Positions 1 through 64,000 of a stretch of 64,000 bases of DNA are shown here, piece by piece. Position 1 is the stretch's first letter. Each line of letters begins with the position of its first letter. Location of the stretch: the NCBI RefSeq assembly GCF_900112205.1, contig NZ_FOKW01000004.1, positions 62,001-126,000 of the forward strand. Direction: 5' to 3'. The notes under the pieces were generated by a model. It had not been told where the DNA came from and made no database searches. It saw only the letters and a program-made list of their open reading frames with translations. Source of the DNA: Natronobacterium haloterrestre. GTDB taxonomy: Archaea; Halobacteriota; Halobacteria; Halobacteriales; Natrialbaceae. Position numbers and translations under genes: made by a program.

Positions 1-815
1 AGCGTCGTTTCTCGAGCGTGGCACGCCGGTTCGACCCGGACGGAGGGCGGAGGAGGAGGAAGAGGAGAGGAAGACCGCGACGCCTCGGAGTGTTCGACGA
101 CCCAGGGGACGACGACCTCGGCCAGCCGATCGTGTGCCTCGTCGTAGGGTATCGACGCGGGTCGGTCCCCGCGCTGGCCGTGATAGGAGCCGAACTGCGT
201 GTGGTTCATCCCCCGTATCTCGTGGCTCTCCGCGGTCGGCGGGAGCTTCGCTCGACTCTCACGGTACGCCTCGCGGTCGAGAACGCCGTCCGCGCTTCCG
301 GTCACGCTCAGGACGGCCATCGACCGGTCGCTCACGTCGGCGTCGCAGTAGGAGGCAAACAGCAGGAGGCCACGAACCTCGTTCGACGACGCGTACTCGC
401 AGGCGGCGACGCCGCCGAGGGAGTGGCCGCCGACGAACCAGGTCCGCACCTCGGTCCGTTCCGTCCGGATATCGGCGGCGGCGTCCGTATCGAGCAGCGC
501 GACGTTGAGCGGCATCTCCGGGACGACAACCGTTACGTTTGCCTCCGTCACGAGCGGGGCGAGGGAACTGTAGTAGGCGTCCGGCGCGACCCGTGCGCCC
601 GGGTAGAAGACGAGGCCCACGCTCGAGGTCCCGTCAGCCGGCTCGAGCGTGGTCACCCCGTCCTCCCTCGTGACTGAGACCCGTGGATCGTCCTCGACCG
701 CCTCGATCGACGACTGCGAGCCGTGGTACGGGACGGAGAAATAGGCCGCAACGCCGCCAACGACGAGCACGACTCCCACGAGTACGACGATCGCGACCCG
801 TTTCCACGAAGGCAT
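1..815 (-). CDS. Membrane-anchored alpha/beta hydrolase, C-terminus beyond window edge
   Basis: The reading frame opens with ATG at 815 and has no stop before the window edge, so at least 271 residues are present. Residues 6-26 form one strongly hydrophobic segment (a signal anchor). The hydrolase domain follows: an oxyanion-loop region near FYPGARVAPDAYY, the nucleophile elbow GGHSLGG with Ser132, an Asp candidate in TGSADGVLD and a His candidate in GMNHTQFG. This order fits the compact Abhydrolase_5-type alpha/beta hydrolases. The catalytic domain would sit outside the cell. The substrate cannot be read from sequence. The tail after PWVVEH is Pro/Ser-rich low complexity and leaves the window, so the true C-terminus is unknown. 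Confidence 0.8.
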   Translation of the reverse strand, partial: MPSWKRVAIVVLVGVVLVVGGVAAYFSVPYHGSQSSIEAVEDDPRVSVTREDGVTTLEPADGTSSVGLVFYPGARVAPDAYYSSLAPLVTEANVTVVVPEMPLNVALLDTDAAADIRTERTEVRTWFVGGHSLGGVAACEYASSNEVRGLLLFASYCDADVSDRSMAVLSVTGSADGVLDREAYRESRAKLPPTAESHEIRGMNHTQFGSYHGQRGDRPASIPYDEAHDRLAEVVVPWVVEHSEASRSSSPLPPPPPSVRVEPACHARETT

Positions 816-980
816 ACGCGGAGAGGGACGCCCCTTCGTCAAAACAGTTCGCCCGCCGGGACGGTCCGAGAACCGACCGATCGCCGCGGCTGCTCGAGTT
901 CGAGCCACGCTCGCTCAATAACCGACATGCATTAGACGAAACAGAAAATATTATCACTCCGTATTCGATATGGGTATACG

Positions 981-1259
981 ATGAGTGCATCAGAGCCTGT
1001 TCGACAGGGGACCGACGACGCCGACGAGCGCGGAACCTGGGAGGACGTGCGCGACCTCCCGCCCAGCGCCAAACTGGTCGCGAAGGTGCTCGAGTACAAC
1101 GACACGATGACCCAACAGCAGATCGCCGAGGAGACCCTGCTGCCCTCGCGGACGGTCCGCTACGCGCTGAACCGTCTCGACGAGGAGAACGTGGTCGACT
1201 CCCGATTTTCCTTTGCGGACGCTCGCAAGCGGCTCTACACGCTCGATATCGACTGTTAA
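981..1259 (+). CDS. Small winged-helix (MarR-type) DNA-binding protein
   Basis: This is a 92-residue protein that is almost entirely one winged helix-turn-helix. Residues 30-80 hold KLVAKVLEYNDTMTQQQIAE followed by the recognition helix LPSRTVRYALNRL and a wing ending in RLYTLDI. The N-terminus is acidic. No ligand or dimerisation domain is present. A TATA-like tract at about 946-954 lies some 30 bp before ATG 981, so the mRNA is probably leaderless. It lies 94 bp upstream of mre11 on the same strand, so it may control or be co-expressed with the repair operon, but that is inference from position only. Confidence 0.8.
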   Translation: MSASEPVRQGTDDADERGTWEDVRDLPPSAKLVAKVLEYNDTMTQQQIAEETLLPSRTVRYALNRLDEENVVDSRFSFADARKRLYTLDIDC

Positions 1260-1353
1260 TTCTTCGCCCGGCCCGGAGCGTTCGCCTCGCTTTACTTTCA
1301 GTCCGGTCGCAGAACTCCTATAGGGGCCGGTCTCGAACGATCGGTAGAAATAG

Positions 1354-2685
1354 ATGACGCGGGTGATACACACGGGCGACACCCACATCGGGTACCAGCA
1401 GTACAACGCGCCCGAGCGACGGCGGGACTTCCTCGAGGCCTTCGAGGCCGTGATCGAGGACGCGATCGAGGACGACGTCGACGCAGTGATCCACGCCGGC
1501 GACCTCTTTCACGACCGCCGGCCGACCCTGGTGGACCTCCAGGGTACCGTCGACGTCCTCCGTCGGCTCGCCGACGCCGACATCCCCTTCCTCGCCGTCG
1601 TCGGCAACCACGAGGGGAAACGGGACGCCCAGTGGCTCGACCTCTTCGCCGACCTCGGACTGGCAACCCGGCTCGGGGCCGAGCCCGAACTGGTCGGCGA
1701 CGTCGCCGTCTACGGCCTGGACTTCGTCCCGCGGTCCCGCCGAGAGGACCTCGAGTACGAGTTCGCCGCCCCGCCCGAGGCGGCCGAGTACGCGACCCTC
1801 GTGAGCCACGGCCTGTTCGAGCCGTTCCCCCACGCCGACTGGGACACCGAACGGCTCCTCGAGGGGTCGACGGTCGAGTTCGACGCCGTCCTCCTGGGGG
1901 ACAACCACCATCCCGACACCGCCGAGGTGAACGACACCTGGGTCACCTACTGTGGCTCGACCGAGCGGGCCAGCGCCAGCGAGCGGGAGGACCGGGGATA
2001 CAACCTCGTGACGTTCGAGGACGACGCCGTCGGAATCAGCCGGCGCGGGCTCCCCTCGACCCGCGAGTTCGTCTTCGTCGACGTCTCCCTCGAGGAGGGC
2101 GAGGGGATCGACCGCGTCCAGGAGCGGGTCCGCCAGCACGACCTCGAGGACGCCGTCGTCATCGTGACGATCGAGGGCGAGGGGAAGCCGATCACCCCCG
2201 CAGCGATCGAGGAACTCGCGATCGACCGGGGCGCGCTGGTCGCCCGGGTCAACGACCGCCGCGAGTTGCCCGACGAGGACGAGGAGGTGTCGGTGAGCTT
2301 CGCCGATCCCGACGAGGCCGTCCGCGAGCGGGTCCGCGACCTCGGGCTGAGCGACGCCGCCCTGGAGATCGACGGGACGGTCCGCGACGGCGAGGTCGCG
2401 GACTCGAACGTCCGCGAGTCCGTCGAACGCCGGGTTCGGGAGTTGCTCGAGGACGACGAGTCGGCCTTCGCTCCCGCGCCGGATCGGGAGCCCGACGACG
2501 AGGAGGTGACGACGGTCGCGGACCAGTTGTCGGGCTCGGAGTCGGGATCCGCGGAGGGGGACGACGTCGAAGCCGACGCGGACTCCGAACCCGAACCCGC
2601 GGCCGCCTCGGGCGACGACCCGGACGACGACGCACCCTCGGGCGGCGAACCCGTCGAACACGCCTCGCTGGGTGATTTCGAATGA
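1354..2685 (+). CDS. mre11: DNA double-strand break repair nuclease Mre11
   Basis: Mre11 is the Mn-dependent nuclease of the Mre11-Rad50 complex that processes DNA ends. The phosphodiesterase motifs are intact: GDTHIGY (residues 8-14), [10 protein letters not shown] (48-57), GNHEG (84-88), SHG near residue 152 and GDNHHP near 180. The protein has 443 residues. After the capping region the last 80 or so residues are a Glu/Asp/Ser-rich linker, typical of haloarchaea, ending in SLGDFE, which may be the Rad50-contact segment. The stop overlaps the rad50 start (ATGA), so the two are translationally coupled. A CTATAGG tract about 34 bp before the ATG is a plausible promoter element. Confidence 0.97.
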
Positions 2686-5375
2686 GGGTCGACCGCGTCC
2701 GCCTGCGTAACTTCAAGTGCTACGGCGACGCCGACCTCTCGCTCGAGCGCGGCGTCACCGTCGTCCACGGCGTCAACGGCAGCGGCAAGTCGACGCTGCT
2801 CGAGGCCGTCTTCTTCGCGCTGTACGGCTCGAAGGCCCTGGACGACCGCACGCTCGACGACGTGATCACCACGGGCGAAGAGGAGGCCGAGGTGGAACTG
2901 TGGTTCACCCACGACAGCCGGGAGTACCACGTCGAGCGCCGGCTCAAACTCCGGGGCGACCGCGCGACGACGACCAAGTGCGTCCTCGAGACCCCGTCGA
3001 CGACGGTCGAGGGCGCCCGCGACGTCCGCCGCGAGGTCACCGAACTCCTGCGGATGGACGCCGAGGCGTTCGTCAACTGCGCGTACGTCCGCCAGGGCGA
3101 GGTGAACAAGCTCATCCACGCCTCGCCGGGCGACCGCCAGGACATGATCGACGACCTGCTCCAGTTGGGCGCGCTCGAGGACTACCGCGAGCGCGCCAGC
3201 GACGCCCGCCTCGGCGTCAAGTCGGTGCTGGACGGCCAGCGCGAGGTGCTGGAGGACGTCCGCAAACAGGTCGAGCGGAAAGAGGAGAAAGGGCTCCACG
3301 ACCGTCTGAACGAACTCGAGTCCCAGCGCGGCGAGGTCGACGAGGAGATCGACCACTACGAGAGCCAGCGCGACCAGGCCCGGGAGACGCTCGAGGCCGC
3401 GACGGACGTCATCGAGCGCCACGCCGAGACCCGCGAGGAGATTTCGGACCTCGAGGAGGCGATCGAGGAGCTTCGATCGAAGATCTCCGAGACCGAACAG
3501 CAACGCGAGGACGCCAGGGAACGGATCCGCGAACTCGAGGCCGAGCGCGAGGAACTGGCCGAGGAGCGGGCCGACCTGCTCGCCGAGGTCGAGGCCGACG
3601 CCGACCTCGAGCCGAACGCGGCCACCGACGCCGTCGAGGAGTGCGTCGGGGACCTCGAGGCCCGCGACGAGGACCTGCGGGACGACCTCGAGGACGTCCG
3701 CGTCGCGATCACGGAGACCAACGGCGAGATCGAACGGCTCCGTGAGGAGGCCGACGACCTCGAGGCCCAGGCCGCCGAGGCCCGCGAGGAGGCAGGAGAC
3801 CTCGCCGAGCGGATCGAACGCGACGAGAGCGACATCGAAGACCGCGAGGGGAAACTCGACGAACTCGAGGAGGAGATCGAGTCGATCCGCGACCGGTTCG
3901 AGACGGCACCGGTCGCGTTCGGCGAAGCTGGGGCCCACCTCGAGGACCTCGAGGCCGAACGCGAGGAACTGACCGAGGAGATCGGCGACGTCACCGCCGA
4001 CATCCGGGCCGCCGAGAACGCCATCGAGGAGGGCGAGCGCCTGCTCGAGGAGGGGAAGTGTCCCGAGTGCGGACAGCCCGTCGAAGACTCGCCCCACGTC
4101 GACGTCCTGGAGGACAAACGCGAGGAACTCGCGGCCCTCGAGGATCGGCTCGCGGACCTCGAGGACGAACGCGACGACCTCGACGAGGGGATCGACCGCG
4201 CCGAGGACCTGCGCGAAGCCGAGCGCCGCGTCGACCGCCTCGAGGAGAACCGGGACAACGTCGAGCAGTTGCTCGCCGAGAAACGCGAGAGTCTCGCGGA
4301 GCGACGCGAGCAGCGCGAAGAACTGCTCGAGGACGCCGAGGAGTACGAAGCCGACGCCAGGGAGGCCCGCGAGGAGGCCGACGACCTCGAGGACGACGTC
4401 GAGGAGAAACGCGCCGAACTCGGCGAGATCAACGCCGAACGGAGCGAGATCAAGGAGTCGCTCGAGACGCTGCGTCGCGTCGTCGAGATCGACGACGAGC
4501 GCGACGACCTCGCCGGGGAGATCGAGAACTGCCGCGAGCGACGGCAAAACTGGCAGCAACTCAACGACGAGCGCCGCGAGACGCTCTCGAACAAGCGCGA
4601 CCGCAAGCGTGATCTCGAGTCGGAGTTCGACGAGGAACGCGTCGAGACCGCACGGGAGGACAGGCGAAACGCCGAGGAGTACCTCGAACAGGTCGACGAG
4701 AAACTCGAGGAACTCGAGGAGCGGCGGACGAACCTCCAGAACGCGATCGGCGCGGTCGAACGCGAGATCGAGGAACTCGAGGAGGACCGCAAGCGCCTCG
4801 AGACCCTCGAGGAGCGCTGTGAGCGGCTCGAATCGCTGTACGACGAGGCCGAGACGCTCCAGACGACCTACGGCGAGTTGCGTTCCGAACTGCGCCAGCG
4901 CAACGTCGAAACCCTCGAGCGGCTGCTCAACGAGACGTTCGATCTGGTCTACCAGAACGACTCCTACGCGTCGATCGAACTGGACGGCGACTACCGGCTG
5001 ACGGTCTACCAGAAGGACGGCGAGGCTCTGGAACCCGAGCAGCTCTCGGGCGGCGAGCGGGCGCTTTTCAACCTCAGCCTGCGGTGTGCGATCTACCGCC
5101 TGCTCGCGGAGGGCGTCGAGGGAACGGCCCCGATGCCGCCGCTGATCCTCGACGAGCCGACGGTTTTCCTCGACTCGGGACACGTCACGCAACTCGTCTC
5201 GCTGGTCGAGTCGATGCGGGACCTCGGTGTCGAACAGATCGTCGTCGTCAGTCACGACGAGGAACTGGTCGGTGCCGCGGACTCGCTGGTCCGGGTCGAG
5301 AAAGACGCCACGTCGAACCGCTCGCGCCTCGAGCGCGGGGAGCCGCCGGAGGCGGAACTGCTCGCCTCGGACTAA
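2682..5375 (+). CDS. rad50: DNA double-strand break repair ATPase Rad50
   Basis: This is the SMC-like ATPase partner of Mre11, 897 residues. The N-lobe carries Walker [10 protein letters not shown] (30-38) and the Q-loop region near [12 protein letters not shown] long heptad-rich, Glu/Arg-rich coiled coil follows. The zinc hook CPECGQPV (Cys460 and Cys463) sits near its middle. The C-lobe has the signature LSGGERALF (from 788), Walker [12 protein letters not shown] (from 821) and the H-loop VVSHDEE (His858). All ATP-binding-cassette elements are present and the length is normal. The start overlaps the mre11 stop by 4 bp, so the pair forms one operon. Confidence 0.97.
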
Positions 5376-5393
5376 AAGGGACGGTGAACGCCG

Positions 5394-5927
5394 TTACTCG
5401 TCGTGAATCGTTTCTGGGCCGGGTTCGTCACCGTCGGGGTTCGGCTCCGCGTCTCCCCTCACAGCGTCGTCTGTGTCTTCGCCATCGGAGTCCGTACCCG
5501 GCCGAAGCACCTCGAGCGCGCGCCGACACTCCTCGGTGATGCGATACCCGCGCTCGGCGGCGACGCCCCCCTCGACTTCCGTCTCCTCGAGCAGTCCGGC
5601 GGCCGCGAGCACGGTCACGCGCCCGTGCAGGTCGCTCTCGCAGAGGGCGTACGAGTCGAGCAACTGCCGGACGCCCATCGGCCCGCGATCGGCGAGTTCG
5701 ATCAGCAGACCCAGCGTCTCCTCGTCGTGCACGTTCGTGAGCAGGGTTCGGACGGACTCGTCGACCGTCGCGGCCGCCGTCTCGAGGCCGGACCGATCGA
5801 CGAACTCGAGGCGGTCGTTCCGGATGTAACACTCGTCGCCGGTCGCGGGGTCGCGAACCAGACTCGCGCTCTCGGAGCGTTTCAGAAGCAGGTATCGGTT
5901 GCCGCGGTCGTCTCGAACTGTTTTCAT
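5394..5927 (-). CDS. Uncharacterised haloarchaeal protein with winged-helix-like region
   Basis: This protein has 177 residues and lies convergent to rad50, 18 bp after the rad50 stop. The N-terminus (KTVRDDRGNRYLLLKRSES) resembles a small beta-rich domain. Residues 70-140 look like a winged helix: LLIELADRGPMGVRQLLDSY, then DLHGRVTVLAAAGLLEE and a GYRITEECRRAL wing/helix. The C-terminal 35 residues are an acidic tail. I believe this is the haloarchaeal family listed as DUF7346, but I cannot check that here. Its start overlaps the stop of the upstream membrane gene by 4 bp (ATGA), so the two are coupled. The function is unknown; a regulator is possible. Confidence 0.75.
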   Translation of the reverse strand: MKTVRDDRGNRYLLLKRSESASLVRDPATGDECYIRNDRLEFVDRSGLETAAATVDESVRTLLTNVHDEETLGLLIELADRGPMGVRQLLDSYALCESDLHGRVTVLAAAGLLEETEVEGGVAAERGYRITEECRRALEVLRPGTDSDGEDTDDAVRGDAEPNPDGDEPGPETIHDE

Positions 5928-6478
5928 GGGTCGTCGGATTGGGGTGCGTCGTCGGTGTCGCCCGTCTCGCTCGTTTCGCTCGTCTCGCTCGTCTCACTTG
6001 TCCCGGATCGGTGCTCGCCGCCGTTCGTCGCCCGTTCGGGTGCCCGACCGTCGATCGGCTCCTCGGCTCGATCGGGCGTCGGTCCCGAAGACTCGGGACC
6101 GTCGTACGACCGGTAGCGATGGACCGCAAAGCCCAGGAGGACGATGCCGCCGGCGACCAGCCAGCCGCCGTGGCTCGTCGGTCCCTCGAACAGCAACAGG
6201 AGAAGCCCGACCGACAGGGCGAGAAGCGCCGCGTTGACCACGAGCACGACGGCCCAGAACGTCTTCGCGAGTTCGGGCGGGACGTCCATCTCGTCGGTCG
6301 AGACTTCGGGGATCGGCGGCCCGATGTGCTCGTTCGACTCGTCGCTTGGCTCGGCATCGATGTCGGGGATCGTCAGGGAGTCGCCCTCCGGATCGCGAAA
6401 CTCCGCCTCCGGATCGTACTCCTCTGGCTCGTCGGGTTCGTGGTCGCTCTCGCTCCGGTCGAATCCCACAGTCGCCAC
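5924..6478 (-). CDS. Two-pass membrane protein with acidic N-terminus, function unknown
   Basis: This 184-residue protein begins with GTG at 6478. Residues 1-85 are acidic and soluble. Two hydrophobic helices follow, about 89-111 (WAVVLVVNAALLALSVGLLL) and 119-135 (GGWLVAGGIVLLGFAVH), with a short positively charged exit (RYRSY). The C-terminus is disordered and contains four tandem Ser-Glu-Thr units, visible as a repeated triplet tract near 5965-6000. It is probably a haloarchaeal DUF family (DUF7322 from memory, not verified). It sits in a minus-strand string with the two neighbouring small genes, and its stop overlaps the start of the next gene. Confidence 0.75.
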   Translation of the reverse strand: MATVGFDRSESDHEPDEPEEYDPEAEFRDPEGDSLTIPDIDAEPSDESNEHIGPPIPEVSTDEMDVPPELAKTFWAVVLVVNAALLALSVGLLLLLFEGPTSHGGWLVAGGIVLLGFAVHRYRSYDGPESSGPTPDRAEEPIDGRAPERATNGGEHRSGTSETSETSETSETGDTDDAPQSDDP

Positions 6479-6514
6479 GAGGGCAACCGGGAAGAAAAGG
6501 ATTCGCGTTCGAGT

Positions 6515-6703
6515 TCAGGCGAGGTCCTCGAGAGTTAGGGTCCGCGAGGTTTCCACCCATGCGAGCGGATTCTCGGCGTCGTAGAAGACGACGCCGTCCT
6601 CGGTCTCGTAGCACTCGATCGTCTCGGTTCCAGCGGGTGCACTACTCGGTTCGCCTCGATCCGTCGTTTCGTCGTCGTTCACACGGGTGGACACGTCGAT
6701 CAC
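6515..6703 (-). CDS. Small acidic haloarchaeal protein (62 aa)
   Basis: The protein is 62 residues long and starts with GTG at 6703. A TATA-like element at 6731-6737 lies about 30 bp upstream, which puts the RNA start within a few bases of the GTG and supports this start. The first half is disordered and acidic. The second half (TIECYETEDGVVFYDAENPL, then AWVETSRTLTLEDLA) reads as a small beta sheet plus helix and is the part likely to be conserved. No enzymatic motif is visible. It may be the haloarchaeal DUF7331-like family, which I cannot verify. The next gene on the same strand begins 37 bp downstream. Confidence 0.65.
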   Translation of the reverse strand: MIDVSTRVNDDETTDRGEPSSAPAGTETIECYETEDGVVFYDAENPLAWVETSRTLTLEDLA

Positions 6704-6997
6704 CTCATGTCGTGTTATGTGTTACCACACTATATGTCTTGTTGCACCCGCAATCACCGCCGGTCGATCGCCAGTCGTCGCCAGGAACGGTGAAACGCCC
6801 GAATTTACGGCTTCACGGCGGGGCGACGGCCATGGTACCGACGGTGCCGAAGGACTCGGCACGAAATCGACACGCTATCGAAATCGTAAATAGCCGATCG
6901 GTCCCGTCAGCGATCGGCGTGAGACGCAAAGCGGCTGCCGGTGGGCGACGACGTGCGAGGGGTCCTCCGAGTACGAGACGGGTCGACTCCGTGCTCT

Positions 6998-7354
6998 CTA
7001 TCGGCTACCCGACCGGTCCTCGTCCCCTGCCGCGTCGCGTTCCGTGAGCAGCGCATCGACGATGGCGCTTTTTCTGTGGCTGACGAGCAGGTGTTTGTAA
7101 ACGTCGCTTTCGTTCCGGTCCCGGTCCCGATCCCTCCCGGGACCAGTACCCCCGAACGCGCATAACGGGCACCGCGGGCTCGAGTGCCCTTCGAGGTCGG
7201 TCTCCGGATCGGTCCGCTCGCGGCGGTCGTCTCGAGTGTCATCAGTAGCGGTGTCTCGGGGTTGCCGATGGGCAGGCGTCTGGTCGGCGACCGTGAGCGC
7301 GTCCGTCTCGACGTTCGGTCCGTCACGGCGGGACTGCGGGGGATCGGATGCCAT
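6998..7354 (-). CDS. Small zinc-finger protein
   Basis: This 118-residue protein starts with ATG at 7354. The first 75 residues are charged and disordered. The C-terminal part holds CPLCAF, an Arg/Asp-rich spacer, then YKHLLVSHRKSAIVDALL, giving a C-x2-C ... H-x4-H arrangement typical of a single C2H2-like finger. The finger helix would be YKHLLVSHRKSAI. Such short single-finger proteins are common in haloarchaea and mostly uncharacterised; nucleic-acid or protein binding is possible. It is separated from its neighbours by 294 bp downstream and 209 bp upstream, so it is probably monocistronic. Confidence 0.7.
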   Translation of the reverse strand: MASDPPQSRRDGPNVETDALTVADQTPAHRQPRDTATDDTRDDRRERTDPETDLEGHSSPRCPLCAFGGTGPGRDRDRDRNESDVYKHLLVSHRKSAIVDALLTERDAAGDEDRSGSR

Positions 7355-7563
7355 CTCGAGTGAAGAGACGAAGTGCCGACACAAGGCCGTTGCTAGGAGG
7401 GGTATCGAACCCCATCGACCGCCCCGTACCGGTACGTAGCCGTTGGGTCCGGTCCCGGCCGGTCGACGTCGATCGGAACCCGACCGCTTCGCGGCGCGGC
7501 TATGACCGTGACCGGGGGTCCACAACGGGTTCGACTCCCCGCGAACCGGGAACCCCGCCCAGG

Positions 7564-9951
7564 TCAGTACGATTCGCCGTCGCGCGCCCGCTCCATGAAC
7601 GTCTCGTGAACGTCGACGGATTGGCCGTCCGCCGACGTCGTGGCGCGGTGATAGCTCCCGTCGGCCGCCATGCACCACCTGTTTTCCGTATCCGCGAGCA
7701 GCGTGTCGATGATCGTCTCGAGTTGTGACTGTAACGCCGTATCGCGGATGGGTGCCACCGCTTCGACACGGTTGTCGAAGTTCCGCTCCATCCAGTCGGC
7801 CGATCCGATGTAGTAGCGTTCCTCGCCACCCGCATGGAAGTAGTAGATCCGGGAGTGTTCGAGGAAGCGGCTGACGACGCTGTGGACGTCGATCGTCTCG
7901 CTCACTCCCTCGAGGTTCGGTCGGAGTCGGCAGATGTCCCGGACGATCAGGTCGATCTCGACGCCGGCCATCGACGCCTCGTAGAGTTCTCGGACGAACG
8001 CCGGATCCTCGAGGCGGTTGAGTTTGAGGACGATCCGGGCCGGTTCGCCGTTGCGCGCTCGTCGAGCCTCGTCCCGGACGAGGTCGACGAACCGCTCGCG
8101 CATGTTGCCCGGCGCGACCAGTAGTTCCCGGTACTCCTGGTGCATCGAGTGTCCGGTGAAGTAGTTGAACAACCGAACCAGGTCCTGGCCGATGTCGCGG
8201 TCGGCCGTGAGCAAGCCGAGATCTTCGTAGCGTTTCGCGGTCTCCGAGTGGTAGTTTCCGGTCCCGACGTGGGAGTAGAGGCGGACGCCGTCGGCTTCCT
8301 CGCGAACGACAAGCGACGTCTTCGTGTGCGTTTTGTAGCCGATCGTCCCGTAGGCGACGTGGATGCCCTCCTCCTCGAGTTTCTTCGCCCACTCGAGGTT
8401 GTTCTTCTCGTCGAACCGTGCCTTGAGTTCGACCATGACGGCGACTTGCTTGCCGTTTCGCGCGGCCTCGATCAGGCTCTCGACGACCCGGGAATCGCTC
8501 GCGGTTCGGTAGATCGCTGCCTTGATCGCCAGCACGTCGGGATCGTTCGCCGCCTCCTCGAGGAACCGCTGGACGCTTCCCTCGAACGAGTGATACGGAT
8601 GGTGGACGAGCACGTCCCGTTCCCTGATGGTCTCGAAAACGCCCTCGGCGTCGCTACGGTCGTCCAGCCGCGGGTGGGGCTGGGGGGTCCAGTCAGGCAG
8701 ACTCAGTTCCTCTCCGTCGTCGCCGTCCGGACCCGCGTCCTCGGCCGCGGCTATCAGTTCGGTCACGTCCCGATAGTCAAGCGGACCGTCGAGGTGGAAT
8801 ATTTCCCGGCTCTCGAGGTCGAGTTCCCGAGTCAGTATCTCGAGGATCCGGTCGGGGGCGTCGGGTTCGATTTCGAGGCGAACGGCGGTCGCGAACCGTC
8901 GCTCTTCGAGGACCTCCTCGATCATCTCGATCAGGTCCTCGGCGACGTCCTCGTTGCGACGGACCTCCGCGTTGCGGGTCACGCGAAACAGTGCGGTGGC
9001 GACGATTTCGACGTCGGGGAAGAGGAGATCGAGGTTCGACCGAACCAGGCTCTCCAGGCGCACGTACCGGTCGTCGTCGCCGACGCGAACGAACCGGACC
9101 TGGTTTCGTGGGAGTTTTACCCGGGAAAACGTCGCCTCCGCGCCGGGGTGTTCACGCGTGAGAACCGCAAGCGAGAGGCTCTGGTTGGAGATGAAAGGAA
9201 ACGGGTGGGCCGGATCGAACGTCAACGGTGTCAGGGTCGGCAACACCGAACGCTCGAAGTAGGTTCGGAGGTCGGACCGTTCGGTCGCCGAGAGGTCGTC
9301 GTACTCCACCACGCGGATCCCGGCATCGGCGAGGGCGGGTCGAACCTCCTCCCGGTAACACCGGCTCTGGCGCTCGAGGAGCGATCTGGCTTCCTCGAGG
9401 ACGTCGATCCACTGTTCGATCGGCAACCGCCCGTCCGGCGTCTCGTCGGTGACGCCCGCGGCGATCTGCTGTTTCAGGCCGCCGACGCGCTTGCGGAAGA
9501 ATTCGTCGAGGTTCCTCGTGAGGATTCCGAGGAACTTCACCCGCTCGAGCAGCGGGTTGGCGTCGTCGAGGGATTCGGACAGGACGCGCCGCTGGAACGC
9601 GAGTTCGCTGAGTTCCCGGTTGAGGTAGTAGCGCGGATCCGACAGGTCGACTTCGTCTGTGGAACCGTCGGACTCGAAGTCGGTGTCGGGGTCCCCTTCC
9701 GAATCGATCGCAGACTCGTTTTCGCACTCGAGGTCGAGGTCGGAGACAGGAACCCCATCCGGGTCCGAATCGGGATCGGGCCCGTTCCGTGATTCCGTCC
9801 GAGAACGAAAGTCGAACTCGAGGTCGCCAGTCGAGTCGGATTCCCCGGGATTCGAATCGTCGCCGTCCCCGTCGTCGGCCGTCTCTACGCTCGATCGATC
9901 GCTCCCGTCGCGGTCCCCGCTCCCGTCGGGCTCCGAATCGCCGTCGGTCAT
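7564..9951 (-). CDS. ppk1: Polyphosphate kinase (PPK1 family) with acidic N-terminal extension
   Basis: PPK1 reversibly polymerises the gamma-phosphate of ATP into polyphosphate. From ATG 9951 the protein has 795 residues, about 105 more than the bacterial norm. The excess is a disordered Asp/Ser/Gly-rich stretch (1-104). The family begins at YYLNRELSELAFQRRVL. The C-terminal phospholipase-D-like domains show HHPYHSF, AIYRTASDS, VELKARFDEKNN, GYKTHTK with His542 as the expected phospho-histidine, SHVGTGNYH, and YYFHAGGEERYYIGSADW. The start lies 1 bp after the stop of the phosphatase gene; an alternative ATG at 9960 overlaps that stop. It probably forms one transcript with the phosphatase. 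Confidence 0.93.
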   Translation of the reverse strand: MTDGDSEPDGSGDRDGSDRSSVETADDGDGDDSNPGESDSTGDLEFDFRSRTESRNGPDPDSDPDGVPVSDLDLECENESAIDSEGDPDTDFESDGSTDEVDLSDPRYYLNRELSELAFQRRVLSESLDDANPLLERVKFLGILTRNLDEFFRKRVGGLKQQIAAGVTDETPDGRLPIEQWIDVLEEARSLLERQSRCYREEVRPALADAGIRVVEYDDLSATERSDLRTYFERSVLPTLTPLTFDPAHPFPFISNQSLSLAVLTREHPGAEATFSRVKLPRNQVRFVRVGDDDRYVRLESLVRSNLDLLFPDVEIVATALFRVTRNAEVRRNEDVAEDLIEMIEEVLEERRFATAVRLEIEPDAPDRILEILTRELDLESREIFHLDGPLDYRDVTELIAAAEDAGPDGDDGEELSLPDWTPQPHPRLDDRSDAEGVFETIRERDVLVHHPYHSFEGSVQRFLEEAANDPDVLAIKAAIYRTASDSRVVESLIEAARNGKQVAVMVELKARFDEKNNLEWAKKLEEEGIHVAYGTIGYKTHTKTSLVVREEADGVRLYSHVGTGNYHSETAKRYEDLGLLTADRDIGQDLVRLFNYFTGHSMHQEYRELLVAPGNMRERFVDLVRDEARRARNGEPARIVLKLNRLEDPAFVRELYEASMAGVEIDLIVRDICRLRPNLEGVSETIDVHSVVSRFLEHSRIYYFHAGGEERYYIGSADWMERNFDNRVEAVAPIRDTALQSQLETIIDTLLADTENRWCMAADGSYHRATTSADGQSVDVHETFMERARDGESY

Positions 9952-9952
9952 C

Positions 9953-10645
9953 TTACCCATCAGACTGACCGACGATTTTGTCCGCCGATCGATCCTGGTA
10001 CTCGCTGCCGGGAACGCTGAGAAACTCGTCCCGACGGACGTCGTACGCGGTGAGACGGCCGCCGTAGACACAGCCGGTATCGAGGCCGACGGCCCACTCC
10101 CGTTCGATGGGGTCGGCGAGCACCGTGTGCCCGAAAAACACCCGCGGCGGTCCCTCGTACTCCTCGAACCAGAACGGGCCGTCGTACCCGTCACCGTCGG
10201 GCGATCGCATCGTCCGTACGTCGTCGCCGGCGTGTGCGACCAGGGCCCGATCCGGGTCGACACCACCGTGGACGACCAGCCCTCCGTCCCAGGAGATCGC
10301 CGTCGGAAGCGACGCGAGGTAGGTCCGATCCTCCTCGTCGAGTTCCGGCAGTTCGGTCTCGCCGGCGAGGAGTTTCTGTTCGTTGTTCCCACGGATGGAC
10401 ATGAGCCGCGGCGAAGACTCGACTCGCTCGAGCACGGCCGCGCTCTCGGGCCCCTTGCGGACCAGATCGCCGACGAACACCGCGAGGTCGTCGTCGTCCA
10501 GCGAGAGGGTCGACAGCAACCTCTCGAGCGCCTCGAGACAGCCGTGGACGTCACCGACGACGTACACGTCGTCGTAGTTCGCGAGGTCGATACGCTGGTG
10601 ATCGAACGATAGGGTGCCGTCGGACGTCGGTGCCGTAGTCGTCAC
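9953..10645 (-). CDS. ApaH/PP1-like metallophosphoesterase
   Basis: This is a 230-residue calcineurin-like phosphoesterase starting with GTG at 10645. All metal-binding motifs are visible in order: GDVHG (near 31), GDLVRKGP (near 58), RGNNE (near 86), HGG (near 121), GHT (near 173), and LDTGCVYGGRLTA as the closing segment. The pattern matches PP1-like serine/threonine phosphatases and ApaH dinucleotide-tetraphosphatases, and sequence alone does not separate them. It is 5' of ppk1 with overlapping or adjacent codons, which suggests a link to phosphate or polyphosphate metabolism. A TATA-like TTTATAT at 10686-10692 is the likely promoter. Confidence 0.88.
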   Translation of the reverse strand: MTTTAPTSDGTLSFDHQRIDLANYDDVYVVGDVHGCLEALERLLSTLSLDDDDLAVFVGDLVRKGPESAAVLERVESSPRLMSIRGNNEQKLLAGETELPELDEEDRTYLASLPTAISWDGGLVVHGGVDPDRALVAHAGDDVRTMRSPDGDGYDGPFWFEEYEGPPRVFFGHTVLADPIEREWAVGLDTGCVYGGRLTAYDVRRDEFLSVPGSEYQDRSADKIVGQSDG

Positions 10646-10807
10646 GTGTTCTCCCTCGGCGGTTCACACAGAATCAGATAAATCGTTTATATGATCCCAA
10701 CGTAACGATATATAGCCGTACGCAGGACTGCGGACCTGACGCGTCTCGGATCGTTCTCTCAGGTCGCCTCGGTGCGAAAAAGCCGCTCGGTCTCGACCGC
10801 ATCCGCG

Positions 10808-11818
10808 CTACTCGCCGATCGTCGATTCCGCCGTCGCCCGGGCGACGTTGCCGCCGATCTCGGCGGTCCGTTCCAGGCTCCGGAGCACGGCCCCGTAGAG
10901 GAACGCGTCCGGTCCGCCGCTATCGTACAATCGCCGGTCGACCTCCGACACCGACCGCCTGACGTCGGAACGGGCCGAAAGCGCTCGCTCCGTTTCGCCC
11001 GAAAGCGCCAGTTCGACGACGCGTCGCGCGTCGCCGCCGACCGTCTCGAGGCGATCGGCCAGCTCCGCCTCGGGTGGCGACGATTGCCGGGCCGGGACCT
11101 CCGCGATCCGTTCGGCGTGGTCCGCGACCCGTTCGAGCTGGCGGGCGATCCGGTACTGTCGGAAGGCGGCGGTCCGATCCGTTCCGAGGCGATCGATTTC
11201 GTGAACGTCCTCGAGTCCGCGGTGGAAGCCCCGACTCACGAACGCGAAGAGGCGGTCGACGTCGTCGTCGCGGCCGATCACCTGCCGGGCGAGGTCCTCG
11301 TCGCCGTCCCGGACGGCGCGGACGGCGTCCTCGTGCATCTCGAGGGCGAGCTGGCGGGCCTGGGCCACGGTCTGGGGGAGCGACACCTCGCCGACGTCGA
11401 GCACGCTCGAAGCCGTGATCGCGTCCGCCGCGACCGTCTCGATCTCCATCCCGACCAGCCGACCGATCGCCCGTTCCAGGGTGCGACGCGCGTCCGGTTC
11501 GAGCGCGTCCGCGTTCTCGATCGTGATCCGGTCGTAGCCGGCCAGGTAGGCCGCACGTGCACGCTGAAGAACTGATTCGTCGTCGATCGGTTCGGCATCG
11601 ATGGTGACGGTCCGGTCCCGGCAGGAGACGGTTCCCGCGGCGGCCACGAGTCGGTCCTCGAGGGGGTAGAGGTACATCGAACTGCCGGACTCGAGGCCCT
11701 GTTCGGTGGCCCACTCCTTGGGCAGCGAAACCACGAACGTCGAGTTGCCGGCGATCTGGACTTTTCGCTCGACGGGGGCTCGGACGTCGTCGGTGTCCGG
11801 GATTCGGTTCGCGCTCAT
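10808..11818 (-). CDS. AbrB-PhoU fusion regulator, last gene of the pst operon
   Basis: The protein has 336 residues. Residues 15-60 form a SpoVT-AbrB swapped-hairpin DNA-binding domain (KVQIAGNSTFVVSLPKEWA ... LYPLEDRLVA). The rest is helical with PhoU-type features, including ARQLERVADHAERIAEVP and the final ERTAEIGGNVARAT. It starts 3 bp after phoU in the row pstS-C-A-B-phoU-this gene. In archaea AbrB-PhoU proteins are thought to couple PhoU sensing of the Pst transporter to DNA binding. A paralogue with the same architecture lies beyond pstS at 17697-18692. The two share the VSLPKEWATE core but are otherwise diverged. Confidence 0.9.
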   Translation of the reverse strand: MSANRIPDTDDVRAPVERKVQIAGNSTFVVSLPKEWATEQGLESGSSMYLYPLEDRLVAAAGTVSCRDRTVTIDAEPIDDESVLQRARAAYLAGYDRITIENADALEPDARRTLERAIGRLVGMEIETVAADAITASSVLDVGEVSLPQTVAQARQLALEMHEDAVRAVRDGDEDLARQVIGRDDDVDRLFAFVSRGFHRGLEDVHEIDRLGTDRTAAFRQYRIARQLERVADHAERIAEVPARQSSPPEAELADRLETVGGDARRVVELALSGETERALSARSDVRRSVSEVDRRLYDSGGPDAFLYGAVLRSLERTAEIGGNVARATAESTIGE

Positions 11819-11821
11819 CGA

Positions 11822-12490
11822 TCAGAAGATCAGTTCGTCGTCGTTCTCGACCATGTACAGCGTCCGTGCGGCGATGTTGACTGCGTGGTCGCCGACCCGC
11901 TCGAGGTCCCGAATCGTCAGCAACATCCGCTCGACGTCGTCGAGCAGTGCGTCGTCGGGGGCGATCACCGCCTCCGTCTCGAGCAGGTCCCGGACGACGA
12001 CCTCGCTCGCCCGTTCACACAGGTCGTCTATGCGTTCGTCCTTCGCGGCGACGTCGTACGCCGCGTCGACGTCGTCGCTCGCGTAGGCAGCCATCGCCGC
12101 TTCGAGCATATCGACGGTTTCAGTCCCGATGTGGCGGATGTCGATGTCGGGATAGCGGTCGCGGTCCGCCCATCTGGTGTACTTGCCCAGATTCGTCGCG
12201 AGGTCGGCGATCCGCTCCAGGTCGGTGATGATCTTGAACGAGGCGGCGATAAAGCGCAGATCCCCTGCCACCGGCTGCTGGAGCGCGAGCAGGTCGATAC
12301 AGTCGCCCTCGAGTTCGAGGTACAGTTCGTTGATCTCGTGGTCGCCGGTGATCACGTCCTCGGCGAGGGCCTCGTCTTTCGTCTCCAGGGCCTCGAGCGC
12401 TTTCCGAAGCCGCAGACAGACGACGTCGCTCATCTCGAGGACGTCCTCGCGGAGTCGCTCGAGTTGCTGTTGATAGTCGTTCCGTGACAT
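11822..12490 (-). CDS. phoU: Phosphate signalling protein PhoU
   Basis: PhoU is a cytoplasmic, six-helix-type regulator of the Pst phosphate transporter. This 222-residue protein has the two PhoU half-repeats with their metal-binding signatures. The first is near DVITGDHEINELYLELEGDC with DLRFIAASFKIITDLERIAD; the second is near DERIDDLCERASE with LLTIRDLERVGDHAVNIA. It lies 2 bp downstream of pstB and 3 bp upstream of the AbrB-PhoU gene, so it is within the pst operon. Nothing is missing compared with the family. Confidence 0.95.
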   Translation of the reverse strand: MSRNDYQQQLERLREDVLEMSDVVCLRLRKALEALETKDEALAEDVITGDHEINELYLELEGDCIDLLALQQPVAGDLRFIAASFKIITDLERIADLATNLGKYTRWADRDRYPDIDIRHIGTETVDMLEAAMAAYASDDVDAAYDVAAKDERIDDLCERASEVVVRDLLETEAVIAPDDALLDDVERMLLTIRDLERVGDHAVNIAARTLYMVENDDELIF

Positions 12491-12492
12491 GG

Positions 12493-13359
12493 TTATCCGA
12501 ATTTACCGGTGATGTAGTCCTCGACACGGTCGTGGTCCGGGTTCTCGAAGACCTTCGCGGTGTCGTCGAACTCGACCAGTTCGCCGCCGGTGAGGAACAC
12601 GGCTGTCCTGTCCGAGATGCGCGCGGCCTGTTGCATGTTGTGGGTGACGATGACGACCGTGTACTCCTCGGCGAGGTCGTCGATCAGATCCTCGACCTTC
12701 GCGGTCGCGATCGGGTCGAGCGCCGACGCCGGCTCGTCCATCAGGATGACTTCCGGGTCGGGCGCGATCGCACGGGCGATACAGAGCCGCTGTTGCTGGC
12801 CGCCCGAAAGGTCCAGTCCGCTCGAGTCGAGCTGGTCTTTCACCTCGTCCCAGAGGGCCGCACTGCGCAGGGCCCGTTCGACCGCCGCGTCGAGGTCGAC
12901 CTCGCCGGCTCGGCCCTGGACGCGAAGGCCGTAGGCGACGTTGTCGTAGATCGACTTCGGGAACGGGTTCGGCTTCTGGAAGACCATGCCGATCTTCCGT
13001 CGCAGGGCGACCGGATCGATGCCCTGGTCGTAGACGTCCGTCCCGTGAAACCGCAATTCACCGTCGACCCGACAGGCATCGATCCCATCGTTCATTCGGT
13101 TGATACACCGAAGGAACGTCGACTTCCCACAGCCCGACGGACCGATTATCGCGGTGACGCGGTTTTCGGGAATCTCGATGTCGACGCCGTCGAGGGCCCG
13201 TTCCTGGCCGTAGTAGACGTCGAGGTCCCGTGCGGTCACGACCGTCCGTGGGGACTCCGTCGGTCCACGGTCCCGGGACTCGCCCGTCTCGATGGCGGTC
13301 GAAATGATCGTCTCCGTCTCTTCCTCGCTCGACGTGTCGGCTTTCCCGTTTGTAGCCAT
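12493..13359 (-). CDS. pstB: Phosphate ABC transporter ATP-binding protein PstB
   Basis: This is the ATPase of the PstSCAB high-affinity phosphate importer. Motifs present are Walker [10 protein letters not shown], the Q-loop [11 protein letters not shown], the signature [15 protein letters not shown], Walker [14 protein letters not shown] and the H-loop [17 protein letters not shown] and KVEDLIDDL are typical PstB features. I place the start at ATG 13359 (288 residues), 1 bp after the pstA stop, as at the pstC/pstA junction. A GTG three codons earlier would overlap pstA. The first 35 residues are an acidic, poorly conserved extension. Confidence 0.96.
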
Positions 13360-13360
13360 G

Positions 13361-15130
13361 TTACACACCTGATTCGTACTTGTTTCGCAGGATGATCGCG
13401 GTCGCGTTCATTCCAAGCAGGACGATCAACAGCGTCACGACGCCGGCCGCGAGGACGCCGTATCGGAACTCCGCTTGCGGGAAGTCGGACCAGACGAAGA
13501 TCTGCATCGGCATCGCGCTGATCTTGCTCCAGATCCCGTTCGGTGGGCTGAAGACGGTGTGTGCCGCGCCGATCATGATCAGCGGCGCTGTCTCGCCGAT
13601 CGCGCGGCCGAGCGCGAGGATCGTCCCCGTGAAGATGCCCGGCAGCGCCTCGGGGAGGACGACGTTCTTGGTCGTCTGCCACCGCGTTGCCCCCATCGCG
13701 TACGACCCCTGTCGGAGGTGATCGGGGACCGAGCGGATAGCCTCCTGGGCAGAGATGACGGTGATCGGAAGGATCAAAAGCGACAGCGTCAACGCTGCGG
13801 TGACCACCGAACCGAAGCCGAGGCCGAGCAGGTTGGCGAACAGGCCCAGACCGAGCAGCCCGTAGACCACCGAGGGGACGGCGGCCAGGTTCGCGATGTT
13901 GATCTGGATCAGGCGAGTGGTCGCGCCGACGACGCCCGATTCGACCGTGTACTCCTCGAGGAAGACCGCGCTTCCGACGCCGAGAACGAACGACAGCAGC
14001 GCCACGAAGGCGATGACCAGCACGGATCCGACGATCGCCGGATACAGCCCCGCTCGTTCCGGCATTCTCGAGGGACTGCTCGTGACGAACGAGGCGTCGA
14101 GCCACGGATCGGGTGCCGGGAAGCCGAAGCTCTCGGCGATGAGGGCTCCGGCGAGTGCGCCCCCGACGAGCAACACCGGCAGGAACAGCCCGACACGGCC
14201 GGTGTCGGAGGCGACTACTCGCCGCCCGAACATGACGGTCGGAACGCCGGATCCGAGCAGGACCAGCAGTGCGTGTTCGGACGAAACGCCGAGCGAACCG
14301 GCCGCGAGACTGCCGCCGCCGATCAGCGCGAACGCCGCGACGCCGGCGATTGCGGCAGTCTGCTTCGTCTCTCCGTCGCGCTGGGCGGTCAATCCGGCGA
14401 TGATGGCCGAGACGGGGACGACCAACGTCCAGACGTAGATCAGCCAGGCGGTCGGGTAGACGTCGACAGGCCCGCGCAGGACGGACGCAGCGACGAAGCC
14501 GACGAGCGCCACCGGAACCGGAAGCAGTGAGACCGGGGAAGACGGGTTAACGCGACTGTAGGCGAGGACCCCGACCGCGGGGAGAACACCGAGCGTGTAC
14601 GCCAGGAACCAGAGGCGTTCGTCGAAGACTGTAAAGAGGATGATCAACGAGAGCCCGAGGGCGGTGCCGCCGAGGACTCGCCCGACGAGGCCGAACCCAG
14701 TGCGGCCGATCGGCTCCCGACTGCCGACGAAGACGACGTATGCCGTCACCGGGGCGACGACGACGAACAGATACGCGACCTGCCAGGTGAGCCGCGGAAT
14801 CGGGCGGACGAACGATTCGACGACGGAGAACGTCAGCGCCATCGCGACGAGTCCGCCGCCCAGTGCGAACGCCGTTCGCCGGATCAGCGATCTATCGTTC
14901 GCGCTGTAGAGACAGAAGCCGATAAGCGGGAGGACGAGCGTAACGTAGTAGGTCAACAGCCACTCCGGACTCGCATTGACGAGGTCGAAGGCGTCGATAG
15001 CGACGTAGATCAACAACACACCCAGTGCGACGATACCCGTAACCGACGCCCCCAGCGAGAGGTATTCGAAGACGGTTCCCTTGAGTCGGCTCACTCGGCC
15101 GAACGTCGGTTCTGATCGTTCGATCGACAT
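13361..15130 (-). CDS. pstA: Phosphate ABC transporter permease PstA with large multi-helix insertion
   Basis: The start is ATG 15130, 1 bp after the pstC stop (589 residues). The C-terminal half is a normal PstA permease: [20 protein letters not shown], then [24 protein letters not shown] and the EAA-loop region [18 protein letters not shown], ending with an INSVTTLL-like final helix read here as [19 protein letters not shown]. Usual PstA proteins have about 280-300 residues. Here some 300 extra residues with roughly ten hydrophobic helices lie between the first helix and the canonical core. The extra part has no motif I recognise. Membrane channel of the phosphate importer together with PstC. 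Confidence 0.92.
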
Positions 15131-15131
15131 A

Positions 15132-16106
15132 TCAGTATTCCTCCCTGTATCGGTTCGCGACCAGGTCACTGACCACGTTCATTACCAGCGTGACCGCAAA
15201 CAGCGTCAGTCCGAGCGCGAACATCGCATCGTACGGAAGCGACCCACCGGTGAGGTCGCCACCCGCGATCTGGACCATCGCGACCGTCATCGTCATCCCG
15301 GGATCGAGGAGCACGTCGCCGGGGTGAACGTACGGTATCCCCGCCAGGCCGTCTCGGACCGCGGGGAGGTTCGCCTGTGCACCCATGGCAACGACGACGA
15401 CCATCGTCTCGCCGATCGCACGCGAAATCGCGAGGATGTACGAGGAGGCGATACCGGAGATCGCCGCCGGGACGACGATGCCGGTCGACACCTCGAACTT
15501 GGTCGCGCCGAGCCCGTAGCCGGCCTGTCTGAGCTCGTCAGGCACCGCACTCATCGCGTCCTCGCTGATAGAGGAGACCATCGGGATCGTCATGATGCCG
15601 ACCATCAGCGACGCCGAGAGCGCGTTGAACGTACTGATCGAGGGAAATAGCGTCGCTTTCAGCGCCGGGGTGACGTAGACGAGCGCGAAGTAGCCGTACA
15701 CGACGGTCGGAATCCCCGCCAGCACCTCGAGCATCGGCTTGAGGATCGACCGGGCACGGGGAGTGGCGTACTCGCTCAGGTAGATCGCCGTCAGCGTCCC
15801 GATCGGAAGCGCCACGAACGCCGCGGTCGCCGTCACGACGAGCGTCCCGACGAACAGGGGGACGGCCCCGAAGTCGGAGCCGCCTCCGGTCGGGTTCGGA
15901 CTCCAGTGGAGTCCGGTGAGGAAATCGGCGATCGAAACCTCACTGAAGAACGCAACCGAGTCCGACAGCAACGTCAGGAAGATGGCGATCGTCGTCAGTA
16001 CGGTGATGAGCGCACACACGACGAAGAACCCTCCGTACGTTCGATCTCTTATCCGCTCTATACCTTGCGACCGCTCGAGGTCGGGCGAGGCCGACGCATC
16101 GCTCAC
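15132..16106 (-). CDS. pstC: Phosphate ABC transporter permease PstC
   Basis: This protein has 324 residues and starts with GTG at 16106; no in-frame ATG occurs early enough to be the start. About six membrane helices are visible, beginning with GGFFVVCALITVLTTIAIFL. Typical PstC segments are GTLTAIYLSEYA, LEVLAGIPTVVYGYFALVYV and the EAA loop SAVPDELRQAGYGLGATKFE followed by AISRAIGETMVV. It forms the membrane channel with PstA. It sits 174 bp downstream of pstS, the widest gap in the operon, which may hold an mRNA-processing or termination signal that lowers expression relative to the binding protein. Confidence 0.95.
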   Translation of the reverse strand: MSDASASPDLERSQGIERIRDRTYGGFFVVCALITVLTTIAIFLTLLSDSVAFFSEVSIADFLTGLHWSPNPTGGGSDFGAVPLFVGTLVVTATAAFVALPIGTLTAIYLSEYATPRARSILKPMLEVLAGIPTVVYGYFALVYVTPALKATLFPSISTFNALSASLMVGIMTIPMVSSISEDAMSAVPDELRQAGYGLGATKFEVSTGIVVPAAISGIASSYILAISRAIGETMVVVVAMGAQANLPAVRDGLAGIPYVHPGDVLLDPGMTMTVAMVQIAGGDLTGGSLPYDAMFALGLTLFAVTLVMNVVSDLVANRYREEY

Positions 16107-16280
16107 GGTCGTTCACCTCTGCCTCGAATCTGCATCGATTTCGCTGCGTTTCTAAACATACTCTTTCTCTCGATCATTTCCTAGAGTGGGTCAGCCAGTG
16201 ATATTTCGAACCGACGTAGGCTCCGCCGGAAAAACGATGGATGGATACGAACCGTTCCCCGGGTCATCGACGGCAGGCGT

Positions 16281-17312
16281 TCACTGAGCCTGGCTGATCG
16301 CGTCCTCGAGCTTGTCTTCCTGCTCCTGCTTGACGTCTTGCGTAGCCGGGACGTACCCGACCTCCTCGGCGACGAGCTGTTCGTTGTCGGTCTGGTCGAC
16401 GAAGTAGCGGGCGAACTCGGCGATGTGCTCCTCGGCGAGCGACGAAATCGAGGGGTAGGTGTAAATCTGGCGCGACAGTGGACTGTACTCGCCCGAGGCA
16501 GCCGTCTCGAGGTTCGGCTCGACGGGGCCGTTGCCGTTGTCGATCGCGACTGCGGTCACCGTATCGGGGTTCTGATAGTAGTACGCGAAGCCGAAGTACC
16601 CGATCGCGTACTCGTTGCCCTGAACACCCTGGACGATAGTGTTGTCCTGTTCCGTCGCCTGGTAGTCGTCGGTGTGACCGCGGTCCTCTCCCTGAACGTT
16701 CTCGACGAAGTAGTCGTACGTACCGGAGGTCTCGTCTGCACCGTACCGGTCGATCGGCTCGTCGGGCCACTCGTCGCGGACGTCGTTCCAGGTTTCGGCG
16801 GCGTCGGCCTCCCAGATCTGGGCGAGTTCCTCGACGGTCATCTCGGTCGCGAAGTCGTTGTCGTTGTTGATAACGACCGTCAGCGCGTCCGTCGCGGCGA
16901 CCAGTTCGATGTACTCGACGCCGTTTTCGGCACAGTGGTCCTCCTCTTCGGGCTTGATCGGCCGGCTCGCGTTGTTGAAGTCAGTGTTGCCGGGACAGAA
17001 GTGGTTCTCGAAGCCACCGCCGGAGCCGGTCGAACTGATGTCGATCGAGACGTCGTCGTGTTCTCGCTCGAACTCCTCGGCAACTGCGCTCATCAGCGGG
17101 AAGACGGTACTCGAGCCCGCAATGTTGATTTCTCCCGAGAGGCCGCTGCCGCCGCCATTGCTCCCGGTGTCGGTCTCGGCACCGGATCCGTCGCCGTCTC
17201 CCGTCTCCTCTTCGGTACAGCCCGCAAGTGCGACGGCCCCCGCGCCGCCGGCCGCCGAAATGAATCGTCGTCGCGATACACCGATACCGGACTGGGACGT
17301 GTCGTCCGTCAT
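16281..17312 (-). CDS. pstS: Phosphate-binding lipoprotein PstS, Tat-exported
   Basis: PstS captures phosphate outside the cell for PstCAB. The protein has 343 residues from ATG 17312; a GTG lies immediately before it. The signal has SRRRF (13-17), a hydrophobic run and the lipobox LAGC with Cys32, so it is a twin-arginine lipoprotein. A Gly/Asp/Ser linker follows. The binding fold starts at EINIAGSSTVFPLMSAVAEE, then ISSTGSGGGF, DFNNASRPIK, ALTVVINNDN, GADETSGTYDYF and YAIGYFGFAYY, all phosphate-site segments of the family. The start of the pst operon is here. A TATA-like TTTATACG (minus strand) at 17334-17341 suggests a very short leader. Confidence 0.96.
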   Translation of the reverse strand: MTDDTSQSGIGVSRRRFISAAGGAGAVALAGCTEEETGDGDGSGAETDTGSNGGGSGLSGEINIAGSSTVFPLMSAVAEEFEREHDDVSIDISSTGSGGGFENHFCPGNTDFNNASRPIKPEEEDHCAENGVEYIELVAATDALTVVINNDNDFATEMTVEELAQIWEADAAETWNDVRDEWPDEPIDRYGADETSGTYDYFVENVQGEDRGHTDDYQATEQDNTIVQGVQGNEYAIGYFGFAYYYQNPDTVTAVAIDNGNGPVEPNLETAASGEYSPLSRQIYTYPSISSLAEEHIAEFARYFVDQTDNEQLVAEEVGYVPATQDVKQEQEDKLEDAISQAQ

Positions 17313-17696
17313 CACCTGAGCACAATCAGGACACGTATAAAGAGGATGCTAATATCTATATACCCTGCCGGCTACGACAATAGAGTACTATTTTCGACAA
17401 CGTAGTTATCGATATCGAAACCGATCGGCCGATATCCACCGTCGATCCCGTGTTTCGACGGGAAACGCACTCCTCGTGGCTTTTCCAGCCAATCCATGTC
17501 CCGCGGATGCACGTCTCGCTCGACAGTTAACGTCTCTTATGGGGCAGTACCTTCATGGATATACTAATATATACTCCTATATACTAGTATGATTAGTACG
17601 TTCGAAAACGGACCTCGATCGGGACAAACGCGGGATAAATGGACTCACTCAATAGATTCTGGTGGATTTATATCCTCCCTGGCGAAACGTTCGGCT
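17313..17696. promoter_or_regulatory. Divergent regulatory region between pstS and an AbrB-PhoU gene
   Basis: This 384-bp region contains no gene. On the pstS side there is a TATA-like element at 17334-17341 and a second AT-rich element at about 17350-17362. On the AbrB-PhoU side there is TTTATAT at 17667-17673, about 26 bp before ATG 17697, implying a leaderless mRNA. Between them lie AT-rich tracts, including the three phased repeats listed separately. Phosphate-starvation control of both directions is expected from the gene content but is not proven by sequence. Confidence 0.7.
17559..17588. promoter_or_regulatory. Three tandem 10-bp repeats ATATACTNNT, candidate phosphate-response site
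   Basis: Three units ATATACTAAT, ATATACTCCT and ATATACTAGT follow each other without gap at 17559-17568, 17569-17578 and 17579-17588. The 10-bp period is one helical turn, so each copy faces the same side of DNA, as expected for cooperative binding by a repeated protein unit. The site lies between the divergent pstS and AbrB-PhoU genes, about 110 bp from the latter start. The alternative reading is a stack of TATA boxes. Confidence 0.5.
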
Positions 17697-18692
17697 ATGG
17701 AGACTCGTAAGGTCCAGGTGACCGGGGGGTCGACGTACACGGTCTCGCTTCCGAAAGAATGGGCGACGGAAAACAGCGTCTCGAGCGGCGATACCGTCGA
17801 GATCTATTCCGAGGACGACACGCTGCTGGTCACGCCGCGAAGCGACGCCGACCACCAGGAAGGCACGCTCGACGTCTCCACGCTCGAGGGCCAACGCCTC
17901 ACCCGGGCCGTGCTCACGATGTACGTCAGCGGGTTCGACGTGATCCGGCTCCAGGCCGGCCGGATCACGACGGAACAGCGCCGGGCGATCCGGTCGGCGA
18001 TTCAGGGCCTGATCGGCGTCGAAGTCGTCGAGGAGACGACTGACGGCGTCGTCATCCAGGACCTGCTGGACTCGGCGGAGCTGTCGATCGTCAACGCCGT
18101 CACGCGGATGCGCCTGATCGCGACGTCGATGCTCGAGGACGCGGTGACGGCGCTGGTCGAGAACGACGACGACATCGCCCACGACGTCATCGAACGCGAC
18201 GACGACGTCGACCGGCTCTGGCTCGTGGTCTCACGGATCTTCCGCGCGACGCTTCGCTCGCCCGGCGCGGCGGAGGAACTCGGGGTCTCCCGCGAGGACT
18301 GTTTCGACTTCCACTCTAGCGCCCGTCAACTCGAGCGCGTCGCGGACCACGCCGTCAAGATCAGCCAGCTCGCGCTGAAACTCGAGGAGATTCCCGAGGA
18401 CGTCGCGGATGCACTGCTGGAACTCCACGCCGACGCCTCCGAAATCCTCGAGAAATCGATGGATGCGCTGTTCGCCGAGGAAAGCGGCGAAGCGACCGAA
18501 CTGGGCCACGACGCGCTCGAGTCGGTGCTCGGGATCGACGAGCATACGCGCCACATCGACGACATGCTCCGCGAACAGGAGTCCGTCCAGGCCCAGTCGC
18601 TCGGGCTGATTCTCGATTCGCTCTCTCGAAGCGCCGACTACGGCGGGAACGTCGCCGAGACGGCCCTGCAGAAGGCAGCACCCAGCCCGTAG
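17697..18692 (+). CDS. AbrB-PhoU fusion regulator, divergent from pstS
   Basis: This 331-residue protein carries an N-terminal AbrB-like DNA-binding hairpin (METRKVQVTGGSTYTVSLPK, then EWATENSVSSGDTVEIYSED) and PhoU-like helical repeats (HDVIERDDDVDRLWLVVSRI, SARQLERVADHAVKISQLAL, RSADYGGNVAETA). The start ATG 17697 is chosen because a TATA-like TTTATAT ends 23 bp before it. A longer open frame upstream overlaps the promoter and encodes nothing plausible. It is transcribed away from the pst operon. Its likely role is transcriptional control of phosphate uptake, by analogy with AbrB-PhoU proteins of other haloarchaea; the paralogue at 10808-11818 closes the operon on the other side. Confidence 0.9.
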   Translation: METRKVQVTGGSTYTVSLPKEWATENSVSSGDTVEIYSEDDTLLVTPRSDADHQEGTLDVSTLEGQRLTRAVLTMYVSGFDVIRLQAGRITTEQRRAIRSAIQGLIGVEVVEETTDGVVIQDLLDSAELSIVNAVTRMRLIATSMLEDAVTALVENDDDIAHDVIERDDDVDRLWLVVSRIFRATLRSPGAAEELGVSREDCFDFHSSARQLERVADHAVKISQLALKLEEIPEDVADALLELHADASEILEKSMDALFAEESGEATELGHDALESVLGIDEHTRHIDDMLREQESVQAQSLGLILDSLSRSADYGGNVAETALQKAAPSP

Positions 18693-18854
18693 GCCCGCGC
18701 TCGAGGCCGGCGACCTCGTCCGTACGTCGCAGTCCCTCTCCCGAGCGGTCCGTACCGATACTCGTGGGGGCGTCCGACTAATTATAAATTTTCCAATATA
18801 TTGAACACGGGTGAGCGGCGAGACTCGAGCACCGGCACCGCGCCGGAGATACCC

Positions 18855-20117
18855 ATGAATCGCCGCGAACTGCTGTCGACGGTCGTTCGGTTCGGAAGCG
18901 CCTGTCTCGGCCTGCCGGGGCTCGCCTCCTCCGGGGACGCCGACCGGACCGTGCCGGGAGTCGACCGATCGCCGCCGGAGTACCCGCGGCTCAACCGAAC
19001 CGGGATCGATGCGACCGTCGTCGAGCGGTCTCCGGAGTCGGTCGCCGTTCGGCTCCGGTCGTCAGACCCCGTGGACGTCGTCCCCGTCGCGTACGAACGC
19101 CGGTGTCAGACCGGGCGGGTCGTCGCCACCACGACGGGACCTCGGCTCCGATCGACCGACGGACTCGAGCGCACCCTCGCCTTCGAGTTCGACGGACGAG
19201 CGGGATCGATCGATGGCCTCCGCGACCGGCCGCTGCTGTACGAGATTCGGGTACGGCCGGCCGGCGAACCTGGCACCGACGATCGATATCTCTGTGAGTC
19301 CGATCCGCTCACGCGGCGCCCCTCGATTCCGTTTTTCCCGGGACTGCGCGATAGCCTGCCGAAGCCGACCGCGCCCGACCGCCTCCCGGGCTTCGCGCGA
19401 TCCGAGCGGGAAGGGACCTACGTCGCGCGGTTTCGGTGGCGCGGAGTCGACGACGCCCCCCAGGAACTCGAGTACGCGATCGGCAAGTCCGCCTACCGCC
19501 GTGGTCGCCGCCGGGGAGGCAGGTACGTCCGGACGTTCCTCGAGTCGCGTTCGAACCCGTACGCCCGCCACCTCGTGGACCGGTTGCGGTCGATTTCGTC
19601 GTCCCGGGAGTCCGTGGGGGAGCACGGGAATAGCGACGAGACCGAGAGGGTGGGTTCCCGAGAGCCGTCGGAACGTCGTCACCTCGAGACCGCCGTCCGG
19701 TTCGTCCAGTCGCTCCCCTACGCCGCGGACGAGACGACGAAAGGCGTCCACGACTACCACCGGACCGTCGAGGAGACGCTCGTCGACGGCCGAGGCGACT
19801 GCAAGGACGGGACCTACCTGCTCGCGGGGCTACTCTCCCAGGCTCCTTTCGAGTACGAGACCGCCCTCGTCTTCATGCCGAACCACGTCGTCCTCGGGGT
19901 TGAGCGGTCGGCACTTCCGGATCCCTACGGTGACTGCGAGACGGTCGGGGAGAGTCCGTACGTCCCGATCGAGACGACCGCCGAACGACCGATCGGTCGC
20001 GTCCGTGATGATCCAATCGTCGCCATCTTCGGGCCAGGGTACGGGTTCGTCGATCCCGGTTCGGCCGGAGCCGTGCTCGAGGAACAGGCTCGGCTGTTCT
20101 CGGCTCACTACGGCTGA
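18855..20117 (+). CDS. Exported transglutaminase-like protein
   Basis: The protein has 420 residues from ATG 18855. A TATA-like ATTATAAATT at about 18781 puts the RNA start near 18808, which excludes an upstream TTG. The N-terminus MNRRELLSTVVRFGSACLG resembles a twin-arginine signal, although the hydrophobic part is short. The C-terminal domain has the transglutaminase-like core DGRGDCKDGTYLLAGLL (Cys316) and MPNHVVLGV (His344), with an acidic third residue probably in YGFVDPG. These folds act as peptidases or in peptide cross-linking; the substrate is unknown. The first 280 residues show no recognised domain. Confidence 0.75.
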   Translation: MNRRELLSTVVRFGSACLGLPGLASSGDADRTVPGVDRSPPEYPRLNRTGIDATVVERSPESVAVRLRSSDPVDVVPVAYERRCQTGRVVATTTGPRLRSTDGLERTLAFEFDGRAGSIDGLRDRPLLYEIRVRPAGEPGTDDRYLCESDPLTRRPSIPFFPGLRDSLPKPTAPDRLPGFARSEREGTYVARFRWRGVDDAPQELEYAIGKSAYRRGRRRGGRYVRTFLESRSNPYARHLVDRLRSISSSRESVGEHGNSDETERVGSREPSERRHLETAVRFVQSLPYAADETTKGVHDYHRTVEETLVDGRGDCKDGTYLLAGLLSQAPFEYETALVFMPNHVVLGVERSALPDPYGDCETVGESPYVPIETTAERPIGRVRDDPIVAIFGPGYGFVDPGSAGAVLEEQARLFSAHYG

Positions 20118-20232
20118 CGCAGGCGGGTGAAACCGAACCCACTCGAGCCAAGACGGGGCGAGCGTCGCGGTCAGCCCTCAGCGAGCGGGACGCGGCCGTG
20201 ACGTTTTCACCGTCCGCCGCGTATCGCCGTCC

Positions 20233-20721
20233 ATGGCGACCTACGAGCGACGGACGACCGTCCGGGCCCCGCTCGAGGAGGTCTGGGAGTTTCACTCCCG
20301 GATCGACGGCCTCGAGGCGGTAACGGCCGACTGGATGAACCTCCGCGTCGAGGCCCTGCTGGGGCCGGACGGCGAGCCGGACCCGGACGTTCTCGAGGTG
20401 GGGACCGAGATCTCGCTTTCGATGCAACCGTTCGGCGTCGGGCCGCGCCAGCACTGGACCTCGCTCATTACCGAGCGCGAGCGGGGCGACGGCTCCGCGT
20501 ACTTCCGGGACGAGATGGTTCATTCGCCGTTCGCGTTCGAACGCTGGGAGCACACCCACGCGTTCTACGCCGACGGCGATCGGACGGTCCTCCGCGACCG
20601 CGTCGAGTACGAACTTCCGCTGGGTGCGCTGGGAGAAGCCGCGTCCCCGCTGTCGGGCGTCGGTTTCGAGGCGATGTTCCGCGATCGTCACCGCCGGACG
20701 AAGGCCCACCTCGAGTCGTGA
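20233..20721 (+). CDS. SRPBCC-fold ligand-binding protein
   Basis: This 162-residue protein has the START/SRPBCC pattern: beta strand TYERRTTVRAPLEEVWEFHS at the N-terminus with the typical APLEEVW helix cap, a central beta sheet with RQHWTSLITER and FRDEMVHSPFAFERWEHTHA, then DGDRTVLRDRVEYELPLG and a long C-terminal helix FRDRHRRTKAHLES. This is the cyclase/dehydrase-type subfamily often paired with NAD-dependent epimerases, but no such partner is adjacent. The ligand is unknown. It lies 115 bp after the transglutaminase-like gene and 55 bp before nosL, so it may be separately transcribed. Confidence 0.8.
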   Translation: MATYERRTTVRAPLEEVWEFHSRIDGLEAVTADWMNLRVEALLGPDGEPDPDVLEVGTEISLSMQPFGVGPRQHWTSLITERERGDGSAYFRDEMVHSPFAFERWEHTHAFYADGDRTVLRDRVEYELPLGALGEAASPLSGVGFEAMFRDRHRRTKAHLES

Positions 20722-20776
20722 CGGGCAGCGGGCCGTTCGACGGACGGACCACACCCGTTTTGTCCGGACGGGTCGT

Positions 20777-21412
20777 ATGACGGGTATGATCGGGAACACG
20801 AGCGGAGCGGTCGATCGCCGTCGGCTGCTCGGCTTGCTCGCGGCCGGGACGACCGCCGGCGTCGCCGGCTGTCTCGGGGGCGACGGTGGGGGCGAGGATA
20901 GGGACGACTCCGCCGGCGATGACGAAGACGACGACCACGTCTACGACCGGAACGCGTTCTCCCACCCCGGCGAGGAGCCGGTCGAGTTCACCGAGAGCCA
21001 GCGCTGTCCGGTCTGTACCATGACGCCGCTGCAGTATCCCGACTGGCGGTGTCAACTCGCCCACGAGAACGGCGACGGCGTCGCCTTCGACACGCCCGGC
21101 TGTCTGTTCGCGTACTACGCGTTTCTGCCGATCGATTCGCCCGTAGTGGCCGGCTGGGTGACCGAATACGAGCAGCGCGAACTCGTCGACGCGACCGAAG
21201 CCTACTACGTGGTCGTCACCGACGACACCGCCGAGGAAGCCGACGACGACGTGATGAAACTCAACCCGCGGCCGTTCGCCGACCGCGAGGACGCCGTGGC
21301 CTACCTCGCGGAGTGGGAGGCCGAACCGCTGACGGAGGACGACGTGATCCGACTCGAGGACGTCGACCGGGAACACGCGGAGATCTACCGCGGGAACCGG
21401 CTCCCGAACTGA
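20777..21412 (+). CDS. NosL-family copper-binding lipoprotein
   Basis: The protein has 211 residues. The N-terminus shows DRRRLLGLLAAGTTAGVAGC, a twin-arginine signal with lipobox ending at Cys32. An Asp/Glu-rich linker follows. The NosL domain begins near CPVCTM (Cys77, Cys80, Met82), a Cu(I)-binding motif of the family. Further conserved parts are DTPGCLFAYYAF and TEAYYVVV. NosL proteins deliver copper, classically to nitrous oxide reductase, but no nos genes are in this window, so the client here is unclear. A second ATG three codons later is an equally possible start. Confidence 0.85.
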   Translation: MTGMIGNTSGAVDRRRLLGLLAAGTTAGVAGCLGGDGGGEDRDDSAGDDEDDDHVYDRNAFSHPGEEPVEFTESQRCPVCTMTPLQYPDWRCQLAHENGDGVAFDTPGCLFAYYAFLPIDSPVVAGWVTEYEQRELVDATEAYYVVVTDDTAEEADDDVMKLNPRPFADREDAVAYLAEWEAEPLTEDDVIRLEDVDREHAEIYRGNRLPN

Positions 21413-21468
21413 CCGAGGGATAGGTCGGTTCCGGAAAGCGTTTGCCGTCCCGCGGGCGTTCTGCTGAC

Positions 21469-22461
21469 GTGAGCGGAACCAGGGTCGGGATCGGATCGGA
21501 TCTCGAGGCCACACCGTGCGTCGCGCTCGCTTTCGCGGTCTTCGCGGCGAGTACGAGCGCCATCCTCGTCCGCTGGAGCGGCGCCCCGAGTTCGGTGGCC
21601 GCGTTCTACCGAGTCCTGTTCACGACGGCAATGGTCGCACCCGTCGCCGTCCTGCGGTACCGCGGGGAGTTCGCCCGCCTTTCGGTCCCCGACTTCGGGT
21701 TCGCCGTCGTCGCCGGGGTCGCGCTCGCGATCCACTTCGCAGCCTGGTTCGAGAGCCTGAACCACACGAGCGTCGCCGCGAGCGTGACGCTCGTCCAGAC
21801 CCAGCCGATCTTCGTCGCCGTCGGGGCCGCGCTCGTCCTCGGGGAGCGGGTCTCCCGGGAGACCGTCGTCGGCATCGCCGTCGCGATCGTCGGCGCGGCC
21901 GTCATGTCACTGGGTGACGCCGGCGAGGCACCGATCTCCGACGCGACGGTCTACGGCAACGCCCTGGCGCTGCTCGGCGCTATCACCGTCGCCGGCTACG
22001 TGCTCGCGGGCCGGTCGATCCGTCAGCGCGTCTCGCTGTTTCCGTACGTGACCGTCGTCTACACCGCCTGTGCGGCGACGCTGGCGGTCCTCGTCGGCGT
22101 CCAGGGTCACGACTTCGTCGCCTACCCGGCCCGCGAGTGGCTCCTCTTTTTCGGGATGGCCCTCGGACCCGGCGTCTTCGGCCACACCGTCGTCAACTGG
22201 GTGCTGAAACACCTCGAGTCGGTCGTGGTCAGCGTCGCCTGGCTCGGCGAGCCGGTGGGGTCGACGATCCTCGCGCTCGTCCTGCTCGCGGAGGTCCCCG
22301 ACGCGATCACGCTGGTCGGCGGCGCGGTGGTCCTCGCGGGGATCTACGTGACGACGATCGAACGGGAGCGCCGGAAAGGAGTCGATCCCGGCGGCGAAGG
22401 GACGAGTGCGGGCGCTGAAACCGATGCGGAACCGGAGCCTGATCCGGAAACCGATCCCTGA
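21469..22461 (+). CDS. EamA/DMT-family membrane transporter
   Basis: This 330-residue protein starts with GTG at 21469; a TTG nine codons earlier is less likely. Ten hydrophobic helices form two EamA repeats. The first runs from CVALAFAVFAASTSAILVRW through the helix containing ETVVGIAVAIVGAAVMSLG. The second runs from YGNALALLGAITVAGYVLAG through GGAVVLAGIYVTTIE. The repeat signatures EPVGSTILALVLLAEVP and TQPIFVAVGAALVLGERV are typical of drug/metabolite exporters. The C-terminal 25 residues are an acidic soluble tail. The substrate cannot be assigned. It is convergent with the uridine kinase gene, 48 bp apart. Confidence 0.88.
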   Translation: MSGTRVGIGSDLEATPCVALAFAVFAASTSAILVRWSGAPSSVAAFYRVLFTTAMVAPVAVLRYRGEFARLSVPDFGFAVVAGVALAIHFAAWFESLNHTSVAASVTLVQTQPIFVAVGAALVLGERVSRETVVGIAVAIVGAAVMSLGDAGEAPISDATVYGNALALLGAITVAGYVLAGRSIRQRVSLFPYVTVVYTACAATLAVLVGVQGHDFVAYPAREWLLFFGMALGPGVFGHTVVNWVLKHLESVVVSVAWLGEPVGSTILALVLLAEVPDAITLVGGAVVLAGIYVTTIERERRKGVDPGGEGTSAGAETDAEPEPDPETDP

Positions 22462-22509
22462 GACGAACGAGCGGAGAGAAAAGACCGGACTACGGACGAC
22501 CGACTGGGG

Positions 22510-23259
22510 TCAGTTCGTCGACGAACCGTCGATGATCGCGTCGCCCTCGCGGTCCTCGTCCCGCTCGCGGTCGCGGCCGAGGCCACGATCGAGGTCCAGT
22601 TCCAGTTCCGTTTCCCCTTCCAGTTCGCGCTCGCCACCCTCGTCGTCGGTCAGTTCGGCGTCGATCTTCTCGAGCAGCAACTCCAGGGCCGACCGGTTTG
22701 CCCCCTCGGGGATGATGACGTCCGCGTTCTTCTTCGTCGGTTCGACGAACTGCTCGTGCATCGGCTTGACCGTCTCCAGGTACTGGTCCATGACGCCCTC
22801 GAGGTCCCGGCCGCGGTCGACGACGTCGCGCTCGATCCGGCGCAGGATGCGGACGTCGGCGTCGGTCATCACGTAGATCCGCAGGTCGAGCATGTCGAGG
22901 ATCTCCTCGTCGTACAGCGAGAAGATGCCCTCGACGACGATCACGTCCGTCGGCTCGACGGTCACGCGCTCGTCCTTGCGGTTGTGGATCTCGAAGTCGT
23001 ACTGGGGCATCTCGATTGGCTGGCCCATCAACAGCGTGTCCAGTTGCTCGCGGAGCAGTTCCCACTCGAACGCGGAGGGGTGGTCGTAGTTGACCTCGGC
23101 GCGTTCCTCGTACTCGAGGTGGGAGAGGTCTTCGTAGTAGTTATCAAGCGGGATCCGGGTGACGGGTTCGCCGACCTCCTCGGCGAGCGTCCGCGCCACG
23201 GTGGTCTTGCCGGCCCCCGTGCCCCCGGCGATCCCGATGACGAACGACGGGATACTCAT
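22510..23259 (-). CDS. udk: Uridine kinase
   Basis: Uridine kinase phosphorylates uridine and cytidine in pyrimidine salvage. The protein has 249 residues from ATG 23259. It has the P-loop GGTGAGKT (12-19), then RIPLDNYYEDL (the D-x-F/Y-Y motif), NYDHPSAFEWELL, PQYDFEIHNRKDE, VIVVEGIFSLYDEEI and DADVRILRRIERDVVDRGRD, all hallmark Udk segments. The family usually ends near 210 residues. The extra 40 or so are a repetitive Glu/Asp/Arg tail of haloarchaeal type. It is divergent from the riboflavin-pathway reductase, with 136 bp between starts. Confidence 0.93.
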   Translation of the reverse strand: MSIPSFVIGIAGGTGAGKTTVARTLAEEVGEPVTRIPLDNYYEDLSHLEYEERAEVNYDHPSAFEWELLREQLDTLLMGQPIEMPQYDFEIHNRKDERVTVEPTDVIVVEGIFSLYDEEILDMLDLRIYVMTDADVRILRRIERDVVDRGRDLEGVMDQYLETVKPMHEQFVEPTKKNADVIIPEGANRSALELLLEKIDAELTDDEGGERELEGETELELDLDRGLGRDRERDEDREGDAIIDGSSTN

Positions 23260-23395
23260 CACTCGAGCCTGGGTACGGGCCGTAATCAATCCCCTGAAAC
23301 GCGGTCGGTCTCGCGGGTCGGGCGCGCGGGTCGGGCGCGCGGCCGTCGGAGCGCGAACGCGGTGCCTTCTTTATCGTTCGTGCGCAGCCCTCGGT

Positions 23396-24094
23396 ATGCA
23401 CGTCGTCGTCAACGCCGCCGTGAGTGCGGACGGCAAGCTCTCCTCGAGGCGGCGCGAACAGATCGCCATCAGCGGCGAGGCCGACTTCGACCGGGTCGAC
23501 CGGCTCCGGGCCGACAGCGACGCCGTCGTCGTCGGGGTCGGGACCGTTCTCGCCGACGATCCGAGTCTCACGGTCAAGGACGCCGAGCGGCGGGAGCGGC
23601 GACGCGAAGCCGGCAAGCCCGGAAACCCCGCGCGAGTGGTCGTCGACTCGAGGGCTCGCACCCCGCCGGACGCCGAGGTCGTCAACGACGCGGCGACCAC
23701 CTACGTCTGCGTGAGCGAGGCCGCACCGGTCGACCGCCGGCTGGCGCTGTCCGAGCGACCGGCCACGGAACTCGTGACCGCCGGGGAGGAGCGGGTCGAC
23801 CTCCTGCCCGCCTTCGCGGCGTTGCAGGAGGCGGGGCTCGAACGGCTCATGGTCGAGGGCGGCGGCGAACTCATCTTCTCGCTGTTCGAGGCGGGGCTGG
23901 TCGACGAACTCCGGGCCTTCGTCGGGCCGAAAGTGATCGGCGGCCGCGACGCGCCGACGCTGGCCGACGGCGAGGGATTCGTCGAGGAGTTCCCCCGGCT
24001 CGCACTCGAGGACGTCGAACGGATCGACGAGGGCGTCCTGCTGAGCTGGCGGGTGGAGCCGGACACGACGACGAACGACGGGAGCGAACCCTGA
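23396..24094 (+). CDS. arfC: 2,5-diamino-6-ribosylamino-pyrimidinone 5'-phosphate reductase (riboflavin pathway)
   Basis: This enzyme uses NADPH to reduce the ribosyl side chain after GTP cyclohydrolase III in the archaeal route to riboflavin and F420. The 232-residue protein is a stand-alone RibD C-terminal (dihydrofolate-reductase-like) domain. It shows VVVNAAVSADGKLSSRRREQ at the N-terminus, then FDRVDRLRADSDAVVVGVGT, VLADDPSLTVK, PARVVVDSRART, LMVEGGGELIFSLFEAGLVD and PKVIGGRDAPTLADGEG. There is no deaminase domain, matching the archaeal form. The start ATG 23396 begins directly at the first beta strand. The symbol follows the methanogen nomenclature. Confidence 0.88.
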   Translation: MHVVVNAAVSADGKLSSRRREQIAISGEADFDRVDRLRADSDAVVVGVGTVLADDPSLTVKDAERRERRREAGKPGNPARVVVDSRARTPPDAEVVNDAATTYVCVSEAAPVDRRLALSERPATELVTAGEERVDLLPAFAALQEAGLERLMVEGGGELIFSLFEAGLVDELRAFVGPKVIGGRDAPTLADGEGFVEEFPRLALEDVERIDEGVLLSWRVEPDTTTNDGSEP

Positions 24095-24149
24095 CCGCTT
24101 CCCGCGACGTCCCGTCACATCTTTCCTCGCCGGGCCCGTCCACTCGAGC

Positions 24150-24683
24150 ATGGAACGCGCCACGTTCGGCGGCGGCTGTTTCTGGTGTGTCGAAGCGGCC
24201 TTCGAGGAACTCGAGGGCGTCGAATCGGTGACCTCCGGCTACGCCGGCGGCCACGTCGAGGACCCGACCTACGAGGAGGTCTGTTCCGGCAAGACCGGCC
24301 ACGCGGAGGTCGTCCAGCTCGAGTACGACCCCGAGGCCGTCGCCTACGAGGACCTGCTCGAGGTCTTCTTCACGATCCACGACCCCACGACGAAGGACCG
24401 CGAGGGTCCCGACGTCGGCTCGCAGTACCGCTCCGCGATCTACGCTCACGACGAGGACCAACTCGAGACCGCCCGGCGGTTCGCCGAGGAACTCGAGAAC
24501 GAGGGTCTCTACGAGGGGATCGTGACCGAGATCGAGCCGCTCGAGACGTTCTACGAGGCCGAGGAGTACCACCAGAACTACTTCGAGAAGAACCCCAACG
24601 ACGCCTACTGTACGATGCACGCGGCCCCGAAAGTCGAGAAGGTCCGCGAGAAGTTCGACGGGAAGGTTACGGCAAGCGAGTAG
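24150..24683 (+). CDS. msrA: Peptide-methionine (S)-S-oxide reductase
   Basis: MsrA repairs oxidised methionine. The 177-residue protein opens with ATFGGGCFWCVEAAFEEL, where Cys10 is the catalytic residue of the GCFW motif and Cys13 may help in recycling. Further family segments are SGYAGGHVEDPTYEEVCSG, GHAEVVQLEYDP, FFTIHDPTTKDREGPDVGSQ, YRSAIY and EEYHQNYFEKNP. A late Cys in DAYCTMH is a candidate resolving residue. It is 55 bp after the arfC gene and lies next to a redox-type regulator and a flavin disulfide reductase, which suggests a shared oxidative-stress theme. Confidence 0.96.
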   Translation: MERATFGGGCFWCVEAAFEELEGVESVTSGYAGGHVEDPTYEEVCSGKTGHAEVVQLEYDPEAVAYEDLLEVFFTIHDPTTKDREGPDVGSQYRSAIYAHDEDQLETARRFAEELENEGLYEGIVTEIEPLETFYEAEEYHQNYFEKNPNDAYCTMHAAPKVEKVREKFDGKVTASE

Positions 24684-24725
24684 TCGGGCCGTCGCGGCGT
24701 CGGTGCCGATCGGTCGTTCGACGAG

Positions 24726-25100
24726 TTACGCGAGCGACCCGTCCGGGTCGGACGCCTCCGAAAGGTGTTCTTTCCCCCACTCGGTCATCGCTTCGATCAC
24801 CGGTTCGAGCGATTCGCCCAGGTCGGTCAGCGAGTACTCGACCCGGACCGGTTTCTCGTTGACGATCTCGCGGTCGACCAGTCGCTTCTCCTCGAGGTCG
24901 TCGAGCACCTCCGAGAGCACCTTGCTCGAGATGCCGCCGACTTCCTCCTGCAACGCGTTGAATCCGAGCGGGCCGTTCGCGAGCAGTCGCTGGACGATCA
25001 CCGGGTGCCACTTCTTGCCGATCAGCGTCGCGGTGGCGGTGACGGGACACCAGTCCTCTCCCGCACACCAGACCTGAAGGTCGTCAGTCGGTTCAGTCAT
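24726..25100 (-). CDS. HxlR-family transcriptional regulator
   Basis: This 124-residue winged-helix protein has the HxlR layout: an N-terminal segment with two cysteines (VWCAGEDWCPVTATATLIGK, Cys12 and Cys18), then KWHPVIVQRLLANGPLGFNA, LQEEVGGISSKVLSEVLDDL as recognition helix, and the wing LVDREIVNEKPVRVEYSLTD. Cysteine-containing HxlR proteins often respond to oxidants or aldehydes. It is divergent from a CxxC flavoprotein gene and the 164 bp between them hold several palindromes, so autoregulation and control of that gene are likely. It is convergent with msrA. Confidence 0.9.
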   Translation of the reverse strand: MTEPTDDLQVWCAGEDWCPVTATATLIGKKWHPVIVQRLLANGPLGFNALQEEVGGISSKVLSEVLDDLEEKRLVDREIVNEKPVRVEYSLTDLGESLEPVIEAMTEWGKEHLSEASDPDGSLA

Positions 25101-25130
25101 GGGTCACCCAACGGGGCTGACGGATTTAAC

Positions 25131-25249
25131 GTTACCTCACGTAATCCACTTACCGAGCAATAGCTTCCGGCGAACCCGGTTACCGGTTCGTAACCCGGTG
25201 TGGCGCCGGTTGGCTCGAGTTTATCACTTACGAGCCGTAATCCGGTTAC
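25131..25249. promoter_or_regulatory. Operator cluster of GTTAC/GTAAC inverted repeats between HxlR and flavoprotein genes
   Basis: At least three inverted repeats share one half-site. They are GTTAC-5-GTAAT (25131-25145), the perfect GGTTAC-6-GGTAACC-type palindrome with arms GGTTAC and GTAACC (25178-25195), and CTTAC-5-GTAAT (25227-25241), followed by an extra half-site GGTTAC (25244-25249). The last lies just before the flavoprotein start at 25265 and next to a TATA-like GTTTATC at about 25219-25225; the first lies about 30 bp before the HxlR start. The spacing fits a dimeric winged-helix repressor acting on both promoters. Confidence 0.6.
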
Positions 25250-25264
25250 GAGAAGAAACCATCA

Positions 25265-26293
25265 ATGACGACGCCATCCATCCCCGACGAGCGCCGGTAC
25301 GAAGTCGCCGTGGTCGGCGGCGGACCGGCCGGACTGACGACCGCACTGTACGCGACCCGACTCGGCCACGAGACCGCGGTCTTCGACCGTGGCGGCGGTC
25401 GCGCCGCGATGATGCAGGAGACCCACAACGTCATCGGCGTTCCCGAGTCGGTCTCGGGCGCCGAGTTCCTCGAGACGGCCGTCGACCAGCTACGGTCGTA
25501 CGGCGCGGACTACCGCCAGGAGTTCGTGACCGGCGTCGACCGGCGCGACGACGAGTTCGTGCTCGAGACGACGGAGGGGACGGCCGTCGCCGACCGAGTC
25601 GTGCTCGCGACCGGTTTCTCCGACGGTCGCCCGGAGCCGCCGCTACCCCGCACCGGCCGCGGCCTGCACTACTGCCTCCACTGTGACGCCTACATGTTCG
25701 TCGACGAGTCGGTCTACGTGATGGGCCACGGAGACAGCGCCGCCTACGTGGCGATGATCATGCTGAACTTCACCGACGACGTCGATCTGCTGTTGCGGGA
25801 CGACGACCCGACCTGGAGCGACGAGACCGCGACGCTGCTCGAGAACCACCCCGTCGACGTCGTCCGCGAGGAGGTCACCGGCGTCCGGAACGGCGAGGAC
25901 GGCTGGCTCGAGGCGCTCGAGTTCGCGGACGGCTCGGTAAGGGAGTACGCCGGCGGGTTCGCGATGTACGGCTCGGACTACAACGACGGGCTCGCGGCGT
26001 CGCTCGGCGCGGAACTGAACGACGACGGCACGGTTGCGGTGGACGACCACGGCCGCACGTCGGTCGACGGGCTCTACGCCGTCGGCGACCTGACGCCCGG
26101 CCACAATCAGATCCCCGTCGCGATGGGCCAGGGCGCGAAGGCGGGCATCGCGATCCACAAGAACCTCCGGGAGTTCCCGAAGTCGCTCGCGGAACTCGAG
26201 GCGGAAGGCGCGGTCGGTCCAGAGGACGTCCCCGCCATCGCACCTGATCTGCGACAGCGAGCGAACGCGCACGCGTCGGCGGAAGGCGACTGA
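25265..26293 (+). CDS. Thioredoxin-reductase-like FAD/NAD(P) oxidoreductase
   Basis: The protein has 342 residues. It has an FAD-binding VVGGGPAGLTTALYATRLG (17-35), the central redox pair C-L-H-C (Cys137 and Cys140), an NAD(P)-binding GHGDSAAYVA (near 152) and the FAD-closing VGDLTPGHNQIPVAMGQGAK. The order matches low-molecular-weight thioredoxin reductases, although the usual CATC is replaced by CLHC and the protein is longer. The electron acceptor is unknown. The gene is divergent from an HxlR regulator across a palindrome-rich region and is probably under its control. The C-terminal 30 residues are a soluble extension. Confidence 0.9.
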   Translation: MTTPSIPDERRYEVAVVGGGPAGLTTALYATRLGHETAVFDRGGGRAAMMQETHNVIGVPESVSGAEFLETAVDQLRSYGADYRQEFVTGVDRRDDEFVLETTEGTAVADRVVLATGFSDGRPEPPLPRTGRGLHYCLHCDAYMFVDESVYVMGHGDSAAYVAMIMLNFTDDVDLLLRDDDPTWSDETATLLENHPVDVVREEVTGVRNGEDGWLEALEFADGSVREYAGGFAMYGSDYNDGLAASLGAELNDDGTVAVDDHGRTSVDGLYAVGDLTPGHNQIPVAMGQGAKAGIAIHKNLREFPKSLAELEAEGAVGPEDVPAIAPDLRQRANAHASAEGD

Positions 26294-26503
26294 GCAGATC
26301 CGACGGTCGCTTCAGCCAGTACGAAACCAGGTGATACACTCGGTAACGTCGAGTTAGGCCTCCGGGCGGACGGCAGACGTCGCGGAGCCCAGCGGGGGTC
26401 GGTGAGACCACCTACTAAAACGTTGTGTGAATGGGTAGCTATCGCGCAACAACGATTGTCGCCTTTCTTCCTCGGACCTCCTCACCGACCTCCGTGGTAG
26501 CAA

Positions 26504-27943
26504 ATGACAGACGATAACGAATCGAACCGCGGCGTGGCACGACGGGCCCTGCTGGCGGCCGGCGGCACGGCGACAGTCGGGGCGCTGGCGGGACGAGCGG
26601 AAGCGAGAGGGAACCGACTGGACGAACACCGGGAGACCGACGGCGACGAACTCCGTGAACCCAGCCGGGAAGTCACGGCCCGACAGGAGCCGGGGAACGC
26701 CTTCTACTGGGTGTTGCCGGGTGAACGACGGTTGAGTCCGCAGGTCTTCGGCACCCCCGAGAACCCACGGCGCGGAAGCGCCCTGCTCGAGTCGCGGATC
26801 GAACAGGCAAAGGGGTTCCCCGAACCGCTCGGCGACGCGATCCCGCAGTTGCTCGAGGACCTCCCGCCGCTCGTGGCCGCGCCGGAGGCGGCCCGCGAAC
26901 CCATCGAGGACGAGGACGAGAACGAGGACGGGATCGCCCAGGAGCGGTTCACCGAACCGACGCTGTACAGCGACGAGGCGGAAGTCACCAGCGGCGCGTT
27001 CGAGATCACCTATCGAGACCGACAGCCGTACGATCTCCCCGGCGGACCCGACGCCACGACGGATTCCGTCGAACTCGAGGCGCGGTTCACCGACCCGGCG
27101 GGCAACGAGTACGAACTCAGACAGGACCACGTCGTCCAGCCGCCGATCCCGGGCTACGAGACCGGCGGCGGCGTCCTGACGGGCGGTTGGCTCCACGGGA
27201 TCTCGGGGACCGGCTCGCCGCTGTTGCCGGAGGTGTATACCCACGGCGCGTCGTGGGGGGTCGGCGACGTGGTGGTCAACGGAGAGGTGGCCACCGAGGA
27301 CGGGTTCCGCCTCATCCACTTCATGACGACTCAGACGGTGCGCGACGAACGTTACCGGATGGTGCTGGACGAGGAGCTGCCGCTCGCGCCGGACGAGACG
27401 ATCGCCGGCCGGATCCACCACACTCACGGCGTCGTCCTGCCGATCAGGCCGACGCCCGAGGGCCCGGTCTACGACCCGGTTCCGACGGCGATGGAGCTAC
27501 CGAACGGCGAGACGCAGCCGTTCATCCACGCGATGTGGGAACAGGAGGAACTCGTCGACGCCCCGTTCCAGGACTGGGAGTATCCCGACGGGAGGGACGA
27601 ACCCGACGAGCAGGACGGAGACGACGCGGGGGCCGACTTCCAACTGCTCGGCGATGCCTCCGCCTGGCAGGGTGTGGCTCCCGACGCCATCGCGGGCGAG
27701 GAGAACCCGACGCTCCGGCTCGAGGCGGGGACCGAGTACGAACTGACCTGGGAGAACGCCGACGGCCTCCAGCACAACTTCTCGATCGAAGACGAGGGCG
27801 GGTCGGACCTGCAGGCGTCGGAGTTGCTGGGCGAGGAAGGGGCGACCCAGACGGTCACGGTCACGGCGACCGCGGAGATGTCTGAGTACTACTGCCAGGT
27901 CCATCCCGGGACCATGCGGGGGTCGATCGAGGTCGAGGACTGA
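26504..27943 (+). CDS. Exported protein with C-terminal cupredoxin (blue copper) domain
   Basis: The protein has 479 residues. The N-terminus VARRALLAAGGTATVGALAG is a twin-arginine signal. Residues 60-360 form a large domain I do not recognise, with several His-containing stretches (GGWLHGISGTGSP, RLIHFMTTQT, GRIHHTHGVV). The C-terminal 100 residues are plastocyanin-like, with LQHNFSIED (His424) and YYCQVHPGTMRG providing Cys464, His467 and Met471 as the type 1 copper ligands. An acidic linker joins the parts. It probably acts in electron transfer or copper handling at the cell surface. No operon partner is evident. Confidence 0.8.
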   Translation: MTDDNESNRGVARRALLAAGGTATVGALAGRAEARGNRLDEHRETDGDELREPSREVTARQEPGNAFYWVLPGERRLSPQVFGTPENPRRGSALLESRIEQAKGFPEPLGDAIPQLLEDLPPLVAAPEAAREPIEDEDENEDGIAQERFTEPTLYSDEAEVTSGAFEITYRDRQPYDLPGGPDATTDSVELEARFTDPAGNEYELRQDHVVQPPIPGYETGGGVLTGGWLHGISGTGSPLLPEVYTHGASWGVGDVVVNGEVATEDGFRLIHFMTTQTVRDERYRMVLDEELPLAPDETIAGRIHHTHGVVLPIRPTPEGPVYDPVPTAMELPNGETQPFIHAMWEQEELVDAPFQDWEYPDGRDEPDEQDGDDAGADFQLLGDASAWQGVAPDAIAGEENPTLRLEAGTEYELTWENADGLQHNFSIEDEGGSDLQASELLGEEGATQTVTVTATAEMSEYYCQVHPGTMRGSIEVED

Positions 27944-27982
27944 AGACAGAGGGCTGAAGCCGACCGCGACCGGAGAACCGGC

Positions 27983-29848
27983 TCACTCCTCGAGGTCCGG
28001 GACCGGCTCCCCGAGTCGGATCCCCATCGGCGCGGGCCCCGGGGTCTCGTATCCCCGGACGTAGCCGAGGTAGAGGGCGCTGTTGACGATCCCGATGTGG
28101 CTGAACGCCTGGGGGTAGTTCCCGAGATGGGCGCCGCTCTCGGGGTCGAGTTCCTCCGCGACGAGGCCGAGCGGGTTCGCGTACTCGAGCAACGTCCCGA
28201 ACCGGGAGGTCGCTTCCGCGACCCGACCCGAGAGCGCGAGCGCGTCGATCAACCAGCAGGAACAGAGCACGAACGCTCCCTCCTCGCCCGGCAGGCCGTC
28301 GTCGCCGTCGTAGCGGGACACGAAGACGTCGTCCGCGACCAGTTCCGCCTCGATCGCCTCGATCGTCCCCTGGATCCGGTCGTCGTCGAACGGCAGGAAG
28401 CCGACGATCGGGAACAGCAGGGCCGTCGCGTCGAGGGCGTCGGACCCGTAGGACTGGACGAACGCACCGAGATCCTCGTCGTACCCGCGCTCGAGAACTT
28501 CGGTCCGGATCTCCGCGCGCGTTTCCCGCCAGGCGTCCAGCGGCGCGTCGAGGTCCCCGTCGGTCGCGATCGCGATTCCCCGGTCGAGCGCGGCCCAGCA
28601 CAGGACCTTCGAGTGGACGAAGTGGCGGTCGCCGCCCCGGACCTCCCAGATGCCCGCGTCCGGCTCGGCCCAGACCTCGCGGACGTACTCGACGATGTCG
28701 CGGATCCGCGCCCACTCGTCGTCCGCGAGCGTTCGCCCGTGACGGCACATTTCGTCGACCGCGAGCAGAAGTTCGCCGTAGACGTCGTGTTGGCGTTGCT
28801 CGACGGCCCCGTTGCCGATCCGGACGGGTCGCGATCCGCGATACCCCTCGAGGTGGGTCAGTTCCCGCTCCTCGAGGTCGGACTCGCCGTGGAGGCCGTA
28901 CAGGGGCTGGATCGCCGCCGGCTCGTCCGCCTGGCACAGGTCCATGAACCAGTCGAAGTAGTCGTTGGCCTCGTCGGCCGTACCGAGGTTCAGCAGCGCC
29001 TGGACGGTGAACCCGGCGTCGCGCAGCCAGTTGAACCGGTAGTCCCAGTTGCGGACGCCGCCGACGTCCTCGGGCAGTGACGCCGTCGGCGCGGCCGCGA
29101 TCGCGCCGGACTCGGCGTGAGTCAGGAGCTTCAGGACGAGTTCGGAGCGAACGACCTCGTCGTGCCACGGGCCCGCGAACGTGCAGTCGTCCGCCCCGCA
29201 GGTGTGCGCCCAGTCGGTCCAGAACCGGATCGTCCCCTCGAGCGCGGCCTCCGGGTCGGTGCTCGCGTCCTCGGCTCCCGTACACCGCAGCAGGAACCAG
29301 GCGTCTTCCCCCGCCTCGAGCGACAGGTCGCCGGCGATCCGGCCGTCCTCGGTCGCGAGGTCGGTCGGCGCCTCGAGCAGGACCCGTTCCTCCGCGCCCG
29401 CGGCGAGAACCCCGACTCCATCCTCGACGGGTTCGATCGTCGGCTCCGCGCGCCCGTAGTCGAACCGCGGCTCGAGGTCGACCTCGAGTTCGGCCCGTCC
29501 CTCCGTGCAGGCGACCTTCCGGTAGAGTACCTTCTTCGGGTCGTCGACTCGACCGGCCGGCGGCATGAAGTCCGTCACCGTCGCCGTGCCGCCTTCGGTG
29601 CGGAAGGTCGTCTCGAGGACGTTCGTGTCGCCGACGTACCGACGTTCCGACTCGAAGGCGTCGGTGGGTGCCACCCGAAACCGGCCGCCGCGGTCGTGAT
29701 CCAGGATCGCCGCGAAGATCGTCGGCGACTCGAGATGTGGAAACGGGAACCAGTCGATCGACCCGTCCGGCCCGACGAGCGCACACGTCTCGAGGTTCCC
29801 GACGACGCCGTAGGATTCGATCGGCGGGTACGCTTCGGAGTCAGTCAT
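27983..29848 (-). CDS. Glycoside hydrolase family 15 protein (glucoamylase/trehalase type)
   Basis: The protein has 621 residues from ATG 29848. The N-terminal beta-sandwich starts with PIESYGVVGNLETCALVGPD and GSIDWFPFPHLESPTIFAAI, the standard opening of the bacterial/archaeal GH15 group. The catalytic barrel shows GGVRNWDYRFNWLRDAGFTV, LTHLEGYRGSRPVRIGN, the first acidic region near EMCRHGRTL, and VAEELDPESGAHLGNYPQ followed by AFSHIGIVNSALYL, where the Glu-Glu pair is the catalytic base region. The specificity may be alpha-glucan or trehalose and cannot be separated by eye. No signal peptide is seen, so the enzyme is probably intracellular. Confidence 0.9.
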   Translation of the reverse strand: MTDSEAYPPIESYGVVGNLETCALVGPDGSIDWFPFPHLESPTIFAAILDHDRGGRFRVAPTDAFESERRYVGDTNVLETTFRTEGGTATVTDFMPPAGRVDDPKKVLYRKVACTEGRAELEVDLEPRFDYGRAEPTIEPVEDGVGVLAAGAEERVLLEAPTDLATEDGRIAGDLSLEAGEDAWFLLRCTGAEDASTDPEAALEGTIRFWTDWAHTCGADDCTFAGPWHDEVVRSELVLKLLTHAESGAIAAAPTASLPEDVGGVRNWDYRFNWLRDAGFTVQALLNLGTADEANDYFDWFMDLCQADEPAAIQPLYGLHGESDLEERELTHLEGYRGSRPVRIGNGAVEQRQHDVYGELLLAVDEMCRHGRTLADDEWARIRDIVEYVREVWAEPDAGIWEVRGGDRHFVHSKVLCWAALDRGIAIATDGDLDAPLDAWRETRAEIRTEVLERGYDEDLGAFVQSYGSDALDATALLFPIVGFLPFDDDRIQGTIEAIEAELVADDVFVSRYDGDDGLPGEEGAFVLCSCWLIDALALSGRVAEATSRFGTLLEYANPLGLVAEELDPESGAHLGNYPQAFSHIGIVNSALYLGYVRGYETPGPAPMGIRLGEPVPDLEE

Positions 29849-30094
29849 CGATACCACCCGGTACGACGGGGACGTCGAACGCGAAGCGATCGAGGGGCGG
29901 ATCGGGACATGTCGTCGGGTTCGACGACGAACAGCAAAAAGGCGAACCCCTCCTGTGCCCGAACTGAACGTCCGGAAAGGCGAGAGCACGCAGTCGCCGC
30001 GCCGAGCCCTTTCGGTGTCCCGACCGGAACGACCGACCAATGGGGCAGAAATCCGACGAATTTATTTTCGTAGACAACCTCTTTTTTGAGGGTC

Positions 30095-31180
30095 ATGAAC
30101 GAACTCAGGACGGGACTCAGTTACGGAGACGTACTGCTGGTTCCGCAACGATCGCCCGTCGATAGCCGCAGCGACGTCGATCTCTCTACGAACCTCACGC
30201 CGAACATCGAACTCGAGACGCCGCTGGTTTCGGCGGCGATGGACACCGTTACGGAGAGCGAACTCGCGATCGCGATCGCCGAGAGCGGCGGGATCGGGAC
30301 GATCCACCGGTTCCTCACGGTCGACGAGCAGGCCGCGGAAGTCGAGACGGTCGCCGACGTCGGTCACCCCGTCACGGCGGCCGTCGGCATCAACGAGGAT
30401 TACGTCGACCGGACGGCGGCGCTGCTCGAGGCCGGCGCATCGGCGATCGTCGTCGACGTCGCCCACGGCCACCTCGAGCGGGCGCTCGATGCGACGGCGG
30501 AGCTCCGATCGGAGTTTCCGGATGCCGAACTGATCGCGGGCAACGTGGCGACGCCGGACGGCGTCGAGGACCTCTACGAAGCGGGTGCCGACAGCGTCAA
30601 GGTGGGGATCGGCCCGGGATCGCACTGTACGACCCGGAAGGTCGCAGGGGCAGGCGTCCCGCAGTTGACCGCGATCGACGACTGCGCCGAGGTCGCGCGG
30701 GATCTGGGCATTACCGTCGTCGCGGACGGCGGGATCCGGACCTCGGGGGACGCGGTCAAGGCCCTGATGGCCGGCGCGGACACGGTGATGATGGGCAGTC
30801 TCTTCGCGGGGACCGACGAGGCACCCAGCGAGATCGTCACGGTCGACGGCGTCAGGTACAAGCGATCCCGCGGGATGGCGACGACGGCGGCCGCCGAGGA
30901 CCGCGACGACAAGCCCGAAAACGTCGACGCCGACGAGGGCGTCGAGGGGCTGACGCCGTACAAGGGACCCGCGGCGGACGTCGCCGAGGAGTTCTGTGCA
31001 GGTATCCGGTCCGGCCTCTCGTACTGCGGCGGGCACACGATCCCCGCGGCCCGCGAGAACGCGGAGTTCATCCGCGTCGCGGCCAGCGCCCAGGAACGCG
31101 AAGGTGCACACACCGACGACGAGTGGGAGACCGTCAGCGTCGATAGCGTCGGCGAGGCGGCGACGAACGCCGACGACTGA
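30095..31180 (+). CDS. IMP dehydrogenase/GMP reductase family protein without CBS domains
   Basis: The protein has 361 residues from ATG 30095; a GAGGG Shine-Dalgarno-like tract precedes it and a TATA-like TTTATTTT lies near 30060. The barrel begins [15 protein letters not shown]. Key parts are [43 protein letters not shown] with the catalytic Cys178, [29 protein letters not shown] and [15 protein letters not shown]. The absence of the CBS pair fits GMP reductase or a short IMP dehydrogenase; haloarchaeal homologues are usually called GMP reductase, which I consider slightly more likely. It interconverts purine nucleotides in the cytoplasm. Confidence 0.85.
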
Positions 31181-31502
31181 CCGCGTTCACGGCCCTCCCG
31201 TTTCGCAGTGGCCGAGTCCCGAGTCGCCCCGTCCTGATCGAGCGTCCCGGTCGGGACCGCTGTCCCCGGCCACGCGCTCTCGAGGGTGTCCATTCGACCG
31301 ACACACACGCCGATCAGGAGGAGTGACAGGAGGAATGCCGAGAAGGACGAGCTATTTCTGGACGGAATAACACGAATCGGAGATCCGCTGGGCAAGTATT
31401 GGCGCGCAGTGGAGTACTTACATCGTTCGTCTCCTTATCCCGGGTCATGATGACACATATCAGACTCGAGGGTGCCGACCGCCCGGTCGGCGCGGTGGTG
31501 GG
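31181..31502 (+). promoter_or_regulatory. Leader and promoter region of the urease operon
   Basis: This region separates the purine gene from ureB. A TATA-like TACTTACA at 31415-31422 lies 25-32 bp before an ATG at 31447, the spacing expected for a leaderless haloarchaeal mRNA starting at that ATG. The candidate leader reading frame is listed separately. I see no gene in 31181-31440; the left part is G+C-rich with scattered antisense frames only. Confidence 0.5.
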
Positions 31503-31506
31503 ATGA
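31447..31506 (+). CDS. Candidate 19-residue leader peptide of the urease operon
   Basis: A short frame opens with ATG-ATG at 31447 and encodes [19 protein letters not shown]. Its TGA stop overlaps the ureB ATG as ATGA (31503-31506), the same junction style used between the urease genes themselves. The ATG sits at the position expected for a leaderless RNA start. This would make ribosomes enter at the leader and reach ureB by re-initiation. It could also be chance: the frame is short and I cannot test conservation. Confidence 0.4.
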
Positions 31507-31913
31507 CGAACCTCGTGCCGGGAGAACTTGACCCCGCAGGCGACCCGGTCCGGATCAACGAGGGGCGACCGACGGCGACCGTCACCGTCGAGAACACCGG
31601 CGATCGACCGGTCCAGGTCGGCTCGCACTTTCACTTCTTCGAGGTCAACCCCGGCCTCGAGTTCGACCGCGAGTCGGCCTACGGGATGCGACTGGACGTT
31701 CCCGCCGGAACGGCGGTCCGGTTCGAACCCGGCGTCGAACGCGACGTCGACCTCGTCGCGATCGGCGGCGACCGTATCGTCCGCGGGATGGCCGGCCTCG
31801 TCGAGGGCGAACTCGACGACGACGCCGTGAAAGAGCGAGCGCTGGAACGGGCTCGAGAACGGGGCTACATCGCGGAGTCGGAGCCTGATACGAGCGGAGG
31901 CGACCGTCCGTGA
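31503..31913 (+). CDS. ureB: Urease subunit beta
   Basis: This is the structural small subunit of urease, 136 residues. The family core is clear: [20 protein letters not shown], then [51 protein letters not shown] and [20 protein letters not shown]. The last 30 residues are a charged extension. The GTG of ureC overlaps its stop. It is the first structural gene of a B-C-A-G-D-E-F cluster, an order in which beta precedes alpha and gamma follows. Confidence 0.97.
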
Positions 31914-33616
31914 GCCGCGACCTCCCCCGGTCGGAGTACACCGACCTGTTCGGGGCTACCGAGGGCGACCGGCTACGGCTCGGCGATACGGACCTGTTCG
32001 CGAGGATCGAAAGCGACCACGCCGTCCCGGGCGAGGAGGCCGTCTTCGGCGGCGGGAAGACGATGCGGGACGGGATGGGAATGCAGTCCGGCGTTACGCA
32101 GGCCGAGGGAGCCCTCGACTGGGCCGTGACGAACGCCGTGATCGTCGACCCCGTCCTCGGCGTCCGCAAGGGCGACATCGGCGTCCGAAACGGGGAGATC
32201 GCCGGCGTCGGGAAGGCCGGCAACCCCGATACCATGGACGGCGTCGATATGGTGATCGGCCCGAGCACGGACACGATCCCCGGCGACGGGCTGATCGCGA
32301 CGCCCGGCGCGCTCGACATTCACGTCCACTTCAACAGCCCGCAACTCGTCGATCACGCCCTCGGCTCCGGCGTGACGACGATGCTTGGCGGCGGCTTCGG
32401 CGGCGGCGCGACGACCTGCACGCCCGGACCCGAGAACGTCAAACGGTTCCTGCAAGCCGCCGAGGCGTGGCCCGTCAACGTCGGCCTCTACGGCAAGGGC
32501 AACAGCAGTCGGCCCGCGGCGCTACGCGAACAGATCGAGGCCGGCGCGTGCGGCATGAAACTCCACGAGGACTGGGGGTCGACGCCCGCCGCGATCGACA
32601 CCTGCCTCGAGGTCGCCGACGAGGAAGACGTCCAGGTCTGTATCCACACGGACACGCTCAACGAGTCGGGCTTCGTCGAGCACACGTTCGATGCGATCGA
32701 CGGGCGCGCGATCCACACGTTCCACATCGAGGGCGCCGGCGGCGGTCACGCGCCGGACGTCCTCGAGTTGATCGGCCACGAGCACATGCTGCCGTCCTCG
32801 ACGAACCCGTCGATGCCCTACACCGAGAACACGTTCGACGAGCACCTGGACATGGTGATGGTCTGTCATCACCTCAACCCCGACGTCCCCGAGGACGTCG
32901 CGTTCGCCGAGTCCCGGATCCGGGCGGAGACCATCGGCGCGGAGGACGTGCTCCACGACACCGGCGCGATCAGCATGATGACCTCCGACTCCCAGGCGAT
33001 GGGACGCATGGCGGAGGTCATCAGCCGCACGTGGCAGACCGCCCACAAGATGAAGGGCCAGCGCGGGCCCCTGCCGGCCGACGAGGGGACGAACGCGGAC
33101 AACGCCCGCATCGAACGCTACGTCGCCAAGTACACGATCAACCCGGCGATCACCGCCGGGATCGACGACTACGTCGGCTCGCTCGAGCCCGGAAAGCTCG
33201 CGGACGTCGTCCTCTGGGAGCCCGGCTTCTTCGGGATCAAACCGGAGGTCGTCCTCAAGGGCGGGTTCCCGGTCTGGTCGCAGATGGGGGAGGCGAACGG
33301 CTCGCTGATGACCTGCGAACCGGTACTCGGCCGCGAACGGGCCGGCGCACAGGGTCGGGCGAGACACGGCCTCTCGGTGACGTTCGTCAGCGACGCGGCG
33401 AGCGAGAACGACGTGGGCGAGGCCTACGACCTCGAGACGCCGGTCCGGCCGGTCAGCGACACGCGGGAGGTCCGGAAGTCCGACATGCTACACAACGACC
33501 ACTGCCCGGACGACATCGAGATCGACGCCCAGACGTTCGAAGTGAAAGTCGACGGCGAACACGTCACCTGTGACCCGGCAGCGGAAGTGCCGCTCGCACA
33601 GCGATACCTGCTCTGA
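31910..33616 (+). CDS. ureC: Urease subunit alpha (catalytic)
   Basis: This nickel amidohydrolase splits urea to ammonia and carbamate. The protein has 568 residues from GTG 31910, which overlaps the ureB stop. Active-site parts are intact: LDIHVHF (metal-binding His pair near 138 and 140), [12 protein letters not shown] with the carbamylated Lys217, [48 protein letters not shown] and [17 protein letters not shown] (Asp ligand). The C-terminus has the usual [14 protein letters not shown]. Bacterial enzymes have a Cys in the mobile flap near the CHHL motif; here the local sequence reads VMVCHHL, consistent with that Cys. Confidence 0.98.
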
Positions 33617-33710
33617 CTCCGATCATGTACCACACCACACCCACCACGGACGTACCAGCACCGACGAGCCGACCACCCGCTCGCTCGAGCCACCGCGCGG
33701 GGGTGAGCCG

Positions 33711-34091
33711 ATGGGTATGAACCTCTCCCCGAAGGAGATGGAACGACTCACGGTGTTCATGGCGGCCGAACTCGCCCGCCGGCGGAAGGACCGGGGCGTG
33801 AAACTCAATCACCCCGAGACGGTCGCGTACATCTCCGACTGGGCCTGCGAGGCCGCCCGCGAGGGGAAATCCGTCTCGCGGATCCGCTCGGAGGCGACAC
33901 GACTGCTCACCCGCGAGGACGTCATGGAGGGCGTCCCGGAACTGGTCGACATGATACAGGTCGAGCCCGTCTTCCCGGACGGCACGAAACTCGTCACCAT
34001 CCACGACCCGATCCGGGCCGACGACCCGGGCCAACTCGAGACGGCCGATCCGGCCCCGGATGCGGACCTCGAGACGGAGGGGAGCCGCTGA
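33711..34091 (+). CDS. ureA: Urease subunit gamma
   Basis: This 126-residue subunit starts at ATG 33711 with [20 protein letters not shown] and [20 protein letters not shown], the standard urease gamma opening. It continues with [40 protein letters not shown] and TIHDPI. The last 25 residues are an acidic tail absent from bacterial forms of about 100 residues. It is preceded by a 94-bp gap after ureC, the only real gap among the structural genes. Its TGA overlaps the ureG ATG (TGATG). Confidence 0.96.
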
Positions 34092-34711
34092 TGGGGTACC
34101 GAGACGTCGCCAAGGTCGGCCTCGGCGGCCCCGTCGGCTCCGGGAAGACGGCGCTCGTCGAACGGCTCGTCCCCGAACTCGTCGCTCGTGACTACGAGGT
34201 CGGCGTCATCGCCAACGACATCATGACCCAGGAGGACGCCGACGTCTTCCGGGAGTCGTTCGCGGACCTGCTGGCCCCCGACCTCGTCGCGGGCGTCGAG
34301 ACGGGGGCGTGTCCGCACACCGGCATCCGGGAGGACCCCTCGATGAACCTCGCGAAGATCGACGAGTTCACCGAGCGCCACCCCGACCTCGACGTCGTCC
34401 TCGTCGAGAGCGGCGGCGACAACCTCGCCGCGACGTTCAACCCCGAACTCGCGGACTACTTCCTGTTCGTCATCTCGGTCGCGGAAGGCGAGGACATCCC
34501 CCGCAAGCGAGGGCCCGGCGTCACCCAGGCCGATCTGCTCGTGGTCAACAAGACCGACCTCGCGCCCCACGTGGACGCCGACCTCGAGGTGATCGAGGAC
34601 GACGCGGCGGCCGTTCGAGGGGACGACCCGTTCGTCTTCACGAACTGCAAGGACGGGGCGGGCGTCGACGCCGTCCTCGAGCACGTCGAACGGGAGGTGC
34701 TGTTCGCGTGA
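34091..34711 (+). CDS. ureG: Urease accessory GTPase UreG
   Basis: UreG is the SIMIBI GTPase that drives nickel delivery to apo-urease. The protein has 206 residues with P-loop GGPVGSGKT (12-20), the switch and metal region [58 protein letters not shown] and the guanine-specific [11 protein letters not shown] (NKTD). All functional motifs are present. It overlaps ureA on its 5' side and ureD on its 3' side by single-codon overlaps, so production is tightly coupled. Confidence 0.98.
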
Positions 34712-35646
34712 GCACCGATTCGCGTCCTGCAGCGGCCGACCGCCCGCCGATCCCGCCCGCCTTCGAGGCCTACGCCGACGAACCGCTCGCACAGGCCCCC
34801 GCCGCCGGCCCCGGAAAGAACGGCCTGCTCGAGGCCACCTTCGCCCGCCGCGGAGACGGCCCGACCCGGCTCGTCCGGGATCGGGTCGCGGTCCCGTACC
34901 ACCTGACTGGCACCCTCGAGACCGACCCCGCGCCGGGACTGACGACCCTGGTCGCCCAGGAGCCGACCGGCGGCGTCGCCCAGGGGGATCGCCACCGGAT
35001 CGCGCTGGACGCTCGAGCCGACGCCCGCGCTCACGTGACGACCCAGAGCGCGACGAAGGTCCACAGCATGACCGACAACTACGCCCATCTCGACGCCACC
35101 TTGCGGGTCGAGTCCGGCGGCTACCTCGAGTACCTCCCCGGAGCGACGATCGTCAACGAGGGCGCGCGCTGTCTCCAGACCGTGACGGTCGACCTCGCCG
35201 AGGACGCCTGCGCCGTCGTCGCCGACGTCCTCGTCCCGGACGGGTTGAGCGATCACGAACCGTTCGGTTTCGACCACTACCACGCGCGCCTCGAGGCCGA
35301 ACGCGACGGGCGACTGGTCTGTGCCGACGCCGTCGACCTCCGACCCGACGAGCGCGACCCGCGGGACCCCGCAAGCGTCGGCGAGGGCGGCGTCGTCGGC
35401 TCGCTGTACGTCTTCGCGCCTCCCTCGAGCGTCGACGGGCTCCTCGCGGACGTCCGCGACCGGCTCCCGGATCGCGACCGCGACGCCGTGGAGGCCGGCG
35501 TCTCGACGCTCCCCCTCGAGTCCGGGGTGATCGTCCGGCTGCTCGGCCGCCGCGAGGCGGACGTGACCGAAACGCTTCGGGCCGCGTGGGACGCCGCGCG
35601 GCGAACCCTGCTGGGGGTCGGCGCACCCGCCGACCGGCGATACTGA
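34708..35646 (+). CDS. ureD: Urease accessory protein UreD
   Basis: UreD is the scaffold that docks UreF-UreG on urease. The protein has 312 residues from GTG 34708, which overlaps the ureG stop (GTGA). Typical UreD parts are [80 protein letters not shown] and [20 protein letters not shown]. The first 35 residues are a Pro/Ala-rich haloarchaeal extension. The final TGA overlaps the ureE ATG. Confidence 0.94.
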
Positions 35647-36251
35647 TGGAGCGAATCGACGGCATCGTCGGCAACGTCCACGCCGACGACGACCTCGCGG
35701 CGGCCCGCGACGCCCACGACGAGCGGGGCACGCTCGAGCGGGTCGTCGTCGACGCGGACGAGCGCCGCCGGTCGCGGTTCCGGGCGACGACCGACGCCGG
35801 GACGGACGTCGGCGTCGTGGTCGATCGCGCCGCGGTATCGGCGGGGGACGTCCTCTTCCTCACTGACGAGCGGATGATCGTCGTCGCGTTCGAACCCCGG
35901 GACGTCCTCGCCGTCGACCTCCCTCCGGCGACCGACGAACGGCTCGAGGCGGCGGTCGAACTCGGCCACCGGATCGGCAACCAGCACTGGGATCTGGCGG
36001 TCGAGGACGGCGTGGCGTACGTCCCGCTCGCGGCCGACCGCCACATCGTCGAGCGGGTGGTGGCGGACGTGGTTCCGGGATCGGCGGTCGGCGAGACGAC
36101 CGTGGAGGCGGATCTGTTCGTCACGGACGCCGACGGAGCGAAGGCAGGGTACGACCATGGCGGTGGGCACGAACACGGGCACGAGCACACCCACGACCAC
36201 GATCACGGCGACGGCGACCACTCACACACCCACCATGACCACGACCCCTGA
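35646..36251 (+). CDS. ureE: Urease nickel metallochaperone UreE with His-rich tail
   Basis: UreE binds nickel for UreG. The protein has 201 residues from ATG 35646. The N-terminal peptide-binding domain is diverged. The metal-binding domain shows AAVELGHRIGNQHWDLAVED and VAYVPLAADRHIVERVV, the conserved GNRHxP-like region reading as GNQHWDL here. The tail after residue 170 has 13 histidines alternating with Asp, Gly and Glu, a nickel reservoir as in Klebsiella-type UreE. The last 17 bases of this tail also encode the start of ureF in another frame. Confidence 0.93.
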   Translation: MERIDGIVGNVHADDDLAAARDAHDERGTLERVVVDADERRRSRFRATTDAGTDVGVVVDRAAVSAGDVLFLTDERMIVVAFEPRDVLAVDLPPATDERLEAAVELGHRIGNQHWDLAVEDGVAYVPLAADRHIVERVVADVVPGSAVGETTVEADLFVTDADGAKAGYDHGGGHEHGHEHTHDHDHGDGDHSHTHHDHDP

Positions 36252-36957
36252 CCCCGACGCGGGGGCGTTCCTGACCGCGCTTCGCCTCTCGGACTCGTTC
36301 CTGCCAGTCGGCGGCTACACCGCCTCCTACGGCCTCGAGCAATACGTCAACGAGGGCCGGATCGAGGACGGCGACGACCTCCGGGAACTGCTCGCGGCCT
36401 ACCTCCGGCGGATCGTCGGTCCCTGCGAAACCGTCGCGCTGGCGAACGCACACGCCGCGAGCGGGGCTGGCGATCTCGAGGCCCTGCTCGCGGTCGACGA
36501 ACGGCTCCACGCGGTGACGATGCCCCGAGAGTTCCGCGAGAGTTCGACGAAAGCGGGGGCGAAACTCTGCGAGTTACTGGTGGGCGACACGACCGACGGG
36601 GACGGAAACGGCGACCTCGAGAACGCGTTCGCCGACGCGGTCGCGACCGACGCCACGCCCGGCCACTACCCGGTCGTCTACGGCGTCGTCGCACAGCGAC
36701 GTGGCCTCTCGCGACGCCAGGCGTGTCTCTCCCACGCGTACTCGTTCGTCACGGGGCTGCTCGGCGCGGCCCAGCGGCTCGGCCGGTTCGGCCACACGGA
36801 GATCCAGGCCGTGCTCGAGGCGCTCGAGCCGGTCATCGCCGAGGTGTGTACGCGACACGTCGACGACGAACCGACCGCGATGGCCTCGTTCGCGCCGCTC
36901 GCGGAGATCATGGGCATGCGCCACGAACGGGCGGGCCGGCGGCTGTTCATGAGTTGA
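36235..36957 (+). CDS. ureF: Urease accessory protein UreF
   Basis: UreF is the all-helical activator of the UreG GTPase. The protein has 240 residues from ATG 36235, which overlaps the ureE tail by 17 bp. Characteristic parts are LRLSDSFLPVGGYTASYGLE, QYVNEGRI, RIVGPCETVALANAHAASGA, GHYPVVYGVVAQRRGLSRRQ, ACLSHAYSFVTGLLGAAQRL and GRFGHTEIQAVLEALEP. It closes the urease operon. An earlier in-frame ATG would add about 26 Thr-rich residues read out of the His-rich tail and is not credible. Confidence 0.95.
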   Translation: MTTTPDPDAGAFLTALRLSDSFLPVGGYTASYGLEQYVNEGRIEDGDDLRELLAAYLRRIVGPCETVALANAHAASGAGDLEALLAVDERLHAVTMPREFRESSTKAGAKLCELLVGDTTDGDGNGDLENAFADAVATDATPGHYPVVYGVVAQRRGLSRRQACLSHAYSFVTGLLGAAQRLGRFGHTEIQAVLEALEPVIAEVCTRHVDDEPTAMASFAPLAEIMGMRHERAGRRLFMS

Positions 36958-37030
36958 GTTTCCGTTTCCGGGTTCGTTGGCGGAGATTTCCGATTCCGTT
37001 TCCGATAGCCGGAGATCGCGGGCGACGCCG

Positions 37031-37456
37031 TCACTCGCGGTCCGGCCGCGGCGCGTTCTCGTATTTGATCATCTTCTCCGGCTTGTCCGAGATCGTCTCG
37101 TAGATCCGCTGGAGCGTCTCCTCGGCCTCGAGCAGGTTGTGCGCCTCGAGGAACGCCCGGCCCTCGTCGGTCAGACCGTAGAACTTCCAGGGGTAGCCCT
37201 GGCGGCGCTCGTCTTCGGGCAGGGTGACCTCCTCGACGATGCCCGCCTCGATCAGCTTCTGGACGTGCTTGTAGACGGTCGCCTCGCTCACGCTCGGGTT
37301 CAACTGCTCGAGTTCGTACATCGAGGGCAGTTGATCCGGGTGCTGGAGGATGTTGCTCACGATGGCGAAGCGGGTCTCCTGTGTGACGAAGTGGAGGAGT
37401 TCGCGGGTCTCAGCTTCCGTCTTCGATCCCCCACCGACGCCCGCGTCGGTACTCAT
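37031..37456 (-). CDS. ArsR/winged-helix transcriptional regulator
   Basis: The protein has 141 residues from ATG 37456. Its core reads ETRELLHFVTQETRFAIVSN, ILQHPDQLPSMYELEQLNPS, VSEATVYKHVQKLIEAGIVE as recognition helix, then EVTLPEDERRQGYPWKFYGL as wing, followed by a C-terminal helix AHNLLEAEETLQRIYETISD that probably dimerises. Upstream, a perfect palindrome GTTTAC-6-GTAAAC begins 31 bp before its start, a good candidate operator. It is divergent from the hypothetical gene at 37626 and convergent with ureF across 73 bp, so control of urease is not implied by position. Confidence 0.88.
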   Translation of the reverse strand: MSTDAGVGGGSKTEAETRELLHFVTQETRFAIVSNILQHPDQLPSMYELEQLNPSVSEATVYKHVQKLIEAGIVEEVTLPEDERRQGYPWKFYGLTDEGRAFLEAHNLLEAEETLQRIYETISDKPEKMIKYENAPRPDRE

Positions 37457-37486
37457 GGGGCTACGTACGGAGCCGACCGCCAAGTA

Positions 37487-37522
37487 GTTTACCCTGGAGT
37501 AAACCACTCTGGGGTAAATTAC
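37487..37522. promoter_or_regulatory. Palindromic operator before the ArsR-type gene
   Basis: A perfect inverted repeat GTTTAC-CCTGGA-GTAAAC occupies 37487-37504. A second, overlapping-type palindrome GTAAATTAC lies at 37514-37522, and a related GGGGTAAAT is found at 37587-37595 before the divergent gene. The recurring TAAA/TTTAC half-site suggests one protein binding at several places in the 169-bp divergent promoter. The adjacent winged-helix regulator is the obvious candidate. Confidence 0.55.
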
Positions 37523-37625
37523 TCTCGAGCGGGCTGGCGGTTCGACCAGCCCCGATCCGGCGGAAACTTTCGGAAACGGAACCAGTGGGGTAAATGCTAT
37601 TTCCGTACCGTCTGAACGTAACTCC

Positions 37626-38180
37626 ATGACCGACGAGTCGCCGCCCGTTCCCGACGACGTCCTGACGAGCGTCACCGACCGTCTCGAGGACGAGGAACTC
37701 TCCCTGGCCGACAACGAGGAACTGCTTACGGCCCTGAGCGACCTTGCGCCGCTGTACGAACGCGAGCGGTCGTACTTCGTCCTCGGGAACTACGACCCCG
37801 AGCAGCGCCGCCGCCTCGAACTCGTCGTCGACCGCCTCGAGCGCCGGGAGGACACGTACGCCTTTCTGATGTCCGACGTCCGGGGCGGCTGGGACAACGG
37901 TATCCAGAAGTTCTGTCTACTCGCGGACATGGTCACCCACGTCGTCGGCGTCGCCGAACGGGAGCCGAGCGGCTTCCTCGTCGAGCAGGGCCTGCTCGTC
38001 GGCAGCGAGGAGTACTTCGACAAGAGCTACGTGCTCAAACGCACCTATCCCGACGCCGACGAGGACCATCCCTACGGCTGGATGGAAGACGCCGTCTTCG
38101 AGTTGCTCGAGGCCGAAGACCGGCTCTACGAGTGGCGGACCGAGGACGACCTTCTGGAGGCGGTCGAACGGATCCCCTGA
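37626..38180 (+). CDS. Conserved-looking haloarchaeal protein, function unknown
   Basis: This is a 184-residue soluble acidic protein. The central part RSYFVLGNYDPEQRRRLELV, then TYAFLMSDVRGGWDNGIQKF, CLLADMVTHVVGVAEREPSG and FLVEQGLLVG reads as an alpha/beta fold, perhaps with a Rossmann-like order in which each strand is followed by a helix. The second half (VLKRTYPDADEDHPYGWMED) continues it. No catalytic motif is evident. I recall similar haloarchaeal proteins with DUF names but cannot place it. It is divergent from the ArsR-type regulator and shares the promoter region containing its candidate operators. Confidence 0.75.
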   Translation: MTDESPPVPDDVLTSVTDRLEDEELSLADNEELLTALSDLAPLYERERSYFVLGNYDPEQRRRLELVVDRLERREDTYAFLMSDVRGGWDNGIQKFCLLADMVTHVVGVAEREPSGFLVEQGLLVGSEEYFDKSYVLKRTYPDADEDHPYGWMEDAVFELLEAEDRLYEWRTEDDLLEAVERIP

Positions 38181-38216
38181 CACGGCCGTCCGGCGCTCGC
38201 CCGACCCGACGCCCGC

Positions 38217-39191
38217 TCAGGAGTGACCCGACACCGGCACCGGCTCGTAGGGCTCCTCGAGGTAGGCGATGTCCGAGGCCGACAGCGAGATCTCGAGCGC
38301 TTCGACGGCTTGCTCCAGGTGCTCGACGCTCGTCGTCCCGACGATCGGCGCGTCGACCCAGTCCTTGTGCAACAACCACGAGAGGGCGATCTGGGCCATC
38401 GTCACGCCCTTCTCGGCGGCCAGTTCGGCGACGCGCTCGTTGATCTCCCGGCCGCCGCCCTCGCGGTAGGGGTGGTCGTACAGGTGTTCCTCGGTCTCGC
38501 CGCGGGTCGTCGCGTCGATCTCCTCGTGTGGACGCGTGAGGAAGCCTCGAGCGAGCGGCGACCACGGGAGGACGCCGACGTCCTCCTTCTCGCAGAGGGG
38601 CAGCATCTCCCGTTCCTCCTCGCGGTAGACGAGGTTGTAGTGGTTCTGCATCGTGACGAACCGCTCGAGGCCCAGCCGATCGCTGGTGTACAGCGACTCC
38701 GCGAACTGGTGGGCGCACATGGAGGACGCGCCGACGTACCGGACGTGGCCCCGACGGACGGCGTCGTCCAGTGCCCGAAGCGTCGTCTCGATCGGCGTGT
38801 CGTCGTCCCAGCGGTGGATCTGGTAGAGGTCGATCGTGTCCATCCCCAGCCGTTCGCGGCTGGCTGCGAGTTCCTGCTCGATGGCCTTCCGCGAGAGCCC
38901 GCCCGAGTTGGGGTCGTCCTCGCGCATCTGGAAGTACCCCTTCGTCGCGACGACCGACTCCTCGCGGTAGCCCTCGAGGGCGTCACCGAGGATCCGCTCG
39001 GATTCGCCTTTCGAGTACATGTTGGCCGTGTCGAAGAAGTTGATCCCGAGGTCGATCGCTCGCTCGATGATCTCCGTGCTCTCCTCCTCGTCGAGGACCC
39101 ACTCGCGCCAGTCGCTCGAGCCGAAGCTCATGCAGCCGAGGCAGATCCGACTGACCTCCATGCCGGTCGAACCGAGCGTCGTGTACTCCAT
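38217..39191 (-). CDS. Aldo/keto reductase
   Basis: The protein has 324 residues and a complete (beta/alpha)8 AKR fold. It opens TTLGSTGMEVSRICLGCMSF, then LGINFFDTANMYSKGESERI containing the catalytic Asp and Tyr, LSRKAIEQELAASRERLGMD, IDLYQIHRWDDDTPIETTLR containing the His, RYVGASSMCAHQF, and a cofactor end APIVGTTSVEHLEQAVEALE. It resembles the YajO/AKR11-like general stress reductases that use NADPH. The substrate is not predictable. It is convergent with the hypothetical gene at 37626 and starts about 105 bp from the microprotein gene on the other strand. Confidence 0.93.
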   Translation of the reverse strand: MEYTTLGSTGMEVSRICLGCMSFGSSDWREWVLDEEESTEIIERAIDLGINFFDTANMYSKGESERILGDALEGYREESVVATKGYFQMREDDPNSGGLSRKAIEQELAASRERLGMDTIDLYQIHRWDDDTPIETTLRALDDAVRRGHVRYVGASSMCAHQFAESLYTSDRLGLERFVTMQNHYNLVYREEEREMLPLCEKEDVGVLPWSPLARGFLTRPHEEIDATTRGETEEHLYDHPYREGGGREINERVAELAAEKGVTMAQIALSWLLHKDWVDAPIVGTTSVEHLEQAVEALEISLSASDIAYLEEPYEPVPVSGHS

Positions 39192-39275
39192 GGACGGCCG
39201 TAGGAGGACCGGGTAGAAAACGATGGGTGTCCCGGCGATCGGTCGCTCCGCTCCGTTACGTTTTAGTTCGCCAGT

Positions 39276-39292
39276 TCAGTATTGAGTACTGA
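39276..39292. promoter_or_regulatory. 17-bp palindrome directly before a microprotein start
   Basis: A perfect inverted repeat TCAGTA-TTGAG-TACTGA ends 3 bp before ATG 39296. It covers the place where a leaderless transcript would start, so a bound protein would block initiation. No obvious regulator lies next to it. Confidence 0.5.
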
Positions 39293-39295
39293 CGT

Positions 39296-39385
39296 ATGGC
39301 GGACGAACACAACGACCGAGACGCGAACCGAAACGACGACGGAGGCATCGTTTCGCGAATCAAGAGCGTCTTCAGTCGCGACTGA
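39296..39385 (+). CDS. Candidate 29-residue microprotein
   Basis: The frame starts at ATG 39296 and ends with TGA at 39383. The first half is very hydrophilic (MADEHNDRDANRNDDG). The second half, GGIVSRIKSVFSRD, would form a short amphipathic helix with Ile, Val, Phe on one face and Arg, Lys on the other, suggesting membrane-surface binding. Support for a real gene: a perfect palindrome sits just before the start and a T6 tract follows 35 bp after the stop. Against: the frame is short and there is no homology test. It stands alone between the aldo/keto reductase and the small membrane protein gene. Confidence 0.5.
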   Translation: MADEHNDRDANRNDDGGIVSRIKSVFSRD

Positions 39386-39414
39386 TCGTTCGTTCGGCCG
39401 CCACCGGCCGAGTG

Positions 39415-39426
39415 GGTTCGTTTTTT
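39415..39426 (+). terminator. Candidate poly-T terminator of the microprotein gene
   Basis: A T6 tract at 39421-39426 follows GGGTTCG about 35 bp after the microprotein stop. Oligo-T tracts are the usual archaeal termination signal. It overlaps the last bases of the converging membrane protein gene. Confidence 0.35.
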
Positions 39427-39904
39427 ACCGAACCAACCTGACCAGCGACCCGAATACCGGGAGCCCGAGCGCCGCCCCGACCGCCACGTAGACGATCGGC
39501 GTCGTCCCCGCCGCGACGGCCGCCGAGTCGCCGAGGGTCGCCGCGAAGACGGCGAGCACGAGGACGCCGAAGCCGAGTCCCCCCAGCACGGCCCGCTTCG
39601 TCGTCGGGGAAACGAGTCCCACGAGCGCGCCCGCGGCGATCAGCCCGAGCCAGTGGAGCCACGACAGCGCGAGGCCGACGGCGACCGCGGCGAGGAGCGC
39701 GACGGCGTGGACCGTCGAGTCCGTGCGGACCCGCTCGAGGACGTTCTGGTGCCGCCGATCCGAGGGTCGCGTCCCGACGTTTTCCTCGCGGGTGCTGTCG
39801 TCGGTTGCGGGTTCGACGTTCCCGTTCCCGTTCCGGTTCCCGTCGGTCCCGCGTTCGCTCTCGTCGGTCGGCTCGTCCGCGGCCGACGAGTCGCTCGCGG
39901 TCAT
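39425..39904 (-). CDS. Small multi-pass membrane protein, function unknown
   Basis: The protein has 159 residues from ATG 39904. Residues 1-62 are hydrophilic and disordered with Asn/Gly/Asp repeats. The C-terminal 95 residues contain about four hydrophobic helices: VHAVALLAAVAVGLALSWLH, WLGLIAAGALVGLVSP, GGLGFGVLVLAVFAATLGD and PIVYVAVGAALGLPVFGSLV. Its ATG overlaps the stop of the penicillin acylase gene by 4 bp, so it is co-translated with that exported enzyme. No motif indicates activity; a membrane accessory role is only a guess. Confidence 0.75.
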   Translation of the reverse strand: MTASDSSAADEPTDESERGTDGNRNGNGNVEPATDDSTREENVGTRPSDRRHQNVLERVRTDSTVHAVALLAAVAVGLALSWLHWLGLIAAGALVGLVSPTTKRAVLGGLGFGVLVLAVFAATLGDSAAVAAGTTPIVYVAVGAALGLPVFGSLVRLVR

Positions 39905-42375
39905 TGCGATCCCTCCACGTTCGCCGCCTCGAAGACGACGTCCGGGTCGCCATCGTCCACCGAGCGGTCCATCGGCTTCTGCTCGCCGTCGAGCCACGCC
40001 TCGAACTGGTCGTCGTAGTGCTCGGAGAAGTAGTCGCCCGAGTTGCCGCCGGGGAGGATCGCCGTCGCGTCCCCGCCCGGTTCGACGACCATGCGCCAGC
40101 TAGAGCCCACCGCGGAGTCGACGCGGTAGTTCTTGACCGTCGCCGCCGAGCCGTCGGCCGGCCGATCATCGTAGTCCAGAAACGGGGCCTCGACGCCGAA
40201 GGGATGCTCGATCGGGCCGGTCGTGTTCCGGTCGCCGTAGGTCTCCCACCTTTCCCCGTCGATCTCCGCGAGCGCGGCCTCGAGGGCGTCGACCATGCGT
40301 TCGGCCCGCGACCCGTCGAACCAGTCGCTGTCGGCGGGCAGCGTCGCGAGCACCCAGTCGTTGGGATAGTACGACTCGTCGAGGTCGGCGTCCTCGAACG
40401 CGGGTTCGAAGACCTCCCGGCGGAAGCTCTCGAGCCAACGGTCGAAGACCAGCGCCGGAGACGAGTCCCGTTCCATGCGGTAGTCCCAGTCGGCGAGCGC
40501 GTCGGCGGCGTCCTCGAGGTCGGCCGAAGCCCCGTCGTGGTTCGCGACGGCGTCGACGAGGTCCGGGACCAACTGCGCGGCGCGGCCGTCGTAGGTGTCG
40601 TCCTGCAACTCGCGGTGGAAGTCGTGGTCGGCCGGCTCGCCGGATTCGAGGCGCTCGTCGAGCCGTTCGTAGATCCGGGCACCCCGGTACGGCGTGGCGT
40701 ATGCGACGCCCACGTAGTGGCTGGGGTCGTCCGCGACGCGCTGGTTCGCCGTCACGAGGACGTCTGGGTCGATCGCGTGGGGTTTCTCCTCGAAGGGGAC
40801 GAACCCGTCCCACGAGGACTCGCCGAACGGGGTGAACCCGGACCACTCGCCCTCGCCGGCGGAGCCGTCGAAGAGCCGGTTGCCCGAGACGGGGTCGCCG
40901 TCGATCCGTCTGATGGGTAGTTTCCCCGTGACGTAGTACATCGTTCGCCCGTCCGCGTCGGCATAGACGAGGTTCTGGGTCGGCAGGTCGAACTTCCGGG
41001 TCGACTCGAGGAGGTCCCCGAGGCCGTCGGACCGCTCGAACTCGTAGATTGCCTCGGTCGTCCGCGTCGCGGTGTGGCCCGTCCAGGCGACGCCGACCGT
41101 CTGTCCCTCGCGCTCGAGGACGGGGCCGTGAACGGTCTTCTTGATCGTGAACGTGCGGTCCTCGCCGTCGGCGACCGGAATCGCCCGTTCCTCGGTCTCG
41201 AACGCGCGCCACTCGTCGCCGTAGCGGTACTCGTCGGCGTCGGTACTCGTGAGACGCCGGTCGGCCCCACTCGAGCCGTCGTCGCCCCGCATCTCGTACT
41301 CGTAGCAGTCCAGCACGTCCGCGCCGACGTTGGTGAACGACCACGTCCCCGTCCCGTTCGCGCCCGTGATGACGAACGGGACCCCCGGAAACGTGGCACC
41401 GCGGACCGACGTCTCCGGCGTCTCGACGTGCTGTTCGTACCACAGCGGCGGCGTCATCAGCGTGAGGTGGGGGTCGTAGGCGACGATCGGCCCTTCGCCG
41501 TCGGTGTGCTCGCCCGAGACGACCCAGCTGTTCGACCCGACCCCGGTGGGCGACTCGAACCGCGAGAGCCAGCTCGCCAGTTCCCGGTCGACGGCGTCGG
41601 TCTCGAGGGCGCCGGACCGCGAGTTCGCGGTACCGTCGCCACCGCCCCCATCACCGCCCTCGAGTCGCTCCCCATCGACCCCCTCCCGCAGGATCGGCAC
41701 GTCGTGGTCCAGCCGCTCGGGATACAGCTCCTCGAGGGCGTCCTCGCCGAGCCGGTCGGCGATCACCGCCCGCCGGAGTTCCCCGAAGTTCCCCGTCAGG
41801 TCCCACGAGATCTGTTTCTCCATCAGGATCGTATCGACGGGCGTCCACTCGCGGGGCTCGTAGCCCAGCAGTTCGAACTCGAGGGGGAGTTGCTCGGTTT
41901 CCATCGCGGCGGTGACCCCCTCGGCGTAGGCCTCGACGAGCGGCCCCGCGGGGGCGTCCGCGACGCGCTCCCAGGTCGCCTCGGCGGCCCCCGCGAAGTC
42001 CATCGCCACGTGGAACGCGTCGTCCTCGAGGGTGGCCTCGCCGACGAGTTCGGACAGTCGACCGCGCATGACCCGCCGCTGCAGATCGAGCTGGAAGGCC
42101 CGGTCGAACGCCTGGACGTAGCCGACGGCGAAGTACGCGGCCGCCTCGTCGTCGGCCTCGATCGTCGGTACGCCGTACCCGTCGTACCGGACGGTAGCGT
42201 CGCCATATGGGTTCTCCACCGACCCCGACAGCTCCCTGTCCGCGGCGTCCCACGCCGACCCCGACAGCGGCGCAAACGACTCGAGGAGTTCGCTCGCGCC
42301 ACTGACGGTCAGGCCCCCGACGCCGGCGGCGAGCGCGCCGGCGAGTAGCCCTCGACGCGTGGTGTCATTGCTCAC
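39901..42375 (-). CDS. Tat-exported penicillin acylase-family amidase
   Basis: This is an Ntn-hydrolase precursor of 824 residues starting with GTG at 42375. The N-terminus TTRRGLLAGALAAGVGGLTV is a twin-arginine signal. The alpha-chain part opens PYGDATVRYDGYGVPTIEAD, then YFAVGYVQAFDRAFQLDLQR. The autocleavage site is G-SNSWVVSG with Ser281 as the new N-terminal nucleophile of the beta chain. HTHGPVLEREGQ-like (KKTVHGPVLEREGQTVGVAW) and VTANQRVADDPSHYVG are further family marks. Members cleave beta-lactams, acyl-homoserine lactones or other amides, and the substrate cannot be deduced. It overlaps the small membrane protein gene downstream. Confidence 0.92.
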   Translation of the reverse strand: MSNDTTRRGLLAGALAAGVGGLTVSGASELLESFAPLSGSAWDAADRELSGSVENPYGDATVRYDGYGVPTIEADDEAAAYFAVGYVQAFDRAFQLDLQRRVMRGRLSELVGEATLEDDAFHVAMDFAGAAEATWERVADAPAGPLVEAYAEGVTAAMETEQLPLEFELLGYEPREWTPVDTILMEKQISWDLTGNFGELRRAVIADRLGEDALEELYPERLDHDVPILREGVDGERLEGGDGGGGDGTANSRSGALETDAVDRELASWLSRFESPTGVGSNSWVVSGEHTDGEGPIVAYDPHLTLMTPPLWYEQHVETPETSVRGATFPGVPFVITGANGTGTWSFTNVGADVLDCYEYEMRGDDGSSGADRRLTSTDADEYRYGDEWRAFETEERAIPVADGEDRTFTIKKTVHGPVLEREGQTVGVAWTGHTATRTTEAIYEFERSDGLGDLLESTRKFDLPTQNLVYADADGRTMYYVTGKLPIRRIDGDPVSGNRLFDGSAGEGEWSGFTPFGESSWDGFVPFEEKPHAIDPDVLVTANQRVADDPSHYVGVAYATPYRGARIYERLDERLESGEPADHDFHRELQDDTYDGRAAQLVPDLVDAVANHDGASADLEDAADALADWDYRMERDSSPALVFDRWLESFRREVFEPAFEDADLDESYYPNDWVLATLPADSDWFDGSRAERMVDALEAALAEIDGERWETYGDRNTTGPIEHPFGVEAPFLDYDDRPADGSAATVKNYRVDSAVGSSWRMVVEPGGDATAILPGGNSGDYFSEHYDDQFEAWLDGEQKPMDRSVDDGDPDVVFEAANVEGSQ

Positions 42376-42466
42376 GATTACCGTCCCCTACGTCTCTCCG
42401 ATCCTACATAACTCTGCTGTCGCCGCGGTCCGATCGCCGCCTCGCGCCGTCGGGCCCGAAAACGGG

Positions 42467-43660
42467 CTACAGGTCCGCCGGATCGACCCGTTCGACCGTC
42501 GCTCGGACCGCGAAGAACGCGCCGACGCCCAGCGTCCCGTAGAGCGCGAGCAACAACCACGTCGTGCCCGTCGCGCTCCCGAGTCCGAACTTGGCGACGG
42601 TGTTCGCCGGGTGCTCGGGCAGGAGCGTCGACACCACCAGCGCGCCGACGATAGCGACCGAGTACAGCAGCTGGGCCTGCCTGCGATCCGGCGCGACGAG
42701 GGCGACGACCGTCCCGAGGCCGACGACCAGCAGGGCCAGCGCGGCGACCAGGCCGACCAGCGCGACCGGGTGGGCGACGGTCGTCCCGTTGACCGCCAGC
42801 AGCGCCAGCCAGGCGACCGCCTGGACGGGCGCGAGCGCCGTCGTCGCCGCGAGCTTCGCGTCGACGACGTCGCCCAGCGACAGCGGCGTCACCCGCAGCA
42901 ACTCGAGCGTGCCCCGTTCGCGTTCCTCGACCAGCGAGTCGACGACGATCGAGCCGCTGATGAACGCCGGCAGGAACAGCAACAGCGGCAGGAGGATCGT
43001 GTACGTGAACCCGACGTACGGGCTCGCGTCGACCTCGTCGGGGACCGACAGCGGGAGCGACTCGAGCCGGTCCGCGTTCCCGACGCGTTCGGCGTGTTCG
43101 ACGGCCTCGAGCGTCTCCCGGAGCTGGACGACCAGCAGGGTCGTCTCGATCCCCTCCTCCGGCGCAGCGACGTCGACGAGCAATCGTCCCTGGTCGTCCC
43201 TGGTGGTCTCGAGGACGGCGGCCGCCCGTCCGTTCTCGAAGCTCCCGTAAGCCGCTTCACGGGTGTCGTATCTGACGGTATTCAGCCCCTCCTGTTCGTC
43301 GGCCGCAGCCTCGAGCACGGCGCGGTCCTCGCCGACGATGGCGACGTCGATCTCCTGACCGCCGAGCCCGTCGGGATCGTACATGGAGACGAAGCCGACG
43401 ACGAGAAACGAGGAAAACGCCGCGATGAACAGCTGGATCGCGATCGCGAGCACGATCGTCTTTTCGGAGCGTAGGGAACGCAGTTCCCGGCGGACGACGG
43501 CCAACCGTGGGCCGAACCGGGACTCGCGACCGCCGCCGGTCGCGGCTGCGTGTTCCGGCGGCTCCGGCGGGTTCGGTCCCCGCTGGATGGAGTCCGCCGA
43601 ACTGCCAATGTCGTGGCCCGTCTCGCTCGAGTCGCCTCTAGACGATCGATCACGCGACAA
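42467..43660 (-). CDS. ABC-2 type transporter permease
   Basis: The protein has 397 residues and must start with TTG at 43660, since no ATG or GTG is in frame early enough; this start lies 11 bp inside the upstream gene. After a disordered N-terminus, a first helix (TIVLAIAIQLFIAAFSSFLV) is followed by a soluble extracellular domain of about 150 residues and then five to six helices: TILLPLLLFLPAFISGSIVV, VQAVAWLALLAVNG, VALVGLVAALALLVVGLGTV and others. RERGTLELLRVTPLSLGDVV is the cytosolic loop typical of NatB/ABC-2 permeases. It is the third gene of an exporter operon. Confidence 0.88.
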   Translation of the reverse strand: MSRDRSSRGDSSETGHDIGSSADSIQRGPNPPEPPEHAAATGGGRESRFGPRLAVVRRELRSLRSEKTIVLAIAIQLFIAAFSSFLVVGFVSMYDPDGLGGQEIDVAIVGEDRAVLEAAADEQEGLNTVRYDTREAAYGSFENGRAAAVLETTRDDQGRLLVDVAAPEEGIETTLLVVQLRETLEAVEHAERVGNADRLESLPLSVPDEVDASPYVGFTYTILLPLLLFLPAFISGSIVVDSLVEERERGTLELLRVTPLSLGDVVDAKLAATTALAPVQAVAWLALLAVNGTTVAHPVALVGLVAALALLVVGLGTVVALVAPDRRQAQLLYSVAIVGALVVSTLLPEHPANTVAKFGLGSATGTTWLLLALYGTLGVGAFFAVRATVERVDPADL

Positions 43661-45674
43661 GGAGGATCACCCCGAGGTTGTAGCCGACGTGAACGGCGGT
43701 TGCGACCGCCAGCGCGACGGCGTAGCTCGTTCGACCGCGGGTCGCGCCGGCCACTGATACGACCGCCGTCACGACGTGGAGGACAAGCGGGGCGAGCACG
43801 ATGCCCGCGAAGACGAACGGGCCGTCCGCGACCGCCGGGGCCGCCGTCTCCGGCCCGAACGCCGCGACTGCGCCCTCGAATTCCTGAAGGCCGACGAGCT
43901 GGACGATCTGTGTCGCCTTCTCGGCGACGAAGAACGCGCCACCCGAGAGCGTCCCGAGAACCGCGGCGACCCCGAGCGTCGGTTCGAACCGCGCCCGGCT
44001 GAAGCCGGCGTAGACGTGGATGCTCTTCGCGACCTCCTCGAGGACCGCCGCGACGACGAGGATGATCGGGACGGCCGCGAACGGCGGCGCGGCGAAAAGC
44101 AGTGCGACTGCGAGCAACTGGGCCGCGAAGACGAAGGGGAGAAACACGACGGAGAGGACGGGAACACTGCGTTTCCCTCGAACCCGGACCGCGATCGCGT
44201 CGACGACCTTCGACGGCACCGGCTTCTGGGCGAACATGTCCTCCTCGCGGTAGGTACCGATCCCGAGCAGAAAGAGCACCGCGGCGGTGAGATACGCCGG
44301 GCCGGTCGAGACGAGGTACGCGCCGAGCGTCGGCGTCTCGCCCTGGAGGTCCATCACGACCAGCGTCAGCGGCGAGATCAGCGCGATCGGAGTGACGTCC
44401 GTGAAGATCGCCGGGATGAACGCGTAGGTCGTGAGCCCGACGCTGATCGCGACGGTGACGAAGGTCAGTTCCTTGAACGACCGCGCGAACATCGCGCCGG
44501 AGAACGTGGCCGCGAGGAAGAGCAGGGCGACCGGGAGGGTGGCCGCCACCGACAGCGGCCCGCCATCGATGGCGACCGTAATCGCGACGACGATCGCGAC
44601 GAGTGCGCCGAGGTACGGCACCGTCTTGCCCGCGACGATCTCGCGGCTCGAGGCCGGCGAGACCAGCAGGAGTTCGCCCCGGCGGTTGATCCGCTCGTCC
44701 ATGATCGTGCTCCCGTAGGCCTGGATGACGAAGTTCATCGGCACGACGAACAGGAACGCGAGGACCAGCGACCGGAACGGAAACGGCGGCGAGAGCGTGC
44801 TCGGCGACCCGGGAACCGAAACGGCCCCGTCCGAGGAATCCGCGACGCTCGGCGTCTCCTCGAGGCCGGTCGCGTCACCGTCGGAATCGCTGCCCGCGTC
44901 GCTGCTTTCGCTCTCGCGTTCGTCTCCGTCGCCGTCGCCGCTCGAGTCAGTGGCCCCCGGAGAGTCGTTCTCTGTGCCGTCGCCATCGGCCCCGGCCTCC
45001 GTCCCGTCCCCGTCTTCCTCCTGGGTGTCGGCCGCCTCGCCGTCGTCACTGCCGCCGTCCGGGTCGTCCGGCGTGTCGTCGCCGTCTGCCGTATCGCTGT
45101 CGCCGTCGCTCGAGGGCTCGATCGCCCCCTCGAAGCTCCGGTCCTGGTAGTCGATTTCGACGAGCACCGGATAGGCCGCCGCCTCGTCTTCCTCCTGGGC
45201 CATCAGCCCCTCGTTGTACCGATCGATCGCGTCCCGGAAAGCGTCGTAGGCGGCCTCGCCGTTCCCCCCGACGTAGCCAATCTGCCCGTCTTCGATCACG
45301 ACGTCGACGTTCGGGTCGTCGGCGCCGTAGACTCCATCGAGTCCGTCCTCGTGGAGCGGCACCGTCCTGAACTGGTCGCTCGCGGCCGCGACGTCGTAGT
45401 ACGGATCGTCTTCGTCGACGCCGACGACGTAGATCTCGTCCTCGAGGCCGAGTCCCTCGTCGGCGACCGAGAGTCCCACGGTCGCGACCGCGATGGCAAC
45501 CACGGCGAGGACGAAAAGCGTCTTCCGGTCGACGGTCCCGGTCGTCCGCGAGACCTCCCAGCGGGCGACGCGAGCGGTTCTCGAGGCGGACTCGAGAACG
45601 CCCCGGGCACGTCGTCCGAGGGCACCGGGACGGTCGCCGCGGTCGCCTTCGCCGGGCCGGTGATCCTCGCTCAC
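43650..45674 (-). CDS. ABC-2 permease fused to a PrsW-like intramembrane protease domain
   Basis: The protein has 674 residues and starts with GTG at 45674, overlapping the ATPase stop. Residues 1-470 form an ABC-2 permease: a first helix near 52-70, an extracellular domain interrupted by a 100-residue Asp/Glu/Ser/Gly tract (about 185-290), helices from PFRSLVLAFLFVVPMNFVIQ, and the cytosolic loop RINRRGELLLVSPASSREIV. From about 490 a second domain starts: VLEEVAKSIHVY (EExxK, Glu546-Glu547), GGAFFVAEKATQIVQL (FxxxE) and late histidines in LAPLVLHVVTA and VHVGYN (His662). These fit the M82/PrsW glutamic-type membrane protease motifs. Confidence 0.82.
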   Translation of the reverse strand: MSEDHRPGEGDRGDRPGALGRRARGVLESASRTARVARWEVSRTTGTVDRKTLFVLAVVAIAVATVGLSVADEGLGLEDEIYVVGVDEDDPYYDVAAASDQFRTVPLHEDGLDGVYGADDPNVDVVIEDGQIGYVGGNGEAAYDAFRDAIDRYNEGLMAQEEDEAAAYPVLVEIDYQDRSFEGAIEPSSDGDSDTADGDDTPDDPDGGSDDGEAADTQEEDGDGTEAGADGDGTENDSPGATDSSGDGDGDERESESSDAGSDSDGDATGLEETPSVADSSDGAVSVPGSPSTLSPPFPFRSLVLAFLFVVPMNFVIQAYGSTIMDERINRRGELLLVSPASSREIVAGKTVPYLGALVAIVVAITVAIDGGPLSVAATLPVALLFLAATFSGAMFARSFKELTFVTVAISVGLTTYAFIPAIFTDVTPIALISPLTLVVMDLQGETPTLGAYLVSTGPAYLTAAVLFLLGIGTYREEDMFAQKPVPSKVVDAIAVRVRGKRSVPVLSVVFLPFVFAAQLLAVALLFAAPPFAAVPIILVVAAVLEEVAKSIHVYAGFSRARFEPTLGVAAVLGTLSGGAFFVAEKATQIVQLVGLQEFEGAVAAFGPETAAPAVADGPFVFAGIVLAPLVLHVVTAVVSVAGATRGRTSYAVALAVATAVHVGYNLGVILLVA

Positions 45675-46636
45675 GTATCGACCACCTGCTCGCGCTGCTC
45701 GTCGGCGCGTTCCTGCTCCGCTTTGCGCCGCCGTTCGGCGTTCTCCGCGTCGCCGCTTGCCACCTCGAGGAAGACGTCCTCGAGGCTCGGCGCCTCCGTC
45801 TGGATATCGGTCACGCGACCGCCCCGTTTTTCGACGGCCGTCCTGATCGACTCCACCGCGTCCATGTCCGTGACGACGTGGCGAACCCCCTCGTCGGTGG
45901 GTTCGGCCGAGGCCCCCGCGACCGCATCGCTCGCGTCGACCGTCGCGTACACGTGGTACTCCGTCCCGCCGTGGTCGTCGCGGATCCCCTCGAGGGTGCC
46001 CCGGGCGACGATCCGGCCGTCGTTCATGATGACGACCCGGTCGCAGACGCTCTCGACGTGATAGAGGTTGTGCGCGCTGAAGACGACCGTCTTGCCCTCC
46101 TCGCTCAACTCCTCGGTGAACTCGATCACGTGGTTGGTCGTCAGCGGATCGAGCCCGGAAGCGGGTTCGTCGAAGATGAGGACGTCGGGATCGTTGATCA
46201 GCGCGCGGGCGATCGCGACCTTGCGTTTCATTCCCTTCGACATGTTGCCGATCCGGCGGTCACGGTGTTCCAGGTCGAGTCGATCCAGCGACGATTCGAT
46301 ACGGTCGGCCGCAACGTCGCCGGGCACGTCGTAGAGGTCCGCGAAGAACGCCAGATAGTCGGTGGCGGTCATCTCCTCGTACAGCGGGGACTCCTCCGGG
46401 AGGAACCCGAGTCGGCGCTGCATCGCCCGTTCGCCGGGTGTGTGGCCGGCAACGACGGCGGTCCCCGCAGTCGGTTCGACGAGGCCCGCGAGCATCTTCA
46501 GCGTCGTCGTCTTCCCCGCGCCGTTGGGGCCGACGACGCCGAACACCTCGCCGCGTTCGATCGAGAAACTACTGCCTTCGACGGCAGTGAACCCGTCGTA
46601 CTCCTTGCGAAGCCCCTCCACATCGAGTATCGCCAT
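45671..46636 (-). CDS. ABC transporter ATP-binding protein (ABC-2 exporter)
   Basis: The 321-residue ATPase starts at ATG 46636. Motifs are Walker A GPNGAGKTTT, Q-loop LGFLPEESPLYEEM, signature NMSKGMKRKVAIARALI (a CcmA/NatA-like variant of LSGGQ), Walker B VLIFDEPASGLDP and the H-loop VVFSAHNLYHVESV. The C-terminal 90 residues are an accessory domain ending in a charged tail. It precedes the two permeases with overlapping codons, so the three genes encode one complex. The resemblance is to NatA/CcmA-type exporters. The transported substrate is unknown. Confidence 0.93.
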   Translation of the reverse strand: MAILDVEGLRKEYDGFTAVEGSSFSIERGEVFGVVGPNGAGKTTTLKMLAGLVEPTAGTAVVAGHTPGERAMQRRLGFLPEESPLYEEMTATDYLAFFADLYDVPGDVAADRIESSLDRLDLEHRDRRIGNMSKGMKRKVAIARALINDPDVLIFDEPASGLDPLTTNHVIEFTEELSEEGKTVVFSAHNLYHVESVCDRVVIMNDGRIVARGTLEGIRDDHGGTEYHVYATVDASDAVAGASAEPTDEGVRHVVTDMDAVESIRTAVEKRGGRVTDIQTEAPSLEDVFLEVASGDAENAERRRKAEQERADEQREQVVDT

Positions 46637-46791
46637 TCGTTGGTCGATGGACGAAGCGACTCCAGTAAAGTCTAGCGACCGGGGACAGTCGTGCGATCCG
46701 GACGGTCCGTGCTTTGCAGTTCGGGCCTCGAGTCGGATTCCCTCGACCCCCGCGGGCAACGCCCATTGTGGTTCGGAACGTAGCATCGACG

Positions 46792-47289
46792 ATGACCCGA
46801 CTTCGCCCCGTACGCACTTCGGACGGCCGCCAGCTCGAGGCCTCGCACGTGATCGCCGTCCCGGCCGACGAGGCCTGGGACCTCCTCGTCGACACGACCC
46901 GCTGGCCCGAGTGGTCCCCGACGATCCGCGAGGTGGAGGCCACCGACCGCAGGATCCGCGCCGGAACTCGAGGGCGAGTCCGCGTTCCCGGCGTGTGGCT
47001 ACCGTTTCGCGTGACTCACGTCGACCAGGCCGAACGCCGCTGGGAGTGGCGCGTGGTCGGGCTCCCGGGGCCCGGCCACCGCGTCGACGACCTCGGGCCC
47101 GACCGCTGCCGTGTCGCGTTCGAACTCCCGCTCGGCGCGGCCGGATACGCGCCGGTCTGTCTCGAGGCCCTCGAGTCGATCGCGGCAGTGCTCGAAGAAC
47201 CCGGCCACGACAGCGACGACGTAGAGGACGAGCGGTCCGAGGCCGGCGTCGACGGGAACGCCGGCACCGACGTCGACACGAACGCGTAG
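46792..47289 (+). CDS. SRPBCC-fold protein (polyketide cyclase/dehydrase type)
   Basis: The protein has 165 residues from ATG 46792. The fold is indicated by LEASHVIAVPADEAWDLLVD followed by TTRWPEWSPTIREVEA, the hallmark helix-loop of this group. Strands follow in TRGRVRVPGVWLPFRVTHVD, RRWEWRVVGLPGPGHRVDDL and CRVAFELPLGAAGYAPVCLE, and then the C-terminal helix LEALESIAAVLEE. An acidic tail of 30 residues ends it. Ligand unknown. It is divergent from the ABC operon, with 155 bp between the starts. Confidence 0.82.
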   Translation: MTRLRPVRTSDGRQLEASHVIAVPADEAWDLLVDTTRWPEWSPTIREVEATDRRIRAGTRGRVRVPGVWLPFRVTHVDQAERRWEWRVVGLPGPGHRVDDLGPDRCRVAFELPLGAAGYAPVCLEALESIAAVLEEPGHDSDDVEDERSEAGVDGNAGTDVDTNA

Positions 47290-47311
47290 CTTCGTAACCC
47301 GATACAACCTG

Positions 47312-47325
47312 GTTCGGTTCCGAAC
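47312..47325. promoter_or_regulatory. Perfect 14-bp palindrome before an HxlR gene
   Basis: GTTCGG-TT-CCGAAC lies 37-50 bp before the HxlR start at 47362, next to a CTATACC element at about 47328-47334 that may serve as TATA box. The position fits an autoregulatory operator. Confidence 0.5.
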
Positions 47326-47361
47326 TGCTATACCGTTCGAGTCCCAACCCGGAGTCAGACG

Positions 47362-47712
47362 ATGTCACGACCCCAGACCCCGCCCCAGGAGGAACAATCC
47401 GACGCCTGCCCCGTGATCGCTTCCCTCGAGCAGATCGGCTCGAAGTGGCGACTGGCCGTACTACACGAACTGCTCGAGGGCGAACAGCGGTTCAACGAAC
47501 TCAAGCGATCGACGGGCGCGAACGCACGCACTCTCTCGCGGGTGCTCGACGACCTCGGCGAGATGGGGTTCGTCGAACGACGAATGGAAGAAGATGCCCC
47601 CATCGCGACCTATTACAGCCTCACCACGAAGGGAGAGTCGCTCGAGCCGGTGTTCGACGAGATCGAGTGCTGGGCGGGTAGCTGGCTCGAGGTCGAGGAA
47701 CTGAGCCCCTAA
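47362..47712 (+). CDS. HxlR-family transcriptional regulator
   Basis: The protein has 116 residues. After a short polar N-terminus comes CPVIASLEQIGSKWRLAVLH, with one Cys at the typical HxlR place (Cys17), then ELLEGEQRFNELKRSTGANA, RTLSRVLDDLGEMGFVERRM as recognition helix and wing, and EDAPIATYYSLTTKGESLEP. It differs clearly from the HxlR protein at 24726. It stands between an SRPBCC gene and the convergent YjiH-type membrane gene. A palindrome just upstream is a candidate operator. The effector is unknown; a single Cys permits thiol-based sensing. Confidence 0.9.
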   Translation: MSRPQTPPQEEQSDACPVIASLEQIGSKWRLAVLHELLEGEQRFNELKRSTGANARTLSRVLDDLGEMGFVERRMEEDAPIATYYSLTTKGESLEPVFDEIECWAGSWLEVEELSP

Positions 47713-47759
47713 GGCGACGACTTCTCTCGGGAAAACCGACCCGCGAGGATCGAGTCCGG

Positions 47760-49223
47760 TTACAGCAGGCCGACCGCCGCGAGGAGATGCGTCATCGCGG
47801 CGATGATCAGGACCAGAATGACCGTCCGCATGACGAACAGGACGACGAGGTCTCGGAAGCGGATCGGTACGTCGCTGAACATATCCATCATCATCGGCGC
47901 GGTCGCCGAGAAGAAGATCAACTGCGAGATCGAGAGGACTGCGATGAAAAAGCGTGCCATCGCGTCCGCCTCCACGACCAGCAGTGCCGGAATGAACATC
48001 TCGGTGATACCGATGATCGTCGCCGGTGCGACGACCTCCGCGTCCGGGATACCGAGCAATTCGATGACCAGGACGAGCGGCCGCGAGATGACGTCGAAGA
48101 CCGGTGTGTGTTCGGCCAAAACGACCGCTGCCAGGCCGATCGACAGGATCGTCCCGAGGATGAGCACGGCGAGTTTGAGCCCGTCGACGAATCCACGGAC
48201 CGACGCGCCGACGATGCTGTCGCCCGTCTCCGCTTTCTCAACCGCCTCCGAGAGCCCGAACCGGACGTACTCCCGGACAGACCCGCGAAACGGCGTCTCC
48301 GGGTTCGGCTCGGCGACGTACTCCTCGGGTACGTTGCTCAGCGGCGGAATTCGGACGAGGATAATACCCGAGACCGCGATACAGACGAGATAGGCGACGA
48401 AGATAATCGGGAACAACTCGAGGAGATCGAGCGTCGCTGCGACGACCCCGACGAACCCGATCGAGACCGTCGCGAAGCAGGTGCTGATGATGTAGACGTC
48501 CCGTTTCGAGTACTCGCCGCGATCGAAGACGTTCCTGGTGACGTAGAGGCCGACGCTGTAGGAGCCAACCCAGGAGGCGACGCTGTCCAGCGCCGCGCGA
48601 CCCGGTATCTTGAACAGCGGCCGCATGATCGGCCGGGCCATCGTGCCGACGAACTCGAGGCCGCCCAACTCGACGAAGAGGTTGATGAAGATAGCCCCGA
48701 TCGGGATGATAACCGCGACGCTCAGGATGAGCGTCCCCCAGACGAGTCCGCCCGTCGCCGGTCCGATCAGCCAGCCGGGACCGATCTCGAGGAAAAGGAC
48801 GGGTGCGAGGACGGCTCCGGCGACCCGGAACAACCAGAACCCGAGCGACGTTTCCCAGTAGGACAGCGCCAGCCGGTTCGCGATCCCATCGCTGACCGAA
48901 AGCAGGTCCCGCTTGCGGAGCTCGGCGACCGTCGTCAGTACCCCGCCGGCCAGGATGAGCCCGAGCGCGTATACCCCCGCCGCCGTCGGGAACGAATCGG
49001 TGATCCAACTCACGACGATATCGAACGGAACCGTCACCTGCCCTTCCCAGGGGACCGGCACGAGAAAGAAGACAAAGCCGATCAGGAACGCCACCCCGAA
49101 CTTCGTCACCGGCCCCCGGCGGATCTCCGTCAGGTCGATGTCCTCGATCCGTTTGGGTTCCTCGACGGTGTGAATGCGCTTGGTTCCCTGCTCCTCTCCT
49201 TGCCAGGCCGCTTCGTCGAACAT
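47760..49223 (-). CDS. YjiH-type membrane protein with nucleoside-recognition (gate) domains
   Basis: The protein has 487 residues from ATG 49223. About 11 hydrophobic helices are visible, beginning with KFGVAFLIGFVFFLVPVP. The first Gate-like repeat is around GLVWGTLILSVAVIIPIGAI and LGGLEFVGTMARPIMRPLFK. The segment PGRAALDSVASWVGSYSVGL, then YVTRNVFDRGEYSKRDVYII is the family hallmark, and GITEMFIPALLVVEADAMAR and LSISQLIFFSATAPMMMDMF follow later. These proteins are presumed transporters of nucleosides or related compounds, but no substrate is proven. The start is chosen at ATG because a palindrome that resembles an operator occupies the bases just before it. Confidence 0.87.
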   Translation of the reverse strand: MFDEAAWQGEEQGTKRIHTVEEPKRIEDIDLTEIRRGPVTKFGVAFLIGFVFFLVPVPWEGQVTVPFDIVVSWITDSFPTAAGVYALGLILAGGVLTTVAELRKRDLLSVSDGIANRLALSYWETSLGFWLFRVAGAVLAPVLFLEIGPGWLIGPATGGLVWGTLILSVAVIIPIGAIFINLFVELGGLEFVGTMARPIMRPLFKIPGRAALDSVASWVGSYSVGLYVTRNVFDRGEYSKRDVYIISTCFATVSIGFVGVVAATLDLLELFPIIFVAYLVCIAVSGIILVRIPPLSNVPEEYVAEPNPETPFRGSVREYVRFGLSEAVEKAETGDSIVGASVRGFVDGLKLAVLILGTILSIGLAAVVLAEHTPVFDVISRPLVLVIELLGIPDAEVVAPATIIGITEMFIPALLVVEADAMARFFIAVLSISQLIFFSATAPMMMDMFSDVPIRFRDLVVLFVMRTVILVLIIAAMTHLLAAVGLL

Positions 49224-49230
49224 GTGGTAG

Positions 49231-49249
49231 TGTGTGATATTAACACACA
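49231..49249. promoter_or_regulatory. Palindrome TGTGTG-7-CACACA before the YjiH-type gene
   Basis: The arms TGTGTG (49231-49236) and CACACA (49244-49249) are perfect inverted repeats around ATATTAA. The site ends 8 bp before the ATG, so it would cover the transcription start or a weak TATA element within its centre. This is a candidate operator or regulator-binding site. Confidence 0.45.
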
Positions 49250-49346
49250 AATACTGGGCGGTGCCATACGGAGACGGCTTTAGGCGACACTGGAGAATAC
49301 GCCGGCTTCGAGGCGTTACGGCCCTGCTACGGGCCCAAGGAAGAAC

Positions 49347-49793
49347 TCACTCGTCGGCATCGAGTTCGACCAGTTGCAGCGACCGATCCAGGTGACAGAC
49401 CTCGTGGGGCGGATCGCCGAGGATGTCCCGGATGCGATACTCCTCGTCGAACTCGAGGCCGTCCGGTTCGCAGTACTCGTGGCTCGGACACTCGACGTAC
49501 GGACAGGACCCGGGCAGGCTCGTCTTGCTGCCGGCGAACGCGCCTTTCGACGTGACGTTGGCCTCGACGGTAACTGGCTCGACCTCGACGGCCCGGACGC
49601 CGCCGTCGTGCATCGCACACTCGAGGGTCTGGGCGTTCTCGCGGACGTCGGTGACCCGGTACCTCGTGCCGGTCGAGAGATTCAGACACTGGCTGCGGTA
49701 GGGACAGCCGGCGCAGCCGTCGGCTTCCCCCTCGTAGACGAACTCGGTCCCCGGCTCCGCGAGCCGGGTGCCGACGAGCGTGACGGTCGACAT
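49347..49793 (-). CDS. UPF0179 family cysteine-rich protein
   Basis: The 148-residue protein belongs to the archaeal UPF0179 group. It opens STVTLVGTRLAEPGTEFVYE and has a Cys-rich part GEADGCAGCPYRSQCLNLST, a second cluster in LPGSCPYVECPSHEYCEPDG, and a late EVCHLDRSLQLVEL. The cysteine pattern (C-x2-C-x5-C and C-x4-C-x5-C) suggests a metal or iron-sulfur site. Function is not established. It is 139 bp downstream of the DUF5820-like gene; a palindromic repeat lies between them. Confidence 0.9.
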   Translation of the reverse strand: MSTVTLVGTRLAEPGTEFVYEGEADGCAGCPYRSQCLNLSTGTRYRVTDVRENAQTLECAMHDGGVRAVEVEPVTVEANVTSKGAFAGSKTSLPGSCPYVECPSHEYCEPDGLEFDEEYRIRDILGDPPHEVCHLDRSLQLVELDADE

Positions 49794-49851
49794 GGAGGTC
49801 AGTACTCACCACGCGGGGTTAAGCCTCACGTCGCGTCGTGGCGAGGTACTC

Positions 49852-49932
49852 ATACGGATTGCTGTAACTGTTTACCGGTGCAACCGCAGGACGGTTGCGG
49901 TTACGCCGGTAATGACTTACAGCAGTCCGTAT
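49852..49932. repeat. 81-bp palindromic intergenic repeat element
   Basis: The outer arms ATACGGATTGCTGTAA (49852-49867) and TTACAGCAGTCCGTAT (49917-49932) match over 16 bp with one mismatch. Nested inside are TTACCGG/CCGGTAA (49872-49878 and 49906-49912) and GCAACCG/CGGTTGC (49880-49886 and 49892-49898) around a 5-bp loop. The whole element folds into one long hairpin. It touches the stop codon of the DUF5820-like gene. Its form suggests a REP- or MITE-like haloarchaeal element; a bidirectional terminator or RNA hairpin are other options. Confidence 0.75.
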
Positions 49933-50366
49933 CACTCGTCGACTCGGTCGTCCCCTTCCCTCCCCGTGAGTTCGTCCAGCTTTTCGAAGTACCGTTCCCG
50001 AGGAACCTGGTAGCAGTCGCGGTAATCGATCTCGCCGTCGTCGAACGCCCGCGCGAGTTCGCGACAGCGCTCGAGTGCCTCCCCCCTGGTGGAGAACCGA
50101 TCGGCGCCCTCGACGGTGACGTCGGGCTCGAGGTAGAAGGTGACGAACCAGTCGCTCGCTCCGGTCGTCGTCGGGTTCGTCCCCGGACGGCGCGTTCGCT
50201 TCCCGTGGGTCAGGTACAGCGTGGGGAGACAGGCCGCAGGGAACTCGTCGCCATCGAAGACGTCGGGTCGATAGGCGAGGACGAGGCGGCCGTCGTCGCC
50301 TCGGGACCAGACGGTCCAGGTGTCGGGGAACTCCGTCCCCGCTGGCGGCTCCGTGGGATCGCTCAT
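49932..50366 (-). CDS. DUF5820-like haloarchaeal protein
   Basis: The 144-residue protein has TEFPDTWTVWSRGDDGRLVL, then AYRPDVFDGDEFPAACLPTL and YLTHGKRTRRPG, next GASDWFVTFYLEPDVTVE, and a C-terminal helix pair AFDDGEIDYRDCYQVPRERY and FEKLDELTGREGD. I recall this as DUF5820, a haloarchaeal family of unknown function; this is from memory. It looks soluble and cytoplasmic. The stop codon abuts a large palindromic repeat. The gene is divergent from the 676-bp region before the prkA cluster. Confidence 0.8.
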   Translation of the reverse strand: MSDPTEPPAGTEFPDTWTVWSRGDDGRLVLAYRPDVFDGDEFPAACLPTLYLTHGKRTRRPGTNPTTTGASDWFVTFYLEPDVTVEGADRFSTRGEALERCRELARAFDDGEIDYRDCYQVPRERYFEKLDELTGREGDDRVDE

Positions 50367-51042
50367 GGCGGCGAATTGGCGGGGCGCGCCTAAATGGGCG
50401 TCGTCCGGCCCGTCGCGTCTCTCAGTCAGTGCAGATCGAAGGGACGTATAACGTTTCGTACCTGTAACTGTCGATGACCGAGCGCGCGCGAGCCAAACAC
50501 GGCATTGCAGGCCGTCCGTTTATGCCATCGGTCGCCGAAAATGAGGTGAGATACCAAGTGACAATCCGTCGTTCTGGCAGAAATCGCCTGGAATTAACTC
50601 CTGTCAAATACCTTTTGGGGCCAAGGTTAAGTACCTGGATTACTCACTCATTAAATACTATCGGTATCCGATCGCCGGACCGATCCACTCGGCGCCCGTC
50701 CCCGGCGCAGATAACGCGAGACCGACGATCCGGTCGTCGCGCAACGAAGAGTGGTAGAAGGTCACACATGACATGGAAGACCGACGCCGACCGACGAGAG
50801 CGACCCGTCGAGAGCGTTCGACGTGTGGGCGGCGACGGGACCGTGGAGATCGGTGCGGTGCGACGACGAACCCGTCGGCCGACGATGGACTCTACACACG
50901 CCCCGCGCGACCGCGACCGCAACTGCAGTAACCGCGACAGCGACGACCGGCGGCCGCGATCCGGGCGACGTGACGGAGCCGCGAACGACCGAGGCGCGCA
51001 GGCGGACGACCGACAGGCGGGGGAGACAACTTCAACGATACC
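50367..51042. other. 676-bp region without a convincing gene, upstream of the prkA cluster
   Basis: No frame here has plausible composition. The longest plus-strand frame (from about 50474) is Arg/Ser-rich, as expected of an out-of-frame reading of G+C-rich DNA. An A+T-richer patch at about 50585-50680 contains ATTAAATAC near 50651, a possible TATA box. If used, it would give the first prkA gene an unusually long leader of about 360 bp for a haloarchaeon. A closer promoter is not obvious, so a leader RNA or an unseen small gene is possible. Confidence 0.45.
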
Positions 51043-53115
51043 ATGACCGGTGACATCGAGACACTCGAGGAGCTGAGCACTGAATACAAGGAATCGATGC
51101 CCGCTGACCTGCGGGAAACCAAGTCCTTCGACTGGTACCTCGAGGAGGTGTACGAGGACCCGAAGATCGCTCGCAACGCCCACCAGCGCGTCGCGGACAT
51201 GTTCGACTACTACGGGACGACCTACGACGAGACGGAGGGGGTCGTCGAGTACCAGTTGGCGAGCGAGGATCCGCTCAACGACGGCGAGAACACGTTCTAC
51301 GGGCGGGTGATCCACCAGTCGATCCACGAGTTCGTCAACAAGGTGAAATCGGGCGCGAGGCGGCTGGGTCCCGAGCGGCGCATCAAGCTCCTGCTGGGGC
51401 CGGTCGGCTCCGGGAAGTCCCACTTCGACAAACAGGTCCGCCAGTACTTCGAGGACTACACGCTGCGCGAGGAGGGGCGGATGTACACCTTCGAGTGGAA
51501 GAACCTCTGTGACGTCGTCCAGGACCAGGACCCGGCCGACGACACCGTCCGCTCCCCGATGAACCAGGATCCGCTCGTGCTCCTCCCGCTCGAGCAGCGC
51601 CAGCGAGTCATCGACGACCTCAACGAGCGACTCGACGCGCCGTACACGATCCAGAACGAGCAGTCGCTGGATCCCGAGAGCGAGTTCTACATGGACAAGC
51701 TGCTGGCGTACTACGAGGACGACCTCCAGCAGGTCCTCGAGAACCACATCGAGATCGTTCGCCTGGTCGCCGACGAGAACAAGCGCCAGGCCCTGGAGAC
51801 GTTCGAGCCCAAGGACAAGAAGAACCAGGACGAGACCGAGCTGACGGGCGACGTCAACTACTCGAAGATCGCCATCTACGGCGAGTCGGACCCGCGGGCG
51901 TTCGACTACTCGGGGGCGTTCTGTAACGCCAACCGGGGTGTCTTCTCCGGCGAGGAGCTGCTGAAGCTCCAGCGGGAGTTCCTCTACGACTTCCTGCACG
52001 CCACCCAGGAGCAGACGATCAAGCCGAAGAACAACCCCCGGATCGACATCGACCAGGTGATCGTCGGCCGGACGAACATGCCCGAGTACAAGGACAAGAA
52101 GGGCGACGAGAAGATGGAGGCGTTCAACGACCGCACCAAGCGGATCGACTTCCCGTACGTCCTGTCCTACGAGGACGAGGCCAGCATCTACGAGAAGATG
52201 CTCAACAACGCCGACGTCCCCGACATCAACGTCGAGCCTCACACGCTCGAGATGGCGGGACTGTTCGGCGTCCTCACCCGGATCGAAGAACCCGACGCCG
52301 AGACCGTCGACCTGCTCTCGAAGGCCAAGGCCTACAACGGCGAGATCGACGAGGGCGACGACATCGACGTCAAGAAGCTTCGGGAAGAGGCCGAGCAGAA
52401 GGCCGAGATCGGCGAGGGTATGATCGGCGTCTCGCCGCGGTTCATCGGCGACGAAATCGCCGAGGCGATCATGGACTCGAAGCACCGCTCCAGGGGCTTC
52501 CTCTCGCCGCTTACGGTGTTCAACTTCTTCGAGGAGAACTTAGAGCACCACGGTTCGATCCCCGAAGACCAGTTCCAGACCTACTACCGCTACCTCGAGA
52601 CGGTCCGCGAGGAGTACAAGGAACGCGCCATCGAGGACGTCCGCCACGCGCTGGCCTACGACGTCGACGAGATCCAGCGCCAGGGCGAGAAGTACATGGA
52701 CCACGTCATGGCCTACATCGACGACGACACGATCGAGGACGAGTTGACCGGGCGAGAACAGGAGCCCGACGAGACGTTCCTGCGCTCGGTCGAGGAGAAA
52801 CTCGACATTCCGGAGGACCGCAAGGACGACTTCCGCCAGGAAGTCTCGAACTGGGTCTCCCGCCGTGCCCGCGAGGGCGAGGCGTTCAACCCGCAGGACA
52901 ACGAGCGCCTGCGCCGCGCCCTGGAGCGCAAGCTCTGGGAGGACAAGAAGCACAACATCAACTTCTCCGCCCTGGTCAGCGCAAACGAGTTCGACGACGA
53001 CGAACGGTCCTCGTGGATCGACGCCCTGATGGAACAGGGCTACTCCGAGGGCGGCGCGAAGGAAGTGCTCGAGTTCGCCGGCGCGGAGGTCGCCAAGGCC
53101 GAGATGGAAGACTAA
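51043..53115 (+). CDS. prkA1: PrkA-type serine protein kinase (AAA domain), first paralogue
   Basis: PrkA/YeaG proteins are AAA-type ATPases with protein kinase activity, linked to sporulation in Bacillus and to nitrogen stress in enterobacteria. This 690-residue copy has SFDWYLEEVYEDPKIARNAH, then QRVADMFDYYG (the PrkA N-terminal mark), Walker A GPVGSGKS (119-126), and later GAFCNANRGVFSGEELLKLQ, FLHATQEQTIKPKNNPRIDI, DQVIVGRTNMPEYKD and FNDRTKRIDFPYVLSYEDEA, all matching PrkA. The C-terminal half is a helical kinase-related domain. It is the first of four genes on one transcript; the next starts 1 bp after its stop. The symbol is descriptive. Confidence 0.92.
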   Translation: MTGDIETLEELSTEYKESMPADLRETKSFDWYLEEVYEDPKIARNAHQRVADMFDYYGTTYDETEGVVEYQLASEDPLNDGENTFYGRVIHQSIHEFVNKVKSGARRLGPERRIKLLLGPVGSGKSHFDKQVRQYFEDYTLREEGRMYTFEWKNLCDVVQDQDPADDTVRSPMNQDPLVLLPLEQRQRVIDDLNERLDAPYTIQNEQSLDPESEFYMDKLLAYYEDDLQQVLENHIEIVRLVADENKRQALETFEPKDKKNQDETELTGDVNYSKIAIYGESDPRAFDYSGAFCNANRGVFSGEELLKLQREFLYDFLHATQEQTIKPKNNPRIDIDQVIVGRTNMPEYKDKKGDEKMEAFNDRTKRIDFPYVLSYEDEASIYEKMLNNADVPDINVEPHTLEMAGLFGVLTRIEEPDAETVDLLSKAKAYNGEIDEGDDIDVKKLREEAEQKAEIGEGMIGVSPRFIGDEIAEAIMDSKHRSRGFLSPLTVFNFFEENLEHHGSIPEDQFQTYYRYLETVREEYKERAIEDVRHALAYDVDEIQRQGEKYMDHVMAYIDDDTIEDELTGREQEPDETFLRSVEEKLDIPEDRKDDFRQEVSNWVSRRAREGEAFNPQDNERLRRALERKLWEDKKHNINFSALVSANEFDDDERSSWIDALMEQGYSEGGAKEVLEFAGAEVAKAEMED

Positions 53116-53116
53116 C

Positions 53117-55402
53117 ATGACCGGCAACGACTACGTCACCGAGGCCGACCGCGAACTCGAGGCGACCTACGAGGAGCCGATGAGCCTCGCGGCGTACGTC
53201 GACCGGATCTTCGAGAACCCGACGATCGCCTCCCACGCCTCGAAGTACCTGCTCGAGGCGATCGAGGCCGCCGGTACCCGGACCGTCGTCGAAGAAGGCG
53301 AGGAGAAAGAGCGGTACCGCTTCTTCGACGACCCGCACAACGACGGCGAGCACGCCATCCTCGGCAACACCGAGGTCCTGAACGGGTTCGTCGACGACCT
53401 CCGGTCGATCGCCGCCGGCCGGGCGAAAGACGAGAAGATCATCTGGTTCGAGGGGCCCACCGCGACCGGCAAGTCCGAACTCAAGCGCTGTCTCGTCAAC
53501 GGGCTGCGCGAGTACTCGAAGACGCCCGAAGGTCGACGATACACCCTCGAGTGGAACGTCGCGACGGCCGAGGCCGGCGAACGCGGACTGAGCTACGGCA
53601 GCGATCCGACCGCCACGGACGAGCAGAACTGGTACGAGAGCCCGGTCCAGGCCCATCCCCTCTCGGTGTTCCCGGAGGAGGTCCGCGAACGGCTGCTGGC
53701 CGACCTGAACGACGACCTCGAGGACCACGTCCCCGTCAGGGTCGACGCCGAACTCGACCCGTTCTCGCGGGAGGCCTACGACTACCTCGAGGAGCGGTAC
53801 CGTCGGGATGGCGAGGAGGAACTGTTCTCGGCTATCGCCGACGAGAACCACCTCCGGGTCAAGAACTACGTCGTCGACGTCGGTCAGGGGGTCGGCGTCC
53901 TCCACAGCGAGGACGAGGGCCGGCCCAAGGAGCGACTCGTTGGCTCCTGGATGCACGGCATGCTCCAGGAACTCGACTCGCGGGGGCGCAAGAACCCGCA
54001 GGCGTTCAGCTACGACGGGGTGCTCTCGCAGGGCAACGGCGTCCTCACCATCGTCGAAGACGCAGCACAGCACGCGGACCTGCTCCAGAAGCTGCTGAAC
54101 GTCCCCGACGAACAGTCCGTGAAACTGGACAAGGGGATCGGGATGGACGTCGACACCCAGATGCTGATCATCTCGAATCCCGACCTCGAGGCCCAGTTGA
54201 ACCAGCACTCGGATCGCAACGGGATGGACCCGCTGAAGGCGCTCAAACGGCGGCTCGACAAACACCGCTTTGGCTACCTGACGAACCTCAGCCTCGAGTG
54301 TGAACTCATCCGCCGCGAACTGACAAACGAGACGGAGGTCTGGGAGGCCGACAGCTACGACGAACTCGAGAATCGCATCCGCGAGCCGGTGAGGGTGACG
54401 ATCAAGGACCAGGACGGCGACGTCCGGACCCAGGAGTTCGCGCCCCACGCCATCGAGGCGGCCGCGCTGTACGCGGTCGTCACCCGGCTGGACGAGGAGA
54501 ACCTGCCCAACGGGCTGGACCTTGTCGACAAAGCCAAGATCTACGATCAGGGCTACCTCCAGGAGGGCGACACCCGCCGCGAAAAAGAGGAGTTCGACTT
54601 CGACGACGACGGCGAGGACGGCGAACACGGGATCCCGGTCACCTACACCCGGGACACCCTCGCGGAACTCCTCCAGACCGACCGCGACCGACACCACGCC
54701 GAACTCCCCGTCGAGAACGTGGTCATGCCTCGCGACGTGCTGAACACGATGGCGGAGGGACTGGGCGACGCGCCCGTCTTCTCGACGGGCGAGCGCTCGG
54801 AGTTCGAGAACCGCGTCGTGCCGGTGAAAAACTACATCTACGACCGACAGGAGGCCGACGTCATCGAGGCCATCATGCACGAGAAACGCGTCGACGAGGA
54901 GACCGTCGGGGAGTACGTCGAACACGTCTACGCGTGGGAGACGGACGAACCGCTGTACAACGACCGCGGCGAGGAGGTCGAACCGGACCCGCTGAAGATG
55001 AAGCTGTTCGAGGTCGAACACCTCGGACGGTTCTCCGAGGACGACTACGAGGGGAACCTCCCCCGCGAGAGTGTCCGGAACTTCCGCCGCGAGAAGGTCA
55101 TCACCTCGCTGAACCGCCACGCCTGGGAGCACCGCGACGAGGATTTCTCGGTCCAGGACGTCGACCTCACGGCGATCCCGGTCATCAAGAGCGTCCTCGA
55201 GAGCCACGACTGGGACGACGTCAAGCGGACCTTCGAGGACTTCGATCCTCGCCAGTGGGACGACCCGCCGAGCGGGACCGAGACGGCGTCGGTCAAGGAG
55301 GACACGATCGAGACGCTGGTCGAGGAGTTCGACTACTCCGAGGCGTCGGCCGAACTGACCAGCAGACACGTCATGGGACAGGTGAGCTACCGATGGGACT
55401 GA
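53117..55402 (+). CDS. prkA2: PrkA-type protein kinase, second divergent paralogue
   Basis: The 761-residue protein is a second PrkA with the same order: MSLAAYVDRIFENPTIASHA, then SKYLLEAIEAAG, Walker A GPTATGKS (113-120), FSYDGVLSQGNGVLTIVEDA, LNVPDEQSVKLDKGIGMDVD, TQMLIISNPD and LKRRLDKHRFGYLTNLSLEC. The P-loop differs from the first copy (TATGKS against VGSGKS), so they are old paralogues, not a recent duplication. The C-terminal region is rich in Glu and Asp. The two copies may form a hetero-oligomer. The last codons carry the ten bases ATGGGACTGA, which are repeated at the start of the next gene. Confidence 0.9.
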   Translation: MTGNDYVTEADRELEATYEEPMSLAAYVDRIFENPTIASHASKYLLEAIEAAGTRTVVEEGEEKERYRFFDDPHNDGEHAILGNTEVLNGFVDDLRSIAAGRAKDEKIIWFEGPTATGKSELKRCLVNGLREYSKTPEGRRYTLEWNVATAEAGERGLSYGSDPTATDEQNWYESPVQAHPLSVFPEEVRERLLADLNDDLEDHVPVRVDAELDPFSREAYDYLEERYRRDGEEELFSAIADENHLRVKNYVVDVGQGVGVLHSEDEGRPKERLVGSWMHGMLQELDSRGRKNPQAFSYDGVLSQGNGVLTIVEDAAQHADLLQKLLNVPDEQSVKLDKGIGMDVDTQMLIISNPDLEAQLNQHSDRNGMDPLKALKRRLDKHRFGYLTNLSLECELIRRELTNETEVWEADSYDELENRIREPVRVTIKDQDGDVRTQEFAPHAIEAAALYAVVTRLDEENLPNGLDLVDKAKIYDQGYLQEGDTRREKEEFDFDDDGEDGEHGIPVTYTRDTLAELLQTDRDRHHAELPVENVVMPRDVLNTMAEGLGDAPVFSTGERSEFENRVVPVKNYIYDRQEADVIEAIMHEKRVDEETVGEYVEHVYAWETDEPLYNDRGEEVEPDPLKMKLFEVEHLGRFSEDDYEGNLPRESVRNFRREKVITSLNRHAWEHRDEDFSVQDVDLTAIPVIKSVLESHDWDDVKRTFEDFDPRQWDDPPSGTETASVKEDTIETLVEEFDYSEASAELTSRHVMGQVSYRWD

Positions 55403-55428
55403 ATAACGAGAACCGACCATGGGACTGA
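55393..55428 (+). repeat. Duplicated junction ATGGGACTGA with an 11-codon bridging frame
   Basis: ATGGGACTGA occurs at 55393-55402, where its TGA is the prkA2 stop, and again at 55419-55428, where its ATG starts the DUF444 gene. The intervening 16 bp are unique. A frame from the first ATG runs 11 codons and stops at the second TGA, so it overlaps both neighbours by 10 bp. The simplest history is an ancestral 10-bp overlap between the two genes that was duplicated. Confidence 0.7.
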
Positions 55429-56747
55429 GAGACGACCTCGAACGATTCCGCGAAGTGGGCGAAAAGCGCCGCGAAGACCTGGCCGACTTCATCCAGTACG
55501 GCGACCTCGGGGGAAGCGGCGCGAACCAGATCAACATCCCGGTAAAGATCGTCTCCCTGCCGGAGTTCGAGTACGACCAGCGCGACCAGGGCGGCGTCGG
55601 CCAGGGCGACGGCGACACGCCAGACACCGGCCAGCCGGTGGGCCAGCCACAGCCCCAGCCCGGCGAGGACGGCGACGAGGGCGACGAACCCGGCGAGGAA
55701 GGCGGCGAGCACGAGTACTACGAGATGGACCCCGAGGAGTTCGCCGAGGAACTCGACGAGGAACTCGGGCTCGACCTCGACCCCAAGGGGAAGAAGGTCA
55801 TCGAGGAGAAGGAAGGCCCCTACACCGACATGACACGGACGGGCCCCGACAGCACGCTCGACTTCGAGCGGATGTTCAAGGAGGGGCTCAAGCGCAAACT
55901 CGCGATGGACTTCGACGAGGACTTCCTGCGGGAAGTCTGCAAGGTCGAGGGCTTCGGCCCCCGCGACGTCTTCGAGTGGGCCCGCGGCGAGAGCATCCCC
56001 GTCTCGATGGCCTGGATCGAGGAGGCCTACGCCAACATTCCCGAGGACGAGCGCGACGAGTGGTCGTCGGTCGACGAACTCGAGTCGGAAGTCGAACGCG
56101 AGTCGATCCAGCAACAGATCCGGAGGGAGGGGATCAAACACGTCCCCTTCCGCCGCGAGGACGAGCGGTACCGTTACCCGGAGATCATCGAGGAGAAAGA
56201 GAAGAACGTCGTCGTCGTCAACATCCGGGACGTCTCCGGCTCGATGCGCGAGAAGAAGCGCGAACTCGTCGAGCGGACGTTCACCCCGCTGGACTGGTAT
56301 CTCCAGGGGAAGTACGACAACGCCGAGTTCGTCTACATCGCCCACGACGCCGACGCCTGGCAGGTCGAACGAGACGACTTCTTCGGCATCCGCAGCGGCG
56401 GCGGGACGAAGATCTCGAGCGCGTACGAACTCGCCCAGGAACTGCTGGAGGAGTACCCCTGGACCGACTGGAACCGGTACGTCTTCGCCGCGGGCGACTC
56501 CGAGAACTCCTCGAACGACACCGAAGAGCGGGTGATCCCGCTGATGGAGGAGATCCCGGCGAACCTCCACGCCTACGTGGAGACCCAGCCCAGCGGCAAC
56601 GCGATCAACGCCACCCACGCCGAGGAACTCGAGCGCCACTTCGGCCCCGACTCCGACGACGTCGCGGTGGCCTACGTCAACAGCAAGGGGGACGTGACCG
56701 ACGCGATCTACGAGATCCTGAGCACCGAAGGTGAGACCGATGAGTAA
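55419..56747 (+). CDS. yeaH: DUF444/YeaH-family protein with VWA-like domain
   Basis: The 442-residue protein is the usual partner of PrkA kinases. The N-terminus [20 protein letters not shown] and [20 protein letters not shown] fits the family. Residues 55-100 are a Gly/Gln/Asp/Pro-rich linker. The C-terminal half holds [20 protein letters not shown] with a DxSxS metal site (Asp271, Ser273, Ser275), then [56 protein letters not shown] and [23 protein letters not shown]-type metal binding suggests protein-protein assembly, perhaps as a PrkA substrate or adaptor. The symbol follows the enterobacterial homologue. Confidence 0.92.
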
Positions 56748-56847
56748 CGAAGCGAACGAAGTTCGCTTCGGCCCTCGCGCCAGCGCGAGGACCGATGCAC
56801 GCGAAGCGCGCATCGAACCCACGAAAACCGGTGGTTTTCATGAGTAA
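56740..56847 (+). repeat. 92-bp hairpin-rich insertion flanked by 8-bp direct repeats ATGAGTAA, with a 35-codon frame
   Basis: ATGAGTAA stands at 56740-56747 (stop of the DUF444 gene) and at 56840-56847 (start of the SpoVR gene). Between them 92 bp hold four hairpins: GAAGCGAAC-3-GTTCGCTTC, CCTCGCG-4-CGCGAGG, GATGC/GCATC, and GAAAACC-3-GGTTTTC. The exact 8-bp repeat looks like a target-site duplication of an ancestral 8-bp gene overlap. A frame from the first ATG stays open for 35 codons and stops at the second repeat, so the insertion does not break translational coupling. MITE-like; no transposase is present. Confidence 0.7.
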
Positions 56848-58867
56848 GCGCAATTCCAACGCGGATCGGTTCCGCAAACAGGCGATCGCGGGCGACCTCG
56901 AGGAGCCAGTCGCGGAGGCTCGCAACCTCGCCGAGAAACTGGGCCTCGAGCCCTACCCGGTCAAGTACTGGATCATCGACTACGACGAGATGAACGAACT
57001 CATCGCTTACGGCGGCTTCCAGAGTCGCTACCCACACTGGCGGTGGGGGATGCAGTACGACAAACAGCGCAAGCAGGGCCAGTACGGCGGGGGCAAGGCC
57101 TTCGAGATCGTCAACAACGACAACCCGGCTCACGCCTTCCTCCAGGAGTCGAACACGCTGGCCGACCAGAAGGCCGTCATCACCCACGTCGAAGCCCACT
57201 CCGACTTCTTCGCGAAGAACGAGTGGTTCGGCCTGTTCACCGACGGCCGGGCCGACGAGGAGCAGGTCAACGCCGCCGCCATGCTCGAGCGCCACGCGCG
57301 AGCGATCGACGACTACATGTCCGATCCCGAGATCGACCGCGCGGAGGTCGAGAAGTGGATCGACCACTGCCTCTCGCTCGAGGACAACATCGACCAGCAC
57401 CGCGTCTTCCAGCGCCGCCTCGAGGTCGAGGGGCCGCCGGAGGACCTCGACGAGGACCTAGCGGCGAAACTGGACGAACTCGAACTCTCCGACGAGATCA
57501 AAGGCGAAGTGTTCGACGAGGAGTGGGTCGAGAAACTCGAGGAGCGAGACGAACAGGTCACGTTCCCCGACCAGCCCCAGAAGGACCTGCTGGCGTTCGT
57601 CCGCGAGCACGGCAAGCAGTACGACGAGGAGTCCGAGCGGGCCGTCGAGATGGCCGAGTGGCAACGCGACGTGCTCGACATGATGCGGGCCGAGGCGTAC
57701 TACTTCGCCGCCCAGAAGATGACGAAGGTGATGAACGAGGGGTGGGCCGCCTACTGGGAGTCGACGATGATGACCGACGAGCGGTTCGCCGGCGACGACG
57801 AGTTCCTCAACTACGCCGACCACATGGCGAAGGTACTCGCCTCCGGCGGACTCAACCCCTACAGCCTCGGCATGGAGCTGTGGGAGTACGTCGAGAACAC
57901 GACGAACCGCCGCGAGGTCCTCGAGCGCCTGCTGCGCGTCGAGGGGATCTCCTGGCGCAACCTCACCGACGTCGTCGACTTCGGCGACGTCCTCGAGACG
58001 CTCGAGCCGCCGGCAGCGATCGCCGAGATCACGCCGGAAACCCTCGACGACCTCAAGGAAGTGTCCGACGAGTGGGTCGACCGCGAGGCCCTCGAGGCCG
58101 CCCAGGAGGGAGAGATCGACGTCGCGAAGTACCCCTGGAAGGTGCTGACCTACGAGGGGCTGGCCCGTCGACATTACTCGCTGGTCAAGCGCCAGCACCG
58201 CGGGTTCCTCTCGCGGGTCTCCCAGAACGAACTCGAGCGGATCGGCCGCTACCTGTTCGACGACGCCCGTTACTCGTCGGTGGAGGAGGCCCTCGAGGAC
58301 GTCGACTTCGCCGCGGGCTGGGACCGCATGTTCGACGTCCGGGAGAGCCACAACGACGTGACCTTCCTCGACGAGTTCCTCACGGAGGAGTTCATCACCG
58401 AGAACCACTACTTCACCTACGAGCACTCGAAGGCGACCGGCCAGTTCCACGTCGCCAGCGACGCCGCCGAGGACGTCAAGAAGAAGCTCCTGTTGCAGTT
58501 CACCAACTTCGGGAAGCCGACGATCGCCGTCTACGACGGCAACTACAACAACGCCAACGAACTCCTGCTGGGACACCAGTACAACGGCGTCATGCTGGAC
58601 ATCGGGCAGGCCCAGGAGACCCTCAAGCGGATCTTCGAACTGTGGGGTCGGCCCGTGAACCTCCTGACCATCGTCAAGGAAGTCGACGAACACGACGTCG
58701 AGGTCGCGAAACGACGCAACCGCGAACCCGAGGCCGAGGAACGCGGGAAACTGATCCGGTACGACGGCGACGAGGTAACGACGGAGACCGTCCCCTGGGA
58801 GGAAGTCGAACATCTCGCGGCCGACGACGTCGACTACGACACGAAGCCCGAGGATTGGCTCGCCTGA
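56840..58867 (+). CDS. spoVR: SpoVR/YcgB family protein
   Basis: The 675-residue protein starts at ATG 56840 (an in-frame ATG at 56795 lies inside the inserted repeat and is not credible). It opens NADRFRKQAIAGDLEEPVAE and has the family marks YPVKYWIIDYDEMNELIAYG, GFQSRYPHWRWGMQYDKQRK, YEIVNNDNPAHAF-like (FEIVNNDNPAHAFLQESNTL), KAVITHVEAHSDFFAKNEWF, EGWAAYWESTMMTDER, and LTEEFITENHYFTYEHSK. SpoVR proteins are co-conserved with PrkA and DUF444; their biochemical role is unknown. The C-terminal 60 residues are acidic. This closes the PrkA operon. Confidence 0.93.
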   Translation: MSKRNSNADRFRKQAIAGDLEEPVAEARNLAEKLGLEPYPVKYWIIDYDEMNELIAYGGFQSRYPHWRWGMQYDKQRKQGQYGGGKAFEIVNNDNPAHAFLQESNTLADQKAVITHVEAHSDFFAKNEWFGLFTDGRADEEQVNAAAMLERHARAIDDYMSDPEIDRAEVEKWIDHCLSLEDNIDQHRVFQRRLEVEGPPEDLDEDLAAKLDELELSDEIKGEVFDEEWVEKLEERDEQVTFPDQPQKDLLAFVREHGKQYDEESERAVEMAEWQRDVLDMMRAEAYYFAAQKMTKVMNEGWAAYWESTMMTDERFAGDDEFLNYADHMAKVLASGGLNPYSLGMELWEYVENTTNRREVLERLLRVEGISWRNLTDVVDFGDVLETLEPPAAIAEITPETLDDLKEVSDEWVDREALEAAQEGEIDVAKYPWKVLTYEGLARRHYSLVKRQHRGFLSRVSQNELERIGRYLFDDARYSSVEEALEDVDFAAGWDRMFDVRESHNDVTFLDEFLTEEFITENHYFTYEHSKATGQFHVASDAAEDVKKKLLLQFTNFGKPTIAVYDGNYNNANELLLGHQYNGVMLDIGQAQETLKRIFELWGRPVNLLTIVKEVDEHDVEVAKRRNREPEAEERGKLIRYDGDEVTTETVPWEEVEHLAADDVDYDTKPEDWLA

Positions 58868-58943
58868 AATATCTTTCTTCTATTGCAGTTCGGATTAAAC
58901 TGACGGAAGGTTTTTCTTTACGATGGAACATTGAGCGGACACC

Positions 58944-59771
58944 ATGGACGGGGAAGGGGGAAACGCCGTGGGACAGCACCGCGATTCCGAAGCGGGGGAA
59001 GACGCCGGTTCGGGGGCCGGCGGCGACTCCAGCGTCGGTTCGAGCGCGGACGTCTCGTCAGGGGCGTCGGAGTTCGACCTGCCGTCGGTCCTCGCTCGAC
59101 TCGACGATCCGACGCCGGCGACGCGCCGCGAGGCCGTCGACCGGATCCGGGACGCCATCGACCACGAAGAGCGTCCCGAACGCTGTCTGCCGGCCGTCCC
59201 GAAGCTACGAACGCTACTCGAGGAATCGACAGCGGAGATCGACTATCACGACGAGGTCGCGTACTGTCTGGCGGAACTGGCCGCCGAGTCACCGACGGAC
59301 GTCGCGCCGTCGACCGACGCGATCGCCGGGTTCGTCGACGATCACGACTCGCACGCGGCGACGCCCGACCTGCTTCGCTGTCTCGCCGCCGTCGCCGCCG
59401 AGCGGCCCGCCGCGGTCGGCGACCACCTCGAGACCCTCGCCGTCGGCCTCGACCACGAGTCGCCCGCCGCACGGGCCGACGCCGCGACTGCACTGAGCCG
59501 CGTCGTGGAAGGAGCGAGCGACGACGACGTGGCCGGTATCGAGGCCGGGGACATCGACGCGACCCTCCCGTGGGGCCGCGTGCTCGAATCCCTCGAGGAC
59601 GATCCGGCCTCCGTCCGGGAGAACGCGTGTCGGGTAATCGGGTTCGCGACCGAACTGGAGATCGAACTCGAGGTCGACGCCGTCCGGGACCGTCTCGCGG
59701 CGCTGGCGGACGGGGATTCCGTGCCCGCGGTCCGCGAGCGGGCGGAGTGGGCGCTCGAGCGTCTCCCGTAA
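58944..59771 (+). CDS. HEAT-repeat protein
   Basis: The protein has 275 residues from ATG 58944. Residues 1-45 are a Gly/Ser/Asp-rich disordered lead. After SEFDLPSVLARLDDPTPATR come about six helical pairs with the HEAT spacing: REAVDRIRDAIDHEERP, DEVAYCLAELAAESPTDVAP, TPDLLRCLAAVAAERPAAVG, SPAARADAATALSRVVEGAS, PASVRENACRVIGFATELE and SVPAVRERAEWALERLP. Such solenoids bind proteins or act as lyases for phycobilin-type cofactors, but no catalytic residue is seen. It lies 76 bp after SpoVR on the same strand and could be an adaptor for the PrkA system. Confidence 0.85.
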   Translation: MDGEGGNAVGQHRDSEAGEDAGSGAGGDSSVGSSADVSSGASEFDLPSVLARLDDPTPATRREAVDRIRDAIDHEERPERCLPAVPKLRTLLEESTAEIDYHDEVAYCLAELAAESPTDVAPSTDAIAGFVDDHDSHAATPDLLRCLAAVAAERPAAVGDHLETLAVGLDHESPAARADAATALSRVVEGASDDDVAGIEAGDIDATLPWGRVLESLEDDPASVRENACRVIGFATELEIELEVDAVRDRLAALADGDSVPAVRERAEWALERLP

Positions 59772-59817
59772 CGGGACGACCGCAAAGGACGCCTCGCTCG
59801 CGACCGTACGAACCCGC

Positions 59818-60213
59818 ATGCGGACCACGTTTACAGTCGAGACCGACGCGAGGTTGACGACCGTCGACGTCACCGACCGGGTAGCAGACGCCGTGCCCGA
59901 CGACCTCTCGTCGGGAACTTGTACGGCATTCGTCGAGCACACGACGGCCGGGCTCGCCGTCCAGGAGAACGAATCCCGGCTCCGGGAGGACATCGAGTCG
60001 TTTTTCGCCGATCTCGTGCCGGACGAGGGCCACGCTCACGACCGGATCGACGACAACGCGGACTCACACCTCCGAGCGACGCTGCTCGGTCCCGAGGCGA
60101 CGCTTCCGGTAGCTGACGGCGACCTCGCGCTGGGGACCTGGCAGTCGCTCCTGCTGGTCGAGTGTGACGGGCCACGAACCCGGACGGTGTCGGTGACGAC
60201 GGTCGGGGACTGA
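59818..60213 (+). CDS. YjbQ/UPF0047 family protein (secondary thiamine-phosphate synthase-like)
   Basis: The protein has 131 residues and the compact UPF0047 fold. Typical segments are TTVDVTDRVADAVPDDLSSG, TCTAFVEHTTAGLAVQENES with the conserved His-Thr-Thr, LREDIESFFADLVPDEGHAH, DSHLRATLLGPEATLPVADG and LALGTWQSLLLVECDGPRTR. The conserved His and Glu residues form a likely metal site. In bacteria YjbQ has weak thiamine-phosphate synthase activity; the main role is not settled. It starts 46 bp after the HEAT gene. Confidence 0.93.
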   Translation: MRTTFTVETDARLTTVDVTDRVADAVPDDLSSGTCTAFVEHTTAGLAVQENESRLREDIESFFADLVPDEGHAHDRIDDNADSHLRATLLGPEATLPVADGDLALGTWQSLLLVECDGPRTRTVSVTTVGD

Positions 60214-60252
60214 GTGGCCGGTTCGGACCACCGAGTGCCCCAATCACGCCGA

Positions 60253-60918
60253 TCACACCCGGAGCGGTCGATCCGCAGAGACGCAGTCGACGCCCCACAC
60301 GCCGAGCACCCTCGCCGTGAGTCGCCGCTCGAGCGACCAGGCGTGAATCTCGAGCCCCAGCCGCTTCGCGCGGGGAACGAGCCGCGTCGTCAGGCAGCGT
60401 CCGTAGTTCGCGCCGATCACGTCGCAGTCGAGTTCGATCGCGGTCGTCACGGGCGTCTCGAGTCGGCGGCTGGCCAGCAGGCCCGTCGGCTGGCTGCGGT
60501 CGTGTTCGCGGATCGCCCGCAACTCGGACTCGAGAAACGAGGTCGTCACGACGCGGTTGTCGAGACCGGCGTCGCTCAGGGCATCGAGCACGTCGGCGGC
60601 GATCCCGGACGATTTCACCTCGAGGTTGATCTCGACGGTGTCGGGGACGGCCGCGAGCATCTCCTCGAGCGTCGGGATCCGTTCCTCGGAGTCGAGGACG
60701 GTGTATCGCTTGAGTTCCTCGAGGGATTTCTCCGCGACGGGGCCGGTTCCCTCGGTCACCCGGTCGATCGTCTCGTCGTGGACGACCACGAGTTCGCCCG
60801 ACCCACAGCGCCGGACGTCGAATTCGACGGCGTCGGCGCGGGCGGCCGCCGAGCGAACCGCGGCGATCGTGTTCTCCGGTGCCGTCGCCGCGAACCCTCG
60901 ATGGGCGATGAGTCGCAT
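60253..60918 (-). CDS. Glycerophosphodiester phosphodiesterase
   Basis: The enzyme releases glycerol phosphate from deacylated phospholipid-type diesters. The protein has 221 residues from ATG 60918, and a TATA-like GTTATATTG at about 60944 lies some 28 bp upstream, so the mRNA is probably leaderless. The GDPD barrel shows LIAHRGFAATAPENTIAAVR (His6, Arg7, Glu15 region), AVEFDVRRCGSGELVVVHDE (metal-binding Glu and Asp, then the second His), TIDRVTEGTGPVAEKSLEEL, EINLEVKSSG and GLEIHAWSLER. The length is that of the short cytoplasmic class. It is convergent with the YjbQ-like gene. Confidence 0.93.
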   Translation of the reverse strand: MRLIAHRGFAATAPENTIAAVRSAAARADAVEFDVRRCGSGELVVVHDETIDRVTEGTGPVAEKSLEELKRYTVLDSEERIPTLEEMLAAVPDTVEINLEVKSSGIAADVLDALSDAGLDNRVVTTSFLESELRAIREHDRSQPTGLLASRRLETPVTTAIELDCDVIGANYGRCLTTRLVPRAKRLGLEIHAWSLERRLTARVLGVWGVDCVSADRPLRV

Positions 60919-61130
60919 TCGACCGCACAAACGGGGGCACCGGGGTTATATTGCTCGCTGGCGATCGAAACACGCAACCACGCCCCCGTCGCGGGTGTCG
61001 ATTCCTGCTGGGCTCCAAAGATTTTAGTAACTATCTTTAACCGTGTACGGTCGCTACGTTGGAACGGATTCGGTCGCAGTGACCACATCACGAGTATCAA
61101 AATGGGGAACCTTACAGTGAGAGGTCGACG

Positions 61131-61577
61131 ATGACGGGGAACGGGGAACGGGTCGAGATCCTTCTCGTCGAAGACAATCCGGGGGACGTTCGACTCATCG
61201 AAGAGGCGTTCAAGGAACTCTCGATTACCGTCACGCTGGAGGCCGTCTCCGACGGGGACGAAGGACTCGACTTCCTGTACGAGCGCGTCGAGGACGCGGC
61301 CGCGTCTGTACCCGACTTCGTCCTGTTGGACCTGAACCTGCCGCGAATGGACGGATTCGAGTTCCTCGAGGCCGTGCGGAACGATCCGGATCTCGCGCGG
61401 CTCCCGGTCCTGGTCCTGACGAGTTCGAAGGCCAGCGACGACGTCCTCGAGAGCTACGAACTGTCGGCCAACGCCTACCTGACCAAGCCGACCGATCCGG
61501 ACGAGTACGCGTCGATGGTACAGTCGGTCGCTGAGTTCTGGTTCAAACGCGCCGCACTGCCGACGCTGTCCGCCTAA
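61131..61577 (+). CDS. Stand-alone response regulator (receiver domain)
   Basis: The protein has 148 residues and consists of one CheY-like receiver: ILLVEDNPGDVRLIEEAFKE with Glu14 and Asp15, the phospho-acceptor Asp67 in FVLLDLNLPRMDGFEFLEAV, the switch Thr/Ser in LPVLVLTSSKASDDV, and Lys119 in ANAYLTKPTDPDEY. The NPGDVRL loop and extended beta4-alpha4 segment resemble the Rcp1/phytochrome-type regulators common in haloarchaea. There is no output domain and no adjacent histidine kinase in the window, so the partner lies elsewhere. It is divergent from the glycerophosphodiesterase gene. Confidence 0.95.
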   Translation: MTGNGERVEILLVEDNPGDVRLIEEAFKELSITVTLEAVSDGDEGLDFLYERVEDAAASVPDFVLLDLNLPRMDGFEFLEAVRNDPDLARLPVLVLTSSKASDDVLESYELSANAYLTKPTDPDEYASMVQSVAEFWFKRAALPTLSA

Positions 61578-61618
61578 CTGTTCGTCTCTCGGGTCGGCGT
61601 CCCGGCCATACATCCGCT

Positions 61619-61704
61619 CTATAGTAACAACTGAAACTGTCTTGCACACTGATCGCACGGCAGTCGTGCGATCGGGTACACACCGACTTCAGTGGCTACT
61701 ATAG
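61619..61704. repeat. 86-bp palindromic intergenic repeat element
   Basis: The ends CTATAGTA (61619-61626) and TACTATAG (61697-61704) are perfect inverted repeats. CTGAA and TTCAG lie just inside. The centre is a perfect hairpin GATCGCACG-5-CGTGCGATC (61651-61673). The middle arms pair less well. It stands between the response regulator and the SDR gene, and its left end is 42 bp after the stop. I recall similar CTATAGTA-ended elements scattered in haloarchaeal genomes; the copy number cannot be checked here. Confidence 0.75.
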
Positions 61705-61743
61705 CCCCCGCTATTGATGCGTCAGGGGCCCGTACGTTCCGGC

Positions 61744-62463
61744 ATGCCGTCTACCGACTTCGACGTCGATTTCGACGGAACCGTCGCCGTCGTTACGGGG
61801 GCCAGCGGAGCCCTGGGAAGCGCAGCAGTCGACCGGTTCCGGGAGGCGGGCGCAACCGTCTGTGCAGTCGACGTGGTCGAACCCGACGACGATGACAGCC
61901 TGCTCGAGCCCGACGACCGGACCCACTTCTACGAGGCCGACCTCACCGACGAGAGCGAGGTCGCCGACCTCGTCGAGACGATCGTCGACGATCACGGGCG
62001 CATCGATCACCTGCTCAACGTGGCCGGCACCTGGCGCGGCGGCGATCCGATCGCCGAAACCGACCTCGAGGAGTTCGAGTTCCTGCTGGACGTCAACCTG
62101 AAAACCGCGTTCCTGGCCTCGAAACACGCACTTGCGCACCTCGAGGAGACGGAGGGATCGATCGTCAACGTCAGCGCCCGGTCGTCGCTCGAGGGCGGAG
62201 AGGGGGACGGCCCGTACCGGATCTCGAAGGCGGGCATTCGGCTACTCACCGAGACGCTCGCCGAGGAGAACCTCGGGACCGTCCGTGCAAACTGCGTCAT
62301 GCCGAGCGTCATCGATACGCCGATGAACCGGGAGATGATGCCCGACGCGGACCACGACTCGTGGGTCGAACCGGGCGAGATCGCCGAGACGATGACGTTT
62401 CTCTGCAGCGACGGCGCGGCGGTAACGAGCGGCGCGGCGGTGCCGGTCTACGGCGAGGCCTAG
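61744..62463 (+). CDS. Short-chain dehydrogenase/reductase
   Basis: The 239-residue SDR starts at ATG 61744. It shows the cofactor motif TGASGALG (18-25), an acidic Asp after beta2 (AVDVVEPDDDD, suggesting NAD preference), the NVAG-type LLNVAGTW, the catalytic Ser region VNVSARSSLEGGE and the Y-x3-K pair Tyr158/Lys162 in GPYRISKAG. The PSVIDTPMNREMM substrate loop follows. The reaction is a hydroxyl-carbonyl interconversion; the substrate is unknown. It ends 4 bp inside the convergent small gene. A palindromic repeat lies just upstream, which may separate it from the response regulator transcript. Confidence 0.92.
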   Translation: MPSTDFDVDFDGTVAVVTGASGALGSAAVDRFREAGATVCAVDVVEPDDDDSLLEPDDRTHFYEADLTDESEVADLVETIVDDHGRIDHLLNVAGTWRGGDPIAETDLEEFEFLLDVNLKTAFLASKHALAHLEETEGSIVNVSARSSLEGGEGDGPYRISKAGIRLLTETLAEENLGTVRANCVMPSVIDTPMNREMMPDADHDSWVEPGEIAETMTFLCSDGAAVTSGAAVPVYGEA

Positions 62464-62789
62464 CGCTCGACCGTTTTCGACCTGATCTCGTCGCCCTCGC
62501 GCCACTGGTAGTACCAGTACTCGGTACCGGCGATCTCGGTCTCGGTGACGGTCGCTCGCTCGGGGACGCCCGGCGGGTAGTCGTCACCGTCACCGTCACC
62601 GTCATCGTCACCATCACCGTCTCCCGAACCGCCGCCCGCCTCGAGCCAGTCCGCGAGGTCGGCGGCGTACAGCGCGACGTCCCGGATCGTTTCCGGATCG
62701 TACTCCCGTAACTCCTCGAGCGCGCTCCGCAGGTCCTCGTCCGTGATCGTCGCGGGCACCGTCGGTTCCTCGTCGCCGGGATCGGTCAT
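62460..62789 (-). CDS. Small acidic haloarchaeal protein with Gly-Asp repeat
   Basis: The 109-residue protein starts at ATG 62789. The N-terminal half (ITDEDLRSALEELREYDPET, then IRDVALYAADLADWLEA) is helical and acidic. A Gly-Asp repeat of about 20 residues follows, encoded by a visible GTCACC-type hexamer tract at about 62584-62625. The C-terminal part EIAGTEYWYYQWREGDEIRS resembles the short aromatic/Arg motif seen in small RNA- or protein-binding domains of haloarchaea. I do not recognise a named family. It is convergent with the SDR gene with a 4-bp overlap. Confidence 0.7.
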   Translation of the reverse strand: MTDPGDEEPTVPATITDEDLRSALEELREYDPETIRDVALYAADLADWLEAGGGSGDGDGDDDGDGDGDDYPPGVPERATVTETEIAGTEYWYYQWREGDEIRSKTVER

Positions 62790-62958
62790 GCGTCTCGTCG
62801 TTCGATGGGTGCGGCCGTAAAACGGTCGCGTCCTCCGGGCCACGAGCGACGGCGTGTCACGAGAGACGGTGACAACGGTCCTACTAGGACGTAGCGTTCC
62901 ATTTTAACACAATGGCCGGTGCGCCTATATACGGGAACGTGGTCCGGTCGCAGTGACA

Positions 62959-63189
62959 ATGCAATCACAGGAGCACCGTTCCGAGAAACGGATCGAACCG
63001 GTCCCGGAAGGAGTCGAGTCGGCACAGGCGAAACTCGTCTACATCTACCTCGAGGCGGTCGGCGGCGCGACGGTCGACGAACTGGCTGACGTCCTGACGT
63101 TGAAGAAAATAGACGTGCTGAGCGTGCTGAACTCGCTGTCGACCGCGGGCGTGATCGAACGGGACGGCGACGAGTACGTCGCGTCCTGA
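62959..63189 (+). CDS. Small winged-helix transcriptional regulator next to glnA
   Basis: The protein has 76 residues from ATG 62959. A TATA-like TATATAC at about 62926-62932 is 27-33 bp upstream, so the mRNA is leaderless. A GTG two codons earlier is an alternative. The core is one winged helix: SAQAKLVYIYLEAVGGATVD, then ELADVLTLKKIDVLSVLNSL and STAGVIERDGDEYVAS as recognition helix and wing. It resembles MarR- or TrmB-type DNA-binding domains without an effector part. It is convergent with glutamine synthetase. A role in nitrogen control is possible by position only. Confidence 0.85.
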   Translation: MQSQEHRSEKRIEPVPEGVESAQAKLVYIYLEAVGGATVDELADVLTLKKIDVLSVLNSLSTAGVIERDGDEYVAS

Positions 63190-63282
63190 GGAGGGGTCGG
63201 TTTTCGACGCGGCCGCTGACGCACGCGGCGCACAGTAGCGAGCGGTCGGGAAGGCCGGACGGGAGTCGGCCGTCGTATCGGC

Positions 63283-64000
63283 CTAGAACGTCTCGAGGTA
63301 GCGGTCGAGTTCCCACTCGGAAACGTCGACCAGGTACTCCTCGAACTCCTGGCTCTTCGCTTCGACGAACTTCGGCGCGACGTGGTCGCCAAGCGCGTTG
63401 TAGACGACCTCGTCCTCCTCGAGGGCGTCGACCGCCTGACCGAGGTTCGACGGCAGCGTCTCGATGCCGTACTCCTCGCGGGTCTCCTCGTCGAACTCGT
63501 AGATGTTCTCCCGGATCGGTTCGGGGCACTCGAGGTCGTTCTCGATGCCGTCGAGGCCGGCGTGGATCATGACGGCGAACGCGAGGTAGGGGTTACACGA
63601 CGGGTCCGGCGAGCGCAGTTCGATGCGCGAGGCGGCCGGGACGCGGGCCGCAGGCTTGCGGACCAGGGCCGACCGGTTGCGGTCGGACCAGGCGACGTAC
63701 ACCGGTGCCTCGTAGCCGGGCACCAGGCGCTTGTAGCTGTTTACGGTCGGGTTCGCGACCGCCGTGATCGCCGGCGCGTGCTCGAGGATGCCGGCGAGGT
63801 ACGACCGTGCGGTGTCGCTCAGGTTGAACTCGTCGTCCTCGTCGTGGAAGGCGTTCTCGCCGCCGGCCTCCATCAGCGACATGTGGGTGTGCATCCCCGA
63901 GCCGTTGATCTTCGGGATCGGCTTGGGCATGAACGTCGCGTGGAGGTCGTGCTGGGCCGCGATAGCGCGGACGACGGTGCGGAAGGTGGCGACGTTGTCC
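63283..64000 (-). CDS. glnA: Glutamine synthetase, C-terminal part (5' end beyond window)
   Basis: Glutamine synthetase fixes ammonium onto glutamate. The visible 238 residues are the C-terminal part, reading [20 protein letters not shown] at the window edge. Then come [20 protein letters not shown] (metal-binding and ammonia-site region with the conserved His), [20 protein letters not shown] (glutamate flap), [20 protein letters not shown] (ATP-binding Asn-Arg-Ser), [20 protein letters not shown] and [20 protein letters not shown]. The C-terminus ends RYLETF without the tyrosine-adenylylation segment of long GSI-beta forms, as expected for archaeal GSI-alpha. Together with urease it covers ammonia production and assimilation. 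Confidence 0.97.

Follow-up and report, generated by a model that had tools for sequence, protein, structure and literature searches.

A TA-rich three-unit array between pstS and a divergent AbrB-PhoU gene as a predicted phosphate operator in Natronobacterium haloterrestre

The divergent pstS/AbrB-PhoU region and its array

The DNA analyzed here, a 64-kb stretch of the Natronobacterium haloterrestre genome (hereafter the window), carries the genes and sites listed in Table 1. The pstS gene, starting at ATG 17312 or GTG 17315 on the minus strand, and a gene encoding an AbrB-PhoU fusion protein diverge from an intergenic region of 381 bp (17316-17696) with a GC content of 47%, against 67% for the window. 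The pst operon ends in a PhoU gene and a second AbrB-PhoU gene, which are followed by the metallophosphatase and polyphosphate kinase genes. The first-pass annotation had placed a set of 10-bp repeats in the control region shared by pstS and AbrB-PhoU, and the array is indeed found between the two starts. It lies 78-98 bp upstream of the AbrB-PhoU TATA box, its core being 130 bp before the start codon, and does not abut the BRE/TATA of the regulated gene, unlike most pstS matches described below; the sites that do abut a TATA box are the pstS site at 17349 and the polyphosphate kinase box at 10697. As a separate box-like site is present next to the pstS TATA box, the array is mainly an element of the AbrB-PhoU side.

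Table 1. Genes and sites of the window (positions are those of the window)
Feature	Position	Strand	Evidence or remarks
Polyphosphate kinase gene	ORF 7564 onward		after the metallophosphatase gene; start uncertain
Metallophosphatase gene	9953..10645	-	downstream of the 10697-10716 box
Pho-box CTATATATCGTTACGTT	10697..10716	-	upstream of the TATA of the metallophosphatase/polyphosphate kinase genes
Second AbrB-PhoU paralogue	10808..11818	-	end of pst operon; 34% identical; AbrB domain below Pfam cut-off
pstS, phosphate-binding protein	16281..17312	-	TIGR02136 E = 6e-72; PF12849
pstS TATA box (predicted), TTTATA on minus strand	17336..17341	-	sequence; ~25 bp before pstS ATG
pstS-proximal box-like site CTAATATCTATATACCCT	17349..17366	+	7 bp upstream of pstS TATA
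Second box-like site near pstS, contains AATAGAGTACTATTTTCGACAAC	17375..17408	+	R1 model; kept in same-genus locus L241
Array of three 10-bp units (ATATACTAAT, ATATACTCCT, ATATACTAGT)	17559..17588	+	sequence, TRF
Pho-box core within array, TATATACTCCTATATA vs model consensus TATATAGctCTATGTT	17568..17583	+	R1 match
Array extension ATGATTAGTACG	17589..17600	+	sequence; same in L241 but for two bases
AbrB-PhoU proximal box CTCAATAGA	17648..17656	+	de novo motif; just upstream of BRE/TATA
AbrB-PhoU TATA box (ATTTATATC)	17666..17674	+	ATTTATat conserved in relatives
AbrB-PhoU gene, 331 aa	17697..18692	+	AbrB/MazE domain 7-50, PhoU domain 135-225

Relatives of the AbrB-PhoU gene were collected by a genome scan with the protein, and the best 80 of 331 loci encoding relatives, nearly all from Natrialbaceae, were used for comparison. 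The ATG at 17589, directly 3' of the array, was considered as an alternative AbrB-PhoU start. It is probably not one, since homologous frames start at 17697 or one codon earlier and 55/80 of these relatives contain an in-frame stop within the 36 codons upstream of the start.

The three contiguous 10-bp repeats proved exact in coordinates and sequence. The count of identical positions given in the first-pass annotation needs a correction: positions 1-7 and also position 10 are identical in all three units, that is eight rather than seven of ten. The unit pattern ATATACTNNT occurs three times in the window, always inside the array, against an expectation of 0.04 from dinucleotide shuffles, and three copies were reached in 0/100 shuffles. 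Allowing up to 2 mismatches, a two-unit pattern matched only the array (2 overlapping matches) in the whole 4.5-Mb genome, and its control, the same pattern read backwards, gave 1 match. TRF reported a repeat at 17559-17590 with period 10 and score 43. The best 20-bp stretch at lag 10 has 16/20 matches, with p = 0.00025 under a local Markov null (4000 draws) and p = 0.0027 (1500 draws) when any lag from 6 to 15 is allowed. The same lag-10 strength is tied once more in the window, at 43184, and elsewhere 13 to 19 matches are reached at the remaining lags between 6 and 15. As a bare repeat the array is only moderately improbable, so that function must be argued from conservation; and because the exact repeat motif was found nowhere but in the array, a model derived from relatives was adopted.

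The box in relatives and its genomic distribution

Motif discovery upstream of AbrB-PhoU uncovered two elements, a proximal and a distal box. The proximal consensus is.cTCTATAGAt....gtggATTTATatTc. (80 loci plus the window and L004), and the distal consensus is CTATATAg..cTAtgTt.g.caac, scoring 671 where shuffled sequence scored 76 (81 sequences with the window included, 72 of them nonredundant). Their equivalents in the window are the array for the distal box and CTCAATAGA for the proximal one. The latter is one base off the family consensus CTCTATAGA and is none of five listed variants, one of which is present at the same place in 76/80 relatives (best 80 of 331 loci). Among these loci the distal box exceeds 8 bits in only 53/80, where its core lies at a median of 157 bp before the start codon, compared with 130 bp for the array; its median distance to the proximal box is 112 bp (50/80 loci). 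The relatives' box also consists of three units, CTATG(N4)CTATATAG(NN)CTATGTT, in which the TA steps are 9 and 10 bp apart. The helical phasing proposed for the repeats is thus borne out in the relatives, which share a three-unit, roughly helical spacing. Judged by sequence comparison, what is conserved is not a perfect ATATACTNNT repeat but a TATATA/CTAT core recurring in units spaced 9-10 bp, and the array resembles the relatives' three-unit design in a more regular form. The TACGTTCG that follows the array extension is similar to the CTACGTTCG with which some relatives' boxes end (e.g., L009). A conserved GnCAACnnTTnnC flank is also present 3' of the family distal boxes (36 sequences of the alignment, L009-L087) and may be the site of a second protein.

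A model, R1, was built from the distal boxes of 36 relatives, with the window excluded. Run on the 64-kb window with all filters off, it gave four matches only at E<=10 (E 0.26 to 1.6), and all four fall in pho promoters: the array core (7.7 bits, E = 0.26 per 64 kb; matched in its central and right-hand units), the second pstS-side site (17384-17401, 7.0 bits, E = 0.44), the metallophosphatase/polyphosphate kinase promoter (10697-10716, 6.4 bits, E = 0.65) and the pstS-proximal site (17350-17363, 5.2 bits, E = 1.6). Each match is weak alone and their weight comes from all four falling in pho promoters. Searched against the whole own genome, R1 gave zero matches at E<=1, the array included; with this result and a score of 7.7 bits, the array is a diverged member of the box family, identified largely by its place and company, and we infer that it could still work as a pho-box. 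A 30-bit PWM score for the array was not counted as evidence, being inflated because the PWM training set contained the window.

The other sites of the window have features of their own. The pstS-proximal site CTAATATCTATATACCCT has the same form in L008, L012 and L014. When at most 1 mismatch is allowed, the pattern CTATATANNNCTAYRTT matches the own genome once only, at the metallophosphatase/polyphosphate kinase promoter. The box there suggests that in Natronobacterium haloterrestre the control extends to polyphosphate kinase. The hexamer TATATA occurs at 5 positions in the window, 4/5 of them in pho-promoter sites. The fifth (CTATATA at 62925-62931), the sole one outside pho promoters, is ~30 bp before the ATG at 62959 and is probably a TATA box.

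Comparison with L241, a locus from the same genus whose AbrB-PhoU is 98.5% identical and whose PstS is 50% identical, separates what is kept from what is lost. Its units read ATATATTAAT ATATAGTACT ATATATTGGT, so the 10-bp phase and the TA-rich core are kept and the exact repeat is lost, and its R1 score reaches E = 0.031. Identity to the window is 66/80 for the array and flank, 40/48 from the array to the proximal box, 43/51 for the proximal box and TATA, and 84/96 for the pstS promoter, compared with 71/120 for mid-intergenic DNA. Among other loci organized like the window's own, R1 was clear in L218 (E 5.5e-7) and L008 (E 5.9e-4) and weak in L012, L014 and L217 (E 0.058, 0.12 and 1.0, respectively). 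The own genome's 85%-identical AbrB-PhoU copy has a weak site only, and of the five best PstS orthologues from other genomes, three (L216, L219 and L220) lack a divergent AbrB-PhoU. Elsewhere, no R1 match was found upstream of pstS on Haloferax mediterranei pHME505 at E<=5, and no clear box was seen in the phoX/AbrB-PhoU region of Haladaptatus. A good box is present at pstS of Halostagnicola larsenii (PWM 21.2 bits; L245 2937), and Natronomonas pharaonis PL131 pstS has a CTATATACAT CTATATACAT repeat (PWM 11.6 bits; L246 5264) with an R1 score of 9.8 bits (E = 0.053).

A search for the motif by other haloarchaeal pst genes, proposed in the first-pass annotation, gave a strong association when done with the relatives' model. 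In 61 family genomes R1 found 73 matches at E<=0.05, present in 52/61 genomes, and an automatic rule (gene 5' end within -120..700 bp of the match), for which the background is ~0.3% (estimated by hand), assigns 70/73 to pst or AbrB-PhoU genes. When the 16 training sites are removed, 54/57 remain at such genes. The three family exceptions are a pstS/AbrB-PhoU locus with over-extended ORF calls (L099), a site between MgtC-family and PHP-domain genes (L143), and a pho-box-like site upstream of a phosphonate ABC transporter (L144), the last possibly belonging to a wider phosphorus regulon. In six family loci (L119-L124) a pho-box match lies between pstA and pstB, which suggests that pstB is separately promoted there.

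The association extends beyond the family. In a class-wide draw of 145 genomes, R1 had matches in 70, of which 37 are outside the family (at most 108 such genomes), and no match at E<=0.05 in the other 75/145. The 38 matches in these 37 genomes include 0 training sites, and 32/38 are at pst/AbrB-PhoU genes. Typically a TAAATAC element adjoins the box, which precedes the pstS start by 40-55 bp, and AbrB-PhoU is divergent. The six exceptions are L198, with other pst genes within the locus, L186, adjoining a DUF7305/DUF7289 gene, L205, with no Pfam match among the two ORFs tested, L194, and the pair L202 and L206. This pair comes from two genomes of a single other family and shows, close to a GAPDH gene, a TA palindrome that looks like the box (E 0.024 and 0.034). 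In a consensus of 33 outside-family sites, from which L186, L194, L202, L205 and L206 were omitted as no phosphate gene adjoins them, TA steps peak at -8, +1/3/5 and +11, corresponding to unit spacings of 9 and 10 bp, and again at -16, which is the pstS TATA; this consensus is biased as its sites were chosen by R1. When the DNA preceding AbrB-PhoU in two other families was searched motif-blind by EM (54 loci, one of 55 being too short; 49 nonredundant), the same box was recovered with a score of 629, compared with 107 for mononucleotide-shuffled sequence. The search found the box beside TAAATAC, plus a second box before the AbrB-PhoU TATA. The idea that the shared region holds a phosphate control site is supported by the concentration of the box family at pst, AbrB-PhoU and PhoU promoters; the perfect repeat is not the conserved part, as L241 differs.

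A candidate regulator and competing readings

The data above point very strongly to a predicted operator for phosphate genes. More specifically, the array is probably a pho-box, a haloarchaeal phosphate-regulon operator on the AbrB-PhoU side with AbrB-PhoU as its likely predicted binder. Taken by itself, the choice of AbrB-PhoU as the candidate binder is somewhat less firm, if still likely; it is based on conserved divergent linkage, co-conservation and the presence of an AbrB/MazE-type domain (Pfam E = 5e-12), whose RKVQ and PK.WA motifs are invariant in a 38-protein alignment. In the predicted structure the PhoU bundle is confident and matches PhoU crystal structures, and the AbrB part, modelled as a monomer, is of low confidence. 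The fold carries no further information about DNA binding, since the ten PDB matches at E<=0.001 are nine proteins labelled PhoU and one hypothetical protein. An extra alpha-beta stretch (residues 55-122) is predicted between the AbrB and PhoU parts.

If AbrB-PhoU binds the array, the three units would place TA-rich contacts on nearly one helix face, so that an oligomer, probably two or more AbrB dimers, could bind side by side. The PhoU part may then report phosphate or the state of the Pst transporter and alter DNA binding. The predicted outcome would be autoregulation of AbrB-PhoU and, together with the sites by the pstS TATA, control of pstS. Both the phosphate response and its sign are presumed here, and activation and repression would each fit. 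A bolder model, which we put forward tentatively and hold to be somewhat less probable than its negation, is that AbrB-PhoU does by itself what the PhoU-PhoR-PhoB chain does in bacteria, its PhoU domain sensing the phosphate state and its AbrB domain reading phased three-unit pho-boxes throughout the haloarchaea; in the window, both genes would then be controlled by a single assembly, cooperative or looped, made up of the array, the pstS sites and the proximal box.

The phosphate-regulon operator could instead be read by another factor (e.g., Lrp, TrmB or another HTH protein), AbrB-PhoU only signaling or acting at the transporter. The conserved GnCAACnnTTnnC flank could be the site of such a protein, and PhoU regulators are named as pho-box binders only second-hand, in a later paper (PMC6560208). 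However, an AbrB-PhoU gene starts less than 700 bp away in 46/73 family and 29/38 outside-family matches, the protein has a DNA-binding-type domain, and in Natrinema (L060, L064, L067, L069, L081, L082 and L086) AbrB-PhoU keeps the box where no pstS relative was found within ~3 kb. We therefore regard a separate reader as unlikely, although it is the alternative that survives best.

The units contain TATA, and the ATG at 17589 is followed by an open frame to 17697, so one could picture the array as core-promoter DNA in which TATA-like elements are stacked, providing a further start site for an AbrB-PhoU that is leadered or extended at its N terminus. This is very improbable as the array core is 130 bp from the start, compared with the 25-30 bp expected of a TATA element, the relatives' boxes lie ~157 bp upstream at a rather fixed distance (53/80 loci), and the frame comparison and upstream stops given above speak against an earlier start. 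The TATA-box reading of the array was rejected, as the conserved TATA at 17666, ~25-30 bp before the conserved start, serves 17697.

Slighter still is the chance that the array is a functionless tandem repeat in AT-rich intergenic DNA. The second lag-10 periodicity in the window, the absence of the exact repeat from L241 and the lack of a whole-genome R1 match would all fit such an origin, but the position, phase and TATATA core are common to relatives, the array and flank are better kept in L241 than mid-intergenic DNA, and the R1 matches of the window are confined to pho promoters; pure chance was rejected on this conservation and confinement. Equally improbable is a chromatin or histone-positioning signal setting occupancy at the divergent promoter: TA steps near a 10-bp phase favor bending, but the box has a definite sequence, occurs almost exclusively at phosphate genes and is no general promoter feature.

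Relation to known systems

The bacterial Pho box, bound by the OmpR-type response regulators PhoB or PhoP, consists of ~11-bp direct repeats upstream of pst promoters. The haloarchaeal box is like it in that direct repeats spaced at about one helical turn stand in tandem upstream of pst promoters, and the two would work alike; it differs in sequence and in its 9-10-bp TA-rich units. The array does not fit the PhoB Pho box, its unit being the 10-bp ATATACTNNT compared with the 11-bp repeats of the PhoB consensus. Operators of the AbrB/MazE/SpoVT family are AT-rich targets of swapped-hairpin dimers, often of several dimers. The candidate target here is likewise AT-rich; unlike in that family, the AbrB domain is fused to PhoU.

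To our knowledge, phosphate sensing in archaea is poorly known and apparently proceeds without a PhoR-PhoB pair. A box consensus common to several haloarchaeal families, together with the adjoining AbrB-PhoU fusion, therefore offers a candidate regulator-operator pair that can be tested by specific mutations. The consensus CTATATAG was not found among the literature matches listed, most subscription papers being outside the search. The kind of site is nevertheless a known one, because pho-boxes have already been reported in Halobacterium pst promoters: according to PMC6560208, which cites Furtwängler 2010, the pho-box in the Halobacterium salinarum pst promoters is a motif bound by PhoU regulators and is essential for upregulation. 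The present boxes are likewise in haloarchaeal pst promoters, a likeness of placement as described there. Relative to the H. salinarum pho-box, the array would be an additional box, placed on the AbrB-PhoU side of the divergent region.
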